NCBI RefSeq assembly: GCF_002920915.1
Contig: NZ_PQVF01000009.1
Location: 1-64,000 of the forward strand
Length of the DNA stretch: 64,000 bases
From: Solitalea longa
GTDB taxonomy: Bacteria; Bacteroidota; Bacteroidia; Sphingobacteriales; Sphingobacteriaceae
Direction of reading: 5' to 3'
Shown here: piece after piece, positions 1 to 64,000 of the stretch
Layout of the letters: every line of letters starts with the position of its first letter
Numbering within the stretch: position 1 is the first letter of the stretch
Program-made: the position numbers and the translations under genes
The notes under the pieces: model-generated
Seen by the model: only the letters and a program-made list of their open reading frames with translations
Database searches by the model: none
Told to the model about the DNA's origin: nothing

Positions 1-33
1 TAACACTAAAAAAAGTAACTTCGAAAAACAGCC

Positions 34-115
34 TGTATAGGTTAATTAGGATTAACAACATCCAGTGTATAGTTAATCCAGGATTTATTCACTAATCTGT
101 ATAGTTATTTCAGGA
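34..115. repeat. Three-copy array of TGTATAG-N7-AGGA at exact 32-bp spacing
   Basis: TGTATAG occurs at 34-40, 66-72 and 98-104, and each is followed at +14 by AGGA (48-51, 80-83, 112-115). The intervening 7 bases are AT-rich and similar (GTTAATT, TTAATCC, TTATTTC). Spacing is exactly 32 bp, close to three helical turns, which would put bound proteins on the same DNA face. This looks like a regulator-binding array; the regulator is unknown. Confidence 0.55.
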
Positions 116-148
116 CGGGTCATTTAGAAATCAACCACAGTATTACAC

Positions 149-225
149 CGAGTATGCGTCGAGTATGCGTCGAGTATACGTCTAGTATGCGTCGAGTATA
201 TCCCGAGTATAAACTGAGTATTTAA
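149..225. repeat. Seven-unit 11-bp tandem array, consensus CGAGTATGCGT
   Basis: Units start at 149, 160, 171, 182, 193, 204 and 215. The first two are identical (CGAGTATGCGT); later ones drift, but GAGTA or TAGTA is kept in all seven units. The period of 11 bp is close to one helical turn. It may be a protein-binding iteron array or a decayed simple repeat. Confidence 0.6.
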
Positions 226-443
226 CTCGGGACAAGTTTGTGAAACTCTTTGGTTAAAACTTTTATTTCATTTAACAAACTTTAAGCTTTATGCTCCATC
301 TCCACTATATGATAAGCCTACTCTTTTCGTAACTACCGACCTTGTATAGAGACCGCTCCAAAATGGAATCATATATCTGCCTCTCCTTCTTACCGATAAT
401 CCACTGAAAATTACTAACTTAACACACAACTAATTGTATAATC

Positions 444-1193
444 ATGAACGACAACAAAACAGATAACACAAATGACAACCTGGAAGAAAAAGCCCAGGAG
501 TTAAAAAAAGACCTGCAGGATAATGCAGATGCAGCAAAAGAAACCCTCAAAGCCGAAACTGATAATTTAAAGGAAACTGCTACAGACAACGTTTCATCAG
601 CAAAAGAAACAATAAACGATTTAGGAGAAACAATCGCGGATAAAGCATCAGCTATAAAAGATACAGCTGCAGAAAAAGCTGCAGAGGCAGGAAATACTGT
701 GGAGAATATTGCAGAAAAGGCTACAGACTCTTTAGGAAACATTAAAGAAACTGTAGCAAGTGCAGCAAGTGGTGCAGCTGCGTATGCTGCCGACAAAGTG
801 GAAGACCTGAAAGAAACCTTTAGTAGTGAAAACCTCAACAATTTAAAAGATAAAGCTGCCGATAAAATTGATGATCTTTCGAATGCCGCGGCCGAAAAAA
901 CAGAGCAGATAAGTGCCAAGGCTTCTGAGATTGCCGGTAAAATTAAACAAGAGGCAAACGAAAAAGTGGAGGATATAAAAGAGGCATTTAGCAAAGAAAA
1001 CATCGATGAGTTTAAAGCTAAAGCTGAGGCTAAGTTTGAGGACCTGAAATCAGACGTGGCCGAAGCAGCTGAAAACTTTAAAAACAAGGCTGAAGAAGTT
1101 CTAAATGTTGATTTTGATAAAAAAGTGGAAGAAACAAAGGTCGCTTCCAAAGGCTTTTGGGGAAAAGTAAAAAGCCTTTTTGGAGGGAAATAA
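444..1193 (+). CDS. Helical, LEA/apolipoprotein-like stress protein
   Basis: The product has 249 residues, almost all Ala, Lys, Glu and Asp, with heptad/11-mer-like amphipathic repeats such as 'DKAADKIDDLSNAAAEKTEQI' in shorter variants. There is no signal peptide or membrane segment, and the C-terminus is basic and aromatic (FWGKVKSLFGGK). Such composition is typical of LEA-like, YtxH-neighbour or apolipoprotein A1/E-like proteins, which are often desiccation or envelope-stress proteins; I cannot assign a precise family. It is convergent with the ECF sigma gene and shares a terminator hairpin with it. The long antisense reading frame here is a by-product of the codon bias. Confidence 0.75.
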   Translation: MNDNKTDNTNDNLEEKAQELKKDLQDNADAAKETLKAETDNLKETATDNVSSAKETINDLGETIADKASAIKDTAAEKAAEAGNTVENIAEKATDSLGNIKETVASAASGAAAYAADKVEDLKETFSSENLNNLKDKAADKIDDLSNAAAEKTEQISAKASEIAGKIKQEANEKVEDIKEAFSKENIDEFKAKAEAKFEDLKSDVAEAAENFKNKAEEVLNVDFDKKVEETKVASKGFWGKVKSLFGGK

Positions 1194-1206
1194 ATTAAAA
1201 ATAAAG

Positions 1207-1236
1207 AAGGGTAGTAAACAATTGATTACTACCCTT
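1207..1236. terminator. Bidirectional terminator hairpin
   Basis: AAGGGTAGTAA (1207-1217) pairs perfectly with TTACTACCCTT (1226-1236) around an 8-nt loop. On the minus strand it is followed by a T-rich run, so it fits best as terminator of the ECF sigma gene arriving from the left-pointing side; on the plus strand it closes the gene ending at 1193. Confidence 0.65.
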
Positions 1237-1284
1237 AACTAACTTAAATAAACACACAAATTATATCAATTCTACCTATCAGAA

Positions 1285-1821
1285 TTAATCTTCATAAACT
1301 ACCTTACCGGTTCTGCCGGCAGAATAATCCTTTAATTGCCCCTTTAACAATTTACGCGCAACATGAATACGAGTTTTTACCGTACCAATTGGAATCTTTA
1401 ATTCTTCTGCAATTTCATGGTATTTATAACCTTCGAAATACATAGTGAATGGCGTATAATATTCTTCCGATAAATTCGAAAGCGCCTGATTGATGTCTTC
1501 AAGAACAAATTTACCCTCAGCATTATTACTGGCGGCACTATATAACAAATTGGCAGGTAAAATATCATCTGACTGAATAACCACATTATTAACCTTCACC
1601 AATCGCCGATAGTTGTTTATGAAGGTGTTTTTCATGATGGTATATAACCAGCCCTTTAAATTCGTCCCCTCTTTAAATTTATTGTAATAGGTAATGGCCT
1701 TTAGTAAAGTATCCTGAACAAGGTCATTTGCATCGTCTGAATCCTTAGTAAAGTGCAGCGCATATAACTTTAGCGAAGAAGACTGGCGGAGTACGAGTGT
1801 GTTAAATTCGATGCGAGTCAT
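1285..1821 (-). CDS. ECF RNA polymerase sigma factor
   Basis: The 178-residue protein has sigma region 2 (around residues 10-75, with 'DANDLVQDTLLKA' and 'GWLYTIMKNTFINNYRR') and region 4 (around 115-165, 'YEGYKYHEIAEELKIPIGTVKTRIHVARKLLKG'-type helix-turn-helix). I start it at the ATG at 1821 (MTRIEF...), the usual start of the family; the 20 residues that could precede it overlap the promoter. No anti-sigma gene lies next to it. Upstream sit a Bacteroidota consensus promoter (1852-1881) and at least five TGTTTAA-type operator sites. The same operator is found before the MerR gene at 42 kb, so this may be the LitS-like effector of a light/stress circuit (inference). Confidence 0.9.
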   Translation of the reverse strand: MTRIEFNTLVLRQSSSLKLYALHFTKDSDDANDLVQDTLLKAITYYNKFKEGTNLKGWLYTIMKNTFINNYRRLVKVNNVVIQSDDILPANLLYSAASNNAEGKFVLEDINQALSNLSEEYYTPFTMYFEGYKYHEIAEELKIPIGTVKTRIHVARKLLKGQLKDYSAGRTGKVVYED

Positions 1822-1822
1822 A

Positions 1823-1931
1823 TTGTTTAACCTTTCATGTATATTGTTAAACAAATTTACGTAATACTTAAACAAAGTCAAATCTTTTGTTTAACATTAC
1901 TGTTACACATTTAAACAATATGTTTAAACAT
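1823..1931. promoter_or_regulatory. Cluster of TTGTTTAAACAA-type operator sites upstream of the ECF sigma gene
   Basis: Sites seen: TTGTTTAA 1823-1830; TTGTTAAACAA 1844-1854; TTAAACAAA 1868-1876; TTGTTTAACA 1887-1896; TTTAAACAAT 1910-1919; perfect palindrome ATGTTTAAACAT 1920-1931, which overlaps the stop codon of the SRPBCC gene. Two sites overlap or lie between the predicted -33 and -7 elements, the arrangement of a repressible promoter. The matching perfect palindrome before the MerR gene (42474-42487) names that MerR protein as the likely ligand-controlled binder. Confidence 0.7.
1852..1881 (-). promoter_or_regulatory. Bacteroidota housekeeping promoter of the ECF sigma gene
   Basis: Reading the minus strand, TTG (1881-1879) is followed after 19 nt by TAAATTTG (1859-1852), matching the Bacteroidota consensus TTG-N19/21-TAnnTTTG exactly. 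It lies about 30 bp before the ATG at 1821. Confidence 0.65.
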
Positions 1932-2367
1932 CTAAATATTTCTTATAAATCGGTTTTCGATATAAAAACGAAGAATACAATAAGGGATAAATAAATAGTC
2001 CAATAATAAAACTGCTGGGTTCAAAGTTTATATCATCAATTACTTCTGTGCATTTCTTATCCTCCACCCATTTAATTGTGTGCACATGCTTCCATTTCTT
2101 CAAAAAGAATGGCAGCACAAACCCTTCATCTGTAAAGGAATAGCATGAATGCGTGCAATTATCATCCGTGATTTTACTGAACCATTTTTGCTTAAAAAAG
2201 GGAAACTTAATGACAAGATGAACCTCATCTCCGGTTTTGCAACCATCAAATCGTAAAAGCTCAGTTTTTAATCCTGGAGGTTGTAAGGCAACGAAAAGTG
2301 CTTTGTTAAACTGGGAGAACACCTTTTCGGGAGGTTGTTTAACATTGGTGGTAATATAAATATGCAT
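1924..2367 (-). CDS. SRPBCC-family ligand-binding protein
   Basis: The product of 147 residues begins with the beta-strand and helix typical of START/Bet v1-like folds ('MHIYITTNVKQPPEKVFSQF') and has the alternating strands and aromatic residues of SRPBCC proteins; a hydrophobic segment near residues 120-135 may be the buried C-terminal helix. The ligand is unknown. It lies directly upstream of the ECF sigma gene on the same strand, its stop codon lying inside the operator cluster. Related SRPBCC domains are found fused to or next to TIGR01777 epimerases, and such a gene lies at 46766 in the photolyase cluster. A 16-bp-stem hairpin sits 3 nt before the start codon. Confidence 0.75.
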   Translation of the reverse strand: MHIYITTNVKQPPEKVFSQFNKALFVALQPPGLKTELLRFDGCKTGDEVHLVIKFPFFKQKWFSKITDDNCTHSCYSFTDEGFVLPFFLKKWKHVHTIKWVEDKKCTEVIDDINFEPSSFIIGLFIYPLLYSSFLYRKPIYKKYLDV

Positions 2368-2370
2368 TTG

Positions 2371-2415
2371 AAGCTAAATATCACTAATTATCTTTGAACT
2401 AGTGATATTTAGCTT
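2371..2415 (-). promoter_or_regulatory. Perfect 16-bp hairpin directly before the SRPBCC start codon
   Basis: AAGCTAAATATCACTA (2371-2386) and TAGTGATATTTAGCTT (2400-2415) are perfect inverted repeats with a 13-nt loop. The stem ends 3 nt from the ATG at 2367. It lies between murB and the SRPBCC gene. There is no T-run after it on the minus strand, so it is not an ordinary intrinsic terminator and could control translation or protect the mRNA end. Confidence 0.6.
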
Positions 2416-2427
2416 TCTATAAGTTCA

Positions 2428-3441
2428 TTAAAAAATATTGACCTCTCGCTCAAGCGAAACACCAAACTTCTCTTTAACTGATTGAATAATTACTTCTGAA
2501 AAATCAAAGATCTCTTGTCCTGAAGCACCACCGTGATTTACCAGAACTAAGGCTTGATTTTTCCATGTGCCTGTATTTCCTACCACCATACCTTTCCAGC
2601 CGCATTGCTCAATCAAATAACCGGCAGCCAGCTTTACACTTCCGTTTGCAGTAGGGTAGTTTACTACATCAGCATGCTTTTGTTTAACCGTTTCAAATTC
2701 AGCTGATGAAATTATCGGATTTTTAAAGAAACTACCGGCGTTGCCAATCGTTGATGGATCGGGTAATTTAGAAACCCTGATATGAGAAACAACCTTACTC
2801 ACGTCATTTATAGTTGGGTTTTCAATTCCTCTTGCTACAAGTTCAGCTTCAATTGCGCCATAAGAGGTATTTAAATTGGACGTTTTTGATAGTTGAAGGG
2901 TAACGGAAGTCACAATGTACTGACCTTTAGCTTTGCCTTTAAAGATACTTTCACGATACCCAAACTCACACTCCTGCTTATTAAAGCTTTTAATTGTACA
3001 AGAACTAATTTCAAAGGCTTCCAAAGAATAAAAAACATCCTTCAGTTCCACACCATAGGCTCCAATATTTTGTATAGGAGAAGCCCCTACCGAACCAGGT
3101 ATTAAACTCAGGTTTTCAATACCGGAATAACCGTTATCAACACAATAGTTCACTAAATCATTCCATACTACACCCGCTCCGGCTTTAACAAATACTTCAT
3201 CTCCTTCTACCCTATCTTGGATACCTTTTATGCTCATCTTAATAACCAAGCCATTAAAATCACGGGTAAAAAGCATATTGCTTCCACCTCCTAAAAAAAG
3301 CAAGGGCTGATTTACTACATCCTTGTTTGAGAATAAGTTCACAAGTTGATCAGGGTGTGATATTTCTACGAAGCTGTTTGCATAAGCATCAACGCCGAAG
3401 GTATTTAGTCGTTTTAAAGAATGATGATGATGGATGACCAT
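2428..3441 (-). CDS. murB: UDP-N-acetylenolpyruvoylglucosamine reductase
   Basis: MurB reduces UDP-GlcNAc-enolpyruvate to UDP-MurNAc with NADPH in cytoplasmic peptidoglycan synthesis. The 337-residue product starts with the family's 'HSLKRLNTFGVDAYA' and has the FAD-binding 'LFLGGGSNMLFT', the conserved 'LSLIPGSVGASPIQNIGAYGVE' region (split here by the usual loop), 'FGYRESIFK' with the catalytic-site Tyr/Arg, the catalytic Ser motif 'GNAGSFFKNP' and the C-terminal 'AAGYLIEQCGWKG'. Length and the Tyr loop fit the E. coli-like type I enzyme. The four histidines after the start are natural. It is the second gene after lpd on the minus strand, separated by a heptamer-periodic inverted repeat. 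Confidence 0.96.
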   Translation of the reverse strand: MVIHHHHSLKRLNTFGVDAYANSFVEISHPDQLVNLFSNKDVVNQPLLFLGGGSNMLFTRDFNGLVIKMSIKGIQDRVEGDEVFVKAGAGVVWNDLVNYCVDNGYSGIENLSLIPGSVGASPIQNIGAYGVELKDVFYSLEAFEISSCTIKSFNKQECEFGYRESIFKGKAKGQYIVTSVTLQLSKTSNLNTSYGAIEAELVARGIENPTINDVSKVVSHIRVSKLPDPSTIGNAGSFFKNPIISSAEFETVKQKHADVVNYPTANGSVKLAAGYLIEQCGWKGMVVGNTGTWKNQALVLVNHGGASGQEIFDFSEVIIQSVKEKFGVSLEREVNIF

Positions 3442-3491
3442 GAGACGTTTGGTAATTTGAAACTAGGTGCGAAGGTAATAAAAATAGAATA

Positions 3492-3562
3492 GTCCATAGA
3501 CCATAGTCGATATTCAATAGCAGATTAAACCATTGAATCAAAACTATGGACCATGGACTATG
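3492..3562. repeat. Heptamer-periodic inverted repeat (element H1) between lpd and murB
   Basis: The left arm reads as 7-bp units GTCCATA, GACCATA, GTCGATA, TTCAATA (3492-3519); the right arm as AACTATG, GACCATG, GACTATG (3542-3562). The arms 3491-3507 and 3543-3559 are inverted repeats with few mismatches, and ATTCAAT (3512-3518) pairs with ATTGAAT (3532-3538). It is one of six such elements in the window. Confidence 0.7.
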
Positions 3563-3579
3563 ATCTGTTTATTTATTGC

Positions 3580-4983
3580 TTAAATATGCAATGCTCTGTT
3601 AGCAGTTGCAGCTAAAGCAGCCTCTTTAAATGATTCGGTATAAGTTGGGTGCGCATGACAAATCCGACCAATATCTTCTGCCGAAGCACGGAACTCCATA
3701 GCAACAACAGCTTCTGCAATCATATCAGCAACACGAGGACCGATCATGTGAACACCTAAAATCTCGTCAGTTTCAGCATCCGCCAAAACTTTAATTAAGC
3801 CATCAGTATCCATACTTGCACGGGCACGGCCACTTGCTTTGAATGGGAAAGAACCTGATTTGTATTTAATTCCGGCCTCTTTCAACTCTTCTTCGGTTTT
3901 ACCAACTGAAGCAACCTCTGGCCAGGTATAAACCACACCCGGAATCAGGTTATAATTCATATGAGGTTTTTGGCCGGCAATAAGTTCAGCAACATAAACA
4001 CCTTCTTCCTCAGCTTTGTGAGCAAGCATGGCTCCACGAACCACATCACCAATAGCATAAATACCAGGAACAACTGTTTCTAAGTGATCATTCACTGCGA
4101 TCTTCTTACCGCGCTCTTCTACGGTAATTCCAATATTTTCTAAGCCTAAGTTTTCGGTATATGCAGTACGTCCTACTGCCACCAAGCAATAGTCACCTTT
4201 AAATTCAACCGCTTCACCTTTTGCATTTTCGGCAGTAACTGTTACCTCTTTACCTTTAACTGAAGCACCAGTAACTTTATGGTTCAACATAAACTCAAAG
4301 CCTAAGCCTTTTAATGAGCGTTGCAATTGCTTACCTAACTCTTTATCCATAGTTGGGATAATAGAATTCATGTATTCAACAACCGTAACTTTTGCACCCA
4401 AACGTGCATATACTGAGCCTAATTCAAGACCAATTACACCCCCACCAATTAGGATCAAATGCTTAGGAACTTCTGTTAAGTTTAAAGCCTCGGTAGAAGT
4501 AATAATGCGTTTTTTATCAAGTGGTATAAAAGGCAAACTGGCTGGCTTAGAACCGGTAGCTATAATAGTTTTAGCTGTTTCAATTACTTGCTCTGTTCCA
4601 TCAGCCTTTGCAACTTTTATGGTGTTTTTATTTACAAATGAACCGTGTCCGTAGTACGTATCGATCTTATTCTTTTTCATCAAAAACGTAATTCCATCAG
4701 TGGTTTGCTTTACCACTTCGTTCTTACGGTTTATCATCTGCTCAAGGTTAACTTTTAAGTTGCTTAGCTCAATACCATGTGTTTTAAATGTATGAGCCGC
4801 ATTATGATAATGCTCTGAAGAATCTAATAATGCTTTTGAAGGGATACAGCCTACGTTTAAACAAGTTCCACCAAATGTGTTGTAACGCTCTATGATAGCT
4901 GTTTTTAAACCCAACTGAGCACAACGAATTGCCGCAACATAACCACCCGGACCGGAACCGATTACTACTACGTCGTATTTCAT
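3580..4983 (-). CDS. lpd: Dihydrolipoamide dehydrogenase (E3)
   Basis: E3 reoxidises dihydrolipoyl groups of 2-oxo acid dehydrogenases with NAD+. The 467-residue product, started at the ATG at 4983 (MKYDVVVIGSGPGG), has the FAD Rossmann motif at residues 7-15, the redox disulfide CLNVGC (Cys41/Cys46), the NAD motif 'LIGGGVIGLELGSVYARLG', the FAD 'YAIGDV' motif and the C-terminal His-Glu pair in 'HAHPTYTESFKEA'. In-frame codons further upstream add a non-conserved 38-residue stretch and are not adopted. E1 and E2 partners for 2-oxoglutarate are at 36-40 kb rather than next door, so this E3 probably serves several complexes. Confidence 0.96.
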   Translation of the reverse strand: MKYDVVVIGSGPGGYVAAIRCAQLGLKTAIIERYNTFGGTCLNVGCIPSKALLDSSEHYHNAAHTFKTHGIELSNLKVNLEQMINRKNEVVKQTTDGITFLMKKNKIDTYYGHGSFVNKNTIKVAKADGTEQVIETAKTIIATGSKPASLPFIPLDKKRIITSTEALNLTEVPKHLILIGGGVIGLELGSVYARLGAKVTVVEYMNSIIPTMDKELGKQLQRSLKGLGFEFMLNHKVTGASVKGKEVTVTAENAKGEAVEFKGDYCLVAVGRTAYTENLGLENIGITVEERGKKIAVNDHLETVVPGIYAIGDVVRGAMLAHKAEEEGVYVAELIAGQKPHMNYNLIPGVVYTWPEVASVGKTEEELKEAGIKYKSGSFPFKASGRARASMDTDGLIKVLADAETDEILGVHMIGPRVADMIAEAVVAMEFRASAEDIGRICHAHPTYTESFKEAALAATANRALHI

Positions 4984-5124
4984 TTTAAAAATTGATTTAT
5001 AATTAGAGATTTTTTTTACAGGATAAATTTCGGGCGTAAAAGTAGGGAATTGATTATTAGGATAAAACCTCATTTTGGAATAACTCACCAAAAACAATCA
5101 ATTGCTTAACAAATAGTGTTCGTA

Positions 5125-5145
5125 TTAGTTTGATATTCAAACTAA
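5125..5145. promoter_or_regulatory. 9-bp-arm palindrome between lpd and the CBS-nuo operon
   Basis: TTAGTTTGA (5125-5133) and TCAAACTAA (5137-5145) are perfect inverted repeats around TAT. The site lies in the 225-bp divergent gap between lpd (minus) and the CBS gene (plus), 64 bp before the CBS start, a good place for an operator controlling both. The binding protein is not known. Confidence 0.5.
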
Positions 5146-5208
5146 AAAACTTAAATTCATACAGTTAGTACCAATCAATAAACTTTACTTTCTCATAATT
5201 CAACCGCC

Positions 5209-5643
5209 ATGGGAAAAGTCAGAAACATACTTCAGGTCAAAGGCAATGCTGTATACTCCATAAGCTCGGGACATACGGTTTATGATGCGTTAGAGCATTT
5301 GGTAGAAAAAAACATAGGAGCTTTAATGGTAGTTGATGAGGGTAAATTCATCGGTATTTTCACCGAACGCGATTATGCCAGAAAAGTGATCCTCAAAGGT
5401 CGCTCATCTAAAGAAACGCTGATTGGTGAAATCATGACTGAATCTCCTGTGATCGTTAATTCTAATGACAATATTGAACATTGCATGCGCCTAATGACTA
5501 ACAAATTCATCAGGCATTTACCTGTGGTCGATGAGGAACAATTAGTAGGGCTGGTTTCTATAGGAGACGTGGTAAAATACATCATCGACGAACAAAAGTA
5601 TATCATCGAAAATCTTGAACACTATATAACTGGTCAGAAATAA
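5209..5643 (+). CDS. CBS-domain pair protein
   Basis: A 144-residue cytoplasmic protein made only of two CBS motifs (about residues 12-68 and 80-135), each ending in the typical 'GIFTERDYARKVILKGRSS' and 'VGLVSIGDVVKYII' signatures. Such Bateman modules bind adenine nucleotides (AMP, ATP, NAD) and sense energy charge. It sits 42 bp ahead of nuoA and so may be the first gene of the complex I operon, which would fit an energy-status sensor. A close paralogue lies at 45844 in the photolyase cluster. The effector and target are unknown. Confidence 0.88.
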   Translation: MGKVRNILQVKGNAVYSISSGHTVYDALEHLVEKNIGALMVVDEGKFIGIFTERDYARKVILKGRSSKETLIGEIMTESPVIVNSNDNIEHCMRLMTNKFIRHLPVVDEEQLVGLVSIGDVVKYIIDEQKYIIENLEHYITGQK

Positions 5644-5670
5644 TTCCACCCCATTTATCAACCCATTCGC

Positions 5671-5677
5671 AAGGAGG
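5671..5677 (+). promoter_or_regulatory. Strong Shine-Dalgarno site of nuoA
   Basis: AAGGAGG lies 8 nt before the nuoA ATG at 5686, complementary to the canonical 16S rRNA tail. Bacteroidota genes rarely carry such a site, so it is unusual here and fixes the nuoA start. Confidence 0.7.
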
Positions 5678-5685
5678 CGATTTGC

Positions 5686-6108
5686 ATGCACAACCCAACA
5701 TTACTCATCGTTGTATTGTGGCCATTTATGGTTTATGCAGCAATTGTTTTAGTGCTCGTTTCAATCATTCTCCTTCTTTCTTATTTACTTGGTGAACACC
5801 ACAAAGAAAAAGCCACCGACGAGCCTTATGAATCAGGCATACTTGAAACAGGCTCGGCACGTTTACGTTTTTCGGTGCATTTTTACCTGGTTGCCATGCT
5901 GTTTGTGATCTTCGATGTTGAAACCATCTTCATTGTTCTTTGGGCATTGGCATTTAAAGAATTGGGTTGGGCAGGTTATCTGTCCATTTGTGTGTTTATT
6001 GGAATCCTTGTAGCGGTTCTAATTTACGAATGGAGTATTGGCGCTTTGGATTTTGGCCCTTCGGGTAAGAAGATATTGAAGGCATATAAAAAGAAAGTTA
6101 GAAGTTAG
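5686..6108 (+). CDS. nuoA: NADH-quinone oxidoreductase subunit A
   Basis: NuoA is a three-helix membrane subunit of complex I near the quinone channel. The 140-residue protein shows three hydrophobic helices (about 10-33, 70-92, 98-122), the conserved loop 'YESGILETGSARLRFSVHFYLVAMLFVIFDVE' (in overlapping pieces) and the acidic residues at the end of that loop. The C-terminal codons (KKKVRS) fall in a 7-bp-periodic repeat that runs on past the stop codon, so the tail may have been rewritten by repeat growth. It is the first structural gene of the nuo operon. Confidence 0.95.
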   Translation: MHNPTLLIVVLWPFMVYAAIVLVLVSIILLLSYLLGEHHKEKATDEPYESGILETGSARLRFSVHFYLVAMLFVIFDVETIFIVLWALAFKELGWAGYLSICVFIGILVAVLIYEWSIGALDFGPSGKKILKAYKKKVRS

Positions 6109-6167
6109 AAGTACGATTTTAGAAGTAATGAAAAATCGTTGTAATCACAAATAAATTACTGTAATCA
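6095..6167. repeat. Heptamer-periodic element (H2) between nuoA and nuoB
   Basis: Units AAGTTAG, AAGTTAG, AAGTACG, ATTTTAG, AAGTAAT run from 6095 to 6129 with a strict 7-bp period, the first two overlapping the last codons of nuoA. Two GTAATCA copies (6141, 6161) lie to the right. The element occupies the whole nuoA-nuoB gap. Confidence 0.6.
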
Positions 6168-6173
6168 ACTAAA

Positions 6174-6812
6174 ATGAAATGGTGGCTTACTAAAGCAGAT
6201 GACCCTACGGGTAAAAGTAAAGGCGAAAGTTCTATGGAGGAATCTATACAACAAAGCGTTTTGCTTACTACCGTTCAGGATCTGGTTGCCTGGGGCCGAA
6301 AAAACTCCATGTGGCCATTTCACTTTGGACTGTCGTGCTGTTTTGTTGAAATGGCCACCAGTATAACCAGCAAGTACGATGTGGCTCGTTTTGGTGCCGA
6401 AGTTATTAGAGGAACCCCACGAGAAGCCGATGTAATGGTGATTGCCGGTACTGTTTTTATTAAAATGGCACCGATCATAAAAAGGTTGCATGAACAAATG
6501 ATGGAGCCGCGTTGGGTAATTTCAATGGGTTCATGTGCAAATTCAGGAGGAATGTATGATATTTACAGTGTAGTACAAGGAGTTGATAAATTTCTACCAG
6601 TGGATGTCTACGTACCCGGTTGCCCGCCACGCCCTGATGCCTTTATGAATGGATTGATCTTACTCAGCCAATCGGTTGGGAAAGAGCAACGTCCGCTAAG
6701 CTGGGTTATTGGAGAGCAAGGAGTAATAAGGCCTGAAAAACCCTCGATCAAAGAGTTAAAACGAGAAGAAAGAGCTAAAATGATAGATTTTCGTTCTCCG
6801 GATGAAATATAA
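6174..6812 (+). CDS. nuoB: NADH-quinone oxidoreductase subunit B
   Basis: NuoB carries the terminal [4Fe-4S] cluster N2 that passes electrons to quinone. The 212-residue product has the N2 ligands in 'LSCCFVEMA' (two adjacent Cys), '[10 protein letters not shown]' and '[10 protein letters not shown]'. An N-terminal extension (about 30 residues) precedes the conserved core, as in E. coli NuoB. It follows nuoA after a heptamer-periodic element and is followed by two unknown genes before nuoCD. Confidence 0.96.
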
Positions 6813-6829
6813 TTTTAAAAACCAAATCT

Positions 6830-7273
6830 ATGTTACCTGTACAAAAACAACTTTTACTCAAAAAAACTTTTTACCTACGATTTCTGCTACCGCTTATTTT
6901 CCTGATTAGCAGCTGCAGCCCATTAATAGCTCCTTATAACGAGCACGTTTATCGCGAATTAGCCTCCCTTAAAGTAGAAACAACCACGCTTGTAGGTAAA
7001 GCCAGTGAAGAATACAGTTCACATGAAGCAGAGGTGCAAGCACTTGATAAGGATTTAAGCAAACTCTACGAATACATGAAAGCTCTTCCTAAAAACACTG
7101 AGGCGACGAAAATGATGGAGATAATGATAAAAGGTGAAGGTAGCTGGGGAGGAATAAAGAATCTTTGGAAAACCAAAGGAAAACTGAGTCCTGCTGCCGT
7201 AACTGAATTTCAAGACGCGGTGACCACGGGCTTTAATGATATGATAGAGCTCGAATCAAAAAAAATTAAATAG
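6830..7273 (+). CDS. Small lipoprotein of unknown function inside the nuo operon
   Basis: The 147-residue product has a basic N-terminus, a hydrophobic stretch and a lipobox LISS-C with Cys29, so it should be an acylated envelope lipoprotein. The mature part is mostly helical and charged ('SSHEAEVQALDKDLSKLYEYMKALP'). It starts 17 bp after nuoB and is followed 31 bp later by another unknown gene and then nuoCD. I do not recognise a family. Its position suggests co-transcription with complex I; the function could be assembly or simply a hitchhiking gene. Confidence 0.75.
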   Translation: MLPVQKQLLLKKTFYLRFLLPLIFLISSCSPLIAPYNEHVYRELASLKVETTTLVGKASEEYSSHEAEVQALDKDLSKLYEYMKALPKNTEATKMMEIMIKGEGSWGGIKNLWKTKGKLSPAAVTEFQDAVTTGFNDMIELESKKIK

Positions 7274-7304
7274 AAATCAATAAAACTAAACACACTGAAC
7301 TAAC

Positions 7305-7628
7305 ATGCCCAATTTTCAAGAAATATTCGATGAATTAAAAACAGACGTTTTAGACTTAGCCAAGCTTACTTTTAAGAATTTTAAAGATGATGCTTCTAAA
7401 GATGTGAATGATTTTTTGGCTCAGTCGGAAGATAAATTAAAACGTTGGACAAACTTGGCGGCCAATAATGATATTACCAAAGATGAATTTGCGGTTTTGG
7501 TAAAGGGGTTAAAAGATGGCGCTGAAATGAAGTTGCTAAAACAAACAGGTTTAGCTAAAGTTCGAATTGATGAATTTAAAAACTCACTCATCAACCTGGT
7601 GACAGATACTGTATTTAAATTTTTATGA
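7305..7628 (+). CDS. Small helical protein of unknown function inside the nuo operon
   Basis: A 107-residue protein without signal or membrane segment, predicted nearly all helical and acidic/lysine-rich, with 'KLTFKNFKDDASKDVNDFL' near the N-terminus and a hydrophobic C-terminal end ('LINLVTDTVFKFL'). No known domain is recognised. It ends 12 bp before nuoCD and so sits within the operon. Together with the lipoprotein before it, it forms a two-gene insertion between nuoB and nuoCD. Confidence 0.75.
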   Translation: MPNFQEIFDELKTDVLDLAKLTFKNFKDDASKDVNDFLAQSEDKLKRWTNLAANNDITKDEFAVLVKGLKDGAEMKLLKQTGLAKVRIDEFKNSLINLVTDTVFKFL

Positions 7629-7640
7629 TGATTTAAAACG

Positions 7641-9389
7641 ATGACTCCGACCGAAAAGTTGGCGACCGAACTTATGCTTAAATTTGGCGATTCGGTTTTG
7701 ACCCAACAGCAAACTGCTGATGAGGTTGCCACTTTTTGGGTCGCCAAAACACATATTTTACCCGTTCTTGCCTACCTGAAAAAGGAATCTCCTGAGCCAT
7801 TCCCTTTACTTTATGACCTGTTCGCTCTTGATGAACGGTCGCGTTCGGATCATAAAACCTACCCTTCAAAAGATTTTACAGTTGTTTATCACCTGCTATC
7901 GTTTAAACGAAATCAATTCATCCGCTTAAAAATAGCTCTTAAGGGTGAGTATCCTTCAGCTCAAACATTGACTCACCTGTGGCCATCTGCCAGTTGGTAC
8001 GAGCGTGAAGTTTACGATATGTTCGGAATTCGTTTCGAAGGACACCCGCATCTGCAACGAATACTTATGCCATTAACCTGGCAGGGCCATCCCCTCCGTA
8101 AAGAACACCCTGCCAGAGCCACTGAAATGGGACCATTTAAACTATGGGACGAAAAAGTGGATACCGAGCAAGACGCCTTACAGTTTAAACCCGAACAATG
8201 GGGACTGCAGCGCCATAGTGATGATGCCGATTTCATGTTCCTGAATATTGGCCCTCAGCATCCGGGAACACATGGTGTCCTCCGCATTATTTTACAATTA
8301 GATGGGGAAGATATCATTGATGCTGTACCCGACATCGGCTTCCACCATCGCGGCGCCGAGAAAATGGGAGAGCGTCAATCCTGGCATACATATATTCCTT
8401 ACACCGACAGGATTGATTACCTGGGCGGAGTAATGAACAACCTGGCCTATTTACTGGCTGTTGAAAAGCTCGCGGGAATTGAAGTGCCTGATCGAGTAAA
8501 AGTAATTCGGGTGATGATGTGTGAATTCTTTCGTATCGCAAGTCACTTAGTTTGGTACGGCACCTTTGCCCAGGACTTAGGGCAACTTTCCCCTGTTTTT
8601 TACATGTTCACCGACCGGGAAAAGATATTTGATATAGTGGAGGCCATTACCGGAGGACGAATGCATCCCAATTGGTTCAGAATTGGAGGTGTAGCTCAGG
8701 ACTTACCTAATGGCTGGGATAAAATGGTGGCGGAGTTTATTGCCTATTTCCCAAAACGCTTAAAAGAATATCATAATATGGTGATGCGTAATTCCATTTT
8801 TAAAGCTCGCACCGTTGGAATAGGTATTTACACATTAGAAGAAGCGATTGAATGGGGTGTTACAGGTCCGGGATTACGTGCGTGTGGCTTAGAATGGGAT
8901 ATGCGCAAAAAGCAACCTTATTCGGGCTATGAAAATTTTGAGTTTGATATCCCCATAGCACAAAATGGTGATTGCTACGACCGTGCAGTGGTACGGGAGC
9001 AGGAAATGATCCAAAGCCTTAGAATTATTGAGCAATGCTTAAAGCATATGCCCGAAGGGCCTTACAAGTCGGACAATTCACATGCTACCCCGCCTTTGAA
9101 AAAAAACACCATGCAGGACATCGAAACACTCATTAATCATTTTTTAAATGTTAGCTGGGGGCCCGTGATCCCTAAAGGCGAAGCAATGAGTTGTATTGAG
9201 GCCACTAAAGGATGGAACAGTTATTACATGGTAAGTGACGGCAACACTTCACCCTATCGCTCACGTATTCGCACTCCGTCGTTCCCCCACATGCAAATGT
9301 TGCCTTACATCAGTAAAGGTTACACAGTTGCCGATTTGCTTTCCATTTTAGGAAGCATGGATTATGTACTTGCCGATATAGATCGATAG
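7641..9389 (+). CDS. nuoCD: NADH-quinone oxidoreductase subunits C and D, fused
   Basis: The 582-residue protein joins the 30-kDa NuoC subunit (residues about 1-180, signature '[24 protein letters not shown]') to the 49-kDa NuoD subunit (about 195-582, '[15 protein letters not shown]', '[21 protein letters not shown]', C-terminal '[11 protein letters not shown]'). NuoD lines the quinone pocket beside cluster N2. Fusion and length match the E. coli enzyme. The start at 7641 gives the normal N-terminus. Confidence 0.96.
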
Positions 9390-9392
9390 AAA

Positions 9393-9896
9393 ATGAAGGA
9401 GGACTTAGAAAATAAGAACACAACAACAGTAGGGCTTAATGAACAAGAGCGAACAGCCATTGATCATGAAGTAAGCCTGGTACCTTATCCCAAAGCGGCC
9501 TGCATTGAAGCGTTAAAGATTGTTCAAAACAACCGTGGATGGATCTCAGATGAAGCCTTATCAGCCATTGCATTGTACTTAAATATGTCGGCAGCGGAGT
9601 TGGACAGTGTTGCAACTTTTTATAACCTGATCTTTCGTAAGCCTGTGGGGCAGCACATTATTCTTCTATGCGATAGTATTAGCTGCTGGGTAATGGGCTA
9701 TAGGGTGCTTTATAATGAGTTAAATAAACAACTGAATATCCAATTTGGAGAAACCAGTCCCGATGGCATGTTTACCCTCCTACCTAATGCTTGTTTAGGA
9801 TGTTGTGACCATGCGCCGGCGATGTTAATCGATGACGATTTGTACAGGGATATTAAACCGAATGAACTTGAATCGATATTAAAAAAATATAACTGA
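9393..9896 (+). CDS. nuoE: NADH-quinone oxidoreductase subunit E
   Basis: NuoE is the 24-kDa thioredoxin-like subunit with [2Fe-2S] cluster N1a. The 167-residue product has ligand pairs in 'LLCDSISCW' (C-x4-C) and 'ACLGCCDHAP' (C-x3-C). The N-terminal helical domain 'YPKAACIEALKIVQNNRGWIS' is typical. It starts 3 bp after nuoCD, and nuoF follows after 4 bp, so translation is probably coupled. Confidence 0.95.
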   Translation: MKEDLENKNTTTVGLNEQERTAIDHEVSLVPYPKAACIEALKIVQNNRGWISDEALSAIALYLNMSAAELDSVATFYNLIFRKPVGQHIILLCDSISCWVMGYRVLYNELNKQLNIQFGETSPDGMFTLLPNACLGCCDHAPAMLIDDDLYRDIKPNELESILKKYN

Positions 9897-9900
9897 TCAC

Positions 9901-11175
9901 ATGGAACGACCATTAACAAAAAACATTCATTTAAACCGTCCGCCACTCGATGCAAAAGAGTATGAGATGGCGGGAGGTTATTTGGCGGTTAAGAAGGCTT
10001 TGTTAAAAATGGCGCCCGTTGATGTAATTGAGCTAATTAAAGAGTCGAATCTAAAAGGACGAGGAGGGGCTGGGTTTAATACCGGCATGAAATGGAGTTT
10101 TGTACCAATGGGCGAAAAAGCTCCTTCTACGAAATATCTTGTTGCTAATGCTGATGAAATGGAGCCGGGTACTTTTAAAGATCGGTTATTGCTCGAAGGC
10201 AATCCACATCAGTTATTGGAAGGAATGATTGTAGCGGCCTATGCAATTCAAGCTAATACCGGATATGTATTTCTGCGCTTTGCCTATAAAGAAGCTGCAA
10301 AAAGAATTCTTCAAGCCATTAAAGAAGCCTATGAGGCAGGTTTCCTTGGCGAAAATATTTTAGGCAGTGGATTTACCTTTCATCTGCACCTGCATACAGG
10401 TGTTGGTCGTTACATGTGCGGCGAGGAAACCGCCTTGTTAAATGCGCTGGAAGGTAAACGTGCTACTCCTCGGGCCAAGCCTCCATTTCCACAGGTAAGC
10501 GGCTTATTTGGCAAGCCTACCATAGTAAACAATGTGGAAACGCTTTGCAATATTCCGCATATCATTAACAACGGAGCCGATTGGTTTAAAAGTTTGAGCC
10601 ATAGTGAAGACGGGGGCACTAAACTTTACGGAGTAAGTGGAAATGTTAATGCCCCTGGCTGTTGGGAATTGCCGATGGGAATAAGTATGCGTGAACTTAT
10701 TGAAGAATATGCGGGCGGCATGAAAGAAGGATACAAATTCAGAGGAGTACTACCAGGCGGCGCTTCCACCGATTTTCTGACAGAACTGCACCTGGATATA
10801 AAAATGGATTTTAAATCGGTTTCAATGGCAGGAAGCCGACTGGGTACAGGAACGATGATCGTCCTGGACGACCGAACCTGCCCGGTAGGGTTTGTTCACA
10901 ACCTTGAACAGTTTTTTGCTCACGAATCATGTGGCTGGTGTACCCCCTGCCGTGAGGGATTGCCTTGGGTGGAAAAAATATTATGGTCGATAGAACAAGG
11001 TAAAGGATCATTAACAGACCTCGACTTATTGGAGGAACAGGCCCGCTTATTAGGTCCGGGAAATACATTTTGCGCGTTGGCTCCCGGCGCTGCTGAGCCT
11101 TTGCAAAGTGCTTTAAAATATTTCAGAGAAGATTTTGAACAACATATTCATCAACATAAATGCCCTTATGACTAA
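9901..11175 (+). CDS. nuoF: NADH-quinone oxidoreductase subunit F
   Basis: NuoF oxidises NADH with FMN and passes electrons to [4Fe-4S] cluster N3. The 424-residue product shows the NADH/FMN glycine motif 'LKGRGGAGFNTGMKW', 'ANADEMEPGTFKDR', 'YMCGEETALLNALEG', and the N3 ligands 'SCGWCTPCREG' plus 'TFCALAPGA'. It is slightly shorter than the E. coli subunit at the N-terminus. An 85-bp gap with a long imperfect hairpin separates it from nuoG. Confidence 0.96.
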   Translation: MERPLTKNIHLNRPPLDAKEYEMAGGYLAVKKALLKMAPVDVIELIKESNLKGRGGAGFNTGMKWSFVPMGEKAPSTKYLVANADEMEPGTFKDRLLLEGNPHQLLEGMIVAAYAIQANTGYVFLRFAYKEAAKRILQAIKEAYEAGFLGENILGSGFTFHLHLHTGVGRYMCGEETALLNALEGKRATPRAKPPFPQVSGLFGKPTIVNNVETLCNIPHIINNGADWFKSLSHSEDGGTKLYGVSGNVNAPGCWELPMGISMRELIEEYAGGMKEGYKFRGVLPGGASTDFLTELHLDIKMDFKSVSMAGSRLGTGTMIVLDDRTCPVGFVHNLEQFFAHESCGWCTPCREGLPWVEKILWSIEQGKGSLTDLDLLEEQARLLGPGNTFCALAPGAAEPLQSALKYFREDFEQHIHQHKCPYD

Positions 11176-11183
11176 TGCTCATA

Positions 11184-11235
11184 AAGCCACTGATTCATAT
11201 TCTAAAACTAAAGAATAGCTTCATCATTGTGGCTT
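11184..11235 (+). other. Imperfect two-tier hairpin between nuoF and nuoG
   Basis: AAGCCAC (11184-11190) pairs with GTGGCTT (11229-11235), and inside it ATTCT (11199-11203) pairs with AGAAT (11212-11216). No T-run follows, so it is not a strong terminator; it may mark an mRNA processing or stability site within the operon. Confidence 0.4.
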
Positions 11236-11260
11236 AGCGAGTAGATATACATTAAAATTT

Positions 11261-13960
11261 ATGGCAACGCTCTACATTGATAACCGGCCATATGATGTAA
11301 AAGAAGGCAAGAATCTGCTTGAGACCTGTCTTACATTGGGTTTTGACTTGCCTTACTTTTGTTGGCATCCCGCAATGGGCTCGGTAGGGGCATGCAGACA
11401 GTGTGCCATTAAAATTTTTAAGGATGAGAATGATACTGCCGGACGACTGGTCATGTCGTGTATGGAACCGGTTGGCAAGGAAACGAGGATATCTCTTGAT
11501 CACCCTGATGCTGAAAAATTCAGAAAAAGTGTAATTGAATGGCTGATGACCAACCACCCTCATGATTGTGCGGTTTGCGATGAGGGTGGTTCTTGTCATT
11601 TGCAGGACATGACCGTTATGACTGGCCACAATTACCGTCGCTTTGAATTTCCAAAACGCACCTATGTCAATCAATATCTGGGCCCTCTGATTAATCATGA
11701 GATGAATCGTTGCATTCAATGTTACCGTTGCGTACGATTTTATAAAGATTACGCCGGAGGCAAAGATCTTGATGTATATGCGGCGCATAACCATGTTTAT
11801 TTTGGAAGAGAAAAAGATGGTATTTTGGAAAGTGAGTTCAGTGGAAACCTCGCTGAAATTTGCCCTACAGGTGTTTTTACTGATAAAACCCTTAAGCAAC
11901 ACTACAGCCGAAAATGGGATTTCACGTTTGCGCCCTCGGTTTGTCAGCACTGTAGTTTAGGTTGCAACATTATCGCAGGCGAACGATACGGAGAACTGCG
12001 ACAAATCACCTCGAGATATAATGGGGATGTTAACGGATATTTTATTTGCGACAGAGGCCGATTTGGATATGAGGCTGCAAACAGCGTCGACAGGATCTAT
12101 CAACCGGCACTTAAGGAAGAAAACGTTTCGCTTAATCAGGAATACATTATCAATGATATTGCAGCCTTACTCAGCACATCCAATTGTGTAGGCATAGGTT
12201 CTCCAAGAGCTTCCCTTGAATCAAATTTCGCATTACAACAACTGGTGGGAAATGGCAATTATTATTCAGGCTGGTCAGACGAGGAACATCGACTTAATAA
12301 AGCGGCATTAAATATTTTGCAAAATCGCACTGCCGAAATTGTTTCATTAAAGCAAATTGAACAATACGACAGCATTTTAATTTTGGGAGAAGACCTGACC
12401 AATACGGCACCGATGGCGGCATTAACTGTTCGTCAGGCTGTACGAAAAAAGCCAGTTGAAAATGCTCAACAAAACATAAATCTTGCCACATGGCATGATG
12501 CCGCATTAAGGGAATACATCCAGCAAAGGCATAGTGATTTGTTTATTCTGCATCCTCATAGCACTAAACTTGACGAAATCGCCACACAAGTCTCTTATTC
12601 TACTCCTCATGAAATAGCTGCTAAAGGATTTACCATTGCTGCAGCAATCGATGCAACAGCAGACCAGGTTATAGATCAAATCGCTACTTCTCTTTTAAAC
12701 GCCCAAAAACCACTGATCATAACTGGTACCAGTTTGTTTAATGAACCCCTTTTGGCAGCCGCCGAAGCCATTGTTAAAGCTTTGAAAAAAAGAGGTAAGC
12801 AACCGGGTATTTTTATTACCCAAGCCGACTGTAACAGCATGGGATTGGCTATGATGAATGTACCACCACTAAGCTCGGCATTTAGTAAACTTTCCGACAG
12901 TACTCTTATCATATTAGAAACTGATCTATACAGAAACCTTTCAACAGAAAAAGCCGATGAAATAATGAATCTGCCAAAACGGATCATTGTATTTGATCAT
13001 ATAAAATCTACGACAAGTGAAAAAGCCGATATAAAAGTTCCCGTAGGAATGTTTTCTGAGGCCGATGGAACCATCGTAAACAATGAAGGACGAGCACAGC
13101 GTTTTTTCCAGGTTTTCGTTCCTAAAAATGAATGGTTAAAAGAAAGCTGGCGATGGCTGAGCCTATTAAAGGCTTTAAAAGATGGCAAAGCCATTGACGA
13201 AAATCTCTCCATAAGCAATATCCAATCGACACTGGTGGAAGCCTTGCCTCAATTCAGAGGCATAGAAGATGCGGCTCTTTCAGAAGACTTCCGGCTCAAC
13301 GGACAAAAAGTTCCTCGGGCACCCCACCGTTACAGTGGCCGAACAGCTATGCTGTCCAACGAAAACGTAAGTGAGCCCAAACCTCCGCAAGATATAGATT
13401 CGCCAATGTCGTTTACCATGGAAGGCTACAGGGGTATCCCTCCTTCATCAGTAACGCCTTTCTTTTGGTCACCGGGATGGAACTCAGTTCAGTCTATAAA
13501 TAAATTTCAGATCGAAATTGGCGGGCCATTGCATGATGGCAATCCGGGAGTTCGTTTGGTCAATTCCAACTCATCAATAACTCCTATAGATTTCGAGCAA
13601 AAAACTGAAAAGATATCACTTAAGGAATTTGAATGGCAGCTAGTACCTGTTTACCATATTTTCGGATCAGAAGAATTAAGTGCTAAAGCACCGGCAATTG
13701 CCGAACTTACTCCTAAACCTTACCTCGGCTTAAATCAATATTCATTAGCAAAACTTAACCTGCAAGAAAATGATATGGCAACCATTGAACATCATGGAAG
13801 AGCATATCAACTTCCTGTAAGATTAAGGGCTGAAATTAATAATGAGGTTGCGCTTATTCTTTTTGGATTGCCTCAAACAGCATTTTTTGTTAAGCCCGTA
13901 ATAATTAAAATAAGACCTGCATCGAATGGTATAACAAACAACAATAGTAAACATGAGTGA
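11261..13960 (+). CDS. nuoG: NADH-quinone oxidoreductase subunit G
   Basis: The 899-residue subunit carries the N1b [2Fe-2S] ligands (Cys34, Cys45, Cys48, Cys67), the His/Cys motif of N5 ('NHPHDCAVCDEGGSC', residues 98-112), the N4 ligands in 'NRCIQCYRCVRFYKD' with a later 'ICPTG', and the molybdopterin-oxidoreductase-like part starting 'SVCQHCSLGCNI', which adds the ligands of cluster N7 seen in E. coli. The length is close to E. coli NuoG (about 908) and much longer than the short form in many flavobacteria (from memory). Its end overlaps nuoH by 8 bp. Confidence 0.95.
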   Translation: MATLYIDNRPYDVKEGKNLLETCLTLGFDLPYFCWHPAMGSVGACRQCAIKIFKDENDTAGRLVMSCMEPVGKETRISLDHPDAEKFRKSVIEWLMTNHPHDCAVCDEGGSCHLQDMTVMTGHNYRRFEFPKRTYVNQYLGPLINHEMNRCIQCYRCVRFYKDYAGGKDLDVYAAHNHVYFGREKDGILESEFSGNLAEICPTGVFTDKTLKQHYSRKWDFTFAPSVCQHCSLGCNIIAGERYGELRQITSRYNGDVNGYFICDRGRFGYEAANSVDRIYQPALKEENVSLNQEYIINDIAALLSTSNCVGIGSPRASLESNFALQQLVGNGNYYSGWSDEEHRLNKAALNILQNRTAEIVSLKQIEQYDSILILGEDLTNTAPMAALTVRQAVRKKPVENAQQNINLATWHDAALREYIQQRHSDLFILHPHSTKLDEIATQVSYSTPHEIAAKGFTIAAAIDATADQVIDQIATSLLNAQKPLIITGTSLFNEPLLAAAEAIVKALKKRGKQPGIFITQADCNSMGLAMMNVPPLSSAFSKLSDSTLIILETDLYRNLSTEKADEIMNLPKRIIVFDHIKSTTSEKADIKVPVGMFSEADGTIVNNEGRAQRFFQVFVPKNEWLKESWRWLSLLKALKDGKAIDENLSISNIQSTLVEALPQFRGIEDAALSEDFRLNGQKVPRAPHRYSGRTAMLSNENVSEPKPPQDIDSPMSFTMEGYRGIPPSSVTPFFWSPGWNSVQSINKFQIEIGGPLHDGNPGVRLVNSNSSITPIDFEQKTEKISLKEFEWQLVPVYHIFGSEELSAKAPAIAELTPKPYLGLNQYSLAKLNLQENDMATIEHHGRAYQLPVRLRAEINNEVALILFGLPQTAFFVKPVIIKIRPASNGITNNNSKHE

Positions 13961-14915
13961 AACCCTAAACTATTGGCTTGTCATTGTGGGTATTTTATTT
14001 GTACTCCTAAATATTGCTGCCTTTTTAATTTGGGTTGAAAGGAGAATGCTGGCACTTTGGCAAGATCGTTTAGGACCAAACCGTGCCGGCCCTTTTGGCT
14101 TGTTGATCATACTTGCCGACACTTTAAAATTGTTTTTTAAAGAAGACTGGATTCCTCCCTTTGCTGATCGACACGTATTTGTGATCGCTCCTGCAGTGAT
14201 TGTTATTAGTGTTTTGTTGAGTTTTGCCATTATCCCGTTTGCTCCTGCCATTCAAATTGTTGATTTAAACATCGGTTTATTATTTTTTCTTGGCATGTCG
14301 TCACTAGGCGTTTACAGCATTGTTTTAGGCGGATGGGCTTCAAACAATAAATACTCCTTGCTTGGCGCACTAAGGGGTGCTTCTCAGATGATTTCTTACG
14401 AAGTTTTTATGGGTCTTTCGCTAATGGGAGTTGTCATGCTGTCGGGCTCATTTAGTTTACGAACAATTGTAGAAGCCCAAAAAGACTACTGGTTCGTATT
14501 ACTTCAGCCGGTTGGTTTTGTTATTTTTTTCATTGCCGGAATTGCTGAAACCCATCGCTTGCCTTTTGACATTCCGGAAGCTGAAAGCGAATTGGTTGCA
14601 GGTTTTCATTCCGAATACTCTGGAATGAAGTTCGGAATGTTTTTCATCGGTGAGTATTTAGGGATCACTTTAATATCGTCAATAACTGTCGCATTATTCT
14701 TTGGAGGATGGCTTGGGCCGGCATTTTTGCCACCGCTGGCATGGTTTGCTATTAAAACGGCTGGCTTTATCCTGTTCTTCATTTTATTACGAGCCTCCTT
14801 ACCCCGCCCACGGTACGATCAGTTAATGGAATATGGCTGGAAGATCCTGCTGCCATTAACGCTACTGAATTTGCTGGTAACGGGAGGAATTATTTTGTTT
14901 TTAAATCAACCATAA
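13953..14915 (+). CDS. nuoH: NADH-quinone oxidoreductase subunit H
   Basis: NuoH is the membrane subunit that forms the heel and quinone-access path of complex I. The 320-residue product has about eight hydrophobic helices, 'WVERRMLALWQDRLGPNRAGPFG', the acidic loop 'GIAETHRLPFDIPEAESELVAGF' (given in part) and 'YSGMKFGMFFIGEY', all diagnostic. The ATG lies inside the end of nuoG, so translation is coupled. Confidence 0.96.
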   Translation: MSETLNYWLVIVGILFVLLNIAAFLIWVERRMLALWQDRLGPNRAGPFGLLIILADTLKLFFKEDWIPPFADRHVFVIAPAVIVISVLLSFAIIPFAPAIQIVDLNIGLLFFLGMSSLGVYSIVLGGWASNNKYSLLGALRGASQMISYEVFMGLSLMGVVMLSGSFSLRTIVEAQKDYWFVLLQPVGFVIFFIAGIAETHRLPFDIPEAESELVAGFHSEYSGMKFGMFFIGEYLGITLISSITVALFFGGWLGPAFLPPLAWFAIKTAGFILFFILLRASLPRPRYDQLMEYGWKILLPLTLLNLLVTGGIILFLNQP

Positions 14916-14920
14916 TTCAT

Positions 14921-14948
14921 GGACTATCAACTATTGACTACAGACTAA
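14921..14948. repeat. Heptamer-periodic element (H3) between nuoH and nuoI
   Basis: Units GGACTAT, CAACTAT, TGACTAC, AGACTAA follow each other with an exact 7-bp period in the 43-bp gap between nuoH and nuoI. Its core (GACTAT) is shared with element H1 at 3492-3562. Confidence 0.6.
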
Positions 14949-14958
14949 TTATCAGGTT

Positions 14959-15474
14959 ATGCTTAGTATAATTCGCAGCATTTGGCTAACGTTTCTTCAT
15001 CTTTTTCATAAGACAGAAACAATACAATATCCTGAGGAAAAAGTTCAGTTACGCCCTAGGTATCGCGGACGGATTGTGCTTACCCGTGACCCTGATAACC
15101 AGGAGCGTTGTGTGGGATGCTATTTATGCGCCGCCGCTTGTCCAGTTGATTGCATTGCACTACAAGCTACTGAAAACGAAGAGGGCCGACGTTATCCCGA
15201 ATTCTTCAGGATCAATTTTTCCCGTTGTATTTTCTGTGGTTTTTGTGAAGAGGCCTGCCCTACTTATGCCATTCAACTTATTCCTGATTTTGAAATGGCC
15301 GAATACGATCGTCAGAATTTGGTTTACGAAAAAGAAGATCTGTTGATAAACAGCCAGGGGAAATATCCTGGCTATAATTATTATAAAGTTGCAGGTTTAG
15401 ATGCCGGAGTTAAAGGCAAGGGAGAAGGCACAAATGAAGAGCCTCCGGTTGACCGACACAGTTTATTGCCTTAG
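14959..15474 (+). CDS. nuoI: NADH-quinone oxidoreductase subunit I
   Basis: NuoI carries two [4Fe-4S] clusters (N6a, N6b) between the peripheral arm and NuoB. The 171-residue product has both ferredoxin motifs, '[15 protein letters not shown]' and '[13 protein letters not shown]'. From memory, segments such as '[13 protein letters not shown]', '[16 protein letters not shown]' and 'LVYEKEDLL' are shared with E. coli NuoI. It follows nuoH after a heptamer-periodic element and is 2 bp from nuoJ. Confidence 0.96.
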
Positions 15475-15476
15475 TA

Positions 15477-16004
15477 ATGAATGTATTTTTTTACATAGCC
15501 GCAGCCGTAGCCATTATTTCAACATTAATGGTGATTACCCGCAAACATCCGGTGCATGCCCTGCTGTACCTTATTGTTTCGTTTATGGCAGTTGCTATTA
15601 TTTTTTTCCAGTTAGGAGCTCCTTTTGTGGCAGCGCTCGAAATTGTGTTATATGCTGGAGCCATTGTGGTGCTGTTCATTTTTGTGGTAATGATGCTCAA
15701 CCTGGGACGAGAAACAAGCCTGCAGGAAAAAACGTGGCTCAACCTTGCTACCTGGCTGTTGCCGGGTGTATTGGGAGCCATATTACTTATTGAACTAATT
15801 TACCTGATCAGCACACAGCCAAATGAAACCTTAACAATTGCCGAAATTGAACCGAAAGCGGTTGCACTTTCACTATTTGGCCCTTATGTAATTGGAGTAG
15901 AACTGTCGGCAATGCTTTTAATGGCGGGTGTTATTGGCGCGGCCCATATTGGCAGACGAACCATAAAACATTATCACCGCTTTTTACAGGAGGAAACAAA
16001 ATGA
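15477..16004 (+). CDS. nuoJ: NADH-quinone oxidoreductase subunit J
   Basis: A 175-residue membrane subunit with five predicted helices, including the conserved helix region 'LEIVLYAGAIVVLFIFVVMMLN' (here cited in outline) that contains the pi-bulge important for proton coupling. Its last codons encode a perfect Shine-Dalgarno site (CAGGAGG) for nuoK, whose ATG overlaps the nuoJ stop codon. Confidence 0.94.
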   Translation: MNVFFYIAAAVAIISTLMVITRKHPVHALLYLIVSFMAVAIIFFQLGAPFVAALEIVLYAGAIVVLFIFVVMMLNLGRETSLQEKTWLNLATWLLPGVLGAILLIELIYLISTQPNETLTIAEIEPKAVALSLFGPYVIGVELSAMLLMAGVIGAAHIGRRTIKHYHRFLQEETK

Positions 16005-16327
16005 TCACGGCCGTTTCATCAGGGAATATTTTTTTACTGGCAGCTATTCTGTTCGGCCTTGGAGCCACAGGGGTTGTGATCCGCCGCAATATTTTGTTTA
16101 TGCTTATTTCGGTAGAAATTATGCTTAATTCAGCAGGATTGGCTTTTATCGCTGCAGGTACCAAATGGGTACAAGCCGATGGACAGGTGATGTTCCTGTT
16201 TATATTAAGTATGGCTGCTGCAGAAGTGTCCGTTGGGTTGGCGCTGATCATGCAAATTTTTCATCAACATAAAACATTAGACGTAGATGAATTGGAACAA
16301 TTAAGAGATAATAATAGAATTAAATGA
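16001..16327 (+). CDS. nuoK: NADH-quinone oxidoreductase subunit K
   Basis: A 108-residue subunit with three membrane helices and two conserved buried acidic residues (in 'LISVEIMLNSAGLAF' and 'MAAAEVSVGLAL'), characteristic of NuoK/MrpC proteins, which take part in proton pumping. Start is set by AGGAGG about 7 nt upstream (15989-15994 region) and overlap with nuoJ; it ends overlapping nuoL. Confidence 0.95.
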   Translation: MITAVSSGNIFLLAAILFGLGATGVVIRRNILFMLISVEIMLNSAGLAFIAAGTKWVQADGQVMFLFILSMAAAEVSVGLALIMQIFHQHKTLDVDELEQLRDNNRIK

Positions 16328-18198
16328 ACACTGTAATTTGGCTACTTCCGGCATTACCATTACTCGGCTTTTTGCTGCTGGCATTTTTGGGGGCACAATT
16401 GAACAGGACTACAGTGGCCTGTATTGGAATTGGTAGTGTTTCATTAGCCGCAATCTTAGGTTTATACCTGGCGATCAACTTTATAAGCGCAGCTCCCGCA
16501 AGCGGTTACATTTCACAAACGCTTTGGAATTGGATGCAGGTCGGCTCATTTAAAGCCGGCATTACATTACATTACGATGCTCTTTCATTGGTATTTGTTT
16601 TTGTCATCACCTTTGTTGGTGCGCTTATTCATATCTATTCTGCAGAGTTTATGGGTCACGACGAATCCTTCGCAAGGTTCTTCGCCTATTTAAACCTTTT
16701 TGTTTGTTCTATGCTCATCCTGGTTTTAGCCGACAACCTGGTACTAATGTACCTCGGCTGGGAAGGTGTGGGATTGTGCAGCTATTTACTCATTGGTTTT
16801 TGGTACAAAAATTCAAAAAATGGCATAGCAGCTCAAAAGGCTTTCATTATTACCCGTATTGGTGATACAGCGCTAGCCATTGGCATGTTTTTACTATTTA
16901 AAGAACTTGGCAGCCTTATTATAACTGATATTTCACAACACGCTTCCGAAAAGCTAACCAAAGGATCATCGAACGCCAACTTAATCGCATTGCTTTTATT
17001 AGGAGGAGCTGTAGGCAAATCGGCTCAGCTGCCATTACAAACATGGTTGCCCGACGCCATGGCAGGCCCCTCGCCGGTAAGTGCGCTTATTCATGCGGCC
17101 ACTATGGTTACAGCAGGCATTTATTTAATTGCCCGTATGCACGCAATCTTTGAGCTTTCGCCAATTGGCATGCATGTGGTTGCAATTGTTGGCGCAGCAA
17201 CATTGTTAATTGCTGCTACATCTGCACTGGCACAGCAAGATATAAAAAGAGTGCTTGCCTACTCTACAATTAGCCAGTTGGGTTACATGTTTTTAGCACT
17301 GGGCGTAGGAGCATGGTGGGCAGCCATTTTTCATTTTATGATTCATGCTTTTTTTAAAGCGCTGTTATTTCTTGGCGCCGGAACTGTTATTGAGGCTCAA
17401 CATCATGAACATAATATGCTTAATATGGGAGGATTGAAAAACAAGCTTCCCACCGTTTTCAAAACCTTTGTTATTGGTTCGGCAGCATTGGCGGCATTAC
17501 CTTTAGTAAGTGCCGGTTTTTACAGTAAAGACGCTATTATTTGGTACTCATTAACCGCCCAAAATGGGTCTCCTTTACTATGGCTGGTAGCGATTATTGG
17601 CTCATTTATTACTGCTTTATATACCTGCCGCATGGTGGTTCTTACTTTTTTCGGAACGTCTAAAACCGAACTCAGCTATCTGCCAGGCCCAAAAATGCAT
17701 ATTCCTTTAGTTGTACTGGCCTTTCTTTCCGTAGTCGGCGGTTTTATTGAGCTACCACATAATTTCGGTCATGTTACATTGTTCTCGCATTTAGTAGAAA
17801 ATGTTCTTCCCGCTACTCAACAAAAAATCGACCCCTCCGAATTCCTCTTTCAACTGATCGCCGCTGGAGTTTGTTTAAGTGGCATTTTCCTCGGTTGGAA
17901 ATTATACAATGGAAGCCGGGAAAAAATAGTAAATCTTGAATCAGGAGGTGTTTTTAAATTCTTTTTAAACGGATGGTATTTCGATGCACTGTATAAAATT
18001 CTATTTCAACAACCTTATTATTTCATGGCCCGCATCAATAAAAACGACGTTATTGATAAACTGAATGGTGCAATTGTTTTTACAAGCAACTGGCTAAGTA
18101 ATCAACTGGCGAGTTCGCAAACGGGTTCCATGCGCTGGTATATAATGGGAATTATTGCCGGCGCCATAATGATCTTAACACTTCAACTGGTTTTATGA
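16324..18198 (+). CDS. nuoL: NADH-quinone oxidoreductase subunit L
   Basis: NuoL is the distal antiporter-like proton-pumping subunit with the long lateral helix. The 624-residue product has about 16 helices, the proton-antiporter core 'WEGVGLCSYLLIGFWY', 'PLQTWLPDAMAGPSPVSALIHAATMVTAG' (in part) and 'YSTISQLGYMF', and the C-terminal lateral helix extension. It overlaps nuoK and nuoM by 4 bp at either end. Confidence 0.96.
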   Translation: MNTVIWLLPALPLLGFLLLAFLGAQLNRTTVACIGIGSVSLAAILGLYLAINFISAAPASGYISQTLWNWMQVGSFKAGITLHYDALSLVFVFVITFVGALIHIYSAEFMGHDESFARFFAYLNLFVCSMLILVLADNLVLMYLGWEGVGLCSYLLIGFWYKNSKNGIAAQKAFIITRIGDTALAIGMFLLFKELGSLIITDISQHASEKLTKGSSNANLIALLLLGGAVGKSAQLPLQTWLPDAMAGPSPVSALIHAATMVTAGIYLIARMHAIFELSPIGMHVVAIVGAATLLIAATSALAQQDIKRVLAYSTISQLGYMFLALGVGAWWAAIFHFMIHAFFKALLFLGAGTVIEAQHHEHNMLNMGGLKNKLPTVFKTFVIGSAALAALPLVSAGFYSKDAIIWYSLTAQNGSPLLWLVAIIGSFITALYTCRMVVLTFFGTSKTELSYLPGPKMHIPLVVLAFLSVVGGFIELPHNFGHVTLFSHLVENVLPATQQKIDPSEFLFQLIAAGVCLSGIFLGWKLYNGSREKIVNLESGGVFKFFLNGWYFDALYKILFQQPYYFMARINKNDVIDKLNGAIVFTSNWLSNQLASSQTGSMRWYIMGIIAGAIMILTLQLVL

Positions 18199-19739
18199 TA
18201 CTCGTCTGGCTGATCATTATCTTAATGTCGGGCGGTATTTTAGCCTGGATCTGTGGATATTTTCTAACTCATTTATCCAAGTGGATAGCCCTTGTTTCCT
18301 GCTTAATTTCATTGATCATTACTGGTCGGCTTTGGTTTGATCTTTATAATAGGATCGACTTACAAAACCAAACCGGTTGGCTCATGGAGTTCAGCGTTCC
18401 ATGGATAAAACCCTTGGGAATCACCTTTCATTTAGCGTTAGATGGATTGAGTTTAACTTTATTATTGCTCACCTTTTTCCTGGGCCTTGCCGCCATTCTT
18501 TGTTCCTGGCGAGAAATCACATCGAAACAACCGTTCTTCTATTTTAATCTCGTATGGGTTTTAGCTGGAATAACAGGCGTTTTCCTTGCCATGGATCTTT
18601 TCCTGTTCTATTTTTTCTGGGAGGTAATGCTAATACCCATGTATTTCATGATCAGCATTTGGGGCAGCGAGCGGCGGATCTATTCATCTTATAAATTCTT
18701 TTTATTTACCCAGGCAAGCGGCTTGTTGATGTTATTGGCCATTATCACCTTATATTTTATCCATGCACATACTTCGGGATATTACACATTCGATTATGAT
18801 CAGCTGTTAACATCATCCCTTAAAAGTAACTATAGCTTGTTTATAGCTATTGGCTTTTTTATTGCCTTTACGGTGAAGCTGCCCTTGTTTCCGTTTCATA
18901 CATGGCTGCCCGACGCACATTCAGAAGCACCAACAGCAGGAAGTGTGATCCTGGCCGGACTAATGCTAAAAACTGGAGCATATGGCCTAATTCGATTTGT
19001 GCTCCCTCTATTCCCTACCGAAGCTATTCAAATAAGTGACTGGGCGCTTATGCTAGGGGTTATCTCGATTTTATACGGAGCCTTGCAAGCCTTTGGACAA
19101 ACGGACTTAAAACGATTAATAGCGTATACCAGTGTTAGCCATATGGGCTTTATTGTTTTGGGTGTATTTTCTTTTAATGAACTTGCTTTACAGGGAGTGG
19201 TTTTGCAAATGATCACCCATGGTATTAGCACTGCGGCTTTATTTATTTTAGCAGGATTTCTAAAAGAACGATTGCATACCCGCGACATAAACCAAATGGG
19301 AGGCTTATGGAGCCTTGCACCACAAATGGGCTCAATAGGTTTGTTATTTGCTATGGCCAGTTGTGGATTGCCTGTGCTTGGAAACTTTATCGCCGAGTTT
19401 CTGATTTTACTTGGTGCATTTCAATTGCACCCGGTATATACTTCAATAGCCAGTATCGGCTTAATCCTTTCAGCTATTTATTCAGTAAGAATGATGCAAA
19501 AGGTATTTTTTGGTGAGGTGCAAAACGATCATGTGACTTTCCACGATTTTAACAGTCGTGAAAAAACCATTATGGCGCTGCTAACAATTGCCATTGTATT
19601 TGTGGGTTTGTACCCACAGCCTTTTATAAATATGCTTCAACCTTCAATAAAAAGCAGCCTTAAACTTCAAACCGAAATAAAAAACAGCAACAGTAATGAG
19701 ATAAGCCCTCAAAAAGGATCGATCATTCACCATAAATAA
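18195..19739 (+). CDS. nuoM: NADH-quinone oxidoreductase subunit M
   Basis: Second antiporter-like proton-pumping subunit, 514 residues and about 14 helices. Key motifs are 'FYFFWEVMLIPMYFMI' with the conserved Glu, 'FPFHTWLPDAHSEAPTAGSVILAG' (in part) with its Lys-bearing helix before it, and 'LIAYTSVSHMGFI'. The C-terminus carries a non-conserved polar tail. It follows nuoL with a 4-bp overlap, and nuoN starts 7 bp later. Confidence 0.96.
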   Translation: MILVWLIIILMSGGILAWICGYFLTHLSKWIALVSCLISLIITGRLWFDLYNRIDLQNQTGWLMEFSVPWIKPLGITFHLALDGLSLTLLLLTFFLGLAAILCSWREITSKQPFFYFNLVWVLAGITGVFLAMDLFLFYFFWEVMLIPMYFMISIWGSERRIYSSYKFFLFTQASGLLMLLAIITLYFIHAHTSGYYTFDYDQLLTSSLKSNYSLFIAIGFFIAFTVKLPLFPFHTWLPDAHSEAPTAGSVILAGLMLKTGAYGLIRFVLPLFPTEAIQISDWALMLGVISILYGALQAFGQTDLKRLIAYTSVSHMGFIVLGVFSFNELALQGVVLQMITHGISTAALFILAGFLKERLHTRDINQMGGLWSLAPQMGSIGLLFAMASCGLPVLGNFIAEFLILLGAFQLHPVYTSIASIGLILSAIYSVRMMQKVFFGEVQNDHVTFHDFNSREKTIMALLTIAIVFVGLYPQPFINMLQPSIKSSLKLQTEIKNSNSNEISPQKGSIIHHK

Positions 19740-19746
19740 CAGGGTT

Positions 19747-21174
19747 ATGCCAGCAATAGATCTGATAAAACTTATGCCATTAATCATTACTTCGTCAGGA
19801 GCATTGATCATTATGCTTATGCTGGCGGTAAGATCTGGTCATAAAACTGTTGAAATAGCTTGTTTGTTGGTTTATTCTATTGGCCTGGCTTACCTGTCGA
19901 AACCCACTTTTGTTTTTGAAGATAATTTATTTGTGGTGGATGGATTTGGTAAACTTTTCATGGGATTAATTCTGTTTTCGGGACTGATCATCACCTTTAT
20001 CTCTTATGCTTACTTTAACGAAAAAGAAGAGAACCCTAAGGTTTATTATGTTTTACTTTTACTAGCCACTTTAGGTGCTCAAACCCTGTGTATTAGCCAT
20101 CATTTTATTAGTTTGTTTTTAGGGCTCGAAATTTTAAGCATGGCCCTTTATGCGCTTATTGCTTATTTAAGAACTCGAAATTATGCCATTGAGGCAGGAA
20201 TGAAATACCTGATAATGGCGGCCTTTTCATCGGCATTTCTGCTTTTTGGCATGGCGTTGATCTATTCCGAAACCGGTACGATGGACTTTGCGGCAATTGC
20301 CAATATCATAAAATTACAATCGAAGATTTCACCTTATCTGATCATGGGATTTGGGCTGTTAATGGTGGGTGCAGGTTTTAAACTATCCATAGTACCTTTT
20401 CATTTATGGGCCGCCGATGTATACCAGGGTGCTCCAATGCCGGTTACTGCATTCATAGCAACCATATCAAAGGGTGGCATGCTCATTATTCTGTTTCGTC
20501 TTTTGGGCCTAACCCGACTGATATCCTTAACGCCCATATTTACCCTAATGCTTATCATAGCTCTTGCTTCCATGCTGGTAGGCAACTTACTGGCCGTTCG
20601 GCAACGTAATCTCAAACGAATCCTGGCCTATTCATCCATCGCCAATATGGGTTATTTAATGGCCGCCTTGCTAAGCATTGACGAAGACGGACTGCAAACA
20701 GCCACTTTATATACCATGATCTATTTTGTTGCATTGCTAACTGCATTTGGCGTATTGTCTATGCTGTCGACCAAAGAGCGCGATGCTGATGACTTGAATG
20801 ACCTTAAGGGAATGTTTTGGCAAAAACCATTAATGGCCTCCATTATGACTGTTTCCATGCTCTCATTGGCTGGAATCCCCTTAACTGCAGGATTTATTGG
20901 CAAATTTTATATTCTAAAATCAGGCATAGACACCGGGCAATGGTTGCTTATGTTTACACTTATTTTGGCAAGCATCATTGGCTTATTTTATTACCTGAAA
21001 ATTATTGTGGCTTTATTTACTGAGGCACCTTCTTCTGCAGCAGTACCCGAAAAAGGTCATCCGGTTTATTATTTTATAAATTTAGTGGTCATGTTTTTAT
21101 TAACCATAAGCCTGGTGGTATTGGGCGTTTATCCCCAACAGTTAATTTCTATTCTTCACACTATACTCTCTTAA
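19747..21174 (+). CDS. nuoN: NADH-quinone oxidoreductase subunit N
   Basis: Third antiporter-like subunit, 475 residues with about 13-14 helices. Motifs: 'LGLEILSMALYALIAYLR' with the conserved Glu, 'GFKLSIVPFHLWAADVYQGAP' (in part), and 'LKRILAYSSIANMGYLMAAL'. It ends the nuo operon; no strong terminator hairpin is obvious in the 171 bp before the next gene, which is AT-rich. Confidence 0.95.
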   Translation: MPAIDLIKLMPLIITSSGALIIMLMLAVRSGHKTVEIACLLVYSIGLAYLSKPTFVFEDNLFVVDGFGKLFMGLILFSGLIITFISYAYFNEKEENPKVYYVLLLLATLGAQTLCISHHFISLFLGLEILSMALYALIAYLRTRNYAIEAGMKYLIMAAFSSAFLLFGMALIYSETGTMDFAAIANIIKLQSKISPYLIMGFGLLMVGAGFKLSIVPFHLWAADVYQGAPMPVTAFIATISKGGMLIILFRLLGLTRLISLTPIFTLMLIIALASMLVGNLLAVRQRNLKRILAYSSIANMGYLMAALLSIDEDGLQTATLYTMIYFVALLTAFGVLSMLSTKERDADDLNDLKGMFWQKPLMASIMTVSMLSLAGIPLTAGFIGKFYILKSGIDTGQWLLMFTLILASIIGLFYYLKIIVALFTEAPSSAAVPEKGHPVYYFINLVVMFLLTISLVVLGVYPQQLISILHTILS

Positions 21175-21345
21175 AAAAAATAAACTTCTGTTTATCAATC
21201 ATTTATTTTCTTAATTTTAATTCAGCGTCTTTATATATGTTAGCTTAACCAGCTTTTTATTTGATAGGCCCAACCAAAAACGTTTATAAACCTTGTCAAC
21301 CAACTATTCTTTTTATAATAGTATCTTAGCTTCATAAATTACATT

Positions 21346-21639
21346 ATGAAAAAGTTATTCACCCTTTGTTTATTGGCATTAATTTGTTTTGTGGCCCAAT
21401 CGCAAAACGCGCCAACCCAAGCCGTAAAAAAGAAACCAAGTTTGGTTTATATCTGCCCAAGCTGTGGTTATACTTCAAACAAACCCGGCAAATGTTCCGA
21501 CCACCGTACACTTGTGCAAGAAGGCTACTACTACTGTAAAATGTGTGATGGTGTAGTTGCTAAAAAATCAGGAAAATGCACCAAATGCGGCATGAATATG
21601 GCCAAAATGGAACGACCAAAAGACAAGATGAAATCGTAA
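21346..21639 (+). CDS. Secreted Cys-rich zinc-ribbon-like small protein
   Basis: The 97-residue product has a signal peptide (cleavage near 'VAQSQNA') and two Cys/His-rich segments: 'CPSCGYTSNKPGKCSDH' and 'CKMCDGVVAKKSGKCTKCGMNM'. These resemble the heavy-metal-binding YHS/'CPMHP'-type ribbons found on secreted Bacteroidota proteins. Probable role is metal binding in the periplasm, but this is not certain. It stands alone after the nuo operon and is followed by a terminator. Confidence 0.7.
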   Translation: MKKLFTLCLLALICFVAQSQNAPTQAVKKKPSLVYICPSCGYTSNKPGKCSDHRTLVQEGYYYCKMCDGVVAKKSGKCTKCGMNMAKMERPKDKMKS

Positions 21640-21682
21640 GGGTTATCCATTAGCCGCTTATTAATCAAATAACAAATACGGT

Positions 21683-21710
21683 CGGAAGCTAAAAGCTATC
21701 CGGCTTTTTT
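21683..21710 (+). terminator. Intrinsic terminator after the Cys-rich gene
   Basis: CGGA-AGCT and AGCT-A-TCCG (21683-21702) form a short stem with one bulge, followed by a GC pair and a run of T at 21705-21710, on the plus strand. Confidence 0.55.
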
Positions 21711-21871
21711 ATTAATATGCGCTCTATTTCTACTTTACATGGCAACTTATATTAACTATTAATTATTTCCCATAAATATTTTTTATAGCCGATTAGTTTT
21801 TCATGTTCATTTCATCTTGGAGTTACAGATTTGTACCATAAAACAATTAAATCAAACCAAAAACTCTGAGT

Positions 21872-22669
21872 ATGAATAGAAATGTGAAACTTTTATTCTT
21901 ATTAGTTACAGCCACTTTAGGATTTTCCGCTTGCTCGAAAACTGAAAGCGGAAACGCTCACCTGCAAGTTAGAATGACCGATGCACCGGGTAACTATGAA
22001 GAGATCAATTTAAGTGTAAAAGAGATTGTTGTTAAAGTAAATGAATCGACAGACAACTCGTACGTATTAGAAGCAAACAAACAATTTAACATTTTGGATT
22101 TTAAAGTTGGATCAGCAACTCCCGACATTTTAGTTGCTGATGAAGAAATTCCAACAGGTAAGATAAAAGAAGTACGATTGGTTTTAAACGAAACTGGAAA
22201 TACGATTAAAGTTGACGGACAGCTTTATGACCTTAAAATCCCGAGCGGTTATTCATCGGGTTGGAAAGTAAAACTCACCGAAGAGCCTTCGTTAACGCCG
22301 GGCATTTCTTATTCATTGATATTGGACTTTGACGCTGCGAAATCAATTGTAGCAGCAGGCAATGGAAAATTTATTTTGAAACCAGTGGTAAGAGGCCTTG
22401 CCATTGCCACCTCCGGCACATTAACAGGAACAATTAATCCGGCAAATAAACAAGCCAAAGTTTACGCAATTACTCCAACCAACGACACTATTGGCACTGT
22501 TTCGGACTCGGAAACGGGCTATTTCTCTATCGGTGGATTAAGATCGGGTTCTTATAAGGTAGCTATTGATGTACAAGACACTACCTATGCGGACACTACT
22601 CTTAATAACGTTGGAATAGAAGCTGGAAAAACAACAGCTTTGGGAACAATCAAAATCAATCTAAAATAG
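21872..22669 (+). CDS. DUF4382 lipoprotein
   Basis: A 265-residue lipoprotein: signal peptide with lipobox 'GFSAC' (Cys21), then a DUF4382 domain (about 30-180; 'LQVRMTDAPGNYEEINLSVKEIVV' in overlapping parts, 'LRLVLNETGN'-like strand pattern, 'GKIKEVRLVL'). The last 90 residues look like a carboxypeptidase-regulatory/SpaA-like beta-sandwich ('TGTINPANKQAKVYAIT'). Typical Bacteroidota surface protein of unknown ligand. It is monocistronic with its own terminator. Confidence 0.88.
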   Translation: MNRNVKLLFLLVTATLGFSACSKTESGNAHLQVRMTDAPGNYEEINLSVKEIVVKVNESTDNSYVLEANKQFNILDFKVGSATPDILVADEEIPTGKIKEVRLVLNETGNTIKVDGQLYDLKIPSGYSSGWKVKLTEEPSLTPGISYSLILDFDAAKSIVAAGNGKFILKPVVRGLAIATSGTLTGTINPANKQAKVYAITPTNDTIGTVSDSETGYFSIGGLRSGSYKVAIDVQDTTYADTTLNNVGIEAGKTTALGTIKINLK

Positions 22670-22690
22670 TTCCAGCGTAATTTAATAACG

Positions 22691-22725
22691 GGGTTCTGTC
22701 TTGCTATGAGGCAGGACCCTTTTTT
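22691..22725 (+). terminator. Intrinsic terminator after the DUF4382 gene
   Basis: GGGTTCTGTC (22691-22700) pairs with GGCAGGACCC (22710-22719) using two G-T pairs, followed by six T (22720-22725). Confidence 0.75.
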
Positions 22726-22818
22726 ACACTTGCCAAAAGTTCATAAGATGATGAATTGAACTTAAAGACAGTAAATTGATTACGTGTTTATCTTTCAAAC
22801 TTTATATGTTTGCATGCA

Positions 22819-23136
22819 ATGAACAATGTTGTTTTTATCCGGCTACTAGTTTGCGCTTTTTTTCTTTCAGTTAATTTCCACGCGTTTGCAATAGAAGACA
22901 ATGCTTCTGTAAACTCAACTGATAAATTAAAACTGAAATTAGTTTCATCTAGCGCTGACTCAATTGGAAAAGGCAGAGAGAAAGGAGATAAAAAAGAAGG
23001 CAAAGAGAAGGAGATAAAAGAAGTTCCAAAGTCGCGCAGGCAAGACAAACCCGAAGCGATAAAGCCACCGGTAAAAGTTAAACCAGTAAAAGTGGCAAAA
23101 CCTAAACCTGTAAAAGTCAATTTCCGTAAACATTAG
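22819..23136 (+). CDS. Small exported Lys/Pro-rich protein
   Basis: The 105-residue product, started at the ATG at 22819, has a signal peptide ending at 'NFHAFA'. The mature part is strongly basic, with a 'KGREKGDKKEGKEKEIKE' stretch and a C-terminal run of PVKV-type repeats ('KPPVKVKPVKVAKPKPVKV'). No domain is recognised; it is probably disordered and may bind polyanions such as LPS or nucleic acid. It begins a four-gene tandem unit with an outer-membrane-like protein and a two-component system. Confidence 0.65.
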   Translation: MNNVVFIRLLVCAFFLSVNFHAFAIEDNASVNSTDKLKLKLVSSSADSIGKGREKGDKKEGKEKEIKEVPKSRRQDKPEAIKPPVKVKPVKVAKPKPVKVNFRKH

Positions 23137-23150
23137 AAATTGCTCTTTTC

Positions 23151-23972
23151 ATGAAATACCTCCTGTTTTTTTATTTGTTCATTTTATCAACTGCTGAATG
23201 CTTTGCCCAATCAGATACTAGCAAGGCAACCCTAACTCTAGCCGCAGTTTTCAGCAGCAATGCAAACTACTATGGACAAACCAGTGACGAACAAATGCCA
23301 TTGGGACTTGTTAATGCTACTTACCGTTTTCCAATAGGATTATATTTTTCATCGAATATTTACCACCTATTTAACACACCAACTCCGCCCATTTTATCGC
23401 TCGAAGCAGGCTATGATGCAACATTTAGCGAGAAACTAAAAGCTTCGGTAAGTTTTAATCATTCATTTTTTCCAAAAAACTCACCGGTTTTACAAGCTTC
23501 AAATTATAATACACTGGGAGCTTCGCTTACTTATAGCTATTGGTTAAGCACAACTTTAGGAGCTGATTATGCATTTGGAAAGCAACAGGACGTTTTTATC
23601 ACCTTGGGCAATTCAAAGTCTTTTGAGTTGGGCAGCCTGATCGACCAAAACGATGCCATTTCAATTGAACCGGCCATTGAGCTTGTTGGCGGAACCCAGC
23701 AGTTTTATCAAACTTACATTACCTATAAAAACAATAAGAACAAGTCGCCGAAGAATAATGGCTCTAACAACAGCAATTCAACGGAAATCACCTACGTGCC
23801 CAACTCCAGGTTTAGCTTTTTATCGTGCAACTTTAAATTACCCCTTAACTATAGCAGAGATCGATATTTAATTGAGACCTCTTATCAGTTTTCAGTTTTA
23901 GGAAAAAATGATGAAATTCCATTGGGAACATCTCATTCTTTCTTAGGCTTAAGTTTCTATTACCAATTTTAA
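23151..23972 (+). CDS. Outer-membrane beta-barrel-like protein
   Basis: The 273-residue protein has a signal peptide ('STAECFAQ') followed by alternating aromatic and polar residues typical of a small beta barrel ('GLYFSSNIYHLF', 'LSLTYSYWLS'-like strands) and ends in 'FLGLSFYYQF', the aromatic C-terminus of outer membrane proteins. No family is recognised. It lies 14 bp after the Lys/Pro-rich gene and 1 bp before the response regulator, so it may be sensed or regulated by the same two-component system. Confidence 0.65.
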   Translation: MKYLLFFYLFILSTAECFAQSDTSKATLTLAAVFSSNANYYGQTSDEQMPLGLVNATYRFPIGLYFSSNIYHLFNTPTPPILSLEAGYDATFSEKLKASVSFNHSFFPKNSPVLQASNYNTLGASLTYSYWLSTTLGADYAFGKQQDVFITLGNSKSFELGSLIDQNDAISIEPAIELVGGTQQFYQTYITYKNNKNKSPKNNGSNNSNSTEITYVPNSRFSFLSCNFKLPLNYSRDRYLIETSYQFSVLGKNDEIPLGTSHSFLGLSFYYQF

Positions 23973-23973
23973 T

Positions 23974-24651
23974 ATGAAAGTGCTCATAGTTGAAGATGAA
24001 TCAGCTCTTGCTGCAGAAATTGAAACCTTTTTAAAGAAAGCGTTTTATCTATGCGATTGTGCCATTAATGGAAAACAAGCGCTGGAAAAGCTGGGGATCA
24101 ATGAATATGATTTCATTTTACTCGACCTCGGTTTACCCGATATTGATGGTCTTGACCTACTTCAGCAAGCAAAAAAAATCGGCACTGAGGCTGCCTTTAT
24201 TATTTTAACCGCGCGCGGAAATATTGAAGACCGTATTCAAGGCCTTGATTTGGGCGCCGATGATTACTTACCCAAACCGTTTTCTTTGCTCGAGCTTCAA
24301 TCAAGGATGCATGCCATCTCCAGAAGGAAATTCGGTGTTCAGGAAAAACTAATAGAACTGGGTGAATTTAATATCGATCTGAAAAAACGCCTGGTTATTC
24401 ATGCGGTAAACGAAATAGAATTGTCGCGCAAAGAATTTGACCTGCTTAGCTATTTGTTGCTGCATAAAAATCGTCCTCTTACGCGTATGCAGTTAAGTGA
24501 GCATATTTGGGGCAATTTTGCCGACGACGATTATGATTCGAACTATATTGATGCGACGATAAAAAATATCAGGAAAAAATTAGGTGCTTTTGGTTCAACC
24601 GAATGGCTCGAAACCATTAGAGGTGTGGGCTATAAAATAAAAATGCGCTAA
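23974..24651 (+). CDS. OmpR-family response regulator
   Basis: The 225-residue protein has a receiver domain (1-120) with the acidic pocket Glu7/Asp8, phosphoacceptor Asp51 ('ILLDLGLPDIDG'), a conserved Thr and Lys ('PKPFS'), and a C-terminal winged helix (about 130-225, 'LSRKEFDLLSYLLLHKNRPLTR', 'TIRGVGYKIKM'). It controls transcription after phosphorylation by the kinase that follows 14 bp later. It starts 1 bp after the barrel-protein gene. Confidence 0.95.
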   Translation: MKVLIVEDESALAAEIETFLKKAFYLCDCAINGKQALEKLGINEYDFILLDLGLPDIDGLDLLQQAKKIGTEAAFIILTARGNIEDRIQGLDLGADDYLPKPFSLLELQSRMHAISRRKFGVQEKLIELGEFNIDLKKRLVIHAVNEIELSRKEFDLLSYLLLHKNRPLTRMQLSEHIWGNFADDDYDSNYIDATIKNIRKKLGAFGSTEWLETIRGVGYKIKMR

Positions 24652-24665
24652 CCATTTTATACAAC

Positions 24666-26000
24666 GTGAAGCTATTAACAAAACTCACTCTCTTTATCAC
24701 GCTTTCGAAATTGGTGATCGTGGCCTTATTTGTTGCCCTATTACCAACTCTGATTGAGAATATTGCTTTTCAGTATACCAATTATTACCTGCGTGAACAA
24801 AAGGATAAAGTAATGAGCGTTGTTAACCGCAATGGCGTTGATTTTTACCTTCAGGGCGACAGCAGTTATGGCAGCTATACCATGCTAAAGGAAGAGTATA
24901 TCTCTCTTGAACCTGCCCAACAACAAACCAAGCGCGACACTATAGAAACCACCCAACGGATTGTTGAAAGAGATACTTTAAATTACAGGGTGTTGAGCCA
25001 TACGTTTAACTATAGCCACAAAAACTATATTCTTGAAATTGGAAAAACAACCTCTTCTATAAACCAATACAATGATGATCTGCAAAGGGTGGCGCTGTAT
25101 GTATTAATTACCCTTGTGATTATTACCATCGTTATTGACCTGGTATTCACCCGATTTTTACTTCGGCCATTGGGTCTGATCATTAAAACTAAATTGTTAA
25201 ACAGGCGGTTCCCTTTTAAAGAACAACCTCCGGCTATTAAAACCACCACTGTTGATTTTAAGCTTTTGGATGATTCATTCATTAAGTTAATGGACCAAAT
25301 ACACGAAACTTTTGAAAAGGAACGTGAATTTACCGCCAATGCTTCCCATGAGCTAATGACGCCCATCAGTATTTTACAAACTAAAATGGAAAACCTGATG
25401 GTGGAAAGTGAGCTTGATGAACAATTTCAATCGAGGTTATTGGAAATGATGAAAACACTTAGCCGGTTAAAAAAGATTGTTCATTCATTATTGCTGATCT
25501 CGCGAATTGAGAATGAGCAATTCGCCCGCGCGGGTTCTATAGCTGTAAAAACCTTGCTAAATGATGTAGTTGAAGATCTGGATCATCGACTGGAAGAAAA
25601 AGCCTTAACAATAGTGATGAATGTTTCAGATGAAGTGACAATCAATAATATAAACAGTGATTTAATTTTTCAACTGATCTACAACCTGATCAACAATGCA
25701 ATCAGGTACAATAAATCTGGTGGAACAATTGAAATAAATGAAGTGTTTGAAGTCGATAGTTATTCTATCAACATAAAAGACACCGGTATTGGCATACCAG
25801 AACATGAACTTTCGACTATTTTCAACCGATTTAAAAAGGCAAACCGCTCGGGCAATGAAGGCTATGGATTAGGCTTAGCCATTGTTAAAAGCATTATTAA
25901 CTATCATAACCTTCAGCTAAAAGTACAATCTGACGTTGGCCAGGGTACTGTTTTCTCAATATTTTTTCCTTTAGAAATGATGGACAGAAGTAACCATTAA
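24666..26000 (+). CDS. Sensor histidine kinase
   Basis: A 444-residue membrane kinase: helix 1 (about 8-35), a periplasmic segment (about 36-140), helix 2 (about 143-167), then HisKA with phosphoacceptor His228 ('ASHELMTPISIL') and HATPase_c (N box 'YNLINNAIRYN', G1 'DTGIGIP', G2 'GYGLGLAI'). The start is GTG at 24666. It ends 4 bp inside the convergent DUF1801 gene. The stimulus is unknown; the genes before it suggest an envelope signal. Confidence 0.94.
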   Translation: MKLLTKLTLFITLSKLVIVALFVALLPTLIENIAFQYTNYYLREQKDKVMSVVNRNGVDFYLQGDSSYGSYTMLKEEYISLEPAQQQTKRDTIETTQRIVERDTLNYRVLSHTFNYSHKNYILEIGKTTSSINQYNDDLQRVALYVLITLVIITIVIDLVFTRFLLRPLGLIIKTKLLNRRFPFKEQPPAIKTTTVDFKLLDDSFIKLMDQIHETFEKEREFTANASHELMTPISILQTKMENLMVESELDEQFQSRLLEMMKTLSRLKKIVHSLLLISRIENEQFARAGSIAVKTLLNDVVEDLDHRLEEKALTIVMNVSDEVTINNINSDLIFQLIYNLINNAIRYNKSGGTIEINEVFEVDSYSINIKDTGIGIPEHELSTIFNRFKKANRSGNEGYGLGLAIVKSIINYHNLQLKVQSDVGQGTVFSIFFPLEMMDRSNH

Positions 26001-26413
26001 CCATAAAGTTCCTGCATATACCTCATCGATTCTTTCACCATTTCCTTTAGCACTTCAGCGTCAACATCGCTAAGTTTATTGATGTAAATACAGGACTTGG
26101 CGGCTTTATGCTTACCCAACTTTGATAACAGTTCATTTCTTTTTTCTTCGCTAAGCATTACATAAAAACTTATGCTTTGTTTTCGGGGAGAAAAGCCGGC
26201 CAAAGGAGCATCTCCTTCATGTCCACTTGCATATTTGTAATGATAACTACCAAACCCAATTATAGCCGGCCCCCACATGGTGGCTTCAAATCCGGTCGCT
26301 TCTTCTAAAATTTTAACCAGCGCATAGCTATCATTGCGCTTTTGCTCATCATCCACCGTATTAATAAAGTTCACAACACTTTCATTGGTAGGAACTGTCT
26401 TTTGTGTTGCCAT
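25997..26413 (-). CDS. DUF1801 (YdhG-like) protein
   Basis: A 138-residue cytoplasmic protein with the DUF1801 pattern: 'DDEQKRNDSYALVKILEEATGFEATMW' (in parts), 'GFGSYHYKYASG' and 'GFSPRKQSISFYVM'. Members resemble small single-domain proteins related to the frataxin-like/Fra-H fold (YdhG) and often occur as stress-associated singletons. Convergent with the kinase gene, 3' ends overlapping by 4 bp. Confidence 0.88.
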   Translation of the reverse strand: MATQKTVPTNESVVNFINTVDDEQKRNDSYALVKILEEATGFEATMWGPAIIGFGSYHYKYASGHEGDAPLAGFSPRKQSISFYVMLSEEKRNELLSKLGKHKAAKSCIYINKLSDVDAEVLKEMVKESMRYMQELYG

Positions 26414-26479
26414 AAGCTAATTTTATATTAAAATACACGTTGTGCGATTTGATTTTAAACGCGATAATTTTCAACGTTA

Positions 26480-26509
26480 GTCAGCCTGAGCGGAGTCGAA
26501 GGCACTGAC
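26480..26509. repeat. Bacteroidota dispersed intergenic repeat
   Basis: GTCAG at 26480-26484 and CTGAC at 26505-26509 flank a CCTGAGCGGAGTCGAAGG core. The same kind of sequence (GCTGAGCGNAGTCGAAG) is known, from memory, as a common dispersed intergenic repeat in Bacteroidota. It lies between the convergent-side DUF1801 start and the AraC gene end. Confidence 0.6.
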
Positions 26510-27373
26510 CTACCCAAACGTTTGCTGATATTTCAACGGGCTTTTACCGGTAATTTCTCTAAAATACTTATGAAAACTGGCAAAATTGTAAAATCCGCTT
26601 TCATAACACACTTCTTTAACGGTAAGCTTATTTTCAATAAGCAGTTTGCAGGCATGACCTACCCTAATTTCGTTAATAAACTGTGTATAGGTTTTTCGGC
26701 TGCGTGATTTAAAGAATTTACAAAATGAATTAGGACTGATCTTAGCCACCGCAGCAATTTCCTTCAATTCAATCTTCTTTTTATAATTGGCAATTGTATA
26801 GTTATAAATGGCTTGGATCCGATCTTTTTCCGATTCGAGGAAATCATATTTAAAGCCCATAGAAACCAAATAACTCACTTCTTTACAGGCGCTGATCTCT
26901 GTTAAAGCCTCCAACAGCAGAATTACCTTGCGGCTATTTTGTGCCTTAACAATCCGCTCTATCAAACTGGCAACATAGTCTTTTGTTTTTCCGGCAATCT
27001 GAATCCCTCGTCCCGCTTGTTCAATCAGCTTTTTTAGCTCCTGATTCTCGGGAATATTTAAAAAATCTGCACCCCAAAAATCCTGTTTAAAGTGTACCAC
27101 AAAAATATCAACCGGATTTTCCGTAGGATTTTCAAAATAGGCCGGATCAAAACGCCAGTAATGAGGCAAATTGCTGCCTACCAAAACCACATCACCCTCC
27201 TTAAAATATTGAATGCTGTCGCCTATAAATTGGGTTCCATTACCTTTTCTGAAATAAATTAATTCAAGTGTTTCATGGTAATGCCATCGATTATTAATAT
27301 CGGGTTGGGTATCATTCCGAGCGCTGAATGACTGCGCCAATCCGGTGGTAACGTTTAAAAGGCAAGGTTTCAT
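26510..27373 (-). CDS. AraC-family regulator, probably of the fucose cluster
   Basis: The 287-residue product (start ATG 27373, MKPCLLNV) has an N-terminal AraC-type cupin ('NRWHYHETLELIYFRKGNGTQFIGD' in parts, 'FKEGDVVLVGSNLPHYW') and a C-terminal double HTH ('ISPNSFCKFFKSRSRKTYTQFINEIR', 'VCYESGFYNFASFHKYFREITGKSP' in parts). It is divergent from fucP with a 230-bp gap, so a role in L-fucose control is likely. An in-frame start 13 codons upstream is possible but less typical. Confidence 0.92.
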   Translation of the reverse strand: MKPCLLNVTTGLAQSFSARNDTQPDINNRWHYHETLELIYFRKGNGTQFIGDSIQYFKEGDVVLVGSNLPHYWRFDPAYFENPTENPVDIFVVHFKQDFWGADFLNIPENQELKKLIEQAGRGIQIAGKTKDYVASLIERIVKAQNSRKVILLLEALTEISACKEVSYLVSMGFKYDFLESEKDRIQAIYNYTIANYKKKIELKEIAAVAKISPNSFCKFFKSRSRKTYTQFINEIRVGHACKLLIENKLTVKEVCYESGFYNFASFHKYFREITGKSPLKYQQTFG

Positions 27374-27603
27374 ATAATCAAAGGCCGAAATAAAATTTAG
27401 CTTTATGCGCAATATGCCGAATTATTCCGATACATTATGACAAAATCGCATAATAAATAGGCAATCAAATAAACTTTTAAATACTACTTATCTCCTTTAT
27501 TTGTGATAACAACAACCAATTTAAATTATATTGAACCAGGTAATCGGAATTAATTATTTCGGATTGGCTGGCTCTGTAACCAAGTATCAACCTAAATCAG
27601 ATT
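27374..27603. promoter_or_regulatory. Divergent control region between the AraC gene and fucP
   Basis: The 230-bp AT-rich gap holds ATTATTCCGAT (27421-27431) and, near fucP, ATCGGAAT (27543-27550) followed by AATTATTTCGGAT, i.e. related half-sites in both orientations. They are candidate AraC-protein sites, about 115 bp apart, as in looping AraC systems. No exact TAnnTTTG promoter was found. Confidence 0.35.
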
Positions 27604-28884
27604 ATGAATATTACAACCGAGCAAAGCATTGATCAGGTAAATTCAAAGAACAAGAGTAGAAGCTACCTGGTTCCTTTAATTCTTATAACAAGTCTTTTTT
27701 TCTTTTGGGGCTTTGTTCATAATCTCGATCCGGTATTGATACCTCACCTGCGCAAAGCATTTCGATTAAACGATCTTGAATCATCATTGGTTGACTTTTC
27801 GGTATTCATTGCTTATTTCGCTATGGCCCTACCTGCAGGTTTCATTATGCGTAAATGGGGTTACAAAAGCGGCATCATCATCGGCTTAGTATTGTTTGCA
27901 ATCGGTTCCTTCCTGTTTATTCCGGCTGCCAATACCATGCAATACGCTTTTTTCCTTGGGGCACTATTTATTATCGCCTGTGGATTAACCTTTCTGGAAA
28001 CTGCCGCGAACCCGTATGTAACCATTTTGGGCCCAGCAGAAACAGCAACCCAACGACTCAATTTCTCCCAATCGTTTAACGGACTGGCTGCATTCATTGC
28101 ACCGGTTATAGGCGGAAAGTTTATCCTATCGGGAAATGAAGTTAATCCCAGCTCCTTATCAGCGACTGAATATCAGAACTACCTGATTCAGGAGGCTTCT
28201 ACTGTAAAATTACCATATACCATATTAGGTGCAGCCATTGTTCTCATCACCATCCTTTTCATTTTCACCAAACTGCCCGACATCAAACATGAGGACGAAA
28301 CCGCCGAAGGTTCAACTATAAGGCAAGCTTTTAAGCATAAGCACTTGCGTTGGGCCGTAATAGCACAGTTCTTTTATGTAGGAGCGCAAGTGTGTGTATT
28401 AAGCTTCTTCATTCGCTTTATTACCGTTTCGGCTCATATGAATGAAAAATCAGCAGCTGTTTATTCAGGTTTTGCAGGACTGGCATTTATGATCGGTCGT
28501 TTTGCAGGGACATCGTTTATGCAGTTTATAAAGCCTAATAAACTACTGATGGTTTATGCAACAGCCAGCATATTATTAAGCGGAATTGCCATTTTTTCCT
28601 CGGGCATGATAACCGTTTACGCACTTATTGGTATTGCTTTTTTTATGTCGATCATGTTCCCTACCATTTTCTCATTAGGAATTGTAGGCTTGGGCAAAGA
28701 CACCAAAATAGCTTCTTCATTATTAGTTATGTCGATAGTTGGCGGAGCCATTTTGCCTTTATTTCTGGGATATATTTCAGATCTAACACATAACATTCAA
28801 TACGGCTATGTGGTTCCCTTAATCTGCTTTATAGTAATACTTTACTTCGGATGGAAGAAATGGGAACCAGAAACCTCGAACTAA
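27604..28884 (+). CDS. fucP: L-fucose:H+ symporter
   Basis: A 426-residue major-facilitator protein with 12 predicted helices. The N-terminal 'FFFWGFVHNLDPVLIPHLRKAF' region (in part) with the conserved Asn and Asp, and 'FLETAANPYVTILGP', are hallmarks of the FucP/GluP sugar symporters. It imports L-fucose with protons. It is the first gene of a six-gene cluster encoding the oxidation pathway below; the next gene starts 34 bp later. Confidence 0.92.
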   Translation: MNITTEQSIDQVNSKNKSRSYLVPLILITSLFFFWGFVHNLDPVLIPHLRKAFRLNDLESSLVDFSVFIAYFAMALPAGFIMRKWGYKSGIIIGLVLFAIGSFLFIPAANTMQYAFFLGALFIIACGLTFLETAANPYVTILGPAETATQRLNFSQSFNGLAAFIAPVIGGKFILSGNEVNPSSLSATEYQNYLIQEASTVKLPYTILGAAIVLITILFIFTKLPDIKHEDETAEGSTIRQAFKHKHLRWAVIAQFFYVGAQVCVLSFFIRFITVSAHMNEKSAAVYSGFAGLAFMIGRFAGTSFMQFIKPNKLLMVYATASILLSGIAIFSSGMITVYALIGIAFFMSIMFPTIFSLGIVGLGKDTKIASSLLVMSIVGGAILPLFLGYISDLTHNIQYGYVVPLICFIVILYFGWKKWEPETSN

Positions 28885-28917
28885 GGCCATCTGATGGTTA
28901 AAGAATAATTATTTGTA

Positions 28918-30561
28918 ATGATGAAAAATCAGGTATTAAGAATACACCCAAACGATAATGTGCTGGTTGCGCTTAAAGACCTTAGCAAGGGTGCTGTTAT
29001 TCATTTTGAAGGTAGCGATTACCTGCTTACCGATGACATTGGAGCAAAGCATAAATTGTTTATGCAAGATATGCGACCAGGTGATGAAGTAACCATGTAT
29101 GGCGTTTTAGTGGGCAAGATTCAATGTGAAGTAAAGAAAGGAAGCCGAATGACCACCGAAAACACCAAACACGCTGCCGAACCTTTTGCCTTTAGAAACA
29201 ACTCTTATAGTTGGAATGCACCAGATGTCCAAAAATTTAACCAGCGAACTTTTAAAGGATATCTTCGCTCAAATGGCGAAGTAGGAACGGCAAATTATTG
29301 GTTGTTCATTCCAACTGTTTTTTGTGAGAACAGAAACCTCGATATTATTAAAGAGGCTCTATACAATGAACTGGGCTATGCCGTTGGTGACAAATACAAA
29401 AACTTTACTCACCAGCTGGTAGAATCTTATAGAGCAGGAGAATCAATAGATGAAATTGACTTTACTACCAGCAGTAGTTCTCCTTCACAACGAATGTTTG
29501 AAAATGTTGATGGGATAAAGTTTCTAAATCATAATGGAGGTTGTGGAGGGACCCGACAAGATGCCAACACCTTAAGTAAGCTATTGGCGTCTTACGCCGA
29601 CCATCCCAACGTAGCAGGTGTAACTGTTTTAAGTTTGGGTTGCCAACATTTACAGGTAGATGACTTCATACGCGATCTGCAATTGCGAAATCCTTCTTTT
29701 GACAAACCCTTATTGATCTTTGAGCAACAGCAAACACAAAGCGAAGAGCAACTAATAAAAGATTCCATTAAGAGCACTTTTTTAGGCTTAATAGAAATTA
29801 ACAAGCTGGTTCGCACCGAAGCACCTCTATCAAAATTATGCATTGGCGTAAAATGTGGTGGAAGTGATGGTTTCAGTGGTATTTCTGCGAATCCGGCAGT
29901 TGGGCATTGTGCCGACCTTTTGGTAGCATTAGGCGGCAAGGTTCTTCTGGCTGAGTTCCCTGAACTTTGTGGGGTTGAGCAGGAAATGATCGACCGTTCG
30001 ATAGACCGGCCCACTGCTGAAAAGTTTATCCGCTTAATGACTGATTACGATAAGCTGGCACATCAGGTAGGTTCGGGTTTTTATATGAACCCTTCGCCGG
30101 GAAATATTAAAGACGGATTGATTACCGATGCGATAAAATCGGCGGGAGCAGCACGTAAAGCAGGGCTATCACCTGTTGTGGATGTTTTAGACTATACTGA
30201 ACCGGCCACGAAACCAGGCCTTAGTTTGGTTTGCACACCGGGAAACGATGTGGAAGCAACTACAGGTAAAGCTGCTTCGGGCGCTACCTTGATCTTATTT
30301 ACTACCGGTTTGGGCACTCCAACCGGAAACCCGGTTTGTCCGACCATTAAAGTTGCTACTAACTCGAACCTTGCAAAACGCATGGCCGACATTATCGACA
30401 TCGATACCGGGCCAGTAATTGAAGGCGAAAAAACCATTGCCGAAATGGGTGAGGAAATTATGGAGTATTGCATTAAGGTGGCAAGTGGGGAGGAAATTCC
30501 GAAAGCAGTTCAATTAAACCAAGATGATTTTATTCCATGGAAAAGAGGTGTGAGCCTTTAA
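28918..30561 (+). CDS. UxaA-family dehydratase, candidate L-fuconate dehydratase
   Basis: The 547-residue protein has the SAF domain at the N-terminus (about 1-80) and the large UxaA/altronate-galactarate dehydratase part with conserved Cys/Gly motifs 'NHNGGCGGTRQD', 'LSLGCQH', 'IGVKCGGSDGFSGISANPAVG' (in part) and 'ELCGVEQ', expected to bind iron or another divalent metal. In known oxidative fucose pathways the dehydratase belongs to the enolase superfamily; here this enzyme sits in the expected position, so L-fuconate is the inferred substrate. An altronate-type substrate is the alternative. Confidence 0.85.
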   Translation: MMKNQVLRIHPNDNVLVALKDLSKGAVIHFEGSDYLLTDDIGAKHKLFMQDMRPGDEVTMYGVLVGKIQCEVKKGSRMTTENTKHAAEPFAFRNNSYSWNAPDVQKFNQRTFKGYLRSNGEVGTANYWLFIPTVFCENRNLDIIKEALYNELGYAVGDKYKNFTHQLVESYRAGESIDEIDFTTSSSSPSQRMFENVDGIKFLNHNGGCGGTRQDANTLSKLLASYADHPNVAGVTVLSLGCQHLQVDDFIRDLQLRNPSFDKPLLIFEQQQTQSEEQLIKDSIKSTFLGLIEINKLVRTEAPLSKLCIGVKCGGSDGFSGISANPAVGHCADLLVALGGKVLLAEFPELCGVEQEMIDRSIDRPTAEKFIRLMTDYDKLAHQVGSGFYMNPSPGNIKDGLITDAIKSAGAARKAGLSPVVDVLDYTEPATKPGLSLVCTPGNDVEATTGKAASGATLILFTTGLGTPTGNPVCPTIKVATNSNLAKRMADIIDIDTGPVIEGEKTIAEMGEEIMEYCIKVASGEEIPKAVQLNQDDFIPWKRGVSL

Positions 30562-30584
30562 TCCGCTTAATTAATAACAACAAC

Positions 30585-31349
30585 ATGTTCACATTAACTG
30601 ATAAAAAGGCAATTGTTACCGGTGGCGGAAGCGGTATTGGAAAAGCAATTGCAGTTATTTTGGCAAAACAAGGTGCCGAAGTACATATTCTCGAACTTAA
30701 TGCCGAAAATGCAAAGCAGACGATAGCAGAAATTGAAAGCATTGGTAAAAAAGCATATGCCCATAGTTGCGATGTTGCAAACCTTCAGCAGGTGAAAGCC
30801 GTTTTCGAATACATTGGTAACATTCATATATTGATAAACAATGCCGGCATTGCCCATATTGGCAAAGTTGACACTACCGGAGAAGAGGATTTCGACCGGA
30901 TCATGAATGTTAACGTTAAAGGCGTTTATAATTGCTTAAATCAAGCTATTCCGCAGTTACGCAAATCGGGCGGCGGCGTAATTATCAATATGGCGTCTAT
31001 CGCTGCGTTAGTGGGTATTCCTGACCGTTTTGCTTACAGTACTGCTAAAGGTGCGGTGAAAGCTATGACAATGAGCGTGGCAAAAGATTATATTGGCGAA
31101 AATATTCGTTGTAATTCTATTTCACCGGCGCGCGTTCATACGCCTTTTGTTGATGGTTTTCTGCAGAAAAACTATCCTGACAATATTGAAGGGATGTTCG
31201 AAAAACTTTCGAAAACGCAACCAATTGGCCGCATGGCTAAACCTGAAGAAGTGGCGGCTTTGGCACTTTACCTTTGCAGCGACGAAGCCTCTTTTATTAC
31301 CGGCTGCGATTACCCGATTGACGGTGGTTTTACAACTTTGAATAATTAG
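30585..31349 (+). CDS. SDR, candidate 2-keto-3-deoxy-L-fuconate dehydrogenase
   Basis: A classical short-chain dehydrogenase of 254 residues. The NAD site is 'VTGGGSGIGKA', 'NNAG' is present, and the catalytic set is Ser in 'NMASIAA' and Tyr-x3-Lys in 'YSTAKGAV'; the C-terminal 'ITGCDYPIDGG' is typical. I use the ATG at 30585; the earlier ATG at 30537 lies inside the preceding gene. The neighbours (UxaA-like, FAH-like, lactonase) indicate oxidation of 2-keto-3-deoxy-L-fuconate. Confidence 0.85.
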   Translation: MFTLTDKKAIVTGGGSGIGKAIAVILAKQGAEVHILELNAENAKQTIAEIESIGKKAYAHSCDVANLQQVKAVFEYIGNIHILINNAGIAHIGKVDTTGEEDFDRIMNVNVKGVYNCLNQAIPQLRKSGGGVIINMASIAALVGIPDRFAYSTAKGAVKAMTMSVAKDYIGENIRCNSISPARVHTPFVDGFLQKNYPDNIEGMFEKLSKTQPIGRMAKPEEVAALALYLCSDEASFITGCDYPIDGGFTTLNN

Positions 31350-31377
31350 AACATTACACGAACGATTTAAATAAACA

Positions 31378-32238
31378 ATGAAACTTATACGATTTGGCAA
31401 GGCCGGAGAAGAAAAACCGGGAGTGATCATTAACGAGAAATACTTTGATGTTTCTGCTTTTGTAAATGATTATGATGAAAAGTTCTTTGGTACAGACGGC
31501 CTTGAAAAGCTGGAAAAACAGATTGAAAATGCCACTCTTCCTGAAGTTGATCCATCAGTACGCCTTGGCGCTCCTTTAGCCCGTCCTTCTAAAATTATTT
31601 GTGTAGGCTTAAACTATAAGGATCATGCGCATGAAACCAATGCGCCGATTCCTAAAGAACCGATTCTCTTTTTTAAATCAACATCGGCTATTGTTGGACC
31701 TAATGACGATTTAATTATCCCTAAAAACAGTAAAAAAACCGATTGGGAAGTAGAGTTAGCCATTGTTATTGGCAAAAAAGCGACTTATGTTGAGGAGAAA
31801 AACACTCTTGATCACATTGCTGGTTATGTATTACACAATGATTACAGCGAGCGTGAGTTTCAGTTGGAACGTAATGGTCAATGGGTAAAAGGAAAGAGTT
31901 GCGACACCTTCGCTCCTATCGGACCCTTTATTGCCACCAAAAATGAGATAGCCGACGTACATAATCTTCGTTTATGGTTAACCGTTAACGGACAGATGAT
32001 GCAAGACGGTAATACTTCAAACCTGATCTTTAACGTACCTTTTATCGTTAGCTATATCAGCCAGTTTATGACACTTTTACCTGGTGATGTAATTACCACC
32101 GGTACTCCTGCAGGCGTTGGATTGGGACAGAAGCCGGAACCTTGGTATTTAAATCCTGGCGATGTGGTTGAGCTTGGTATTGAGGGATTGGGCAGCAGCA
32201 AACAACAGGTAAAAGCCTTTGAACCTTCTTCAAACTAA
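31378..32238 (+). CDS. FAH-family hydrolase, candidate 2,4-diketo-3-deoxy-L-fuconate hydrolase
   Basis: The 286-residue product has an N-terminal FAA-hydrolase-like domain and the catalytic FAH domain starting 'ICVGLNYKDHAHE', with metal ligands in 'DWEVELAIVIG' (Glu, Glu) and 'YVLHNDYSEREFQ' (Asp), and 'VITTGTPAGVG' near the end. In known pathways this enzyme splits 2,4-diketo-3-deoxy-L-fuconate into pyruvate and lactate. Substrate here is inferred from neighbours. Confidence 0.88.
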   Translation: MKLIRFGKAGEEKPGVIINEKYFDVSAFVNDYDEKFFGTDGLEKLEKQIENATLPEVDPSVRLGAPLARPSKIICVGLNYKDHAHETNAPIPKEPILFFKSTSAIVGPNDDLIIPKNSKKTDWEVELAIVIGKKATYVEEKNTLDHIAGYVLHNDYSEREFQLERNGQWVKGKSCDTFAPIGPFIATKNEIADVHNLRLWLTVNGQMMQDGNTSNLIFNVPFIVSYISQFMTLLPGDVITTGTPAGVGLGQKPEPWYLNPGDVVELGIEGLGSSKQQVKAFEPSSN

Positions 32239-32252
32239 GATCGAAGGATTGT

Positions 32253-33089
32253 ATGGCTATTGATGCTCATGTTCACTTCTGGAAATTCGATCCGGTTCGC
32301 GATAGCTGGATAGATGGGACTATGCAGGTTATCCGCAGAGATTTTTATCCGGCTGACCTCGCTCCTGTTTTTACAGAAAATGGAATAAGTGGTTGCATAG
32401 CCGTTCAGGCCGATCAAAGCGAAGCTGAGACCGAATTTCTGCTATCCCTTGCCCATGAGCATAGTTTTATAAAAGGTATTGTAGGCTGGATCGATTTTAA
32501 GCATGATAACATAGCAAAACGCTTGGCTCATTACAGTTCGACTAAGCTTATCAAAGGCTGGAGGCATATTGCCCAGGCCGAGCCGAGCGGTTTTCTGATA
32601 AATGAACGCTTTCTAAACGGATTATCATTACTGAAACAATATAATTACACCTACGACATTTTAATTCAGCATAAGCAATTAACGGATGCTATTAAACTGG
32701 TTGACAGGCTTCCGGAACAGGCTTTTATCATAGATCACTGTGCTAAACCCAATATAAAAAACAATGAATTGGAGGAATGGAAAAAGCATTTGAAAGTGTT
32801 GGCACAGAATCCTAATGTGTATTGCAAACTTTCGGGTTTGATGACTGAAGCGCAATGGAACAACTGGACACCCGAACAGGTAGTTAAATATATTGATGCG
32901 GTTTTCAATACGTTTGACATTAACCGTATCGTTTTTGCCAGTGATTGGCCGGTAATGCTTTTAGCCGGAAATTATCCACAATGGAAAAAACTGATTGAGA
33001 AATACATGGCACAATTTAATGCCGAGGAACGTGATCTTGTTTTTTCACAAAATGCCACCAGGTTTTATAATTTATATAAAGACAGATGA
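32253..33089 (+). CDS. Amidohydrolase, candidate L-fuconolactonase
   Basis: A 278-residue TIM-barrel metal-dependent hydrolase of the amidohydrolase_2 type: 'IDAHVHFWKF' with the HxH metal site, 'IDHCAKP' and 'FASDWPVM' with the conserved His and Asp. L-fuconolactonases of the oxidative fucose pathway belong to this group. It opens the lactone made by the dehydrogenase encoded next; its 3' end overlaps that gene by 4 bp. Confidence 0.88.
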   Translation: MAIDAHVHFWKFDPVRDSWIDGTMQVIRRDFYPADLAPVFTENGISGCIAVQADQSEAETEFLLSLAHEHSFIKGIVGWIDFKHDNIAKRLAHYSSTKLIKGWRHIAQAEPSGFLINERFLNGLSLLKQYNYTYDILIQHKQLTDAIKLVDRLPEQAFIIDHCAKPNIKNNELEEWKKHLKVLAQNPNVYCKLSGLMTEAQWNNWTPEQVVKYIDAVFNTFDINRIVFASDWPVMLLAGNYPQWKKLIEKYMAQFNAEERDLVFSQNATRFYNLYKDR

Positions 33090-33868
33090 ATCTTAACCTC
33101 GAGAATAAATACATTATAGTAACCGGTGGAGCCAAAGGTATTGGAGCGGCCATTGCCAAAACATTGGCAGTTGAAAAGGCTATTCCTATTATTGTTGGCC
33201 GTAACAAAACCGACAATGAAAATTTAATTGGTCAATTCAAGGCTTTAGGTTTAAAGGCTGATTATGTTACTGCCGAACTAACCAACCCTGATGATTGCCG
33301 GGTAGTAGTTGAAACCGTTTTAGAGCGATACAAAAGAATTGACGGACTAGTTAACAACGCCGGGGTTAATGATGGTGTCGGCTTAGAATCCGGCAATTAT
33401 GAAGCCTTTATGCAGTCCTTACATAAAAACCTGGTGCATTACTATTTGATGGCACATTATGCCTTGCCGGCTTTGAAAGCAAGCAAAGGGTCCATAGTAA
33501 ATATTGGCAGCAAAACTGCCGAAACCGGCCAGGGAGGAACTTCAGCATACGCCGCTGCTAATGGTGGTCGTAATGCGTTAACCCGCGAATGGGCTGTTGA
33601 ATTACTGCCATATGGCATCAGGGTAAATGCGGTAATTGTGGCTGAAGCCTTTACGCCTCTCTATCAAACATGGATCAACACCTTCGACAACCCTGAAGAG
33701 AAATTAAAAAGCATTACCGCTAAAATTCCATTCGAAAAGAGAATGACGAAGGTGGAAGAAATAGCCGACATGGCTGTTTTTTTACTTAGCGAACGATCAG
33801 CACATACAACCGGACAATTAATCCATGTTGATGGTGGATATGTGCATTTAGACCGAGCAATTTCCTAG
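33086..33868 (+). CDS. SDR, candidate L-fucose dehydrogenase, with Tyr-x3-Asn in place of Tyr-x3-Lys
   Basis: A 260-residue classical SDR with 'VTGGAKGIGAAIAK' (NAD site), 'NNAGVND', Ser142 in 'NIGSKTAE' and the C-terminal 'GQLIHVDGGYVHLDR'. The active-site Tyr155 is present, but the following residues read YAAAN, so the catalytic Lys is replaced by Asn159. The segment 'ALTREWAVELLPYGIRVN' and the cluster position match L-fucose dehydrogenase. If functional, the mechanism must use another residue or a changed proton relay. Confidence 0.85.
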   Translation: MNLNLENKYIIVTGGAKGIGAAIAKTLAVEKAIPIIVGRNKTDNENLIGQFKALGLKADYVTAELTNPDDCRVVVETVLERYKRIDGLVNNAGVNDGVGLESGNYEAFMQSLHKNLVHYYLMAHYALPALKASKGSIVNIGSKTAETGQGGTSAYAAANGGRNALTREWAVELLPYGIRVNAVIVAEAFTPLYQTWINTFDNPEEKLKSITAKIPFEKRMTKVEEIADMAVFLLSERSAHTTGQLIHVDGGYVHLDRAIS

Positions 33869-33896
33869 TATAACTGAATAATAGTCTGTGTAAGTA

Positions 33897-33935
33897 AAAC
33901 GGCCGATTCTTTAATTAGAAAAGGCCGTTTTCTTT
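33897..33935 (+). terminator. Intrinsic terminator of the fucose cluster
   Basis: AAACGGCC (33897-33904) pairs with GGCCGTTT (33923-33930), followed by TCTTTTC. The pyrimidine-rich tail fits termination on the plus strand. Confidence 0.75.
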
Positions 33936-34008
33936 TCACTTCTAATATCCTCTGGAGGCAATACGGTCTTCAATATCCTAATGCCAAGAGTTTTAACAAG
34001 ATTTCAAA

Positions 34009-34995
34009 CTAAGCTTTTACGGATTTTAAAAACCTGAAAGTTTCCAGCATGCTGATTTCCACTGAGGCCGCTTCAAAACCAAGCTCCTTTTTAGCTTTTA
34101 ACACATTTACCTGCGGCGAGGCATCCCAAAGTTCTTTGATATCTTCTACGGTTAGCAAAGGTTCTTTGCCGGTAAGAAAACTAACCTTCTCCCCTAACCA
34201 AGCCATACAAAACAGCAGGAATTTTGGAGCCATTGAAGGCTTTTTTAAATTAAGTTGAGGAAGATGTTGATAGGCCAGATCAAAAACTTGTTCAACGCTA
34301 TACTTTTGAGGATGTGATATGATGTAGCGTTCACCATTCCTTCCATGTTCAATGGCCAAAAGAGCAGCACGAGCAACATCAGTGGCATTTATAAACAAGA
34401 AATTGAACCGAGGCAACATTGGTAAATTTTTATTGGCAATATCAGCAAACACTCTAAGCGTAGGAGTTAGTGCATTAAAATGAGGACCGATAATAGCAGA
34501 TGGCAATAAAGTGCAGATCGTTAAGCCTCGCTGTTGCGCAGTTTGTAAAGCCTTTTGTTCCGATAATGATTTCGAATAAGGATAAGGTCGTTGTTTCAGT
34601 TGGTTCCAACTGCTTTCATCCATTGGCATCTGACTATCATCAAGAGCGGCAATACTACTGATATAAATAAGTTTCTTTACGCCTGCATCAGCAGCCGCAT
34701 TCACAATATTTATGGATAGGTTTACATTTTGATCGATTATATCTTTTTGAAGATCTTTTGCCCAACGCTTAAAAACGGCGGCAGTATGAATGATCACATC
34801 TGCTTGATTAAATACCCTTGCTAACTGCTGTACCGAATCATAATCAAGTGTTACTATTTCCGTTGGAAGATCCGCAAGTACGGAAACATCTGCATTTCTT
34901 CGCACGCCAGATAATACCTCTACATTTTGAGTTAGCAGATATCTGACAATGTTATTTCCTAAATGACCATTTGCGCCTGTTACTAATATTTTCAT
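34009..34995 (-). CDS. NAD-dependent epimerase/dehydratase-type SDR
   Basis: An extended SDR of 328 residues, started at the ATG at 34995 (MKILVTGANGHLG). Motifs: 'VTGANGHLGNNIVRYLL' (NAD(P) site), 'VNAAADAGVKKLIYISSIAAL' (in part), catalytic Tyr-x3-Lys in 'YPYSKSLSEQKAL'. It resembles the dihydroflavonol-4-reductase-like group; the substrate is unknown. It is a minus-strand gene preceded, on the same strand, by a Crp/Fnr regulator gene about 80 bp upstream. Confidence 0.85.
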   Translation of the reverse strand: MKILVTGANGHLGNNIVRYLLTQNVEVLSGVRRNADVSVLADLPTEIVTLDYDSVQQLARVFNQADVIIHTAAVFKRWAKDLQKDIIDQNVNLSINIVNAAADAGVKKLIYISSIAALDDSQMPMDESSWNQLKQRPYPYSKSLSEQKALQTAQQRGLTICTLLPSAIIGPHFNALTPTLRVFADIANKNLPMLPRFNFLFINATDVARAALLAIEHGRNGERYIISHPQKYSVEQVFDLAYQHLPQLNLKKPSMAPKFLLFCMAWLGEKVSFLTGKEPLLTVEDIKELWDASPQVNVLKAKKELGFEAASVEISMLETFRFLKSVKA

Positions 34996-35072
34996 ATAGA
35001 TTGTTGTTTTTGTTGAGCACAAAGCTTGAAAAACAAAAACAGGCTGCAGTTAACAAATGGTAAAAAAGGAAG

Positions 35073-35645
35073 CTAACGTACTTGCTTCCTGATTCGACTG
35101 AGCGATTGAGGAGTGATACCCAAATAAGAAGCAATTATTGATTGAGGAGCACACAAAGCAATATCACCTTGCTCGGTTATAAACTTTAAATAACGAGCAG
35201 TGGCATCCACTCCCAAATATGCATTACGGGTATATATCTTTTCCATTAACGCTTTTTGGGCAATTTGCAGCATGGTTTCCTTCCATTGTGGAATGGAGGC
35301 AATAAGCAGGTCTATGCTTTTCTTTGATAATACTATTAAAGTTGAATCACAAACCGCTTGAATGCTTTCGGTAGCAGGAGTAAGGTTGTTAAAGCTTTCC
35401 AGATCAGCAATAAATTGATTTTCCTTAATAAAATAATGCGTTTGCTCTTCACCATCATTATTATGGATTAAAGTACGAACAAGTCCTTCGGTTATAAATA
35501 AGATCTCCCTGCAAACAGCTCCACGCTCAAGTAAAAATTCGTTTTCCTTTACTTTACGTACTACCAATTGCGCTTCAATTAGTTGTAGTTCATCACTGCT
35601 GAATTTGTTGAATTGACTAAGTAGATTGAATAAGGCAGAATGCAT
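35073..35645 (-). CDS. Crp/Fnr-family transcriptional regulator
   Basis: The 190-residue product, taken from the ATG at 35645 (MHSALFNLLSQF), has a cyclic-nucleotide-binding fold ('LVVRKVKENEFLLERGAVCREILFI' in parts, 'ESFNNLTPATESIQAVCDSTL') and a C-terminal HTH ('IALCAPQSIIASYLGITPQSLSRIRKQVR' in parts). It lacks the Cys cluster of FNR. Members with this short architecture commonly control neighbouring dehydrogenase genes in Bacteroidota. Starts further upstream at 35678 and 35702 are possible. Confidence 0.88.
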   Translation of the reverse strand: MHSALFNLLSQFNKFSSDELQLIEAQLVVRKVKENEFLLERGAVCREILFITEGLVRTLIHNNDGEEQTHYFIKENQFIADLESFNNLTPATESIQAVCDSTLIVLSKKSIDLLIASIPQWKETMLQIAQKALMEKIYTRNAYLGVDATARYLKFITEQGDIALCAPQSIIASYLGITPQSLSRIRKQVR

Positions 35646-35734
35646 GTGGAGGTGTTTGGGTTTTAATAAAGATTGCATCGTTTTGAGGATACCAGAAAGC
35701 AATCTTTCTATAGTTGAAAAAACTGCTTTTTAAA

Positions 35735-36106
35735 CTATTTCAAGTGCCTATTGATCCAATGTTTTATTTCTTCAATTCTAAATTTTCCGGTACTCGCGGC
35801 AATTACCATTTCATACTTTTCGTCCTGACTTGCAAAGACGTCCATCCCATTTTCCATTAGAATCAATCGCATTAATACATAAGAAGTACGTTTATTACCA
35901 TCTATAAAAGGGTGATTAATAACAATACTTTCCAAAATGGCTGCCGCCTTTTCAATAGGGGTTGGATATAATTCTTGTTGATCAAAAGTTGCAAATGGAC
36001 GAGAAATAGCAGACTGAAGAGCTCCTATATCTCTAATTCCTTTGCTGCCCCCAAATCGATCAATGAGAATATTGTGAATATTCTCAACATCATTTAAGCT
36101 GATCAT
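35735..36106 (-). CDS. Doc-family (Fic fold) toxin
   Basis: A 123-residue death-on-curing type protein with the Fic/Doc active-site motif HPFIDGNKR (His65 to Arg73) and helical fold ('NIHNILIDRFGGSKGIRDIGALQSAI' in parts). Doc enzymes phosphorylate or modify elongation factor Tu in known cases, stopping translation. It is preceded by a small antitoxin-type gene whose stop overlaps its start (ATGA), which is the usual order for such pairs. It could also be a harmless solitary Fic-like gene, but the pair favours a toxin. Confidence 0.88.
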   Translation of the reverse strand: MISLNDVENIHNILIDRFGGSKGIRDIGALQSAISRPFATFDQQELYPTPIEKAAAILESIVINHPFIDGNKRTSYVLMRLILMENGMDVFASQDEKYEMVIAASTGKFRIEEIKHWINRHLK

Positions 36107-36297
36107 TTGGCAAGCCTGTCTAATAATTCTTTGTCTTCAGATAAGATCTGACGCAGATTACTTGCCAACTTAATTTTGTCAGCTGATTTAGATTGAAGCT
36201 CCTGAAGAAATGAAAGAACATCTTGAAGAACCTCTTCAGGAACGCTATCAAGCACTTTTTGAATTTCAATTTTTATTTGGGTCTTAGTCATATTCAA
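36103..36297 (-). CDS. Antitoxin of the Doc-type module
   Basis: A 64-residue acidic and helical protein ('MTKTQIKIEIQKVLDSVPEEVLQDVLSFLQELQ' in parts, 'LRQILSEDKELLDRLAK'), overlapping the Doc gene by 4 bp. It resembles the short DUF2281-like antitoxin helices rather than Phd, but no motif is decisive. Translation start is the ATG at 36297. Confidence 0.75.
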   Translation of the reverse strand: MNMTKTQIKIEIQKVLDSVPEEVLQDVLSFLQELQSKSADKIKLASNLRQILSEDKELLDRLAK

Positions 36298-36353
36298 ATC
36301 TAAGAAAAAGTAATGACTAGAAAATTATGATAAACCAACCTTAATATATTAAA

Positions 36354-36391
36354 ACAAAAACGGCCTTCCTCATTACTGAAGAAGGCCGTTT
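36354..36391 (-). terminator. Intrinsic terminator of the sucAB genes
   Basis: AAACGGCCTTC (36358-36368) pairs perfectly with GAAGGCCGTTT (36381-36391). On the minus strand the stem is followed by TTTTTGTTTT, so it ends sucB transcription. Confidence 0.85.
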
Positions 36392-36409
36392 AATATTCTA
36401 TTTCAAAGA

Positions 36410-37642
36410 TTACACGCCTAACAATAAACGGGTAGGATCTTCTAATAATTGTTTAACACGAACCAGGAATCCTACTGACTCACGGCCATCGATAATACGG
36501 TGATCGTAAGAAAGCGCCAGGTACATCATAGGTTTAATAACCACTTGACCATTAACCGCCATTGGACGCTCAACAATGTTGTGCATACCTAAAATAGCCG
36601 ATTGAGGTGCATTGATAATTGGAGTTGACATCATAGAGCCAAATACACCACCATTAGTGATAGTGAAAGTTCCACCAGTCATTTCATCAATTGAAAGCTT
36701 GTTCTCACGAGCCTTAAGAGCTAATTTAATAACTTCCTGTTCAATTTCAGCCAAAGTCATTGATTCGACATTACGAATTACCGGAACAACCAAACCTTTA
36801 GGAGCCGAAACAGCGATAGAACAATCTACAAAGTTGTTGTAAACGATTTCTTCCCCATCAATACGTGCGTTTACAGCAGGGAATTCTTTCAATGCTTCGC
36901 AAACAGCTTTGGTAAAGAATGACATGAAGCCTAAGCCTACACCATGTTTTTCTTTGAATTTATCTTTGTATTTAGCACGGATCTCCATCACCGGCGACAT
37001 ATCCACTTCGTTGAAAGTAGTTAACATCGCGGTTTCATTTTTAACAGCTACTAAACGCTTAGCAACTGTTTTACGAAGATTCGACATTTTCTCACGTTTC
37101 TCTGAACGAGGTCCAGCAGGAGCAGCAGAAGCAGCAGGGGCAGCTGGAGCAGAAGCTTTAGCAGCAGGAGCCACAGCAGTTGCTTTTTGAGCCTTTTCTG
37201 CGTCTTCCTTAGTTACACGACCATCTTTACCGGTACCGTTAACATCTTTAGGGTCGATACCCTTTTCAGCTAAAATTTTACCGGCAGCAGGAGATGGATG
37301 TCCGGCAGCATAACTATCGCCTGCAGCAACTGGGGCAGCAACAGCGGCAGGAGCGGCAGAAGCAGCAACTTTTTCTTCTTTAGCAGGAGCGGCAGCAGGA
37401 GCACCTGCGCCTTCTTCAATAGCACAAATTACAGCGCCAACAGGAATGGTATCGCCTTCGGCTGCTAATGTTTTTAATATACCTGCTTTTTCAGCAGTTA
37501 ATTCAAACGTAGCTTTATCTGATTCCAACTCGGCAATGATCTCATCCATTTCAACAAATTCGCCATCATTTTTGATCCAGCGAGATAAAGTTACTTCGGT
37601 TATTGATTCGCCCACTGTGGGCACTTTCATTTCTAAAGCCAT
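36410..37642 (-). CDS. sucB: 2-oxoglutarate dehydrogenase E2 (dihydrolipoamide succinyltransferase)
   Basis: The 410-residue protein has one lipoyl domain (lipoyl-Lys43 in '[13 protein letters not shown]'), an Ala/Pro-rich linker, a peripheral-subunit-binding domain ('[30 protein letters not shown]' in parts), a second Ala/Pro linker and the catalytic acyltransferase core ('[15 protein letters not shown]'). It transfers succinyl groups to CoA in the TCA cycle. Minus-strand gene downstream of sucA with a heptamer-periodic element in the gap; E3 is encoded by lpd at 4 kb. Confidence 0.96.
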
Positions 37643-37660
37643 TTGTTATTTTATTATTTC

Positions 37661-37789
37661 GAGTTACGAGTTACGAATTGCGAGTTGCACCATAACTATG
37701 TAATTACTTTTTAATTATTATTAGTTAAAAGATTGCCAATCATTAATTACGATTAATTCGTAACCCGTAACTGACAACCCGTAATTATT
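37661..37789. repeat. Heptamer-periodic inverted repeat (element H4) between sucA and sucB
   Basis: The left arm is GAGTTAC, GAGTTAC, GAATTGC, GAGTTGC (37661-37688); the right arm is AATTCGT, AACCCGT, AACTGAC, AACCCGT (37755-37782). The right arm read on the other strand contains ACGGGTT, GTCAGTT, ACGGGTT, similar to the left arm, so the two arms are inverted and both keep an exact 7-bp period. About 66 bp of AT-rich DNA separates them. Confidence 0.75.
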
Positions 37790-40571
37790 AGTCTACCTTA
37801 ACGGCTTTTTCAGTCGCTTTTTTCACGTTTTCTTTAACAACTGATTTTACTTTGCTTGCAAATGCTTTAGCAATGATATTTAACTGTTGAGCTACATGAA
37901 GTTTTGAGTAACCTGTAGCAGGTGAGCTCGACGACAAACGACAAATAGCTTCAAGCGGTTCACGGCGTAAATGGCGAACTAACCAAGGCCAAGCGCCCAT
38001 ATTTTCTGGTTCTTCCTGTACCCAGAACCACTCTTCGGCATTGCTGTATTTCTCTTTAATAGCATTGTATTGCTCGTAAGGGAACGGATAGATCTGTTCT
38101 ACACGAACTAAAGCAACATCGCTACGTTTATCTTTTTGTTGCTGATCAAGCAACTCATAGTAAATTTTACCCGAACAGAATAATACGCGCTTAACGTCTT
38201 TAGCTTTAACAAAGTTATCGTCGATAATTTCTTTGAACCCACCTTTGGTAAAATCAGCTAAAGGGCTAACACAAGCGGGGTGACGCAATAAACTCTTAGG
38301 AGAGAAAATGGTCAATGGCTTACGGAACTCGTTTTTCAACTGACGACGCATGGCGTGGAAGATCTGTGCTGGTGTGGTTAGGTTAGCCACATACATATTG
38401 TTTTCGGCACAAAGCTCCATCATACGCTCAATACGAGCTGAAGAGTGCTCAGGACCCTGACCCTCGAAACCATGTGGTAACAACATTACTAAACCGTTGC
38501 TGCGTTGCCATTTAGTTTCAGCAGCCGCAATATATTGGTCGATAACAATTTGGGCTCCGTTAACGAAATCTCCGAATTGCGCTTCCCAAATGGTTAAGGC
38601 ATTAGGAGAAGCCATGGCGTAACCATATTCGAAACCTAAAACACCGTACTCAGAAAGATGTGAGTTATAGATTTCAAATGGCGCATCTTCTGTTCCAACT
38701 GATGTTTGAATAGGGCTATACTCTTCGTCTGATTCTTCAACTTTAACAATTGCATGACGATGAGAGAAGGTACCACGCTCAACGTCCTCTCCGGTGAAAC
38801 GAACACGATGACCTTCATTAACCAACGAAGCGTAAGCTAACAACTCACCCATTGCCCAATCAAGGGATTTGGTTTCGTTGATCATTTTCTTGCGATCAGT
38901 GAAAAGCTTCTCAACTTTATTGATGAACTTTTTATCTTTTGGAAGATCCGTGATCTTATTACCCAGCTCTACCAATGTTTTTTCGCTTACGCTGGTATCA
39001 ATAGATTTCACAAAGTCTTCAGGTGTTGCGAAACGCATACCTTTCCATGGGCCCTGTAAAACAGGTGTGCCAAATACCGGCGACTCTTGTTTTACCTCAT
39101 CCAAACGATCCTGCAACATTTTACGGAAACTCTTATCCATTTCCTTCGCCAGGCTGGCATCCACATCACCTTGAGCTAATAATTTAGCATTGTAGATTTC
39201 ACGAGGATTAGGGTGTTTCTCAATCGCCTTATATAAAGTTGGCTGAGTGAAACGAGGCTCATCTCCTTCGTTATGGCCGTAGCGACGATAACAAAGAATA
39301 TCAATGAACACATCATTTTGGAATTTCTGACGGTATTCCATCGCTAGATTAATCGCGTAAACTACCGCTTCAACATCATCACCATTTACATGGAACACTG
39401 GAGAAAGGGTAACTTTTGCAATGTCGGTACAATATGTACTTGAACGGGCATCACGGTAATTAGTGGTAAAACCTACCTGATTATTGATAACAAGGTGTAT
39501 GGTACCACCGGTTTTATAAGCATCCAATTTAGCCATCTGCAATACTTCGTACACAATGCCTTGTCCTGCTACTGAAGCATCACCGTGAATTAATATTGGA
39601 GCTAATTGGGTATAATCATTATTGTATTTCTGATCGATCTTAGCGCGGGCAATACCGGTTACCACGCCGTCAACTGTTTCCAGGTGAGAAGGATTTGGAC
39701 AAAGGCTCAAGTGAACATCTTTGCCTTGGCTGGTTTGCATATCGGTTGAAAAACCCATGTGGTATTTTACGTCACCACCAAAAGGAGCACTTTCATCGTA
39801 GTTTTTACCCTCAAACTCCGTAAAAATATCTTTATAGGTCTTGTTCATGATATTGGCCAACACATTTAAACGACCACGGTGGGCCATACCAATAACAAAT
39901 TCCTTGATACCTAACTCAGCACCTTTTTCGATAACCGAATCTAAGGCCGGAATTACCGTTTCAGCGCCTTCTAGAGAGAAGCGTTTTTGTCCTAAAAATT
40001 TAGTGTGAAGGAAGTTTTCGAAAACTACCGCCTGATTTAACTTATGCAGTAAACGTTGCTTTTCATCAGTAGAAAACGATTGCTTGTTACGGCTGCCTTC
40101 CATACGATCCTCGAACCACTTCATCTTCTCAGGATTACGGATGTATTTATACTCAGCCCCTACTGATTCACAATAGGTTTCTTCTAATAATTGACGAATA
40201 TTGTTAAGCGTTGTTGGACCTAAACCTACTTCAATACCAGCATTAAAAACGGTATTTAAATCTGCCTCGCTCAAGCCAAAAGTTTCCAGTTCTTTGCCCG
40301 GGTAAAACTTCATGCGTTCGCGCACAGGGTTGGTTTTGGTGAATAAATGGCCGCGTTGGCGATAGCCATTGATCATATTTAACACCTTCATTTCTTTATC
40401 AAAGTGTTCGTTGCTGGCCGGTACTTCTCCGCCATCGGTTTTGCCTAGTTCAAAACCTTCAAAAAATTTCTGCCAGCTAAAGTCAACTGAAGCAGGATCA
40501 TTCTTGTACTGTTGATAAAGTGATTCGATATACGAAGAGTGTGCGTTGGTAAGATACGTGAGGTTATCCAT
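37788..40571 (-). CDS. sucA: 2-oxoglutarate dehydrogenase E1
   Basis: A 927-residue thiamine-diphosphate-dependent E1. Domain evidence: N-terminal 'NAHSSYIESLYQQYKNDPASVDFSW' (in parts) for E2 binding, 'IGMAHRGRLNVLANIMNK' and 'HGDASVAGQG' in the ThDP-binding half, 'CYRRYGHNEGDEPRFTQP' for the catalytic loop, and the transketolase-like C-terminal half ('EAQFGDFVNGAQ', 'LLPHGFEGQGPEHSSARIER'). It decarboxylates 2-oxoglutarate and acylates E2. A consensus promoter lies about 37-67 bp upstream. Confidence 0.96.
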   Translation of the reverse strand: MDNLTYLTNAHSSYIESLYQQYKNDPASVDFSWQKFFEGFELGKTDGGEVPASNEHFDKEMKVLNMINGYRQRGHLFTKTNPVRERMKFYPGKELETFGLSEADLNTVFNAGIEVGLGPTTLNNIRQLLEETYCESVGAEYKYIRNPEKMKWFEDRMEGSRNKQSFSTDEKQRLLHKLNQAVVFENFLHTKFLGQKRFSLEGAETVIPALDSVIEKGAELGIKEFVIGMAHRGRLNVLANIMNKTYKDIFTEFEGKNYDESAPFGGDVKYHMGFSTDMQTSQGKDVHLSLCPNPSHLETVDGVVTGIARAKIDQKYNNDYTQLAPILIHGDASVAGQGIVYEVLQMAKLDAYKTGGTIHLVINNQVGFTTNYRDARSSTYCTDIAKVTLSPVFHVNGDDVEAVVYAINLAMEYRQKFQNDVFIDILCYRRYGHNEGDEPRFTQPTLYKAIEKHPNPREIYNAKLLAQGDVDASLAKEMDKSFRKMLQDRLDEVKQESPVFGTPVLQGPWKGMRFATPEDFVKSIDTSVSEKTLVELGNKITDLPKDKKFINKVEKLFTDRKKMINETKSLDWAMGELLAYASLVNEGHRVRFTGEDVERGTFSHRHAIVKVEESDEEYSPIQTSVGTEDAPFEIYNSHLSEYGVLGFEYGYAMASPNALTIWEAQFGDFVNGAQIVIDQYIAAAETKWQRSNGLVMLLPHGFEGQGPEHSSARIERMMELCAENNMYVANLTTPAQIFHAMRRQLKNEFRKPLTIFSPKSLLRHPACVSPLADFTKGGFKEIIDDNFVKAKDVKRVLFCSGKIYYELLDQQQKDKRSDVALVRVEQIYPFPYEQYNAIKEKYSNAEEWFWVQEEPENMGAWPWLVRHLRREPLEAICRLSSSSPATGYSKLHVAQQLNIIAKAFASKVKSVVKENVKKATEKAVKVD

Positions 40572-40607
40572 TCTGCTTACTTATGTTCCAAAAATTCTGT
40601 CGGGTAG

Positions 40608-40638
40608 CAAAAGTAACTATCTTATGCCTTACAGGCAA
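40608..40638 (-). promoter_or_regulatory. Consensus promoter of sucA
   Basis: On the minus strand TTG (40638-40636), 20 nt, then TACTTTTG (40615-40608) match the Bacteroidota consensus (TTG-N19/21-TAnnTTTG) exactly. The ATG at 40571 lies 37 bp downstream of the -7 box. Confidence 0.7.
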
Positions 40639-40765
40639 GCCGATATTTAATAAAAATCTGAATTTAACTACTTCTATATAAAAGCTTAAAAAAGCTTTTC
40701 AGACCCAAAGCAACTATTGTTATTTATCTTTCTTCTTAGTTATAAATCAGATCAATTTATATTGA

Positions 40766-41515
40766 ATGAAAAACACTCCTATTTGCTTTATAACAATTAT
40801 AGTTTGGTTTGGCAGCTCGTTAAGCATTAAGTCTTTTGCACAAACTCAGGGCAACTGGTATCTCTCCGGCCATGTTGATGCAGGAAAAACCGCGAAATTT
40901 TTAGCTACATCACTTATTCATTCCGCTTTAAATTTAGAGTCAGAAGAAGAGGACCCGGATGAAACGGCGAAGTTCCGTTTTGGATTTGATGCCGGTTATC
41001 AGTTTAAAGTAAAAGAACAGGTAAGCGTTGACGCCGGTATAAACATTGATTTTTATAACATCCGCAATCACCCCACTTATGCCTATGTTATAGAGGATGA
41101 TTTTCTTTTTAAGCAACGAAACACTGCTTTTTCAGCAGAAATACGCCCCACCTACTTTTTTGGCCACCATAATGATACCCGATTTTTCTTATCCTTAGGG
41201 GTTAAGATGACCAAATGTTTTACGAGGGTATTCTATTCGGAATTGAGTTATGAAGACGAATCAGTGCTTCCTCGTTACCTGTCAAAATCAAATGCAATAA
41301 GTGCCGATGCCCCTGTTTACGTTCATCTTGTACCTGCAGTGGGTTTTAATTTTGGAGGAGCACAAAGCCAAAGTTTTTCGGTTTCCTTAGAATGGGAAAA
41401 AACACGCTGGGATAATTCATTCAACAACCTTAACCTTTCAAATTTTGGTCTTCCGAGCAATTACCAATTTGAGTCTAAGGGTATTGTTTCAATGGTATTA
41501 AGGTTAGGATTTTAG
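40766..41515 (+). CDS. Outer-membrane beta-barrel-like protein
   Basis: A 249-residue protein with a signal peptide ('SIKSFAQTQG') and alternating aromatic strands ('FRFGFDAGYQFKVKEQVSVDAGINIDFY' in parts); it ends in '...VSMVLRLGF', an aromatic outer-membrane C-terminus. No family is recognised. It ends 3 bp before the end of the convergent MerR gene. Confidence 0.65.
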   Translation: MKNTPICFITIIVWFGSSLSIKSFAQTQGNWYLSGHVDAGKTAKFLATSLIHSALNLESEEEDPDETAKFRFGFDAGYQFKVKEQVSVDAGINIDFYNIRNHPTYAYVIEDDFLFKQRNTAFSAEIRPTYFFGHHNDTRFFLSLGVKMTKCFTRVFYSELSYEDESVLPRYLSKSNAISADAPVYVHLVPAVGFNFGGAQSQSFSVSLEWEKTRWDNSFNNLNLSNFGLPSNYQFESKGIVSMVLRLGF

Positions 41516-41517
41516 GC

Positions 41518-42432
41518 TTAGCAGGTAAAATACAAACGCTGAACCTCAGCATTGGTATTAATAAAATCGATCATTTGAGGTACATCCTTTATAATCGTTA
41601 AGCGCGAATGAGGTTTAATGCTTCCGGTTACAGCTAAATTTCCCGAAACCGCAAGTGTCCAGTTAGGCAGATTTTCTAAAATCTTGGAAATAATCAGATT
41701 TACATCGCCAAAAGCGTTATCCGATATCAAAAAAGTTAAGGCGTAATCCGGATCATAATAGTTGGCCACACTTAGCAAATCTTCAAAAGGTAAATTAGCT
41801 CCTAAATACAAAACGTGATGCCCACGGGCTTTGATCATATAATTGGCAAAAAGTAAGCCCAATTCATGAACCTCGCCTTCTGGCAAAAACAACATGTATT
41901 TTTTAGCATGGCTGGGATTAGAAGGCTGGAGGCTATTGATTGCGGTAATTAACTTTTGCCGGATAAGGTGGGTGATAAAATGTTCGTGTGCCGGATTAAT
42001 AGTTCCTGCCTGCCACATAATACCGATCTTACGCATAAAAGGATGAATGACCTCGAGCATAGTCCTTTCCATACCCATAGAATCAAGACTGGTTTGCATT
42101 GTCTCTTCAAAAACTGCCTCATCAAGCGTCAGCATTGCATTACACAACGAACCAATAGTACATGAACAGCCATTAATCTCACATTCCGATAATTTTTCGA
42201 TGTATTTATTGATCTCCTGATCACTCATTTTGGCAATTTCAGAAATACGCATGCCTGAATCGAGCAATAAGGAAATGTTGAGGAATTTCTTCAAGTCGTT
42301 ATCATCAAAATACCTGATATTGGTACAGGTTCTTTTAGGAGTTATTAAATTATAACGTTGTTCCCAAATTCTAATGGTATGCGCTTTAATACCCGTTAAA
42401 CACTCTATATCACTGATCGAGAACTTTTTCAC
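41518..42432 (-). CDS. MerR-family B12-dependent photoreceptor-type regulator with a four-Cys cluster
   Basis: The 304-residue protein (GTG start at 42432) has an N-terminal MerR winged helix ('LTGIKAHTIRIWEQRYNLI', about 1-75), a helical capping domain with the W-x9-EH motif (Trp140, Glu150, His151) and a B12-binding domain with the ExHxxG motif (Glu187, His189, Gly192), the cobalamin axial-ligand signature. Thus it looks like CarH/LitR, which represses in the dark as an AdoCbl tetramer and is released by light. Odd: residues 84-97 form C-x4-C-x-C-x5-C, close to the SoxR [2Fe-2S] motif C-x2-C-x-C-x5-C. A TTGTTTAAACAA palindrome lies upstream, suggesting autoregulation. Confidence 0.9.
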   Translation of the reverse strand: MKKFSISDIECLTGIKAHTIRIWEQRYNLITPKRTCTNIRYFDDNDLKKFLNISLLLDSGMRISEIAKMSDQEINKYIEKLSECEINGCSCTIGSLCNAMLTLDEAVFEETMQTSLDSMGMERTMLEVIHPFMRKIGIMWQAGTINPAHEHFITHLIRQKLITAINSLQPSNPSHAKKYMLFLPEGEVHELGLLFANYMIKARGHHVLYLGANLPFEDLLSVANYYDPDYALTFLISDNAFGDVNLIISKILENLPNWTLAVSGNLAVTGSIKPHSRLTIIKDVPQMIDFINTNAEVQRLYFTC

Positions 42433-42827
42433 TATCCTAAAATTTCTGCAAGTTTAACAATTGTTTTATTAAAGTTGTTTAAACAACATTAATCGAGTGT
42501 AAATTATGCCTTCCTATTCAGCTAACCATTCATTAAAAAAGCATTATTAAATGCCTGTTTTTTGGGGTAAGCGTTAAACAATACCGTAGATCAGAAATGC
42601 AGCTAAATTTCTTATTCTCAATTTATTCTGAAATACATTCCGCAGCAAATTTTTCAGCTCCAGGCATTTATCAATTTAACACAAACAGCTGAATATAGTA
42701 CATTCACAAAAGACTAAACAAACATTTTTATACTTTGTTTTAATTCACTGATTACTAACAGATTTTAATTAGATTTCAATCAAACTAAACCAGTTAAAAC
42801 ATGTTATAAAACTAAATACGCTCAACT
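42433..42827. promoter_or_regulatory. Divergent control region between the MerR and TetR genes
   Basis: This 395-bp AT-rich gap holds the perfect 14-bp palindrome GTTGTTTAAACAAC at 42474-42487, a partial site TTTAACAATTGTT near 42453-42465 (overlapping a TAAACTTG -7-like box at 42456-42449) and a weak GTTAAACAAT at 42573-42582. The remainder shows nothing I can assign and no exact consensus promoter for the TetR gene. Confidence 0.55.
42474..42487. promoter_or_regulatory. Operator palindrome GTTGTTTAAACAAC
   Basis: A perfect 14-bp inverted repeat 42 bp before the MerR start. Its core TGTTTAAACA occurs again, exactly, at 1921-1930 upstream of the ECF sigma gene, and with one-base variants at four or five sites there. 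The likely binder is the MerR protein itself. Confidence 0.7.
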
Positions 42828-43484
42828 ATGAATAGGGAAAAAATTAAAACAGCTTACATCGATTATGTTTTAAGCAATAACGAACAGCCCAAGTCGGTTT
42901 ATGTTTTTGCTAAAAGTTTAAAATTGAAAGAAGAAGAATTTTACCATTACTTCAATTCTTTTGAATCGATTGAAAATGGCATTTGGCTGGATCTTATAAG
43001 ACAAACGGCTGATAATGTAAAAAGCGAGGAAGTGTATGAAGGCTATTCAGCTCGTGAACGCATATTATCGTTCTTTTTTACATTAATTGAATTGATGAAA
43101 GCTCAACGGAGTTTTATCATCTATTCAATAAAACATTCCGGTAAAGGCTTTACTACTCCGGGGATCTTAGAAAAAGCAAAGGAACAATTTGAAGGGTTTG
43201 CGTTAGAAGTGTTGAGTCATGGCATAGAAAACAATGAGATCGTTGAGCGCAAGTTTATTTCTGATAGATATAAAGATGCTTTATGGCTTCAGTTTGTCTT
43301 TATTGTAAATTTTTGGATCAATGATATCAGCGAAAACTTTGAAAAAACCGATGAGGCTATTGAAAAAGGGATCAATGTAACACTGGATCTGATGAGCCGT
43401 GGACCAATTGACAATTTGCTGGAGTATGGTAAATTTTTAGCACAGCAAGGCAAGAATAAAATTAAATTCCCATTCACTGCCTGA
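42828..43484 (+). CDS. TetR-family regulator
   Basis: A 218-residue protein with an N-terminal TetR HTH ('TAYIDYVLSNNEQPKSVYVFAKSLKLKEEEFYHYF' in parts) and a helical ligand-binding C-terminal region. The HTH is atypical ('KSVYVFAKSLKLKEEEFYHYFNSFESIE'). It is 12 bp ahead of the ABC1 kinase gene, so the two are co-transcribed. Ligand unknown; a lipid or quinone-related signal is plausible given the partner. Confidence 0.85.
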   Translation: MNREKIKTAYIDYVLSNNEQPKSVYVFAKSLKLKEEEFYHYFNSFESIENGIWLDLIRQTADNVKSEEVYEGYSARERILSFFFTLIELMKAQRSFIIYSIKHSGKGFTTPGILEKAKEQFEGFALEVLSHGIENNEIVERKFISDRYKDALWLQFVFIVNFWINDISENFEKTDEAIEKGINVTLDLMSRGPIDNLLEYGKFLAQQGKNKIKFPFTA

Positions 43485-43496
43485 TCCATCAAAAAC

Positions 43497-44813
43497 ATGA
43501 AAGAACAAACAAGTATTCCGGTTTCAAAGGTCGAGCGTTCGGTAAAGTTTGTAACCACGGGGGCTAAAGTTGGGGTAAACTACCTGAAACATTATTCCCG
43601 AAAATTAGTGAACCCCGATGCAACAAAAGACCAACTGAATGAAGACAATGCATCCGATATATACATAGCTTTAAGCCAGTTAAAAGGCAGTGCCCTTAAA
43701 ATTGCGCAAATGCTCAGCATGGATAAGAATATACTTCCCAAAGCTTACGCCGAGCAGTTTTCTCAGGCCCAATACAGTGCCCCTCCTCTTTCGGGACCGC
43801 TGATCATCCGCACTTTCACCAAATACTTCGGCAAAGCTCCTGAAAAGATCTACGATTCCTTCAAGCTCAAATCAACACATGCAGCTTCCATCGGACAGGT
43901 TCACCAGGCAACCCTAAATGGTAAAAAGCTAGCTGTTAAAATTCAATATCCCGGTGTTGGCGACAGCATTAACTCTGACCTGAAAATGGTCAAACCATTT
44001 GCTTTCCGGCTTTTGGGCATGTCTGAAGCCGAATTGAATGTATACATCAAGGAAGTGGAAGAAAAACTACTGGAAGAAACTGATTACGAACTGGAAGTAA
44101 AACGTTCACTTTTCTTTTCAAAAGCCTGTAAGCACCTTGATAACATTATTTTCCCTAAGTATTATCCCGAACTATCGAGTAAGCGGATCATTACTATGGA
44201 TTGGATAGAAGGAATACATTTGAGAGAGTACCTGAAAACAGACCCTTCTCAGGCTGAACGAAATCGTATTGGACAGGCTCTTTGGGATTTTTATAATTTC
44301 CAACAACATGAATTACGTCAGGTGCATGCAGATCCTCATCCCGGTAATTTTCTGATCACCCCTGATAGAAAACTGGGAATCATTGATTTTGGCTGTATAA
44401 AAGAACTCCCTGATAATTTTTATTACCCATTTTTCGCTTTTGTTTCTAATCCATTGGGTGATAGGAAAAAAACTATCAATTATTTTAAACAATTAAAGAT
44501 GATCTTTGATGATGACAGTCCTGAAATGGTGGAATTCTATTATCAAAATTATAGCGAAATGATCGGTCTTTTTGCGCGTCCTTTTGTACAAGGTGAATTT
44601 GATTTTAGCAAACCCGGCTACTTTAATGAATTGTTTGTTTTAGGCGAAAAAGTGTCAAAAATGAAAGAATTTAAACAAGCCCGAGGGGTTAAGCATTTTA
44701 TATATGTGAATAGAACCAATTTAGGTCTTTATAATATTTTACACGATTTAGGGGCCAAAGTAAGAACCGATACTTTTAAGCCCCACCTTATAAAAGAGGA
44801 TAAGGAGCAGTAA
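43497..44813 (+). CDS. ABC1/UbiB-type atypical kinase
   Basis: The 438-residue protein has the UbiB/AarF (ABC1) signature: a KxGQ-like motif here KIAQ ('LKIAQMLSMD'), the Ala-rich loop 'AASIGQVHQATLNGKKLAVKIQYPGV' (in parts) with the ATP-binding Lys, and the catalytic loop 'HADPHPGNFLI' with 'LGIIDFGCIKEL'. These membrane-associated ATPases support isoprenoid quinone or lipid metabolism. It follows the TetR gene and precedes an NmrA-like SDR. The KIAQ variant of KxGQ is notable. Confidence 0.93.
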   Translation: MKEQTSIPVSKVERSVKFVTTGAKVGVNYLKHYSRKLVNPDATKDQLNEDNASDIYIALSQLKGSALKIAQMLSMDKNILPKAYAEQFSQAQYSAPPLSGPLIIRTFTKYFGKAPEKIYDSFKLKSTHAASIGQVHQATLNGKKLAVKIQYPGVGDSINSDLKMVKPFAFRLLGMSEAELNVYIKEVEEKLLEETDYELEVKRSLFFSKACKHLDNIIFPKYYPELSSKRIITMDWIEGIHLREYLKTDPSQAERNRIGQALWDFYNFQQHELRQVHADPHPGNFLITPDRKLGIIDFGCIKELPDNFYYPFFAFVSNPLGDRKKTINYFKQLKMIFDDDSPEMVEFYYQNYSEMIGLFARPFVQGEFDFSKPGYFNELFVLGEKVSKMKEFKQARGVKHFIYVNRTNLGLYNILHDLGAKVRTDTFKPHLIKEDKEQ

Positions 44814-44847
44814 TACATTATTGATTCTAAATCCTTTAGGAAAGACC

Positions 44848-45765
44848 ATGAAGATACTTATAGTAGGAATAAATAATTACGTTGGCACGCGCTTATTACC
44901 CGTATTAATTGAAAATGGCCATGAGGTGTTATGCCTGGTTAAAAGCAAAAGCTGTTTTGCCCGGAAACATAATCTGAGTGAGCAATCAAATATAACCGTC
45001 ATAGAAGGCGATCTATTGAAACCTAAATCTCAAATTGATATACCTGGAGATATTGAGACAGCTTTCTTCTTTACGAATTCGAACAATAATTGTTTAAATG
45101 AATTTGCGAACCTGGATGAATTACTTGCCAAAAATTCAGTTGACCGATTAGAGCAAACCAAGTGTAAGCAGATAGTTTATTTAAGTCAAGCGGCCCCATT
45201 CCATCCCAACTTAAAGATTGAAAATATACTCACTTCTGGAATTATTCCTGTTACTATTCTAAGAGCAGGATTTATTGTTGGCACACAAAGCCCAACATTT
45301 GAAATAGTACAGAAACTGGCCGAAAAGTTTCCGATCCTGTTAGCTCCAAAATGGTTAAATCGCTCTTGCTTTCCCGTTGATATCCGCAATGTCTTAGCTT
45401 ATTTATTGGCGGTGGCAGGAAACATTCAAACACTGAACTGCAGCTTTGATATCACCGGACCAAAAGCTATAACTATTAAGCAGATGATAACTGATTACGC
45501 TATGGCTTTGGGTTTAAAACGAAGGCTAATTAATATACCATTGGATTTGACACTATTGTCATCGGCTGGCCTGAAATTAATGAACTCTGTAAGCTTATAT
45601 CAAGCTAAAATGCTGATCAACAACCTAAACGCTACTCCAACAACAGTAAATGATACGATCAAAAAGGTGATCGATATTTACCTATACAGCTATACCGAAT
45701 CGCTGAACTTTTATTTTACTTCATTAAATACCGGTCATAATCCGCTTGCTTTTAGCCGTAATTAA
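44848..45765 (+). CDS. NmrA/atypical SDR-type NAD-binding protein
   Basis: A 305-residue protein started at the ATG at 44848 (MKILIVGINNYVGTRLLP). It has an N-terminal Rossmann fold ('LIVGINNYVGTRLL', here the glycine motif G-x2-x-x-G is loosened), 'ALYYLSQAAP'-type strand and 'ILRAGFIVGTQSPTFEIV', all as in NmrA-like or UDP-glucose-type atypical SDRs that lack the catalytic Lys. Cluster position suggests quinone, lipid or pigment modification or a redox-sensing role. A TTG start at 44821 would add nine residues. Confidence 0.8.
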   Translation: MKILIVGINNYVGTRLLPVLIENGHEVLCLVKSKSCFARKHNLSEQSNITVIEGDLLKPKSQIDIPGDIETAFFFTNSNNNCLNEFANLDELLAKNSVDRLEQTKCKQIVYLSQAAPFHPNLKIENILTSGIIPVTILRAGFIVGTQSPTFEIVQKLAEKFPILLAPKWLNRSCFPVDIRNVLAYLLAVAGNIQTLNCSFDITGPKAITIKQMITDYAMALGLKRRLINIPLDLTLLSSAGLKLMNSVSLYQAKMLINNLNATPTTVNDTIKKVIDIYLYSYTESLNFYFTSLNTGHNPLAFSRN

Positions 45766-45787
45766 CTACCAAAAAACAATGCATCTC

Positions 45788-45800
45788 CCTATGTTATAGG
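45788..45800. promoter_or_regulatory. Short palindrome upstream of the second CBS gene
   Basis: CCTAT (45788-45792) and ATAGG (45796-45800) are inverted repeats around GTT, 44 bp before the CBS start. Candidate operator only. Confidence 0.3.
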
Positions 45801-45843
45801 CTATTTGCTCAAAAAAAAGTATATTTAATAAAACACTTGGGTT

Positions 45844-46287
45844 ATGCTTAAGGTAGAAGATATTTTGGCAAAAAAAGGCAACAACGTTTACACGATCGAT
45901 GCCGATGAAACCGTTTACGATGCCCTTGAAGATTTAATTGAAAAGAATATTGGGGCTTTAATAGTTACGGATCATGGACGACATATTGGGATATTTTCCG
46001 AAAGAGATTATGCCCGTAAAATAATTTTAAAAGGTAAATCTTCAAAGGAAACACGCGTTCGCGAAGTGATGAGTGACCAGTTGATTACAACCTCACCCCA
46101 ATCACAGGTTGAGGAGTGCATGGAGGTAATGACCAAAAATCACTTACGGCATTTACCTGTTGAGGATAATTTCAAGCTGATTGGAATGGTATCAATTGGT
46201 GATGTGGTAAAATACCTGATAGAGGTTCACGAAATGATAATTGAAGATCTGGGCCATCAAATAAGAGATTGCAAAACCGACTTTTAA
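45844..46287 (+). CDS. CBS-domain pair protein, paralogue of the gene at 5209
   Basis: A 147-residue Bateman module with two CBS motifs, alignable end to end with the product of 5209-5643 (shared 'VYDALEDLIEKNIGALIV', 'GIFSERDYARKIILKGKSSKET', 'MVSIGDVVKYLI'). It probably binds adenine nucleotides and transmits energy state. It lies in the photolyase cluster, and its stop codon is within the next hairpin's upstream flank (TTTTAAACAAC, 46282-46292). Confidence 0.88.
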   Translation: MLKVEDILAKKGNNVYTIDADETVYDALEDLIEKNIGALIVTDHGRHIGIFSERDYARKIILKGKSSKETRVREVMSDQLITTSPQSQVEECMEVMTKNHLRHLPVEDNFKLIGMVSIGDVVKYLIEVHEMIIEDLGHQIRDCKTDF

Positions 46288-46289
46288 AC

Positions 46290-46327
46290 AACAGGCTGAA
46301 GAAATTCTTCAGCCTGTTCCATTTTTT
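46290..46327. terminator. Terminator between the CBS and ferredoxin genes
   Basis: AACAGGCTGAA (46290-46300) pairs with TTCAGCCTGTT (46308-46318), and on the plus strand it is followed by CCATTTTTTATTT. It serves the CBS gene, and perhaps the convergent ferredoxin gene on the minus strand more weakly. Confidence 0.8.
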
Positions 46328-46673
46328 ATTTAGCCTGCAACTGATCCAACAGTTCCAGGTCCATTACCAAACGACCTACCACTCGGTTATTTACAATGTG
46401 CTCCTCTACAATTTCTTTCACGTCTTCCAATTGCACCTTTGCATAAAAAACACCTTCGGGATAAACAACAACAGAGGGACCTAACTCGCAAGTTTCCATG
46501 CAACCAGCTCTCTGTGCCCTTATCTCGGTATTCAATCCCTTATCTTTAATCAATTTCTTAAATTCTGCAACAAGGGCTAAGCCGTGTTTTTCTCCGCAGC
46601 AAACCCTGGTTCCAGGCGCCCGCTCATTTGTGCAAACAAAAATATGTTTGGTGTATTTGGTTTTATATTCCAT
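46326..46673 (-). CDS. Thioredoxin-like [2Fe-2S] ferredoxin
   Basis: A 115-residue thioredoxin-like ferredoxin of the NuoE-C-terminal type: 'HIFVCTNERAPGTRVCCGEKHG' (in parts) and 'GCMETCELGPSVVVYPEGVFYAKV' (in parts) hold four Cys of the [2Fe-2S] site. Function may be electron transfer to assembly or detoxification enzymes; partner unknown. It is convergent with the CBS gene. Confidence 0.88.
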   Translation of the reverse strand: MEYKTKYTKHIFVCTNERAPGTRVCCGEKHGLALVAEFKKLIKDKGLNTEIRAQRAGCMETCELGPSVVVYPEGVFYAKVQLEDVKEIVEEHIVNNRVVGRLVMDLELLDQLQAK

Positions 46674-46765
46674 CCCTGTTCTTAAATTTCTTTTTCAACG
46701 GAAACAAAGTTATATCTTATTAGTTTTATAAATACCGAAACTTATAAACAGCGCTTCAACTCATA

Positions 46766-47680
46766 ATGAAAAACATATTAATTGCTGGAGGAAGTGGCTT
46801 AATTGGGAAACAATTAACCAAACTATTAATTCATAAAGGTTATTCTGTTGGTTGGTTGACTCATTCAGCTATAACTCCTTCCTCATCTGTTCAACTATTC
46901 AGGTGGAATCTGGAGAATGAGCATATTGATAAAGAAGCCATTGATTTTGCTGATGCTATTATCAATCTGGCCGGAACAGGAATAGCTGAAAAACCCTGGA
47001 CTGCAAAACGTAAACAGGAAATTGTGAATAGTAGAGTTAACAGTATAGAACTGTTGATGGCCTCCATTAAAGCTTCAGCCAAACAGCTGCACTGTTTTGT
47101 TTCTGCGTCAGCAATTGGCTACTATGGCAATAAAGGCGATAAAATAGTATTTGAGAACGAAGAACCCGCTGCTGATTTTTTAGGCCAATGCTGTATTACC
47201 TGGGAGAATGCTGCTGACGAAGTCTCAAAATTGAATATAAGAACTGTAAAGCTTCGCACAGGTATTGTATTAAGTAAGCAGGGCGGAGCGCTCCCAAAAA
47301 TATTAAGGCCCTTAAAGCTCGGTTTAGGAGCTGCTTTAGGCAATGGAAATCAATGGATGAGTTGGATTCACATTGTCGACCTGTGCAATATGTACATCTA
47401 TGCCATAGAAAATCAAGATCTTACAGGTACTTTTAACGCAACTGCCCCTAATCCTGTTACCAATTTTCAATTCAATAAAATAATTGCGGAAAGCTTGAAT
47501 AAATCAATTTGGTTGCCAAACGTTCCTGAATTTGTATTATCAATTGCATTAGGAAACCGCAAACAGCTGCTACTGGACAGCACCCGTTGTTCATCGCGGG
47601 CCATTGCTCAAACAGGATTCAAATTCAGTTATCCTGAATTCGATAAAGCCATTAAGCAACTTCTTTCCTCATCTGTTTAG
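46766..47680 (+). CDS. TIGR01777-family SDR epimerase
   Basis: A 304-residue atypical extended SDR (SulA/YfcH-type): N-terminal 'LIAGGSGLIGKQLTKLL', 'INLAGTGIAEKPWTAKRKQEIVNSRVNS' (in parts), 'VSASAIGYYGNKGD' with the active Tyr, and the typical DUF1731 C-terminal '...LLDSTRCSSRAIAQTGFKFSYP'. Physiological substrate unknown. Homologues in other phyla are fused to SRPBCC domains, and an SRPBCC gene sits at 1924 beside the ECF sigma gene. It precedes the photolyase gene by 6 bp. Confidence 0.9.
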   Translation: MKNILIAGGSGLIGKQLTKLLIHKGYSVGWLTHSAITPSSSVQLFRWNLENEHIDKEAIDFADAIINLAGTGIAEKPWTAKRKQEIVNSRVNSIELLMASIKASAKQLHCFVSASAIGYYGNKGDKIVFENEEPAADFLGQCCITWENAADEVSKLNIRTVKLRTGIVLSKQGGALPKILRPLKLGLGAALGNGNQWMSWIHIVDLCNMYIYAIENQDLTGTFNATAPNPVTNFQFNKIIAESLNKSIWLPNVPEFVLSIALGNRKQLLLDSTRCSSRAIAQTGFKFSYPEFDKAIKQLLSSSV

Positions 47681-47686
47681 TTTTTG

Positions 47687-49000
47687 ATGAAAAAAAATAA
47701 AGTAAATATCTTTTGGTTTCGCAGAGATTTAAGGTTGAACGATAATCCAGGCCTCTATCACGCACTCAAAAGCGGACTTCCGGTTTTACCCCTTTTTATT
47801 TTTGATACTATTATTTTAAATAAACTTGAAGATCGTGCTGATGCCAGAGTAAGCTTTATCCATCAAGCTCTAACGCAATTATCTAATGAATTAGCCTCGT
47901 TTAATAGCAGCTTGATTATAAAACACGGTTCTCCCAAAGATGTATGGCTCGCTTTGCAGAACGAATACTCTATTGAAAATGTATTCATTAATCATGATTA
48001 TGAACCTTATGCCATGTTGCGTGATGAGGAAGTAAAAGAGTTGCTAAAACAGAAAAATATTGAGTTACTCGATTTTAAAGATCAGGCAATATTTGAAAAG
48101 AACGAAGTTTTAAAAAATGATGGAAAACCCTATTCAGTTTTCACACCCTATAAAAACAAATGGTTAAAGAAGCTTAACGATTTTTATCTACGCACTTATC
48201 CGAGTGAAAAACACCTTTCCTATTTTTTTAAAACACCAAAAAGCCCAATTCCTTCATTAAAAGCTCTTGGATTTGAGCAAAGCTTCAGTGAGTTCCCTGA
48301 AAAGGAATATGAAAACATATTTGCCAATTACGATAAACATAGAAATATTCCTTCAATAAAAGGCACTTCTCATATCAGTGTTCATCTCCGTTTTGGCACA
48401 GTTAGCATTAGGGAATTGGTTCGAAATGCCCAGGAAAGAAATGCAGAAACTTGGTTAAACGAGCTTATTTGGCGTGATTTCTACTTTATGATTATATGGC
48501 ATTTCCCTCATGTTATCGATCGGTCGTTTAAACCCGAATATGATCAGATAAAATGGAGAAACAATGAAGAGGAATTTAGGTTATGGTGCGAAGGGAAAAC
48601 TGGATACCCGATTGTTGATGCAGGTATGAGGGAATTAAACACTACCGGCTTTATGCATAACAGGGTTAGGATGATTACTGCCAGTTTTCTTACCAAACAC
48701 CTGTTAATTGACTGGAGATGGGGAGAGACTTATTTTGCCAAAAAACTATTAGACTTTGAGCTTTCAAGCAATAACGGGGGTTGGCAATGGGTTGCGGGCT
48801 CGGGATGTGATGCCGCTCCATATTTCAGAATCTTTAACCCTCATGAACAAACAAAAAAATTTGACCCCCAATTAGAATACATAAAAAAATGGGTACCTGA
48901 ATTTGATCAACCCAACTACCCATTTCCCATTGTTGAGCACCAGTACGCTCGCCAACGTTGTTTAATGGTTTACAAATTGGCACTAAAGAGCCTGAAGTAA
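47687..49000 (+). CDS. phrB: Deoxyribodipyrimidine photolyase (CPD class I / cryptochrome family)
   Basis: A 437-residue FAD photolyase using the ATG at 47687 (a TTG in the codon before is not needed). N-terminal photolyase alpha/beta domain 'VNIFWFRRDLRLNDNPGLYHAL' (in parts), then the FAD-binding domain with 'WLNELIWRDFYFMIIWHFP' (in parts), 'CEGKTGYPIVDAGMRELNTTGFMHNRVRMI' (in parts), 'NNGGWQWVAGSGCDAAPYFRIFNP' (in parts). It repairs UV-induced cyclobutane dimers with blue light. Its place beside a photoreceptor-type regulator supports a light-induced cluster. The last 18 bp overlap the convergent FKBP gene. Confidence 0.93.
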   Translation: MKKNKVNIFWFRRDLRLNDNPGLYHALKSGLPVLPLFIFDTIILNKLEDRADARVSFIHQALTQLSNELASFNSSLIIKHGSPKDVWLALQNEYSIENVFINHDYEPYAMLRDEEVKELLKQKNIELLDFKDQAIFEKNEVLKNDGKPYSVFTPYKNKWLKKLNDFYLRTYPSEKHLSYFFKTPKSPIPSLKALGFEQSFSEFPEKEYENIFANYDKHRNIPSIKGTSHISVHLRFGTVSIRELVRNAQERNAETWLNELIWRDFYFMIIWHFPHVIDRSFKPEYDQIKWRNNEEEFRLWCEGKTGYPIVDAGMRELNTTGFMHNRVRMITASFLTKHLLIDWRWGETYFAKKLLDFELSSNNGGWQWVAGSGCDAAPYFRIFNPHEQTKKFDPQLEYIKKWVPEFDQPNYPFPIVEHQYARQRCLMVYKLALKSLK

Positions 49001-49498
49001 TTCTAGTTCGAATATGAAATTAGAATTTGCAGGCGCAATCACTTTCCCCTTATCATCAACTATCGAACGTGCACCAAATGCATATCCGGAAGGAATATAT
49101 AAAATCACCTTACCCCCGGGTTGAATTAGCGGAATTCCGATTTGGAAACCGGCAATCACATTCCCTAAAACCAAAGATATTGGTTTACTAAGTGTAGTAC
49201 TATCTACCACTGTTCCATCTAGTAATAAAGCTTTGAACTTAACCTGAACTCTGGTACTTGCATCATACACAATTCCACCTGAACCTGGCTTAACTATATT
49301 ATAATAAACACCATTTTCTTCACGTAAATAGGGTAATTCATGCTGATTAAGAAAACTTTTGATTAGAGTGGTATCAGCAGCCAGCTGTGCATTAAATTTT
49401 TGTTGCGCTTGGCGTTGCTCTTCGAGAGGGTCATAACTATCTTTCTTGCAGGATGAGAAAATTACGAAGGCGAGTAAGAAGAAGAGAAGGTTTTTCAT
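48983..49498 (-). CDS. FKBP-type peptidyl-prolyl isomerase lipoprotein
   Basis: A 171-residue lipoprotein: signal with lipobox 'IFSSC' (Cys17) and a C-terminal FKBP domain ('VQVKFKALLLDGTVVDSTT', 'VIAGFQIGIPLIQPGGKVILYIPSGYAFGAR' in parts). It would assist folding of periplasmic or outer-membrane proteins, similar to the Bacteroidota lipoprotein GldI. It is the first of three tandem FKBP genes and has a hairpin with two 17-nt arms (one mismatch) adjoining its start codon. Confidence 0.9.
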   Translation of the reverse strand: MKNLLFFLLAFVIFSSCKKDSYDPLEEQRQAQQKFNAQLAADTTLIKSFLNQHELPYLREENGVYYNIVKPGSGGIVYDASTRVQVKFKALLLDGTVVDSTTLSKPISLVLGNVIAGFQIGIPLIQPGGKVILYIPSGYAFGARSIVDDKGKVIAPANSNFIFELELLQAL

Positions 49499-49544
49499 AA
49501 TGGAACTTATTAGGTTACCTATAATTTACCTAATAAATTCCATT
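49499..49544 (-). promoter_or_regulatory. Hairpin abutting the FKBP start codon
   Basis: AATGGAA-C-TTATTAGGT (49499-49515) and ACCTAATAA-A-TTCCATT (49528-49544) form an inverted repeat with one mismatch and a 12-nt loop. It begins directly at the base before the start codon at 49498. There is no following T-run, so a translational or mRNA-stability role is more likely than termination. Confidence 0.6.
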
Positions 49545-49563
49545 ATTCCATGTTTGTAACATG

Positions 49564-50049
49564 TTATTTATCAACTTTCTGCAGTTCAACATTAAAGATT
49601 AAAACTGAGTTTGCAGGAATTTTTCCGGTAGCATATGGGCCATAAGCTAAACCTGAAGGAACTAACAGTTTTATTTTACCACCTTCTTTAATTTTCGGAA
49701 GTCCCAATTGAAAAGCAGGTATTAAATTCTTAAGCAAAAAGGTTGCGCCTTCACTTGAATCAAATGGATTTATCCCGTTGATTAAGTACCCTGAATAAGC
49801 AATAGTAACCGTTGAATCAACAGTTGGATTATTTCCCGTCCCTTCTGTTTCAATGCGATATTTTAAACCTGATGGGGTGGCAATTACATTATCAAGATCA
49901 TTTGCTTTTACATAATTGGCAATAATTGCACTGTCAATTTTTAATTGCTTCGCATAATCATAGGGTTCATAATCATCGTTACTGTTTAAACATGCCGTAA
50001 AACCAAAAGCAATTGCTAATAATGATAACAGATAAATAATCTTCTTCAT
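49564..50049 (-). CDS. FKBP-type peptidyl-prolyl isomerase lipoprotein
   Basis: A 161-residue lipoprotein started at the ATG at 50049 (MKKIIYLLSLL), lipobox 'GFTAC'. The FKBP domain is shown by 'VTIAYSGYLINGINPFDSS', 'FLLKNLIPAFQLGLPKIKEGGKIKLLVPSGLAYG' (in parts) and the ending 'LIFNVELQKVDK'. It sits between two paralogues on the same strand. Confidence 0.9.
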   Translation of the reverse strand: MKKIIYLLSLLAIAFGFTACLNSNDDYEPYDYAKQLKIDSAIIANYVKANDLDNVIATPSGLKYRIETEGTGNNPTVDSTVTIAYSGYLINGINPFDSSEGATFLLKNLIPAFQLGLPKIKEGGKIKLLVPSGLAYGPYATGKIPANSVLIFNVELQKVDK

Positions 50050-50099
50050 AATCTTTAAAAGTGTATAGTAATTGGAAATTCTACGATAGCCTTGAATTA

Positions 50100-50123
50100 A
50101 ACACATTTCTTCGAAAATGTGTT
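50100..50123 (-). promoter_or_regulatory. Hairpin upstream of the middle FKBP gene
   Basis: AACACATTT (50100-50108) pairs with AAATGTGTT (50115-50123) around a 6-nt loop, 51 bp before the start at 50049. Role unknown; perhaps an mRNA-5'-end or attenuation structure. Confidence 0.4.
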
Positions 50124-50151
50124 GAGGCTCATTGAAAACTAGGAGGTATCA

Positions 50152-50179
50152 GAAAAAAGGTCCGATTGTTACCGGACCT
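50152..50179 (-). terminator. Intrinsic terminator of the third FKBP gene
   Basis: AGGTCCG (50158-50164) pairs with CGGACCT (50173-50179); on the minus strand the stem is followed by TTTTTT. It ends transcription of the FKBP gene at 50197-50700. Confidence 0.8.
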
Positions 50180-50196
50180 CAATTTCTGCGTATTAT

Positions 50197-50700
50197 TTAA
50201 TATTTTACAATTTCGACCAACTCAATATCGAAAACCAATGGCGTATTAGGCGCAATACTTCCGCTCCCACAGTTTCCATAAGCTAAATGAGATGGAACCA
50301 TTAAACGAATTTTTCCACCTTCACCAACTAATTGCAGGCCTTCTGTCCATCCTTTGATAACGCCTGATAAAGCAAATTGTGGTTTATATCCGGCCGAATC
50401 AAATGCTTTGCCTGTTTCATCTGTTATTAAAGAACCTCGATAATCGGCTGTAATTGTAGAGGTTGCGCGAGGTTTTTGACCTTCACCAGCATTATAAATG
50501 TAATAAGAAAGACCTGAGGCTGTGCGTTTAACTCCGGTCATGTTTTTTCTTGCTATAAACTCACGAATCGCTTTTTGATCAGCAGAATCTTGAACTGCAG
50601 AATATTCACTATTGCACATAGCTGCATACGGGTCCGTACCACACATGCTCATCACAAAACCAATTGCGACCAATAATACAGGGAGGATTAATCTCTTCAT
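50197..50700 (-). CDS. FKBP-type peptidyl-prolyl isomerase lipoprotein
   Basis: A 167-residue protein with a signal peptide and lipobox-like 'VMSMC' (Cys20). The FKBP core has 'STITADYRGSLITDETGKAFDS', 'GVIKGWTEGLQLVGEGGKIRLMVPSHLAYGNCGS' (in parts) and 'VFDIELVEIVKY'. It is the third paralogue of the tandem set. Its own terminator separates it from the next FKBP gene. Confidence 0.9.
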   Translation of the reverse strand: MKRLILPVLLVAIGFVMSMCGTDPYAAMCNSEYSAVQDSADQKAIREFIARKNMTGVKRTASGLSYYIYNAGEGQKPRATSTITADYRGSLITDETGKAFDSAGYKPQFALSGVIKGWTEGLQLVGEGGKIRLMVPSHLAYGNCGSGSIAPNTPLVFDIELVEIVKY

Positions 50701-50848
50701 GCTTCGTTAAATATCATTTTTTTTCAGAATGCAAATATGCTCTGAATCGGATAGTTATAAAAATATTTTTTGTTTTAATATTAAATAAAATACAAAATCT
50801 ATTCGAGAACCATCTTTTATTATAAAACTAATTAGCTGATCACCGAAC

Positions 50849-50885
50849 AAAAAAGCGGCGTAAACTTAAGGTTTAACGCCGCTTT
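50849..50885 (-). terminator. Intrinsic terminator of the fad genes
   Basis: AAAGCGGCG-T-AAAC (50852-50865) pairs with GTTT-AACGCCGCTTT (50871-50885) with one bulge; on the minus strand it is followed by TTTTTTG. It closes fadE. Confidence 0.85.
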
Positions 50886-50902
50886 CATCAACATAGTATT
50901 AA

Positions 50903-52696
50903 TTAGAAACAATATTTATTTTCATCAATAATGGTTTTAGCCACACGCTGACGGGCATCTTTTGTGTTGAAAGGCTCCGTTTTGGTGAAACGTTTCAAAC
51001 CCATCATCATCATACGTAGCTCATCACCTTCGGCAAATGAGTTTAATGCTTCTTTACCGTGCAACCACACCTGATCCATGGCTTCGTTCAAATAAATACG
51101 GGTCATGTCTATTTGATTTGCGCAAGCTTCTTCACCTCGTATGCCCACCAATTTTTCAGTACGTAATAAAGCTGACTCGGCAACGTATGCCAAAGAAGCC
51201 ATGTCAGCAATGTTCATCAACACTTCCTGCTCTTTGGCCAGGGTCATCATTAACTTTTGAACGGCAGCACCGGCAACCATTAAAGTGGCTTTTTTAATGT
51301 TTTTGATCAATCGTTTCTCATAAGCGAATAAACCTTCATCAGAAACATTGAAATCAGGAATTGACATCAGCTCTTGAGCAACAGCCTGTGCAGGGCCCAT
51401 CAGGTTCAATTCACCCTTCATGGCTCGTTTCAGCATCATATCAACTGTTAACAATCGGTTGATCTCGTTGGTTCCTTCGAAAATACGGTTGATACGTGAA
51501 TCACGATATGCACGGTCCATTGGAGCTTCAGCCGAGAATCCCATTCCTCCATAAATCTGAACCCCTTCATCAGTTACATAATCCAACGCCTCTGAGCCGT
51601 AAACTTTCAAGATTGCACACTCAACAGCAAATTGCTCAGTGCTCTTCAATTTGGCTTTTCCAGGTTCCATACCATCTGCCACCAATGCATCGTACGCGTC
51701 ATCAATATTTTGACCTGCACGATACATAGCCGACTCTACCGCATAGATTTTAGTAGCCATTTCTGCCAACTTATGACGAATTGCCCCAAATTTGGAGATT
51801 GGCAACTTAAACTGGATACGCTCATTAGAATAGTTGACTGCTCTGCTTACAACGGCTTTTGAAGCACCAATTGCAGCTCCTGCAAGCTTAATACGGCCAA
51901 TATTTAAAATATTTACAGCGATTTTAAACCCATTCCCTCTTTCCGAAAGCAAGTTTTCAACCGGTACATGGCAATCATTAAAAAAGATCTGACGGGTTGA
52001 TGAACCTTTTATTCCCATTTTATGCTCTTCAGGGTTCATTGTAATTCCACCAAAACTACGCTCAACAATAAATGCCGAAAGGTTTTCACCGTCATCAATT
52101 TTAGCGAATACAATAAACACATCTGCAAATCCACCGTTGGTGATCCACATTTTTTGTCCATTGATCACATAATGCTTACCATCCGACGTTAAAACAGCTT
52201 TGGTTTTGCCTGAATTGGCATCAGAACCAGAGTTAGGCTCGGTTAAACAGTAGGCAGCTTTCCATTCGCCGGTGGCTAACTTAGGAACATATTTAGCTTT
52301 TTGCTCCGCATTACCATAATACAAAATCGGAAGAGTACCAATTCCAGTATGCGCTGACATGGCCACTGCAAAGGAATGACCAGCGCCTACAACTTCGGCA
52401 ACAAGCATCGAAGTATTGAAATTCTTGCCAAAGCCTCCGTATTCTTCTGGTACCGAAACGCCAAGAATACCTAGCTCACCCGCTTTATCCATTAAACTTT
52501 CCATCAAACCTTCTTCATGGTTATCGATGGCATCCAGCTTAGGATAAACCTCTGCTTCAAGAAAATCTGAACACGTTTTAGCGATCATTAATTGTTCTTC
52601 ATCCCATTGCTCAGGAATGAAAATATCAGCAGCTTCAGTTTCTTTGATCAGAAACTCCCCGCCTTTAATTTTGTTTAGATTTGAGATTTCAGACAT
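50903..52696 (-). CDS. fadE: Acyl-CoA dehydrogenase
   Basis: The 597-residue flavoenzyme catalyses the first step of beta-oxidation. It has the N-terminal helical domain, 'AYCLTEPNSGSDANSGKTKAVLT' (in parts) and 'VINGQKMWITNGGFADVFIVFAK' (in parts) of the central beta domain, and the C-terminal catalytic Glu region 'VQIYGGMGFSAEAPMDRAYRDSRINRIFEGTNEINR' (in parts), plus an extra C-terminal extension as in FadE of Bacillus (about 590 residues). Last gene of the fadN-fadA-fadE order. Confidence 0.94.
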   Translation of the reverse strand: MSEISNLNKIKGGEFLIKETEAADIFIPEQWDEEQLMIAKTCSDFLEAEVYPKLDAIDNHEEGLMESLMDKAGELGILGVSVPEEYGGFGKNFNTSMLVAEVVGAGHSFAVAMSAHTGIGTLPILYYGNAEQKAKYVPKLATGEWKAAYCLTEPNSGSDANSGKTKAVLTSDGKHYVINGQKMWITNGGFADVFIVFAKIDDGENLSAFIVERSFGGITMNPEEHKMGIKGSSTRQIFFNDCHVPVENLLSERGNGFKIAVNILNIGRIKLAGAAIGASKAVVSRAVNYSNERIQFKLPISKFGAIRHKLAEMATKIYAVESAMYRAGQNIDDAYDALVADGMEPGKAKLKSTEQFAVECAILKVYGSEALDYVTDEGVQIYGGMGFSAEAPMDRAYRDSRINRIFEGTNEINRLLTVDMMLKRAMKGELNLMGPAQAVAQELMSIPDFNVSDEGLFAYEKRLIKNIKKATLMVAGAAVQKLMMTLAKEQEVLMNIADMASLAYVAESALLRTEKLVGIRGEEACANQIDMTRIYLNEAMDQVWLHGKEALNSFAEGDELRMMMMGLKRFTKTEPFNTKDARQRVAKTIIDENKYCF

Positions 52697-52722
52697 AAGA
52701 TCTTAGTTTTTTGTTATTGATT

Positions 52723-52798
52723 GATTTGAAATCTGTGATTTGAGATGTGAGAAAATCATATGAAAATTCTCATATCCAAATCTCCTTTCTCCTATCCC
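52723..52798. repeat. Heptamer-periodic inverted element (H5) between fadA and fadE
   Basis: Units GATTTGA, AATCTGT, GATTTGA, GATGTGA run 52723-52750; to the right TCTCATA, TCCAAAT, CTCCTTT, CTCCTAT run 52768-52795. The arms pair (GAGATGTGAGAA with TTCTCATATC, GATTTGAGAT with ATCCAAATC), so the element keeps the 7-bp period in both inverted arms. Confidence 0.65.
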
Positions 52799-52799
52799 T

Positions 52800-53975
52800 T
52801 TACATTAATTCAAAAATACCCGCAGCACCTTGCCCTGTTCCAACACACATGGTTACCATACCATATTTTTGCTTACGAGCTTTCAGTTCATTTAATACCT
52901 GAACGGTTAACTTTGCTCCGGTACAGCCCAAAGGGTGACCTAAAGCGATAGCTCCACCATTAACATTCACCACATCCGGATTTAATTCTAATTTTCGGAT
53001 GATGGCTAATGACTGCGAGGCAAAAGCTTCGTTCAGCTCAATCAGATTGATATCATCCTTCTTCAAACCTGCTTTGTTTAAAGCTACCGGAATTGCTTCA
53101 ATTGGACCAATTCCCATAATTCGAGGAGGCACGCCAGCTACTCCGTAACTTACCATCCGGGCAATTGGCTCAACATTCAGTTCTTTCAGCATTTTCTCTG
53201 AAACAACCAGTACGAATGCAGCACCATCGGAGGTTTGTGAAGAGTTTCCTGCTGTAACGCAACCATTAGCAGCAAATACAGGTTTAAGTTTAGCTAACTT
53301 ATCAACCGAAGTATCAGCACGAGGACCTTCATCCGTATCAACTATGTAATCGCGAGTTTTTTTCTTCAAATTATCATCAAGAAATGTTTCATTCACTGTG
53401 ATTGGCAACACTCCCGCCTTTAAGGCTCCTGATTGTTGTGCTTTGATCGCTTTTTGGTGCGAATTATAAGCGAATAGATCCTGATCATCACGAGAAACAT
53501 TGAACTCTTTTGCAACGGCCTCGGCGGTTAATCCCATTCCCCAGTAATAGTCAGGATTTTCTTTGGCTACATCGAAATTGGGTACGATCTTCCAGCCGCC
53601 AAAAGGCATTCCCGACATCACTTCCACACCTCCGGCAATAATACAATCGGCCATACCGGCTTTAATTTTTGCGGCTGCAATGGCGATGGTCTCCAAGCCT
53701 GAAGCGCAGTATCGGTTAACCGTCATACCGGGAACTTTATCCGTTTTCAGACCCATCAATGAGATCATCCGACCGATATTTAGTCCTTGCTCGGCTTCCG
53801 GGGTAGCATTACCTACAATTACATCATCAATTTTTTCTTTATCTAAATTCGGCACCGAGGCCACCATATGACTCACTACTTCTGCAGCTAAATCATCGGC
53901 CCGCATAAAACGAAATACTCCACGAGGAGCTTTTCCAACTGCGGTACGGTATCCTGCTATAATGTATGCTTCCAT
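52800..53975 (-). CDS. fadA: Acetyl-CoA acyltransferase (3-ketoacyl-CoA thiolase)
   Basis: The 391-residue thiolase cleaves 3-ketoacyl-CoA in the last step of beta-oxidation. It shows the active Cys region 'VNRYCASGLETIAIAA' (Cys about 89), the second active-site motif 'NEAFASQSLA', the His/Gly motif 'NVNGGAIALGHPLGCTGAK' (in parts) and 'TMCVGTGQGAAGIFE'. It follows fadN with an 88-bp gap holding a heptamer-periodic array and is followed by fadE. Confidence 0.95.
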   Translation of the reverse strand: MEAYIIAGYRTAVGKAPRGVFRFMRADDLAAEVVSHMVASVPNLDKEKIDDVIVGNATPEAEQGLNIGRMISLMGLKTDKVPGMTVNRYCASGLETIAIAAAKIKAGMADCIIAGGVEVMSGMPFGGWKIVPNFDVAKENPDYYWGMGLTAEAVAKEFNVSRDDQDLFAYNSHQKAIKAQQSGALKAGVLPITVNETFLDDNLKKKTRDYIVDTDEGPRADTSVDKLAKLKPVFAANGCVTAGNSSQTSDGAAFVLVVSEKMLKELNVEPIARMVSYGVAGVPPRIMGIGPIEAIPVALNKAGLKKDDINLIELNEAFASQSLAIIRKLELNPDVVNVNGGAIALGHPLGCTGAKLTVQVLNELKARKQKYGMVTMCVGTGQGAAGIFELM

Positions 53976-53985
53976 TGTTTTGTTA

Positions 53986-54020
53986 GATTCAAGAGTCAGG
54001 AATCACGATTCAAGACTCGG
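53986..54020. repeat. Heptamer-periodic element (H6) between fadN and fadA
   Basis: GATTCAA, GAGTCAG, GAATCAC, GATTCAA, GACTCGG follow one another with a strict 7-bp period from 53986 to 54020. A clear inverted partner is not seen in the short remaining gap. Confidence 0.65.
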
Positions 54021-54063
54021 GGTTAACTTAAATGTCTTTATTCTTGTAACTTTTGTTTTGGCT

Positions 54064-56469
54064 CTAATTTCTCAGTGGCTTACCCTTGGTTAGAATTGAC
54101 TGAATACGCTCCAGGGTTTTCTTCTCCGCACAAAGGGATAAGAATGCTTCACGCTCAAGATCTAACAGATATTGCTCACTTACTATGCTTGGTGCAGACA
54201 AATCACCACCACACATTACCCAACCTAATTTTTCTGAGATCTTTTTATCATGCTCTGAAATATAATTACCTGAGTACATGGTATTGGCTCCAGCGTAAAC
54301 CATTCCTAAGCCTGACTTTCCAAGCACTTTAATATCCTTCCGCTGAACAGGTTGAACGTAACCTGCTTCGGCGAGCTCAATAGCTTTTGCTTTAGCATCA
54401 GCAATTAAACGACTGCGGTTCATCGAGATATCAAACTTATCTTTTTGAAGATAACCAAGATCAAAGGCCTCTAAACCAGAAGTTGAGACCTTGGCCATTC
54501 CTATAGTTAAGAAACGATCTTTCAGTACATTTTGTTCAATTTGGCCATCGCCAAAAGCGTCCGAAGCTCTTAAGGTAAACTCCTTGGTACCACCTCCGCC
54601 AGGAATCAGACCAACTCCAAACTCAACTAATCCCATATAGGTTTCGGAATTTGTTTGAACAAAATCGGCATGTAAACACAATTCGCAACCTCCTCCCAAT
54701 GTTAAGTTGTGCGGAGCCGCAACCACCGGAATTGATGAGTAGCGCATACGCATCATCGTATTTTGGAACTGACGAATAGCAAAGTCTACCTCATCCCAAT
54801 CCTGTTCAATAGCCATCATAAAGATCATACCCACATTGGCTCCTGCTGAGAAGTTAGAACCATCATTGCCAACAACCAAGCCACGGAAATCTTTCTCTGC
54901 AAGTTCAATGGCTTTATTTAAACCTGATAGCACCTCGCCGCCGATGGTATTCATTTTCGTATGGAATTCCACATTTAAAATGCCATCGCCTAAATCAGTT
55001 ACCGTGGTTCCGGCATTCTTCCAAACTGTTTTGTTTGGACGAACCGCATCTAAAATGATATAATCTGAAATTCCTGCGATTGCTTTATAGCTTTTTGAAG
55101 GAATATCGTAATACAACTTCTGACCATTCTCAATTTTGTAGAACGATGCATTTCCGGCAGCAAGCATTTCGGTTACCCAGGCTGCCGGAACATGATCATA
55201 CTTTTTCATCATTTCAACACCTTCGGCCACGCCTAAGGCATCCCAAACTTCATAAGGACCCAATTCCCACCCGAAACCTGCACGCATTGCATCATCAATA
55301 CGATATAATTCATCAGATATCTCAGGAATACGGTCTGAAACGTACTCGAACAACCCTGCAAATGAAGCTCTAAAGAATTCCCCGGCCTTATCGGCTCCTT
55401 TTGCGTATGCTTTCATACGAGCTTTTAAATCCTCAATCGGTTTAAGCATTTCTAATGTTGCCGATTTTACTTTTTGCTGAGGCTCGTATTCTAATGTTTT
55501 AAGATTTAATGAAAGGATTTCAGACTTACCGTTGGCTCCTTTTATCTTTTTATAAAACCCTTGTCCGGTTTTATCACCCAGCCAATTGTTCTGCTCCATT
55601 TTAGCCACATACTCAGGTAACTTAAACAGTTCGCGGGCTTTATCTTGTGGACAATTATCATATAACCCTTTGGCCACTTTAATCATGGTATCCATACCCA
55701 CCACATCAGTAGTTCTGAATGTAGCCGACTTTGGACGACCTAATACAGGGCCGGTATATTTATCTACCTCATCAACGGTTAATCCCATTTTTTCAACCAA
55801 ATGGAGGGTTGCCATAATGCCATAAACCCCAATGCGGTTAGCAATAAAAGCTGGAGTGTCTTTACACAATACCGTTGTTTTTCCAAGGAATTTATCACCG
55901 TATTCGAGTAAGAAATCAACTATTTCGGTTTTGGTATATGGAGTTGGAATAATTTCAAGTAAGCGCAGGTAGCGTGGAGGGTTAAAAAAGTGAGTTCCAC
56001 AGAAATGTGCTTTAAAATCATCACTTCTCCCCTCGGCCATCATATGAATAGGAATTCCTGATGTGTTAGAAGTAATCAATGTTCCGTCTTTACGGAATTT
56101 CTCTACCTGTTCGAAAACCTTTTTCTTCACATCAAGGTTTTCCACTACTACTTCAATAACCCAATCGCATTTCGCGATATCCTTCATGTTATCATCAAAG
56201 TTTCCGGTAGAAATTTTATTAAGCGATTCTTTATTATAAACCGGCGATGGATTGGTTTTAACAGCATTTTCTAATGAACCGTTAACGATCCGGTTTCGAA
56301 CCGATTTATTTTCCAAAGTAAGACCTTTGGCAGTTTCGGCAGGTAGTAATTCTTTCGGCACAATATCAAGCAACAGTACTTCCAACCCAATGTTAGCAAA
56401 GTGGCAGGCAATCCGGGACCCCATGATCCCCGAGCCCAACACCGCAACTTTTTTAATTATTCTTCTCAT
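54064..56469 (-). CDS. fadN: 3-hydroxyacyl-CoA dehydrogenase/enoyl-CoA hydratase, FadN-type
   Basis: The 801-residue bifunctional beta-oxidation enzyme. The N-terminal half is a 3-hydroxyacyl-CoA dehydrogenase ('VAVLGSGIMGSRIACHFAN', NAD site near residues 8-20, 'FFNPPRYLRLLEIIP'), the C-terminal part an enoyl-CoA hydratase/isomerase ('SNFSAGANVGM', 'LTLGGGCELCLHADF' oxyanion region). The dehydrogenase-first order matches Bacillus FadN rather than E. coli FadB, whose hydratase comes first. It starts the fadN-fadA-fadE order, 57 bp after the MarR gene. Confidence 0.94.
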   Translation of the reverse strand: MRRIIKKVAVLGSGIMGSRIACHFANIGLEVLLLDIVPKELLPAETAKGLTLENKSVRNRIVNGSLENAVKTNPSPVYNKESLNKISTGNFDDNMKDIAKCDWVIEVVVENLDVKKKVFEQVEKFRKDGTLITSNTSGIPIHMMAEGRSDDFKAHFCGTHFFNPPRYLRLLEIIPTPYTKTEIVDFLLEYGDKFLGKTTVLCKDTPAFIANRIGVYGIMATLHLVEKMGLTVDEVDKYTGPVLGRPKSATFRTTDVVGMDTMIKVAKGLYDNCPQDKARELFKLPEYVAKMEQNNWLGDKTGQGFYKKIKGANGKSEILSLNLKTLEYEPQQKVKSATLEMLKPIEDLKARMKAYAKGADKAGEFFRASFAGLFEYVSDRIPEISDELYRIDDAMRAGFGWELGPYEVWDALGVAEGVEMMKKYDHVPAAWVTEMLAAGNASFYKIENGQKLYYDIPSKSYKAIAGISDYIILDAVRPNKTVWKNAGTTVTDLGDGILNVEFHTKMNTIGGEVLSGLNKAIELAEKDFRGLVVGNDGSNFSAGANVGMIFMMAIEQDWDEVDFAIRQFQNTMMRMRYSSIPVVAAPHNLTLGGGCELCLHADFVQTNSETYMGLVEFGVGLIPGGGGTKEFTLRASDAFGDGQIEQNVLKDRFLTIGMAKVSTSGLEAFDLGYLQKDKFDISMNRSRLIADAKAKAIELAEAGYVQPVQRKDIKVLGKSGLGMVYAGANTMYSGNYISEHDKKISEKLGWVMCGGDLSAPSIVSEQYLLDLEREAFLSLCAEKKTLERIQSILTKGKPLRN

Positions 56470-56525
56470 GTTATGATTATACTGATTGTTTTATTTTAAT
56501 TTAAACTGATGGATCCAGCATTTGA

Positions 56526-56978
56526 TTACTTCAGTTCCTCTTCTTCAGGCATGTAATCTTGTGCCAGTTTATTTATTTTCAGCAGGGCTTCTATACAAAT
56601 ATTCTTTTCCTGTTCAGAAAGGTTCTCATCTAAATATTCGTTGAATTTCTTAACAACCCTGCTTGCAATCTTTCTTTTCTCGATTCCCAAGGGTGTTAAA
56701 AAAATCTTTACCAAACGTTTATCGGAAGTATCGGTTTCACGGTAAATCATTCCCATATCTTCCATACTATTTAACAGTCGGGATAAACTGGTAGCCTTTT
56801 GTCCTAACAAACCGGCTAGCTGCGAAACAGTTGTCCCTTCTTTGGCCACATTCATTAACAAGTACCCTAAAGCATGTGTGATTCCGTATTCAGATGCTAT
56901 CTGGTTATATTTATTGGCAATACTTTGCCAGCTAATTTTCAGATAGTAGTCAATAGTGTTAAGTTCTTTCAAGGACAA
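56526..56978 (-). CDS. MarR-family regulator, probable fad regulator
   Basis: A 150-residue winged-helix protein ('TTVSQLAGLLGQKATSLSRLLNSMEDMGMIYRETDTSDKR' in parts) of the MarR type. No ATG is available before the conserved start, so TTG (56978) is used. It heads the fadN-fadA-fadE genes and is preceded by palindromes containing TATGC/GCATA. Control by acyl-CoA or fatty acid is likely. Confidence 0.88.
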   Translation of the reverse strand: MSLKELNTIDYYLKISWQSIANKYNQIASEYGITHALGYLLMNVAKEGTTVSQLAGLLGQKATSLSRLLNSMEDMGMIYRETDTSDKRLVKIFLTPLGIEKRKIASRVVKKFNEYLDENLSEQEKNICIEALLKINKLAQDYMPEEEELK

Positions 56979-57037
56979 AATGGTTTAAGTTGATGTTTTA
57001 AAATCTTTATGTTAAATTGGTCTTGCCGAACACATTA

Positions 57038-57088
57038 CTATGCGCGCATAGCGAATGTAGTAAAAAGAAAGTTATTATGCAAGCATAA
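57038..57088. promoter_or_regulatory. Two TATGC/GCATA palindromes upstream of the MarR gene
   Basis: CTATGCGCGCATAG (57038-57051) is a perfect 14-bp palindrome and TTATGC-AA-GCATAA (57075-57088) is a close relative. Both lie 60-110 bp before the MarR start in the gap with ggt and are natural MarR operators. A third copy of the motif is part of the terminator at 57125-57156. Confidence 0.55.
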
Positions 57089-57124
57089 GAAAATATAATT
57101 TTTTATTTTGTCAAACACCACAAT

Positions 57125-57156
57125 AAAAGGCTTATGCAATTGCGCATAAGCCTTTT
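57125..57156 (-). terminator. Intrinsic terminator of ggt containing the TATGC/GCATA motif
   Basis: AAAAGGCTTATGC (57125-57137) pairs with GCATAAGCCTTTT (57144-57156). On the minus strand the stem is followed by TTTTATTG. It ends ggt transcription. Confidence 0.75.
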
Positions 57157-57182
57157 ACCTAATAATATATTTTTACATTAAC

Positions 57183-58910
57183 CTACCAACCTTGCGCATT
57201 ATCATCTCCACGCTTATCGGCTCCGGTTTGATACAAACCAGAGGGTGTTCTTAAGATCGCATCCGTTCTGCCAATACCATTTCTAACCTCGGTTGCATAA
57301 CCCTTTTGTTTGAGCTGAAAATTAGTTGTGCTATCAACACCTATTTCTTCATACTGAACAACATCCGGTAACCATTGAAAATGAACTCTGCCTGCATCAA
57401 TTGCCTGTTGCATACCCATATTATAATCGACAACATTGATAATGGTTTGAAACACGGTGGTTATAATTGTTGATCCTCCCGGAGTGCCTACCACCATAAA
57501 TAAATGACCGTCTTTCTCAACAATGGTTGGTGTCATAGAACTTAACATGCGTTTACCTGGTTGTATGGAATTGGCTTCACCTCCCGTTACTCCATACAAG
57601 TTAGGAACACCCGGCTTGGCACTAAAATCATCCATTTCATCATTCAATAAAAAACCCGACCCTTGAACAAAAACATGTGAGCCATAACTGTTATTCAGTG
57701 TAGTGGTAATAGCTACAGCATTTCCTTCTTTATCTACGATCGAAAAATGAGTGGTTTGTTCGCTTTCTTTTTTAGGCATCCCCTTATTAGGTATTCCAAA
57801 GTTACCCGGCTTTACCATTGAACTTGGAGTAGCTTTTTCAAACGAAAAATCAGCCATCCTATTTTTCAAATACGTTTTATCCAGCATTTCCTCCACTGGC
57901 ACTTTGTAAAAATCGGGATCCCCTAAATAAGCCGATCTATCGGCATATACTCTTCGTTCAGCTTCAGTTATTAGTTGGATACTCTTGACTGAATTCCAAC
58001 CCATATTTTTTAAATCATAAGGCTCAACCATTTTTAAAAGTTGAAGAAGGCAAACCCCTCCACTCGAAGGTGGAGGCATTGAAATAACTTTACAACCTCG
58101 ATATTGACCGGTGATGGGTTTTCTCCAAATCGATTTATAGTTTTTAAGATCTTCTCTTGAAATCAGACCTTTCCCAAACTGCATCTCCTTAATAATATTT
58201 TCGGCAGTAATTCCTTCATAAAAACCAGCACGGCCTTTATCCCTGATCAATTCCAACGTTTTTGCGAGATCCTCCTGTACTAACAAATCTCCTTCTTGCC
58301 AATCGCCCTCCTTTAATAAATAATTATGCCCGGGCTGATTATATTTAATAAAGTCTGAACGATGCTTATTCATTTCACGGGCCTGCATAGACGTAATTTT
58401 AAAACCTTTTCGAGCTAATTGAATGGCTGGCTCAAGCAATACAGCCCATTTAAGTTTTCCATATTTTGCATGAGCTTTTATCATTCCGTCCACTGATCCC
58501 GGGACTCCGGCAGATAAATGCCCATAAATACTTAAGTTCTGAATTACATTTCCCTGGGCATCAAGATACATGTCTTTGCTTGCCGCTGCGGGAGCCGTTT
58601 CTCTAAAATCGAGTGCGTTTACTTCTCCTTTGGCTGAGCGGTAAACCATAAAACCTCCACCTCCAATATTACCCGCATTAGGATAAACTACAGTCAGTGC
58701 AAATTGAACTGCTACGGCGGCATCCACAGCGTTTCCTCCATCTTTTAGAATAGCCAATCCTACTTTCGAAGCTTCCCCATGGGCTGTTACCACAGCACCG
58801 TTTTTAAATTCAATCTCCTTAGATTGGTTATTGGGACTAACAACAAAAGAAATGAGCAGGGCTGGTAACAGTAAGGCTAATAAGTAATACTTAAGTTTGT
58901 AAGGTTTCAT
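57183..58910 (-). CDS. ggt: Gamma-glutamyltransferase
   Basis: The 575-residue secreted enzyme cleaves gamma-glutamyl bonds of glutathione and related peptides. It has an uncleaved-looking signal segment ('LLALLLPALLISFVVSPN'), the self-processing/catalytic Thr at the start of the small subunit ('SEQTTHFSIVDKEGNAVAITTTLN', in parts), 'GGGFMVYRS', 'MLSSMTPTI' and 'GTPGGSTI'. Located in the periplasm. Minus-strand gene with its own terminator. Confidence 0.93.
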   Translation of the reverse strand: MKPYKLKYYLLALLLPALLISFVVSPNNQSKEIEFKNGAVVTAHGEASKVGLAILKDGGNAVDAAVAVQFALTVVYPNAGNIGGGGFMVYRSAKGEVNALDFRETAPAAASKDMYLDAQGNVIQNLSIYGHLSAGVPGSVDGMIKAHAKYGKLKWAVLLEPAIQLARKGFKITSMQAREMNKHRSDFIKYNQPGHNYLLKEGDWQEGDLLVQEDLAKTLELIRDKGRAGFYEGITAENIIKEMQFGKGLISREDLKNYKSIWRKPITGQYRGCKVISMPPPSSGGVCLLQLLKMVEPYDLKNMGWNSVKSIQLITEAERRVYADRSAYLGDPDFYKVPVEEMLDKTYLKNRMADFSFEKATPSSMVKPGNFGIPNKGMPKKESEQTTHFSIVDKEGNAVAITTTLNNSYGSHVFVQGSGFLLNDEMDDFSAKPGVPNLYGVTGGEANSIQPGKRMLSSMTPTIVEKDGHLFMVVGTPGGSTIITTVFQTIINVVDYNMGMQQAIDAGRVHFQWLPDVVQYEEIGVDSTTNFQLKQKGYATEVRNGIGRTDAILRTPSGLYQTGADKRGDDNAQGW

Positions 58911-58950
58911 TAGTGTTTTTGATTGGTGACGGAAACACTAAAATAACATA

Positions 58951-58987
58951 AAAAAACAAAAGCTCCTTTTACTTAAAAAGGAGCTTT
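58951..58987 (-). terminator. Intrinsic terminator of the beta-helix lipoprotein gene
   Basis: AAAGCTCCTTTT (58959-58970) pairs with AAAAGGAGCTTT (58976-58987). On the minus strand it is followed by TTGTTTTTTTATG. Confidence 0.8.
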
Positions 58988-59010
58988 CTGAGCTAATTTG
59001 AACGCTAAAA

Positions 59011-60117
59011 TTATTTAAGCATATAGGTATCTAGTTCAACACTAATTTGTTTTTCGGGAATACCGTAAGTATTATCCAATACTGTTGAATTATTTACATC
59101 CTTATGCATTCTTACGGCTTTAGTTTGGTTCGGCTTTATGAATTTATTGTTTTTAACATAGAGGTAATCAATCGGCCTGCCGTTTACAATAATGTCTTTA
59201 AAAATCTCTTTAAAATAAAACACATTGTCGTGAATATTAACGTATTGACCTGCTATGGTAGTACCGTCTTTACGGTCATCGCCTCCATGCATATCAAACG
59301 CTTCTGCCAGTCCATACTGTAAAACGGTATTATTACACGCCTCATAACCTTCGCCCGGAACCCCGGAACCGGTTATAGAATGACGGTTCCAATTAAAGGT
59401 ATTGCCTTTGATCAAGGCTTCTCCTCCAGATAAACATACCCCATAACCTAAACCATAGCGCTGATTGTGATGGATATAATTATTCAATACTTTAGCATTA
59501 CGACAGTTTTTTTTAATCAAAATTGCTGCATGCGACCACCCACAAAGCTCAGATCCTTCGATCACAAAATCAGAGTAGTCGGTAACCACACCTTGGCAAT
59601 AGGGAACTGTATAAAATTGCCCGGTAGCTTTTAATTCTTTCATCCGTTCCACTTGCTGAAGTGTATCAGGACCTACCAAACGAATATTTGCAATTCTTAC
59701 ACCTTTCCCCCTCACATCAATTAACGGTCGTTGACCTAAGTCAGTTGAAAAGATCATTCCTCCGGGTATCAGTTTTCCATTTTTATCCTTATTTCCTCGA
59801 CCACTCATTAAGGTAACACCCGCCTGCAAACCGATTGTTCCTTTTTGAGCCATATCAATTTTCGCATTATCTGCTACATAGATCGTTTGTCCTTTCGACG
59901 CTTTAGCTGCTGCTGCCAAGAGCTCTTTGGAACTGGCGACATAGTAATCATACTTTTGTGGAACTTCAAGTTCTTCCGAGATTATTTCGGTTTGTGGAGG
60001 ATTAGGAGTAGGCTCAATAAGATCCTTTTTACAGGAAGAATTACTTAATGAGATTAATATTGCAAGGAAAGTAGAAAGCATAGCAATAGAACATTTAATC
60101 TGATTTGGTTTGATCAT
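59011..60117 (-). CDS. Right-handed parallel beta-helix lipoprotein
   Basis: A 368-residue protein with a signal peptide and lipobox ('LSNSSC', Cys29). The middle (about 85-340) has pectate-lyase/parallel-beta-helix repeats: 'ILIKKNCRNAKVLNNYIHHNQRYGLGYGVCLSGGEALIKGNTFNWNRHSI' in successive turns. Probably a cell-surface carbohydrate-active or binding protein; no lyase catalytic residues can be confirmed. It lies upstream of the ggt gene on the minus strand with a terminator in between. Confidence 0.8.
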   Translation of the reverse strand: MIKPNQIKCSIAMLSTFLAILISLSNSSCKKDLIEPTPNPPQTEIISEELEVPQKYDYYVASSKELLAAAAKASKGQTIYVADNAKIDMAQKGTIGLQAGVTLMSGRGNKDKNGKLIPGGMIFSTDLGQRPLIDVRGKGVRIANIRLVGPDTLQQVERMKELKATGQFYTVPYCQGVVTDYSDFVIEGSELCGWSHAAILIKKNCRNAKVLNNYIHHNQRYGLGYGVCLSGGEALIKGNTFNWNRHSITGSGVPGEGYEACNNTVLQYGLAEAFDMHGGDDRKDGTTIAGQYVNIHDNVFYFKEIFKDIIVNGRPIDYLYVKNNKFIKPNQTKAVRMHKDVNNSTVLDNTYGIPEKQISVELDTYMLK

Positions 60118-60374
60118 ATAGCTGGGAGTTTAATTGTTTGCTTTTACAAGCGGAGAGCTCCCTGCTTTTACGACCTAGCCAACCAAAAGTTGCATTTAAA
60201 ATTATTTAACTACCTAAACATCAAATATTTAGCCATTAATTATCATAACTATTAATAAATTAATTTTCATATTGAGAAATATCACTTTCTATTAAATATG
60301 TATTAATAGTCTTAAGAATATTTAAGTAGATATATCACTTATTAAAACAATTATCCATTTCTGTATTTATAACA

Positions 60375-63300
60375 CTATTTAATAACAGTCACCTTACCCG
60401 AGTAAACTTCCTTTCCAATTATTATCCTTACAAAATACATCCCGGGATCAAAACCATCCAGACGATAATCCTTAGTAATAAAACCACTAAAGTTACTTAC
60501 AGTTTCATCTACGTATAACTGACCGATTGAGTTCATAATAGAAAGATGAATGGAGGATGGTTCCCAAACGTTAAACTGGACGGTAACCTGTTCATTAGCG
60601 GGCACAGGATACAGCTTTAAGCCAATATCGGATGGCAGTTTGGGCAACTGATACGATATCTCATTTGAGGAGGCAGTGCAATTATCAATTAATTTTACCG
60701 AATATACTCCTGAATGTATAGGTTGATAAGAAGGTTCTGTTGCACCTTCAATGGGCACATTGTTTAAAAACCATTGTAATGCACCCGTAACATTTGAGTA
60801 TAAAACATTGTCTTTTAATTCAATCTGAATATCTTTAAAAGTAGCCTCAACTCTCGGGCTTGTACATCCAAGTGCCTTCACCTGTATATCGTAGAAATAG
60901 TACCAGTAGTTTTGTGGCCCAGTATTACCGCTCACAGTGGCAGTATTGCCGGTTATGGCCAGCACATTTTCAATTTCTATTGGATAAGCTATTGGCGTAT
61001 CTTGTTTGTTTCTAAAAATAGTAGCATCATTTTCGTAAGCAATGTTGATACGGTAATCACCTGCTGCGGGTATCTTCAAATTTAGATCATACACCGCCCC
61101 TTGGTCGTTAGCAACATTAGGTTGCGAACCAGTCGCTTCAGGAACTCTGGTAGCTTTAACATTCAATCGTACAGATGAAACTTCAGATCCGGTTTGCTCA
61201 TCGGTAACCGTAAAGATGATAACACCTGAATGACCTATGTATAGCCTGGCCCGTTCAAGAACAAGGGGAGCCTGAGCGGTTAACCGTACCGAAGGTGTAA
61301 ATTGGTTGTAAGCATTCTCTCCACTACCATACACCGTTTTATTTGCAGGACCAATCTTTCCTGCGAAATCATTTAAAGACCCATAAATCTTCGATGGGGC
61401 CGAATTTAGAAAGGTATTATTGCCAACAGCTATTGGAGTAGATGCAGTTAGAGAGTTGAACCAATAAACTGTACCCTCATTTGTAGAAGACTTTAAAAAC
61501 AGTCCGCCTTCATCACAAGAAACAACAGAAAGCTCTGGCGCATCAGGGTTAACAGTAATGCTTATTGTGGCATTTATGGTATCATTGTTTTTTACCTGAT
61601 CGTTCGCTAGTGCGGTATAACACTTAAATAAATATGTAGAACCTGAAGAAGGACTAATCGTCTCTGTAAAAGTATAATTGATTTCAGACCCTGGATTCAG
61701 CGTTTCATTTACTGTACCATTTATTTTTTTCACAAGCACGCCGTTCGAACTAATTTCTGCCACAACAGGAATTGAGCTTAAACTTGCACTGCCATAATTT
61801 TTCACTGTAACCGTCACTTTCTGAGCTGTACTTGCACAAGAAAAAATCTCTGGTGAGATCAACTGAATTACCGCCGCATCATTTGCAGGAGGCATAATTT
61901 TGATCGTATAATCCTCTGTTTCTCCCTTTGTAAAGTTACCACACGAGAGCACTTCACTAACTTGTGTTGTCTCGTTCAACACCACCCGCATACGTAAAAC
62001 GTCACCAATGTTTACCGTAGCCGGTACAGTTACATTAGCATTAAACAGATCACCATTATTCAAAACTGAGCTTGTTGCTACAGTTTCTCCCAGATCATCA
62101 AAAGTTCCATTCGAATTCCAGTCAACAAAAAGTTTAACAATTCCTTGTGAACCCGTAGTGCATGAACCCAATGTAACAGATACAGGAACCACTTTCCCAG
62201 GCTCCACTAAAGCAGGATTGTTTAAATAAGCGGCATATCCTTCACATGAATTAGTGGTATTATTAAAGCTGCCTATTGTGACATTATTAATTTTAAGACC
62301 GATAGTTTGTGTTGCAGCCGAGGCACAATAAGTATTCCCTCCAACTCCACTGGCTATTAAAGAAAAATTTTGTTGCCCACCCTGCAAAGTTCTTTTATGG
62401 GTAACAGTGATAGTGTAGGTTTCGCCGGGTTCTGTGTTATCGATTAGTATTTTTTCAACATTATCCCTGAAATTATCTCCCCTTGAGGCTTTATTTCCTG
62501 GTTGAGAAGGTTCTAATATCCAGGGTTGATTAATATTGGCGCCTTTGGTAATTCGTACATCCAAATCATTGATCAGCTTAAGCGAAGGATCATCCACGGT
62601 TCCATCAGGTGTTGCTGTACCGGCAGGATCGATCCAGCAAATAGTAACTGTCAATGGGTCTCTCCCTGAAGCCACCAATTTTTGTTCAAAGCTATTACCA
62701 TTCAAAAGCGTTTGTTCACTAACAATGCTGTATTTACCATTATCTGCAATAACTTTGGCCGCTTTAGCTGTATTCATTAACCCCCATCCATGTTTATAAT
62801 CAGGTCCGGCAGTGCCTCCGGCTTCATCGGCTGTATGAATGATAACCCCTCTTAAAGTAGCTGAACGCATGAAGTTACCATTATTCAGCTTCGAATATTG
62901 TTCTTGTAACAGCAATGCTGAACCCGAAACTGAGGGAGCTGCCATTGAGGTGCCACTTAAGGTGCCGTAATCATCATCGCTCCCACTAAATGTCGACAAG
63001 ACATTTATACCATTTGCAACAACGTCGGGTTTTATCCTGCCATCATCAGTTGGGCCCCAACTGCTGAATGGAGCAAGCTTAACATCCGAAGCTTGTGTAT
63101 ACCCCTTATCTAAGCCGTAAATTGCACCTACCGTTAAAATATTCTTAGCGTTACAATTGGTTGACAAGTTATCGTATGAATCGTTACTGGAAATAGCTCC
63201 CTGAACACGGGCATTACGTAATGTAAAATTTCCGGCCGAGTTGCGCTGATAATAAGGCTCTCCTATTGCCGGCCCATTTTGGTTTTGGTTGTTGCCCGCT

Positions 63301-64000
63301 GATTTTACAATTAAATAATAAGGAGATTTGAATGCGATATCATCCCAGGTAGCTACCGAGGCATCATAGTCGCCAAATTTATAATCTTCGAATTTACCGT
63401 CTTCGCCATACCATTCCCAATTAGGATCGGTTGCAGTACCGGCTCTCGACTCCCGGTAATACCAACCGGCAATATTACCGTAAGAATGATTAGATACCAG
63501 TAGTCCATATTTGGCTGCTGCAGTGGCCATTTCCGCATCATCATTATTAAAATCAAAACCAACTAATGATGGGGCTTTAAAAGCCATTCCCTTCGCAACA
63601 GGATTTAATCCGGCAGCTATCATGGTTCCAGCCACGTGGGTAGAATGATCCTGGACATCTGTTGTACCGTCGCCGGATGTTATTCGGTTTTGAAATTCTT
63701 TATGAGTAAAAAGAGCCTGACTACCATCCCAAATGGCTATTTTGTCTTTTAACCCTGCAGTCGATCCGTTTAAGTTAAATCCCGAAGATCCTCCCGGCCA
63801 TACATTGTTCGTCCCTATTGTCGCCGCTGATCTGGCATTATTGTTTGTGCTAACGTAAACAAGCAGTCCTTTGTCATCAACTCCATGCACTGCAATTATA
63901 TTCCCTTTAGAATCAACCGTAAACAATGGCAACCCATTCTGTTGAGCAAACTTTTTTGCCTTCTTGAAGTTCTTTTTATAATGGTCATTAAGTTTATCAG
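60375..64000 (-). CDS. S8-family serine peptidase with T9SS sorting domain (5' end outside window)
   Basis: The reading frame stays open to the window edge, so the start and signal peptide are missing and about 1207 residues are visible. Catalytic triad: Asp in 'IAIWDGSQ', His in 'DHSTHVAGT', Ser in 'LSGTSMAAPSVSG'. Next come a C-terminal P-like/fibronectin-like stretch, a GEVED domain ('SEVLSCGNFTKGETEDYTI') and CARDB-type repeats, then the T9SS type-A sorting domain ('LKLYPVPANEQVTVQF' to 'VYSGKVTVIK'). It would be secreted by T9SS to the cell surface and degrade protein. Confidence 0.92.
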   Translation of the reverse strand, partial: DKLNDHYKKNFKKAKKFAQQNGLPLFTVDSKGNIIAVHGVDDKGLLVYVSTNNNARSAATIGTNNVWPGGSSGFNLNGSTAGLKDKIAIWDGSQALFTHKEFQNRITSGDGTTDVQDHSTHVAGTMIAAGLNPVAKGMAFKAPSLVGFDFNNDDAEMATAAAKYGLLVSNHSYGNIAGWYYRESRAGTATDPNWEWYGEDGKFEDYKFGDYDASVATWDDIAFKSPYYLIVKSAGNNQNQNGPAIGEPYYQRNSAGNFTLRNARVQGAISSNDSYDNLSTNCNAKNILTVGAIYGLDKGYTQASDVKLAPFSSWGPTDDGRIKPDVVANGINVLSTFSGSDDDYGTLSGTSMAAPSVSGSALLLQEQYSKLNNGNFMRSATLRGVIIHTADEAGGTAGPDYKHGWGLMNTAKAAKVIADNGKYSIVSEQTLLNGNSFEQKLVASGRDPLTVTICWIDPAGTATPDGTVDDPSLKLINDLDVRITKGANINQPWILEPSQPGNKASRGDNFRDNVEKILIDNTEPGETYTITVTHKRTLQGGQQNFSLIASGVGGNTYCASAATQTIGLKINNVTIGSFNNTTNSCEGYAAYLNNPALVEPGKVVPVSVTLGSCTTGSQGIVKLFVDWNSNGTFDDLGETVATSSVLNNGDLFNANVTVPATVNIGDVLRMRVVLNETTQVSEVLSCGNFTKGETEDYTIKIMPPANDAAVIQLISPEIFSCASTAQKVTVTVKNYGSASLSSIPVVAEISSNGVLVKKINGTVNETLNPGSEINYTFTETISPSSGSTYLFKCYTALANDQVKNNDTINATISITVNPDAPELSVVSCDEGGLFLKSSTNEGTVYWFNSLTASTPIAVGNNTFLNSAPSKIYGSLNDFAGKIGPANKTVYGSGENAYNQFTPSVRLTAQAPLVLERARLYIGHSGVIIFTVTDEQTGSEVSSVRLNVKATRVPEATGSQPNVANDQGAVYDLNLKIPAAGDYRINIAYENDATIFRNKQDTPIAYPIEIENVLAITGNTATVSGNTGPQNYWYYFYDIQVKALGCTSPRVEATFKDIQIELKDNVLYSNVTGALQWFLNNVPIEGATEPSYQPIHSGVYSVKLIDNCTASSNEISYQLPKLPSDIGLKLYPVPANEQVTVQFNVWEPSSIHLSIMNSIGQLYVDETVSNFSGFITKDYRLDGFDPGMYFVRIIIGKEVYSGKVTVIK

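Follow-up and report, generated by a model that had tools for sequence, protein, structure and literature searches.

The window, a stretch of 64,000 nucleotides from Solitalea longa, carries on its reverse strand a gene for a MerR-type regulator resembling CarH and LitR, and a divergent group of genes (Table 1). The regulator gene is present in a single copy in the Solitalea longa genome (4.5 Mb, 36 contigs), and the nearest named record to its product belongs to Solitalea agri, with 86% identity. Both the GTG start codon and the VKKFSI sequence that follows it are kept in four Solitalea species and in two species of a sister genus. The PF02310 match to the Rossmann half of the B12 domain (E 5e-4) lies under the Pfam cut-off. 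At another place in the window, 35735-36106 on the reverse strand, a Fic/DOC-domain protein of 123 aa is encoded, possibly a member of a toxin-antitoxin pair.

Table 1. Position of the regulator gene, of its domains and cysteine sites, and of neighbouring features in the window
Feature	Position	Strand	Basis
CarH/LitR-like MerR regulator gene, 304 aa, GTG start	41518..42432	(-)	translation, Pfam, NCBIfam, fold search
MerR HTH domain, residues 4-72	42217..42423	(-)	PF13411, E 6.9e-15
Four-helix bundle half of B12 domain, residues 96-161; contains G137, W140, E150, H151	41950..42147	(-)	PF02607, E 2.5e-10
Rossmann half of B12 domain, residues 185-266; G186-x2-H189, G211-x3-P215	41635..41880	(-)	PF02310, signature, fold
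Four-Cys hinge motif C84-x4-C89-x-C91-x5-C97, at the junction of HTH and four-helix bundle	42142..42183	(-)	translation, homologue alignment
Cys11, first HTH helix	42400..42402	(-)	homologue alignment
C-terminal tail NAEVQRLYFTC, residues 294-304, with Cys304 as its last residue	41521..41553	(-)	homologue alignment
Conserved element AAACAACTTTAATAAAACAATTGTTAAACTTG, immediately upstream of the gene; putative promoter and self-operator	42449..42480	(-)	comparison of four Solitalea
Divergent TetR-type regulator, ABC1/UbiB-type kinase, SDR-like protein	42828..45765	(+)	families; syntenic in 4/4 Solitalea
[2Fe-2S] ferredoxin-like gene in a putative light-gene neighbourhood	46326-46673	(-)	NF041612/NF041613, below cut-off
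YfcH-type epimerase and DNA photolyase pair	46766..49000	(+)	families, synteny

Probable assignment to the CarH/LitR photoreceptors

The published light-response signature comprises the motifs GxxW, EH, GxxH and GxxxP (PMC11796333). In the Solitalea protein it is complete, in the form of G137-x2-W140, E150-H151, G186-x2-H189 and G211-x3-P215. The original prediction of a CarH-like B12 photoreceptor had named W140-x9-E150-H151 and E187-x-H189-x2-G192; both are present, along with G137 and G211-x3-P215, and the signature, the predicted fold and the top NCBIfam family, CarH, all bore the prediction out. The AlphaFold2 model was built with 98 aligned homologues and reached a pLDDT of 90. The best Foldseek matches of the predicted fold include full-length CarH in the dark and DNA-bound forms, and are headed by full-length Thermus CarH (5c8d, E 2.8e-16), which also heads the sequence matches in the PDB. 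The CarH equivalog NF052513 was the best NCBIfam family, but its score of 102.3 bits remained under the curated cut-off of 400 bits. Therefore, the protein is classed as CarH/LitR-like, class I, and not as a member of this equivalog. A PduO-type cobalamin adenosyltransferase, that is, an enzyme of the type that makes AdoCbl, is encoded in all four Solitalea genomes, and the BtuR-type enzyme, which was also sought there, is absent. Judging from the sequence and the modelled fold, the Solitalea protein is most likely a CarH/LitR-type photoreceptor, which would bind AdoCbl and respond to light.

Parts of the B12 light signature are lost in some other CarH-like homologues from Bacteroidota (L120, L124, L127, L134, L141, L144 and L039; e.g. 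GYESGQGS, EREQ), and their sequences suggest B12-free or light-independent derivatives. A second, more distant CarH-like paralogue, with 34-43% identity to the window protein, occurs in G099, G119, G169 and other genomes of the family.

Cysteines of the hinge, the HTH and the tail

Translation of 41518-42432 on the reverse strand gives SECEINGCSCTIGSLCNAM, with cysteines at positions 84, 89, 91 and 97. The predicted motif C-x4-C-x-C-x5-C proved exact, its codons running from 42183 (Cys84) to 42142 (Cys97). The protein has seven cysteines in total, and those outside the hinge, Cys11, Cys36 and the last residue, Cys304, had been omitted from the prediction. By chance, about 0.1% of 304-aa proteins with the local composition would have four cysteines within 14 residues, and the figure is 0.7% when the seven cysteines of this protein are taken as given. 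A chance origin of the cluster is unlikely, given its presence in all four Solitalea species. Roughly 160 Solitalea ORFs served as the background of cysteine density. Among them, four cysteines in 14 residues are otherwise found only in a complex I Fer4 protein of the window and in a short ORF in L175, the sequence of which reads like that of a ferredoxin. Three or more cysteines in 14 residues occur elsewhere in the window only in four complex I subunits, which have Fe-S domains, and in one protein matching 2Fe-2S ferredoxin models. Since the only other equally cysteine-rich ORFs look like iron-sulphur proteins, a metal or redox site in the hinge is plausible.

Homologues were gathered from Bacteroidota genomes, and Solitalea was represented by four species in the genome set. 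The four hinge cysteines are present in every one of these species and in none of the 164 other Bacteroidota homologues, most of which have no linker cysteine at all. The predicted cluster is thus real and conserved, but this conservation, proposed originally as a check among orthologues, holds within the genus and does not extend to the orthologues of other genera. The accompanying claim, that other CarH-like proteins lack these cysteines, stands for the 164 Bacteroidota homologues; beyond this phylum the sample consisted of Thermus CarH alone. A contig scan returned two homologues only, one of them apparently from the same Solitalea species as G029. Other genera of the family share the gene order odhB-odhA-carH, and their carH genes, which lack the cluster, are therefore genuine orthologues in the same genomic place. 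The maximum-likelihood tree unites the four-Cys proteins with a support of 100/99, and the comparison of sequences shows a single origin of the cluster, on the Solitalea branch. Residues 84-94 are invariant across Solitalea despite silent changes in 8 of the 11 codons; those of Cys84 and Cys97, too, differ silently between the species. However, another genus also conserves these hinge columns (11/14), with different residues, so that invariance alone is weak evidence for a role of the cysteines. Gly88 and Gly94, which are atypical for relatives at those columns, were gained alongside the cysteines. Partial linker cysteines (position 91) occur in the related genomes L023, L024 and L033. L024, which belongs to the same family, has three of them, arranged as C-x3-C-x5-C, and these sequences perhaps show a similar cluster beginning to form independently.

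The sister genus (G007, G032) joins Solitalea on the tree with a support of 98/97. Its proteins do not have the four-Cys cluster and keep Cys11, one linker cysteine (position 90/91), Cys97 and the C-terminal F-T-C. Cys11 is found in all six members of this clade, in a column that is variable and mostly polar elsewhere (N, Q, G, S, K and others). Tail residues 294-304 are invariant in the four Solitalea species, and the terminal FTC is common to the sister genus; most other homologues end at least seven residues before the end of the Solitalea tail, and no homologue outside these two genera ends in cysteine. Because the sister genus keeps related cysteines, HTH, hinge and tail probably all carried cysteine in the common ancestor of both genera, and Solitalea then probably added hinge cysteines and the two glycines (88 and 94). 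A lineage-specific cysteine system joining the DNA-binding domain, the hinge and the tail, with a thiol or metal site as the link from DNA-binding domain to sensor, fits better than a transplanted SoxR module.

The likeness to SoxR that had been predicted for the cluster was not confirmed. E. coli SoxR, its sequence confirmed against 2zhg, was used as the reference. BLASTP gave no alignment between it and the Solitalea protein at E 100, the NCBIfam search of the Solitalea protein returned no SoxR model at E 0.01, and homology to SoxR was rejected on these grounds. The SoxR motif, C-x2-C-x-C-x5-C, is not matched in spacing, which is x4 in place of x2 at the start of the motif in all four Solitalea species, nor in position. 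In SoxR the motif follows the dimerisation helix and contacts the DNA-binding domain of the partner (PMC8063818), whereas in Solitalea the cluster at residues 84-97 lies close behind the HTH and ahead of the four-helix bundle, without a preceding dimerisation helix. Convergence on a SoxR-like set of ligands is possible. In the AlphaFold2 model Cys84 forms the end of one helix, residues 85-88 a turn, and Cys89-Cys97 the start of the next helix. The hinge is the region of lowest confidence apart from the C-terminal tail. As relatives without these cysteines dominate the alignment, the modelled hinge helix says little about a metal-bound state; a second model, built from six sequences only, was of low confidence.

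Upstream element and gene neighbourhood

Upstream of the gene, the block AAACAAC-N7-AAACAATTGTTAAACTTG (as read in the window) is nearly unchanged in the four Solitalea species while the remaining intergenic region diverges. The element includes a perfect palindrome, AACAATTGTT, which is present in all four species and absent at the loci of other genera examined. One exact copy of the element exists genome-wide, at the carH-like gene itself, and when mismatches are allowed, the number of matches is about that of controls. Therefore, no regulon was drawn from it.

In Solitalea, the order of genes past the carH-like gene is TetR, ABC1/UbiB-type kinase, SDR-like protein, CBS protein, ferredoxin-like protein (84-92% identity across Solitalea) and YfcH, followed by the photolyase in three of the four species within the stretch read. 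From their position, the TetR, UbiB-type and SDR-like genes are a candidate regulon, and the YfcH epimerase and photolyase, from position and family, are candidate light-responsive genes. In Pseudomonas, class II LitR proteins reportedly regulate the photolyase gene and others related to it (PMC9758184). Other genera of the family likewise have a photolyase/cryptochrome-like gene close to their carH orthologue (L202:2765-4060, L204:10411-11736, L207:8270-9583), and these genes are only 26-29% identical to the photolyase of the window. A phytoene synthase family gene was found in just one of the four Solitalea genomes, so that control of carotenoids is unlikely as a shared role, and it was rejected as the main job of the regulator.

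Possible role of the cysteines and comparison with known systems

Most likely, on the analysis as a whole, the photoreceptor regulates its own transcription as well as genes for photoprotection, and its hinge is tuned by a thiol or Fe-S site. In the dark, AdoCbl-bound oligomers would occupy DNA, including their own promoter, and repress transcription. Light would break the Co-C bond and dissociate the oligomer, which would free the gene of the regulator itself together with photoprotection genes (photolyase, oxidoreductases). The cysteines, as redox-active thiols or as an Fe-S or other metal site, may alter how the DNA-binding domains are held, and the light response would then be gated by the oxidation or metal state through the hinge. 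Whether the cysteines form a functional thiol, Fe-S or metal site is evenly balanced, with both the chemistry and the target genes being putative. The stricter proposal, that the Solitalea lineage has evolved a single transcription factor uniting an AdoCbl photoreceptor with an Fe-S or other redox cluster in the hinge, as a joint gate for light and oxidation, is unlikely.

The protein may also be an ordinary CarH-type photoreceptor, the cysteines of which are a quirk of the lineage without sensory function, in a hinge constrained as a whole. The absence of the cluster from every orthologue outside Solitalea and the conservation of the hinge columns with other residues in another genus are consistent with this, as is the predicted helix, which by its geometry would keep Cys91 and Cys97 apart. 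However, a comparable cysteine density is seen here otherwise only in Fe-S-type proteins, the helix-breaking glycines were acquired together with the cysteines, and three separate cysteine sites (HTH, hinge and tail) are kept across two genera, so this explanation is regarded as rather doubtful. A special case of the preferred reading, in which thiols or a metal site tune the hinge, is a convergent SoxR-like [2Fe-2S] cluster on Cys84/89/91/97, the redox state of which would control the hinge. The layout G-C-x-C-x5-C is the same as in the latter half of the motif of SoxR, all four cysteines fall in one stretch of low model confidence, and the proteins of comparable cysteine density are Fe-S proteins. 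This special case nevertheless appears distinctly unlikely: it is opposed by the x4 spacing in place of x2, by the lack of homology to SoxR and by the predicted helical hinge, and, with two linker cysteines in the sister genus, a four-ligand hinge site would be restricted to Solitalea.

The MerR relatives CueR and ZntR, which the protein matches weakly and at the HTH only, sense metals with cysteines, and the Solitalea cysteines could likewise be a Zn(II) or Cu(I) site, structural or metal-sensing, without redox cycling. The position and spacing of the cluster are unlike those of CueR and ZntR, though, and no metal-handling genes were recognised in the examined part of the neighbourhood; such a site is very unlikely. 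Most improbable of all is a cobalamin-binding regulator that follows the B12 level or acts independently of light. The unmet NCBIfam cut-off and the lack of the classical carotenoid target, phytoene synthase, in three of four Solitalea would agree with it, but the light-response signature is complete, W140 and H151 included, and a photolyase is encoded in the neighbourhood.

It had also been claimed that a light sensor and a redox sensor in one protein would be new. This was overstated, as the CarH photoresponse is reported to integrate light and oxygen through the redox state of cobalt (PMC10442372), and in the CrtJ/AerR pair B12-based light sensing is coupled to a redox-active cysteine of an HTH (PMC9144470). 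The open-licence literature searched yielded no account of a CarH/LitR protein with a cysteine cluster, nor any experiment on a CarH of Bacteroidota. Cysteines in the hinge and HTH of a B12 photoreceptor are a natural case of a second input added to a light switch, and the cysteine-free orthologues at the same locus are ready-made controls. If the proposal is true, the hinge cluster may let the light sensor respond to oxygen or metals as well, and the Solitalea regulator would be a useful part for optogenetics.

Summarizing the relation to known systems, Thermus thermophilus CarH (class I LitR; 5c8d, 5c8e, 5c8f) has the same arrangement of MerR HTH, four-helix bundle and Rossmann B12 domain and shares the W, E-H, H and G-x3-P signature, with about 21% identity over the fold alignment. 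Its hinge has no cysteine at the matching place, whereas the Solitalea protein adds the hinge cysteines, Cys11 and the tail Cys304. The class II-V LitR proteins (Pseudomonas, Burkholderia, Vibrio, Micrococcales) are also MerR regulators of the LitR/CarH family, but their B12 domain is incomplete or unrecognisable, while in the Solitalea protein both halves of this domain are present, as is the signature. SoxR (2zhg/2zhh) has in common with the Solitalea protein a MerR-type HTH and the C-x-C-x5-C preceded by glycine; its motif, however, starts with C-x2-C and follows the dimerisation helix, whereas that of Solitalea starts with C-x4-C and lies ahead of the sensor domain. The logic proposed for Solitalea, B12 light sensing together with a redox-active HTH cysteine, is that of CrtJ (PpsR) and AerR of Rhodobacter. 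These are two separate proteins, CrtJ being of another family and the pair having no hinge cluster, whereas in Solitalea both inputs would meet in one protein.
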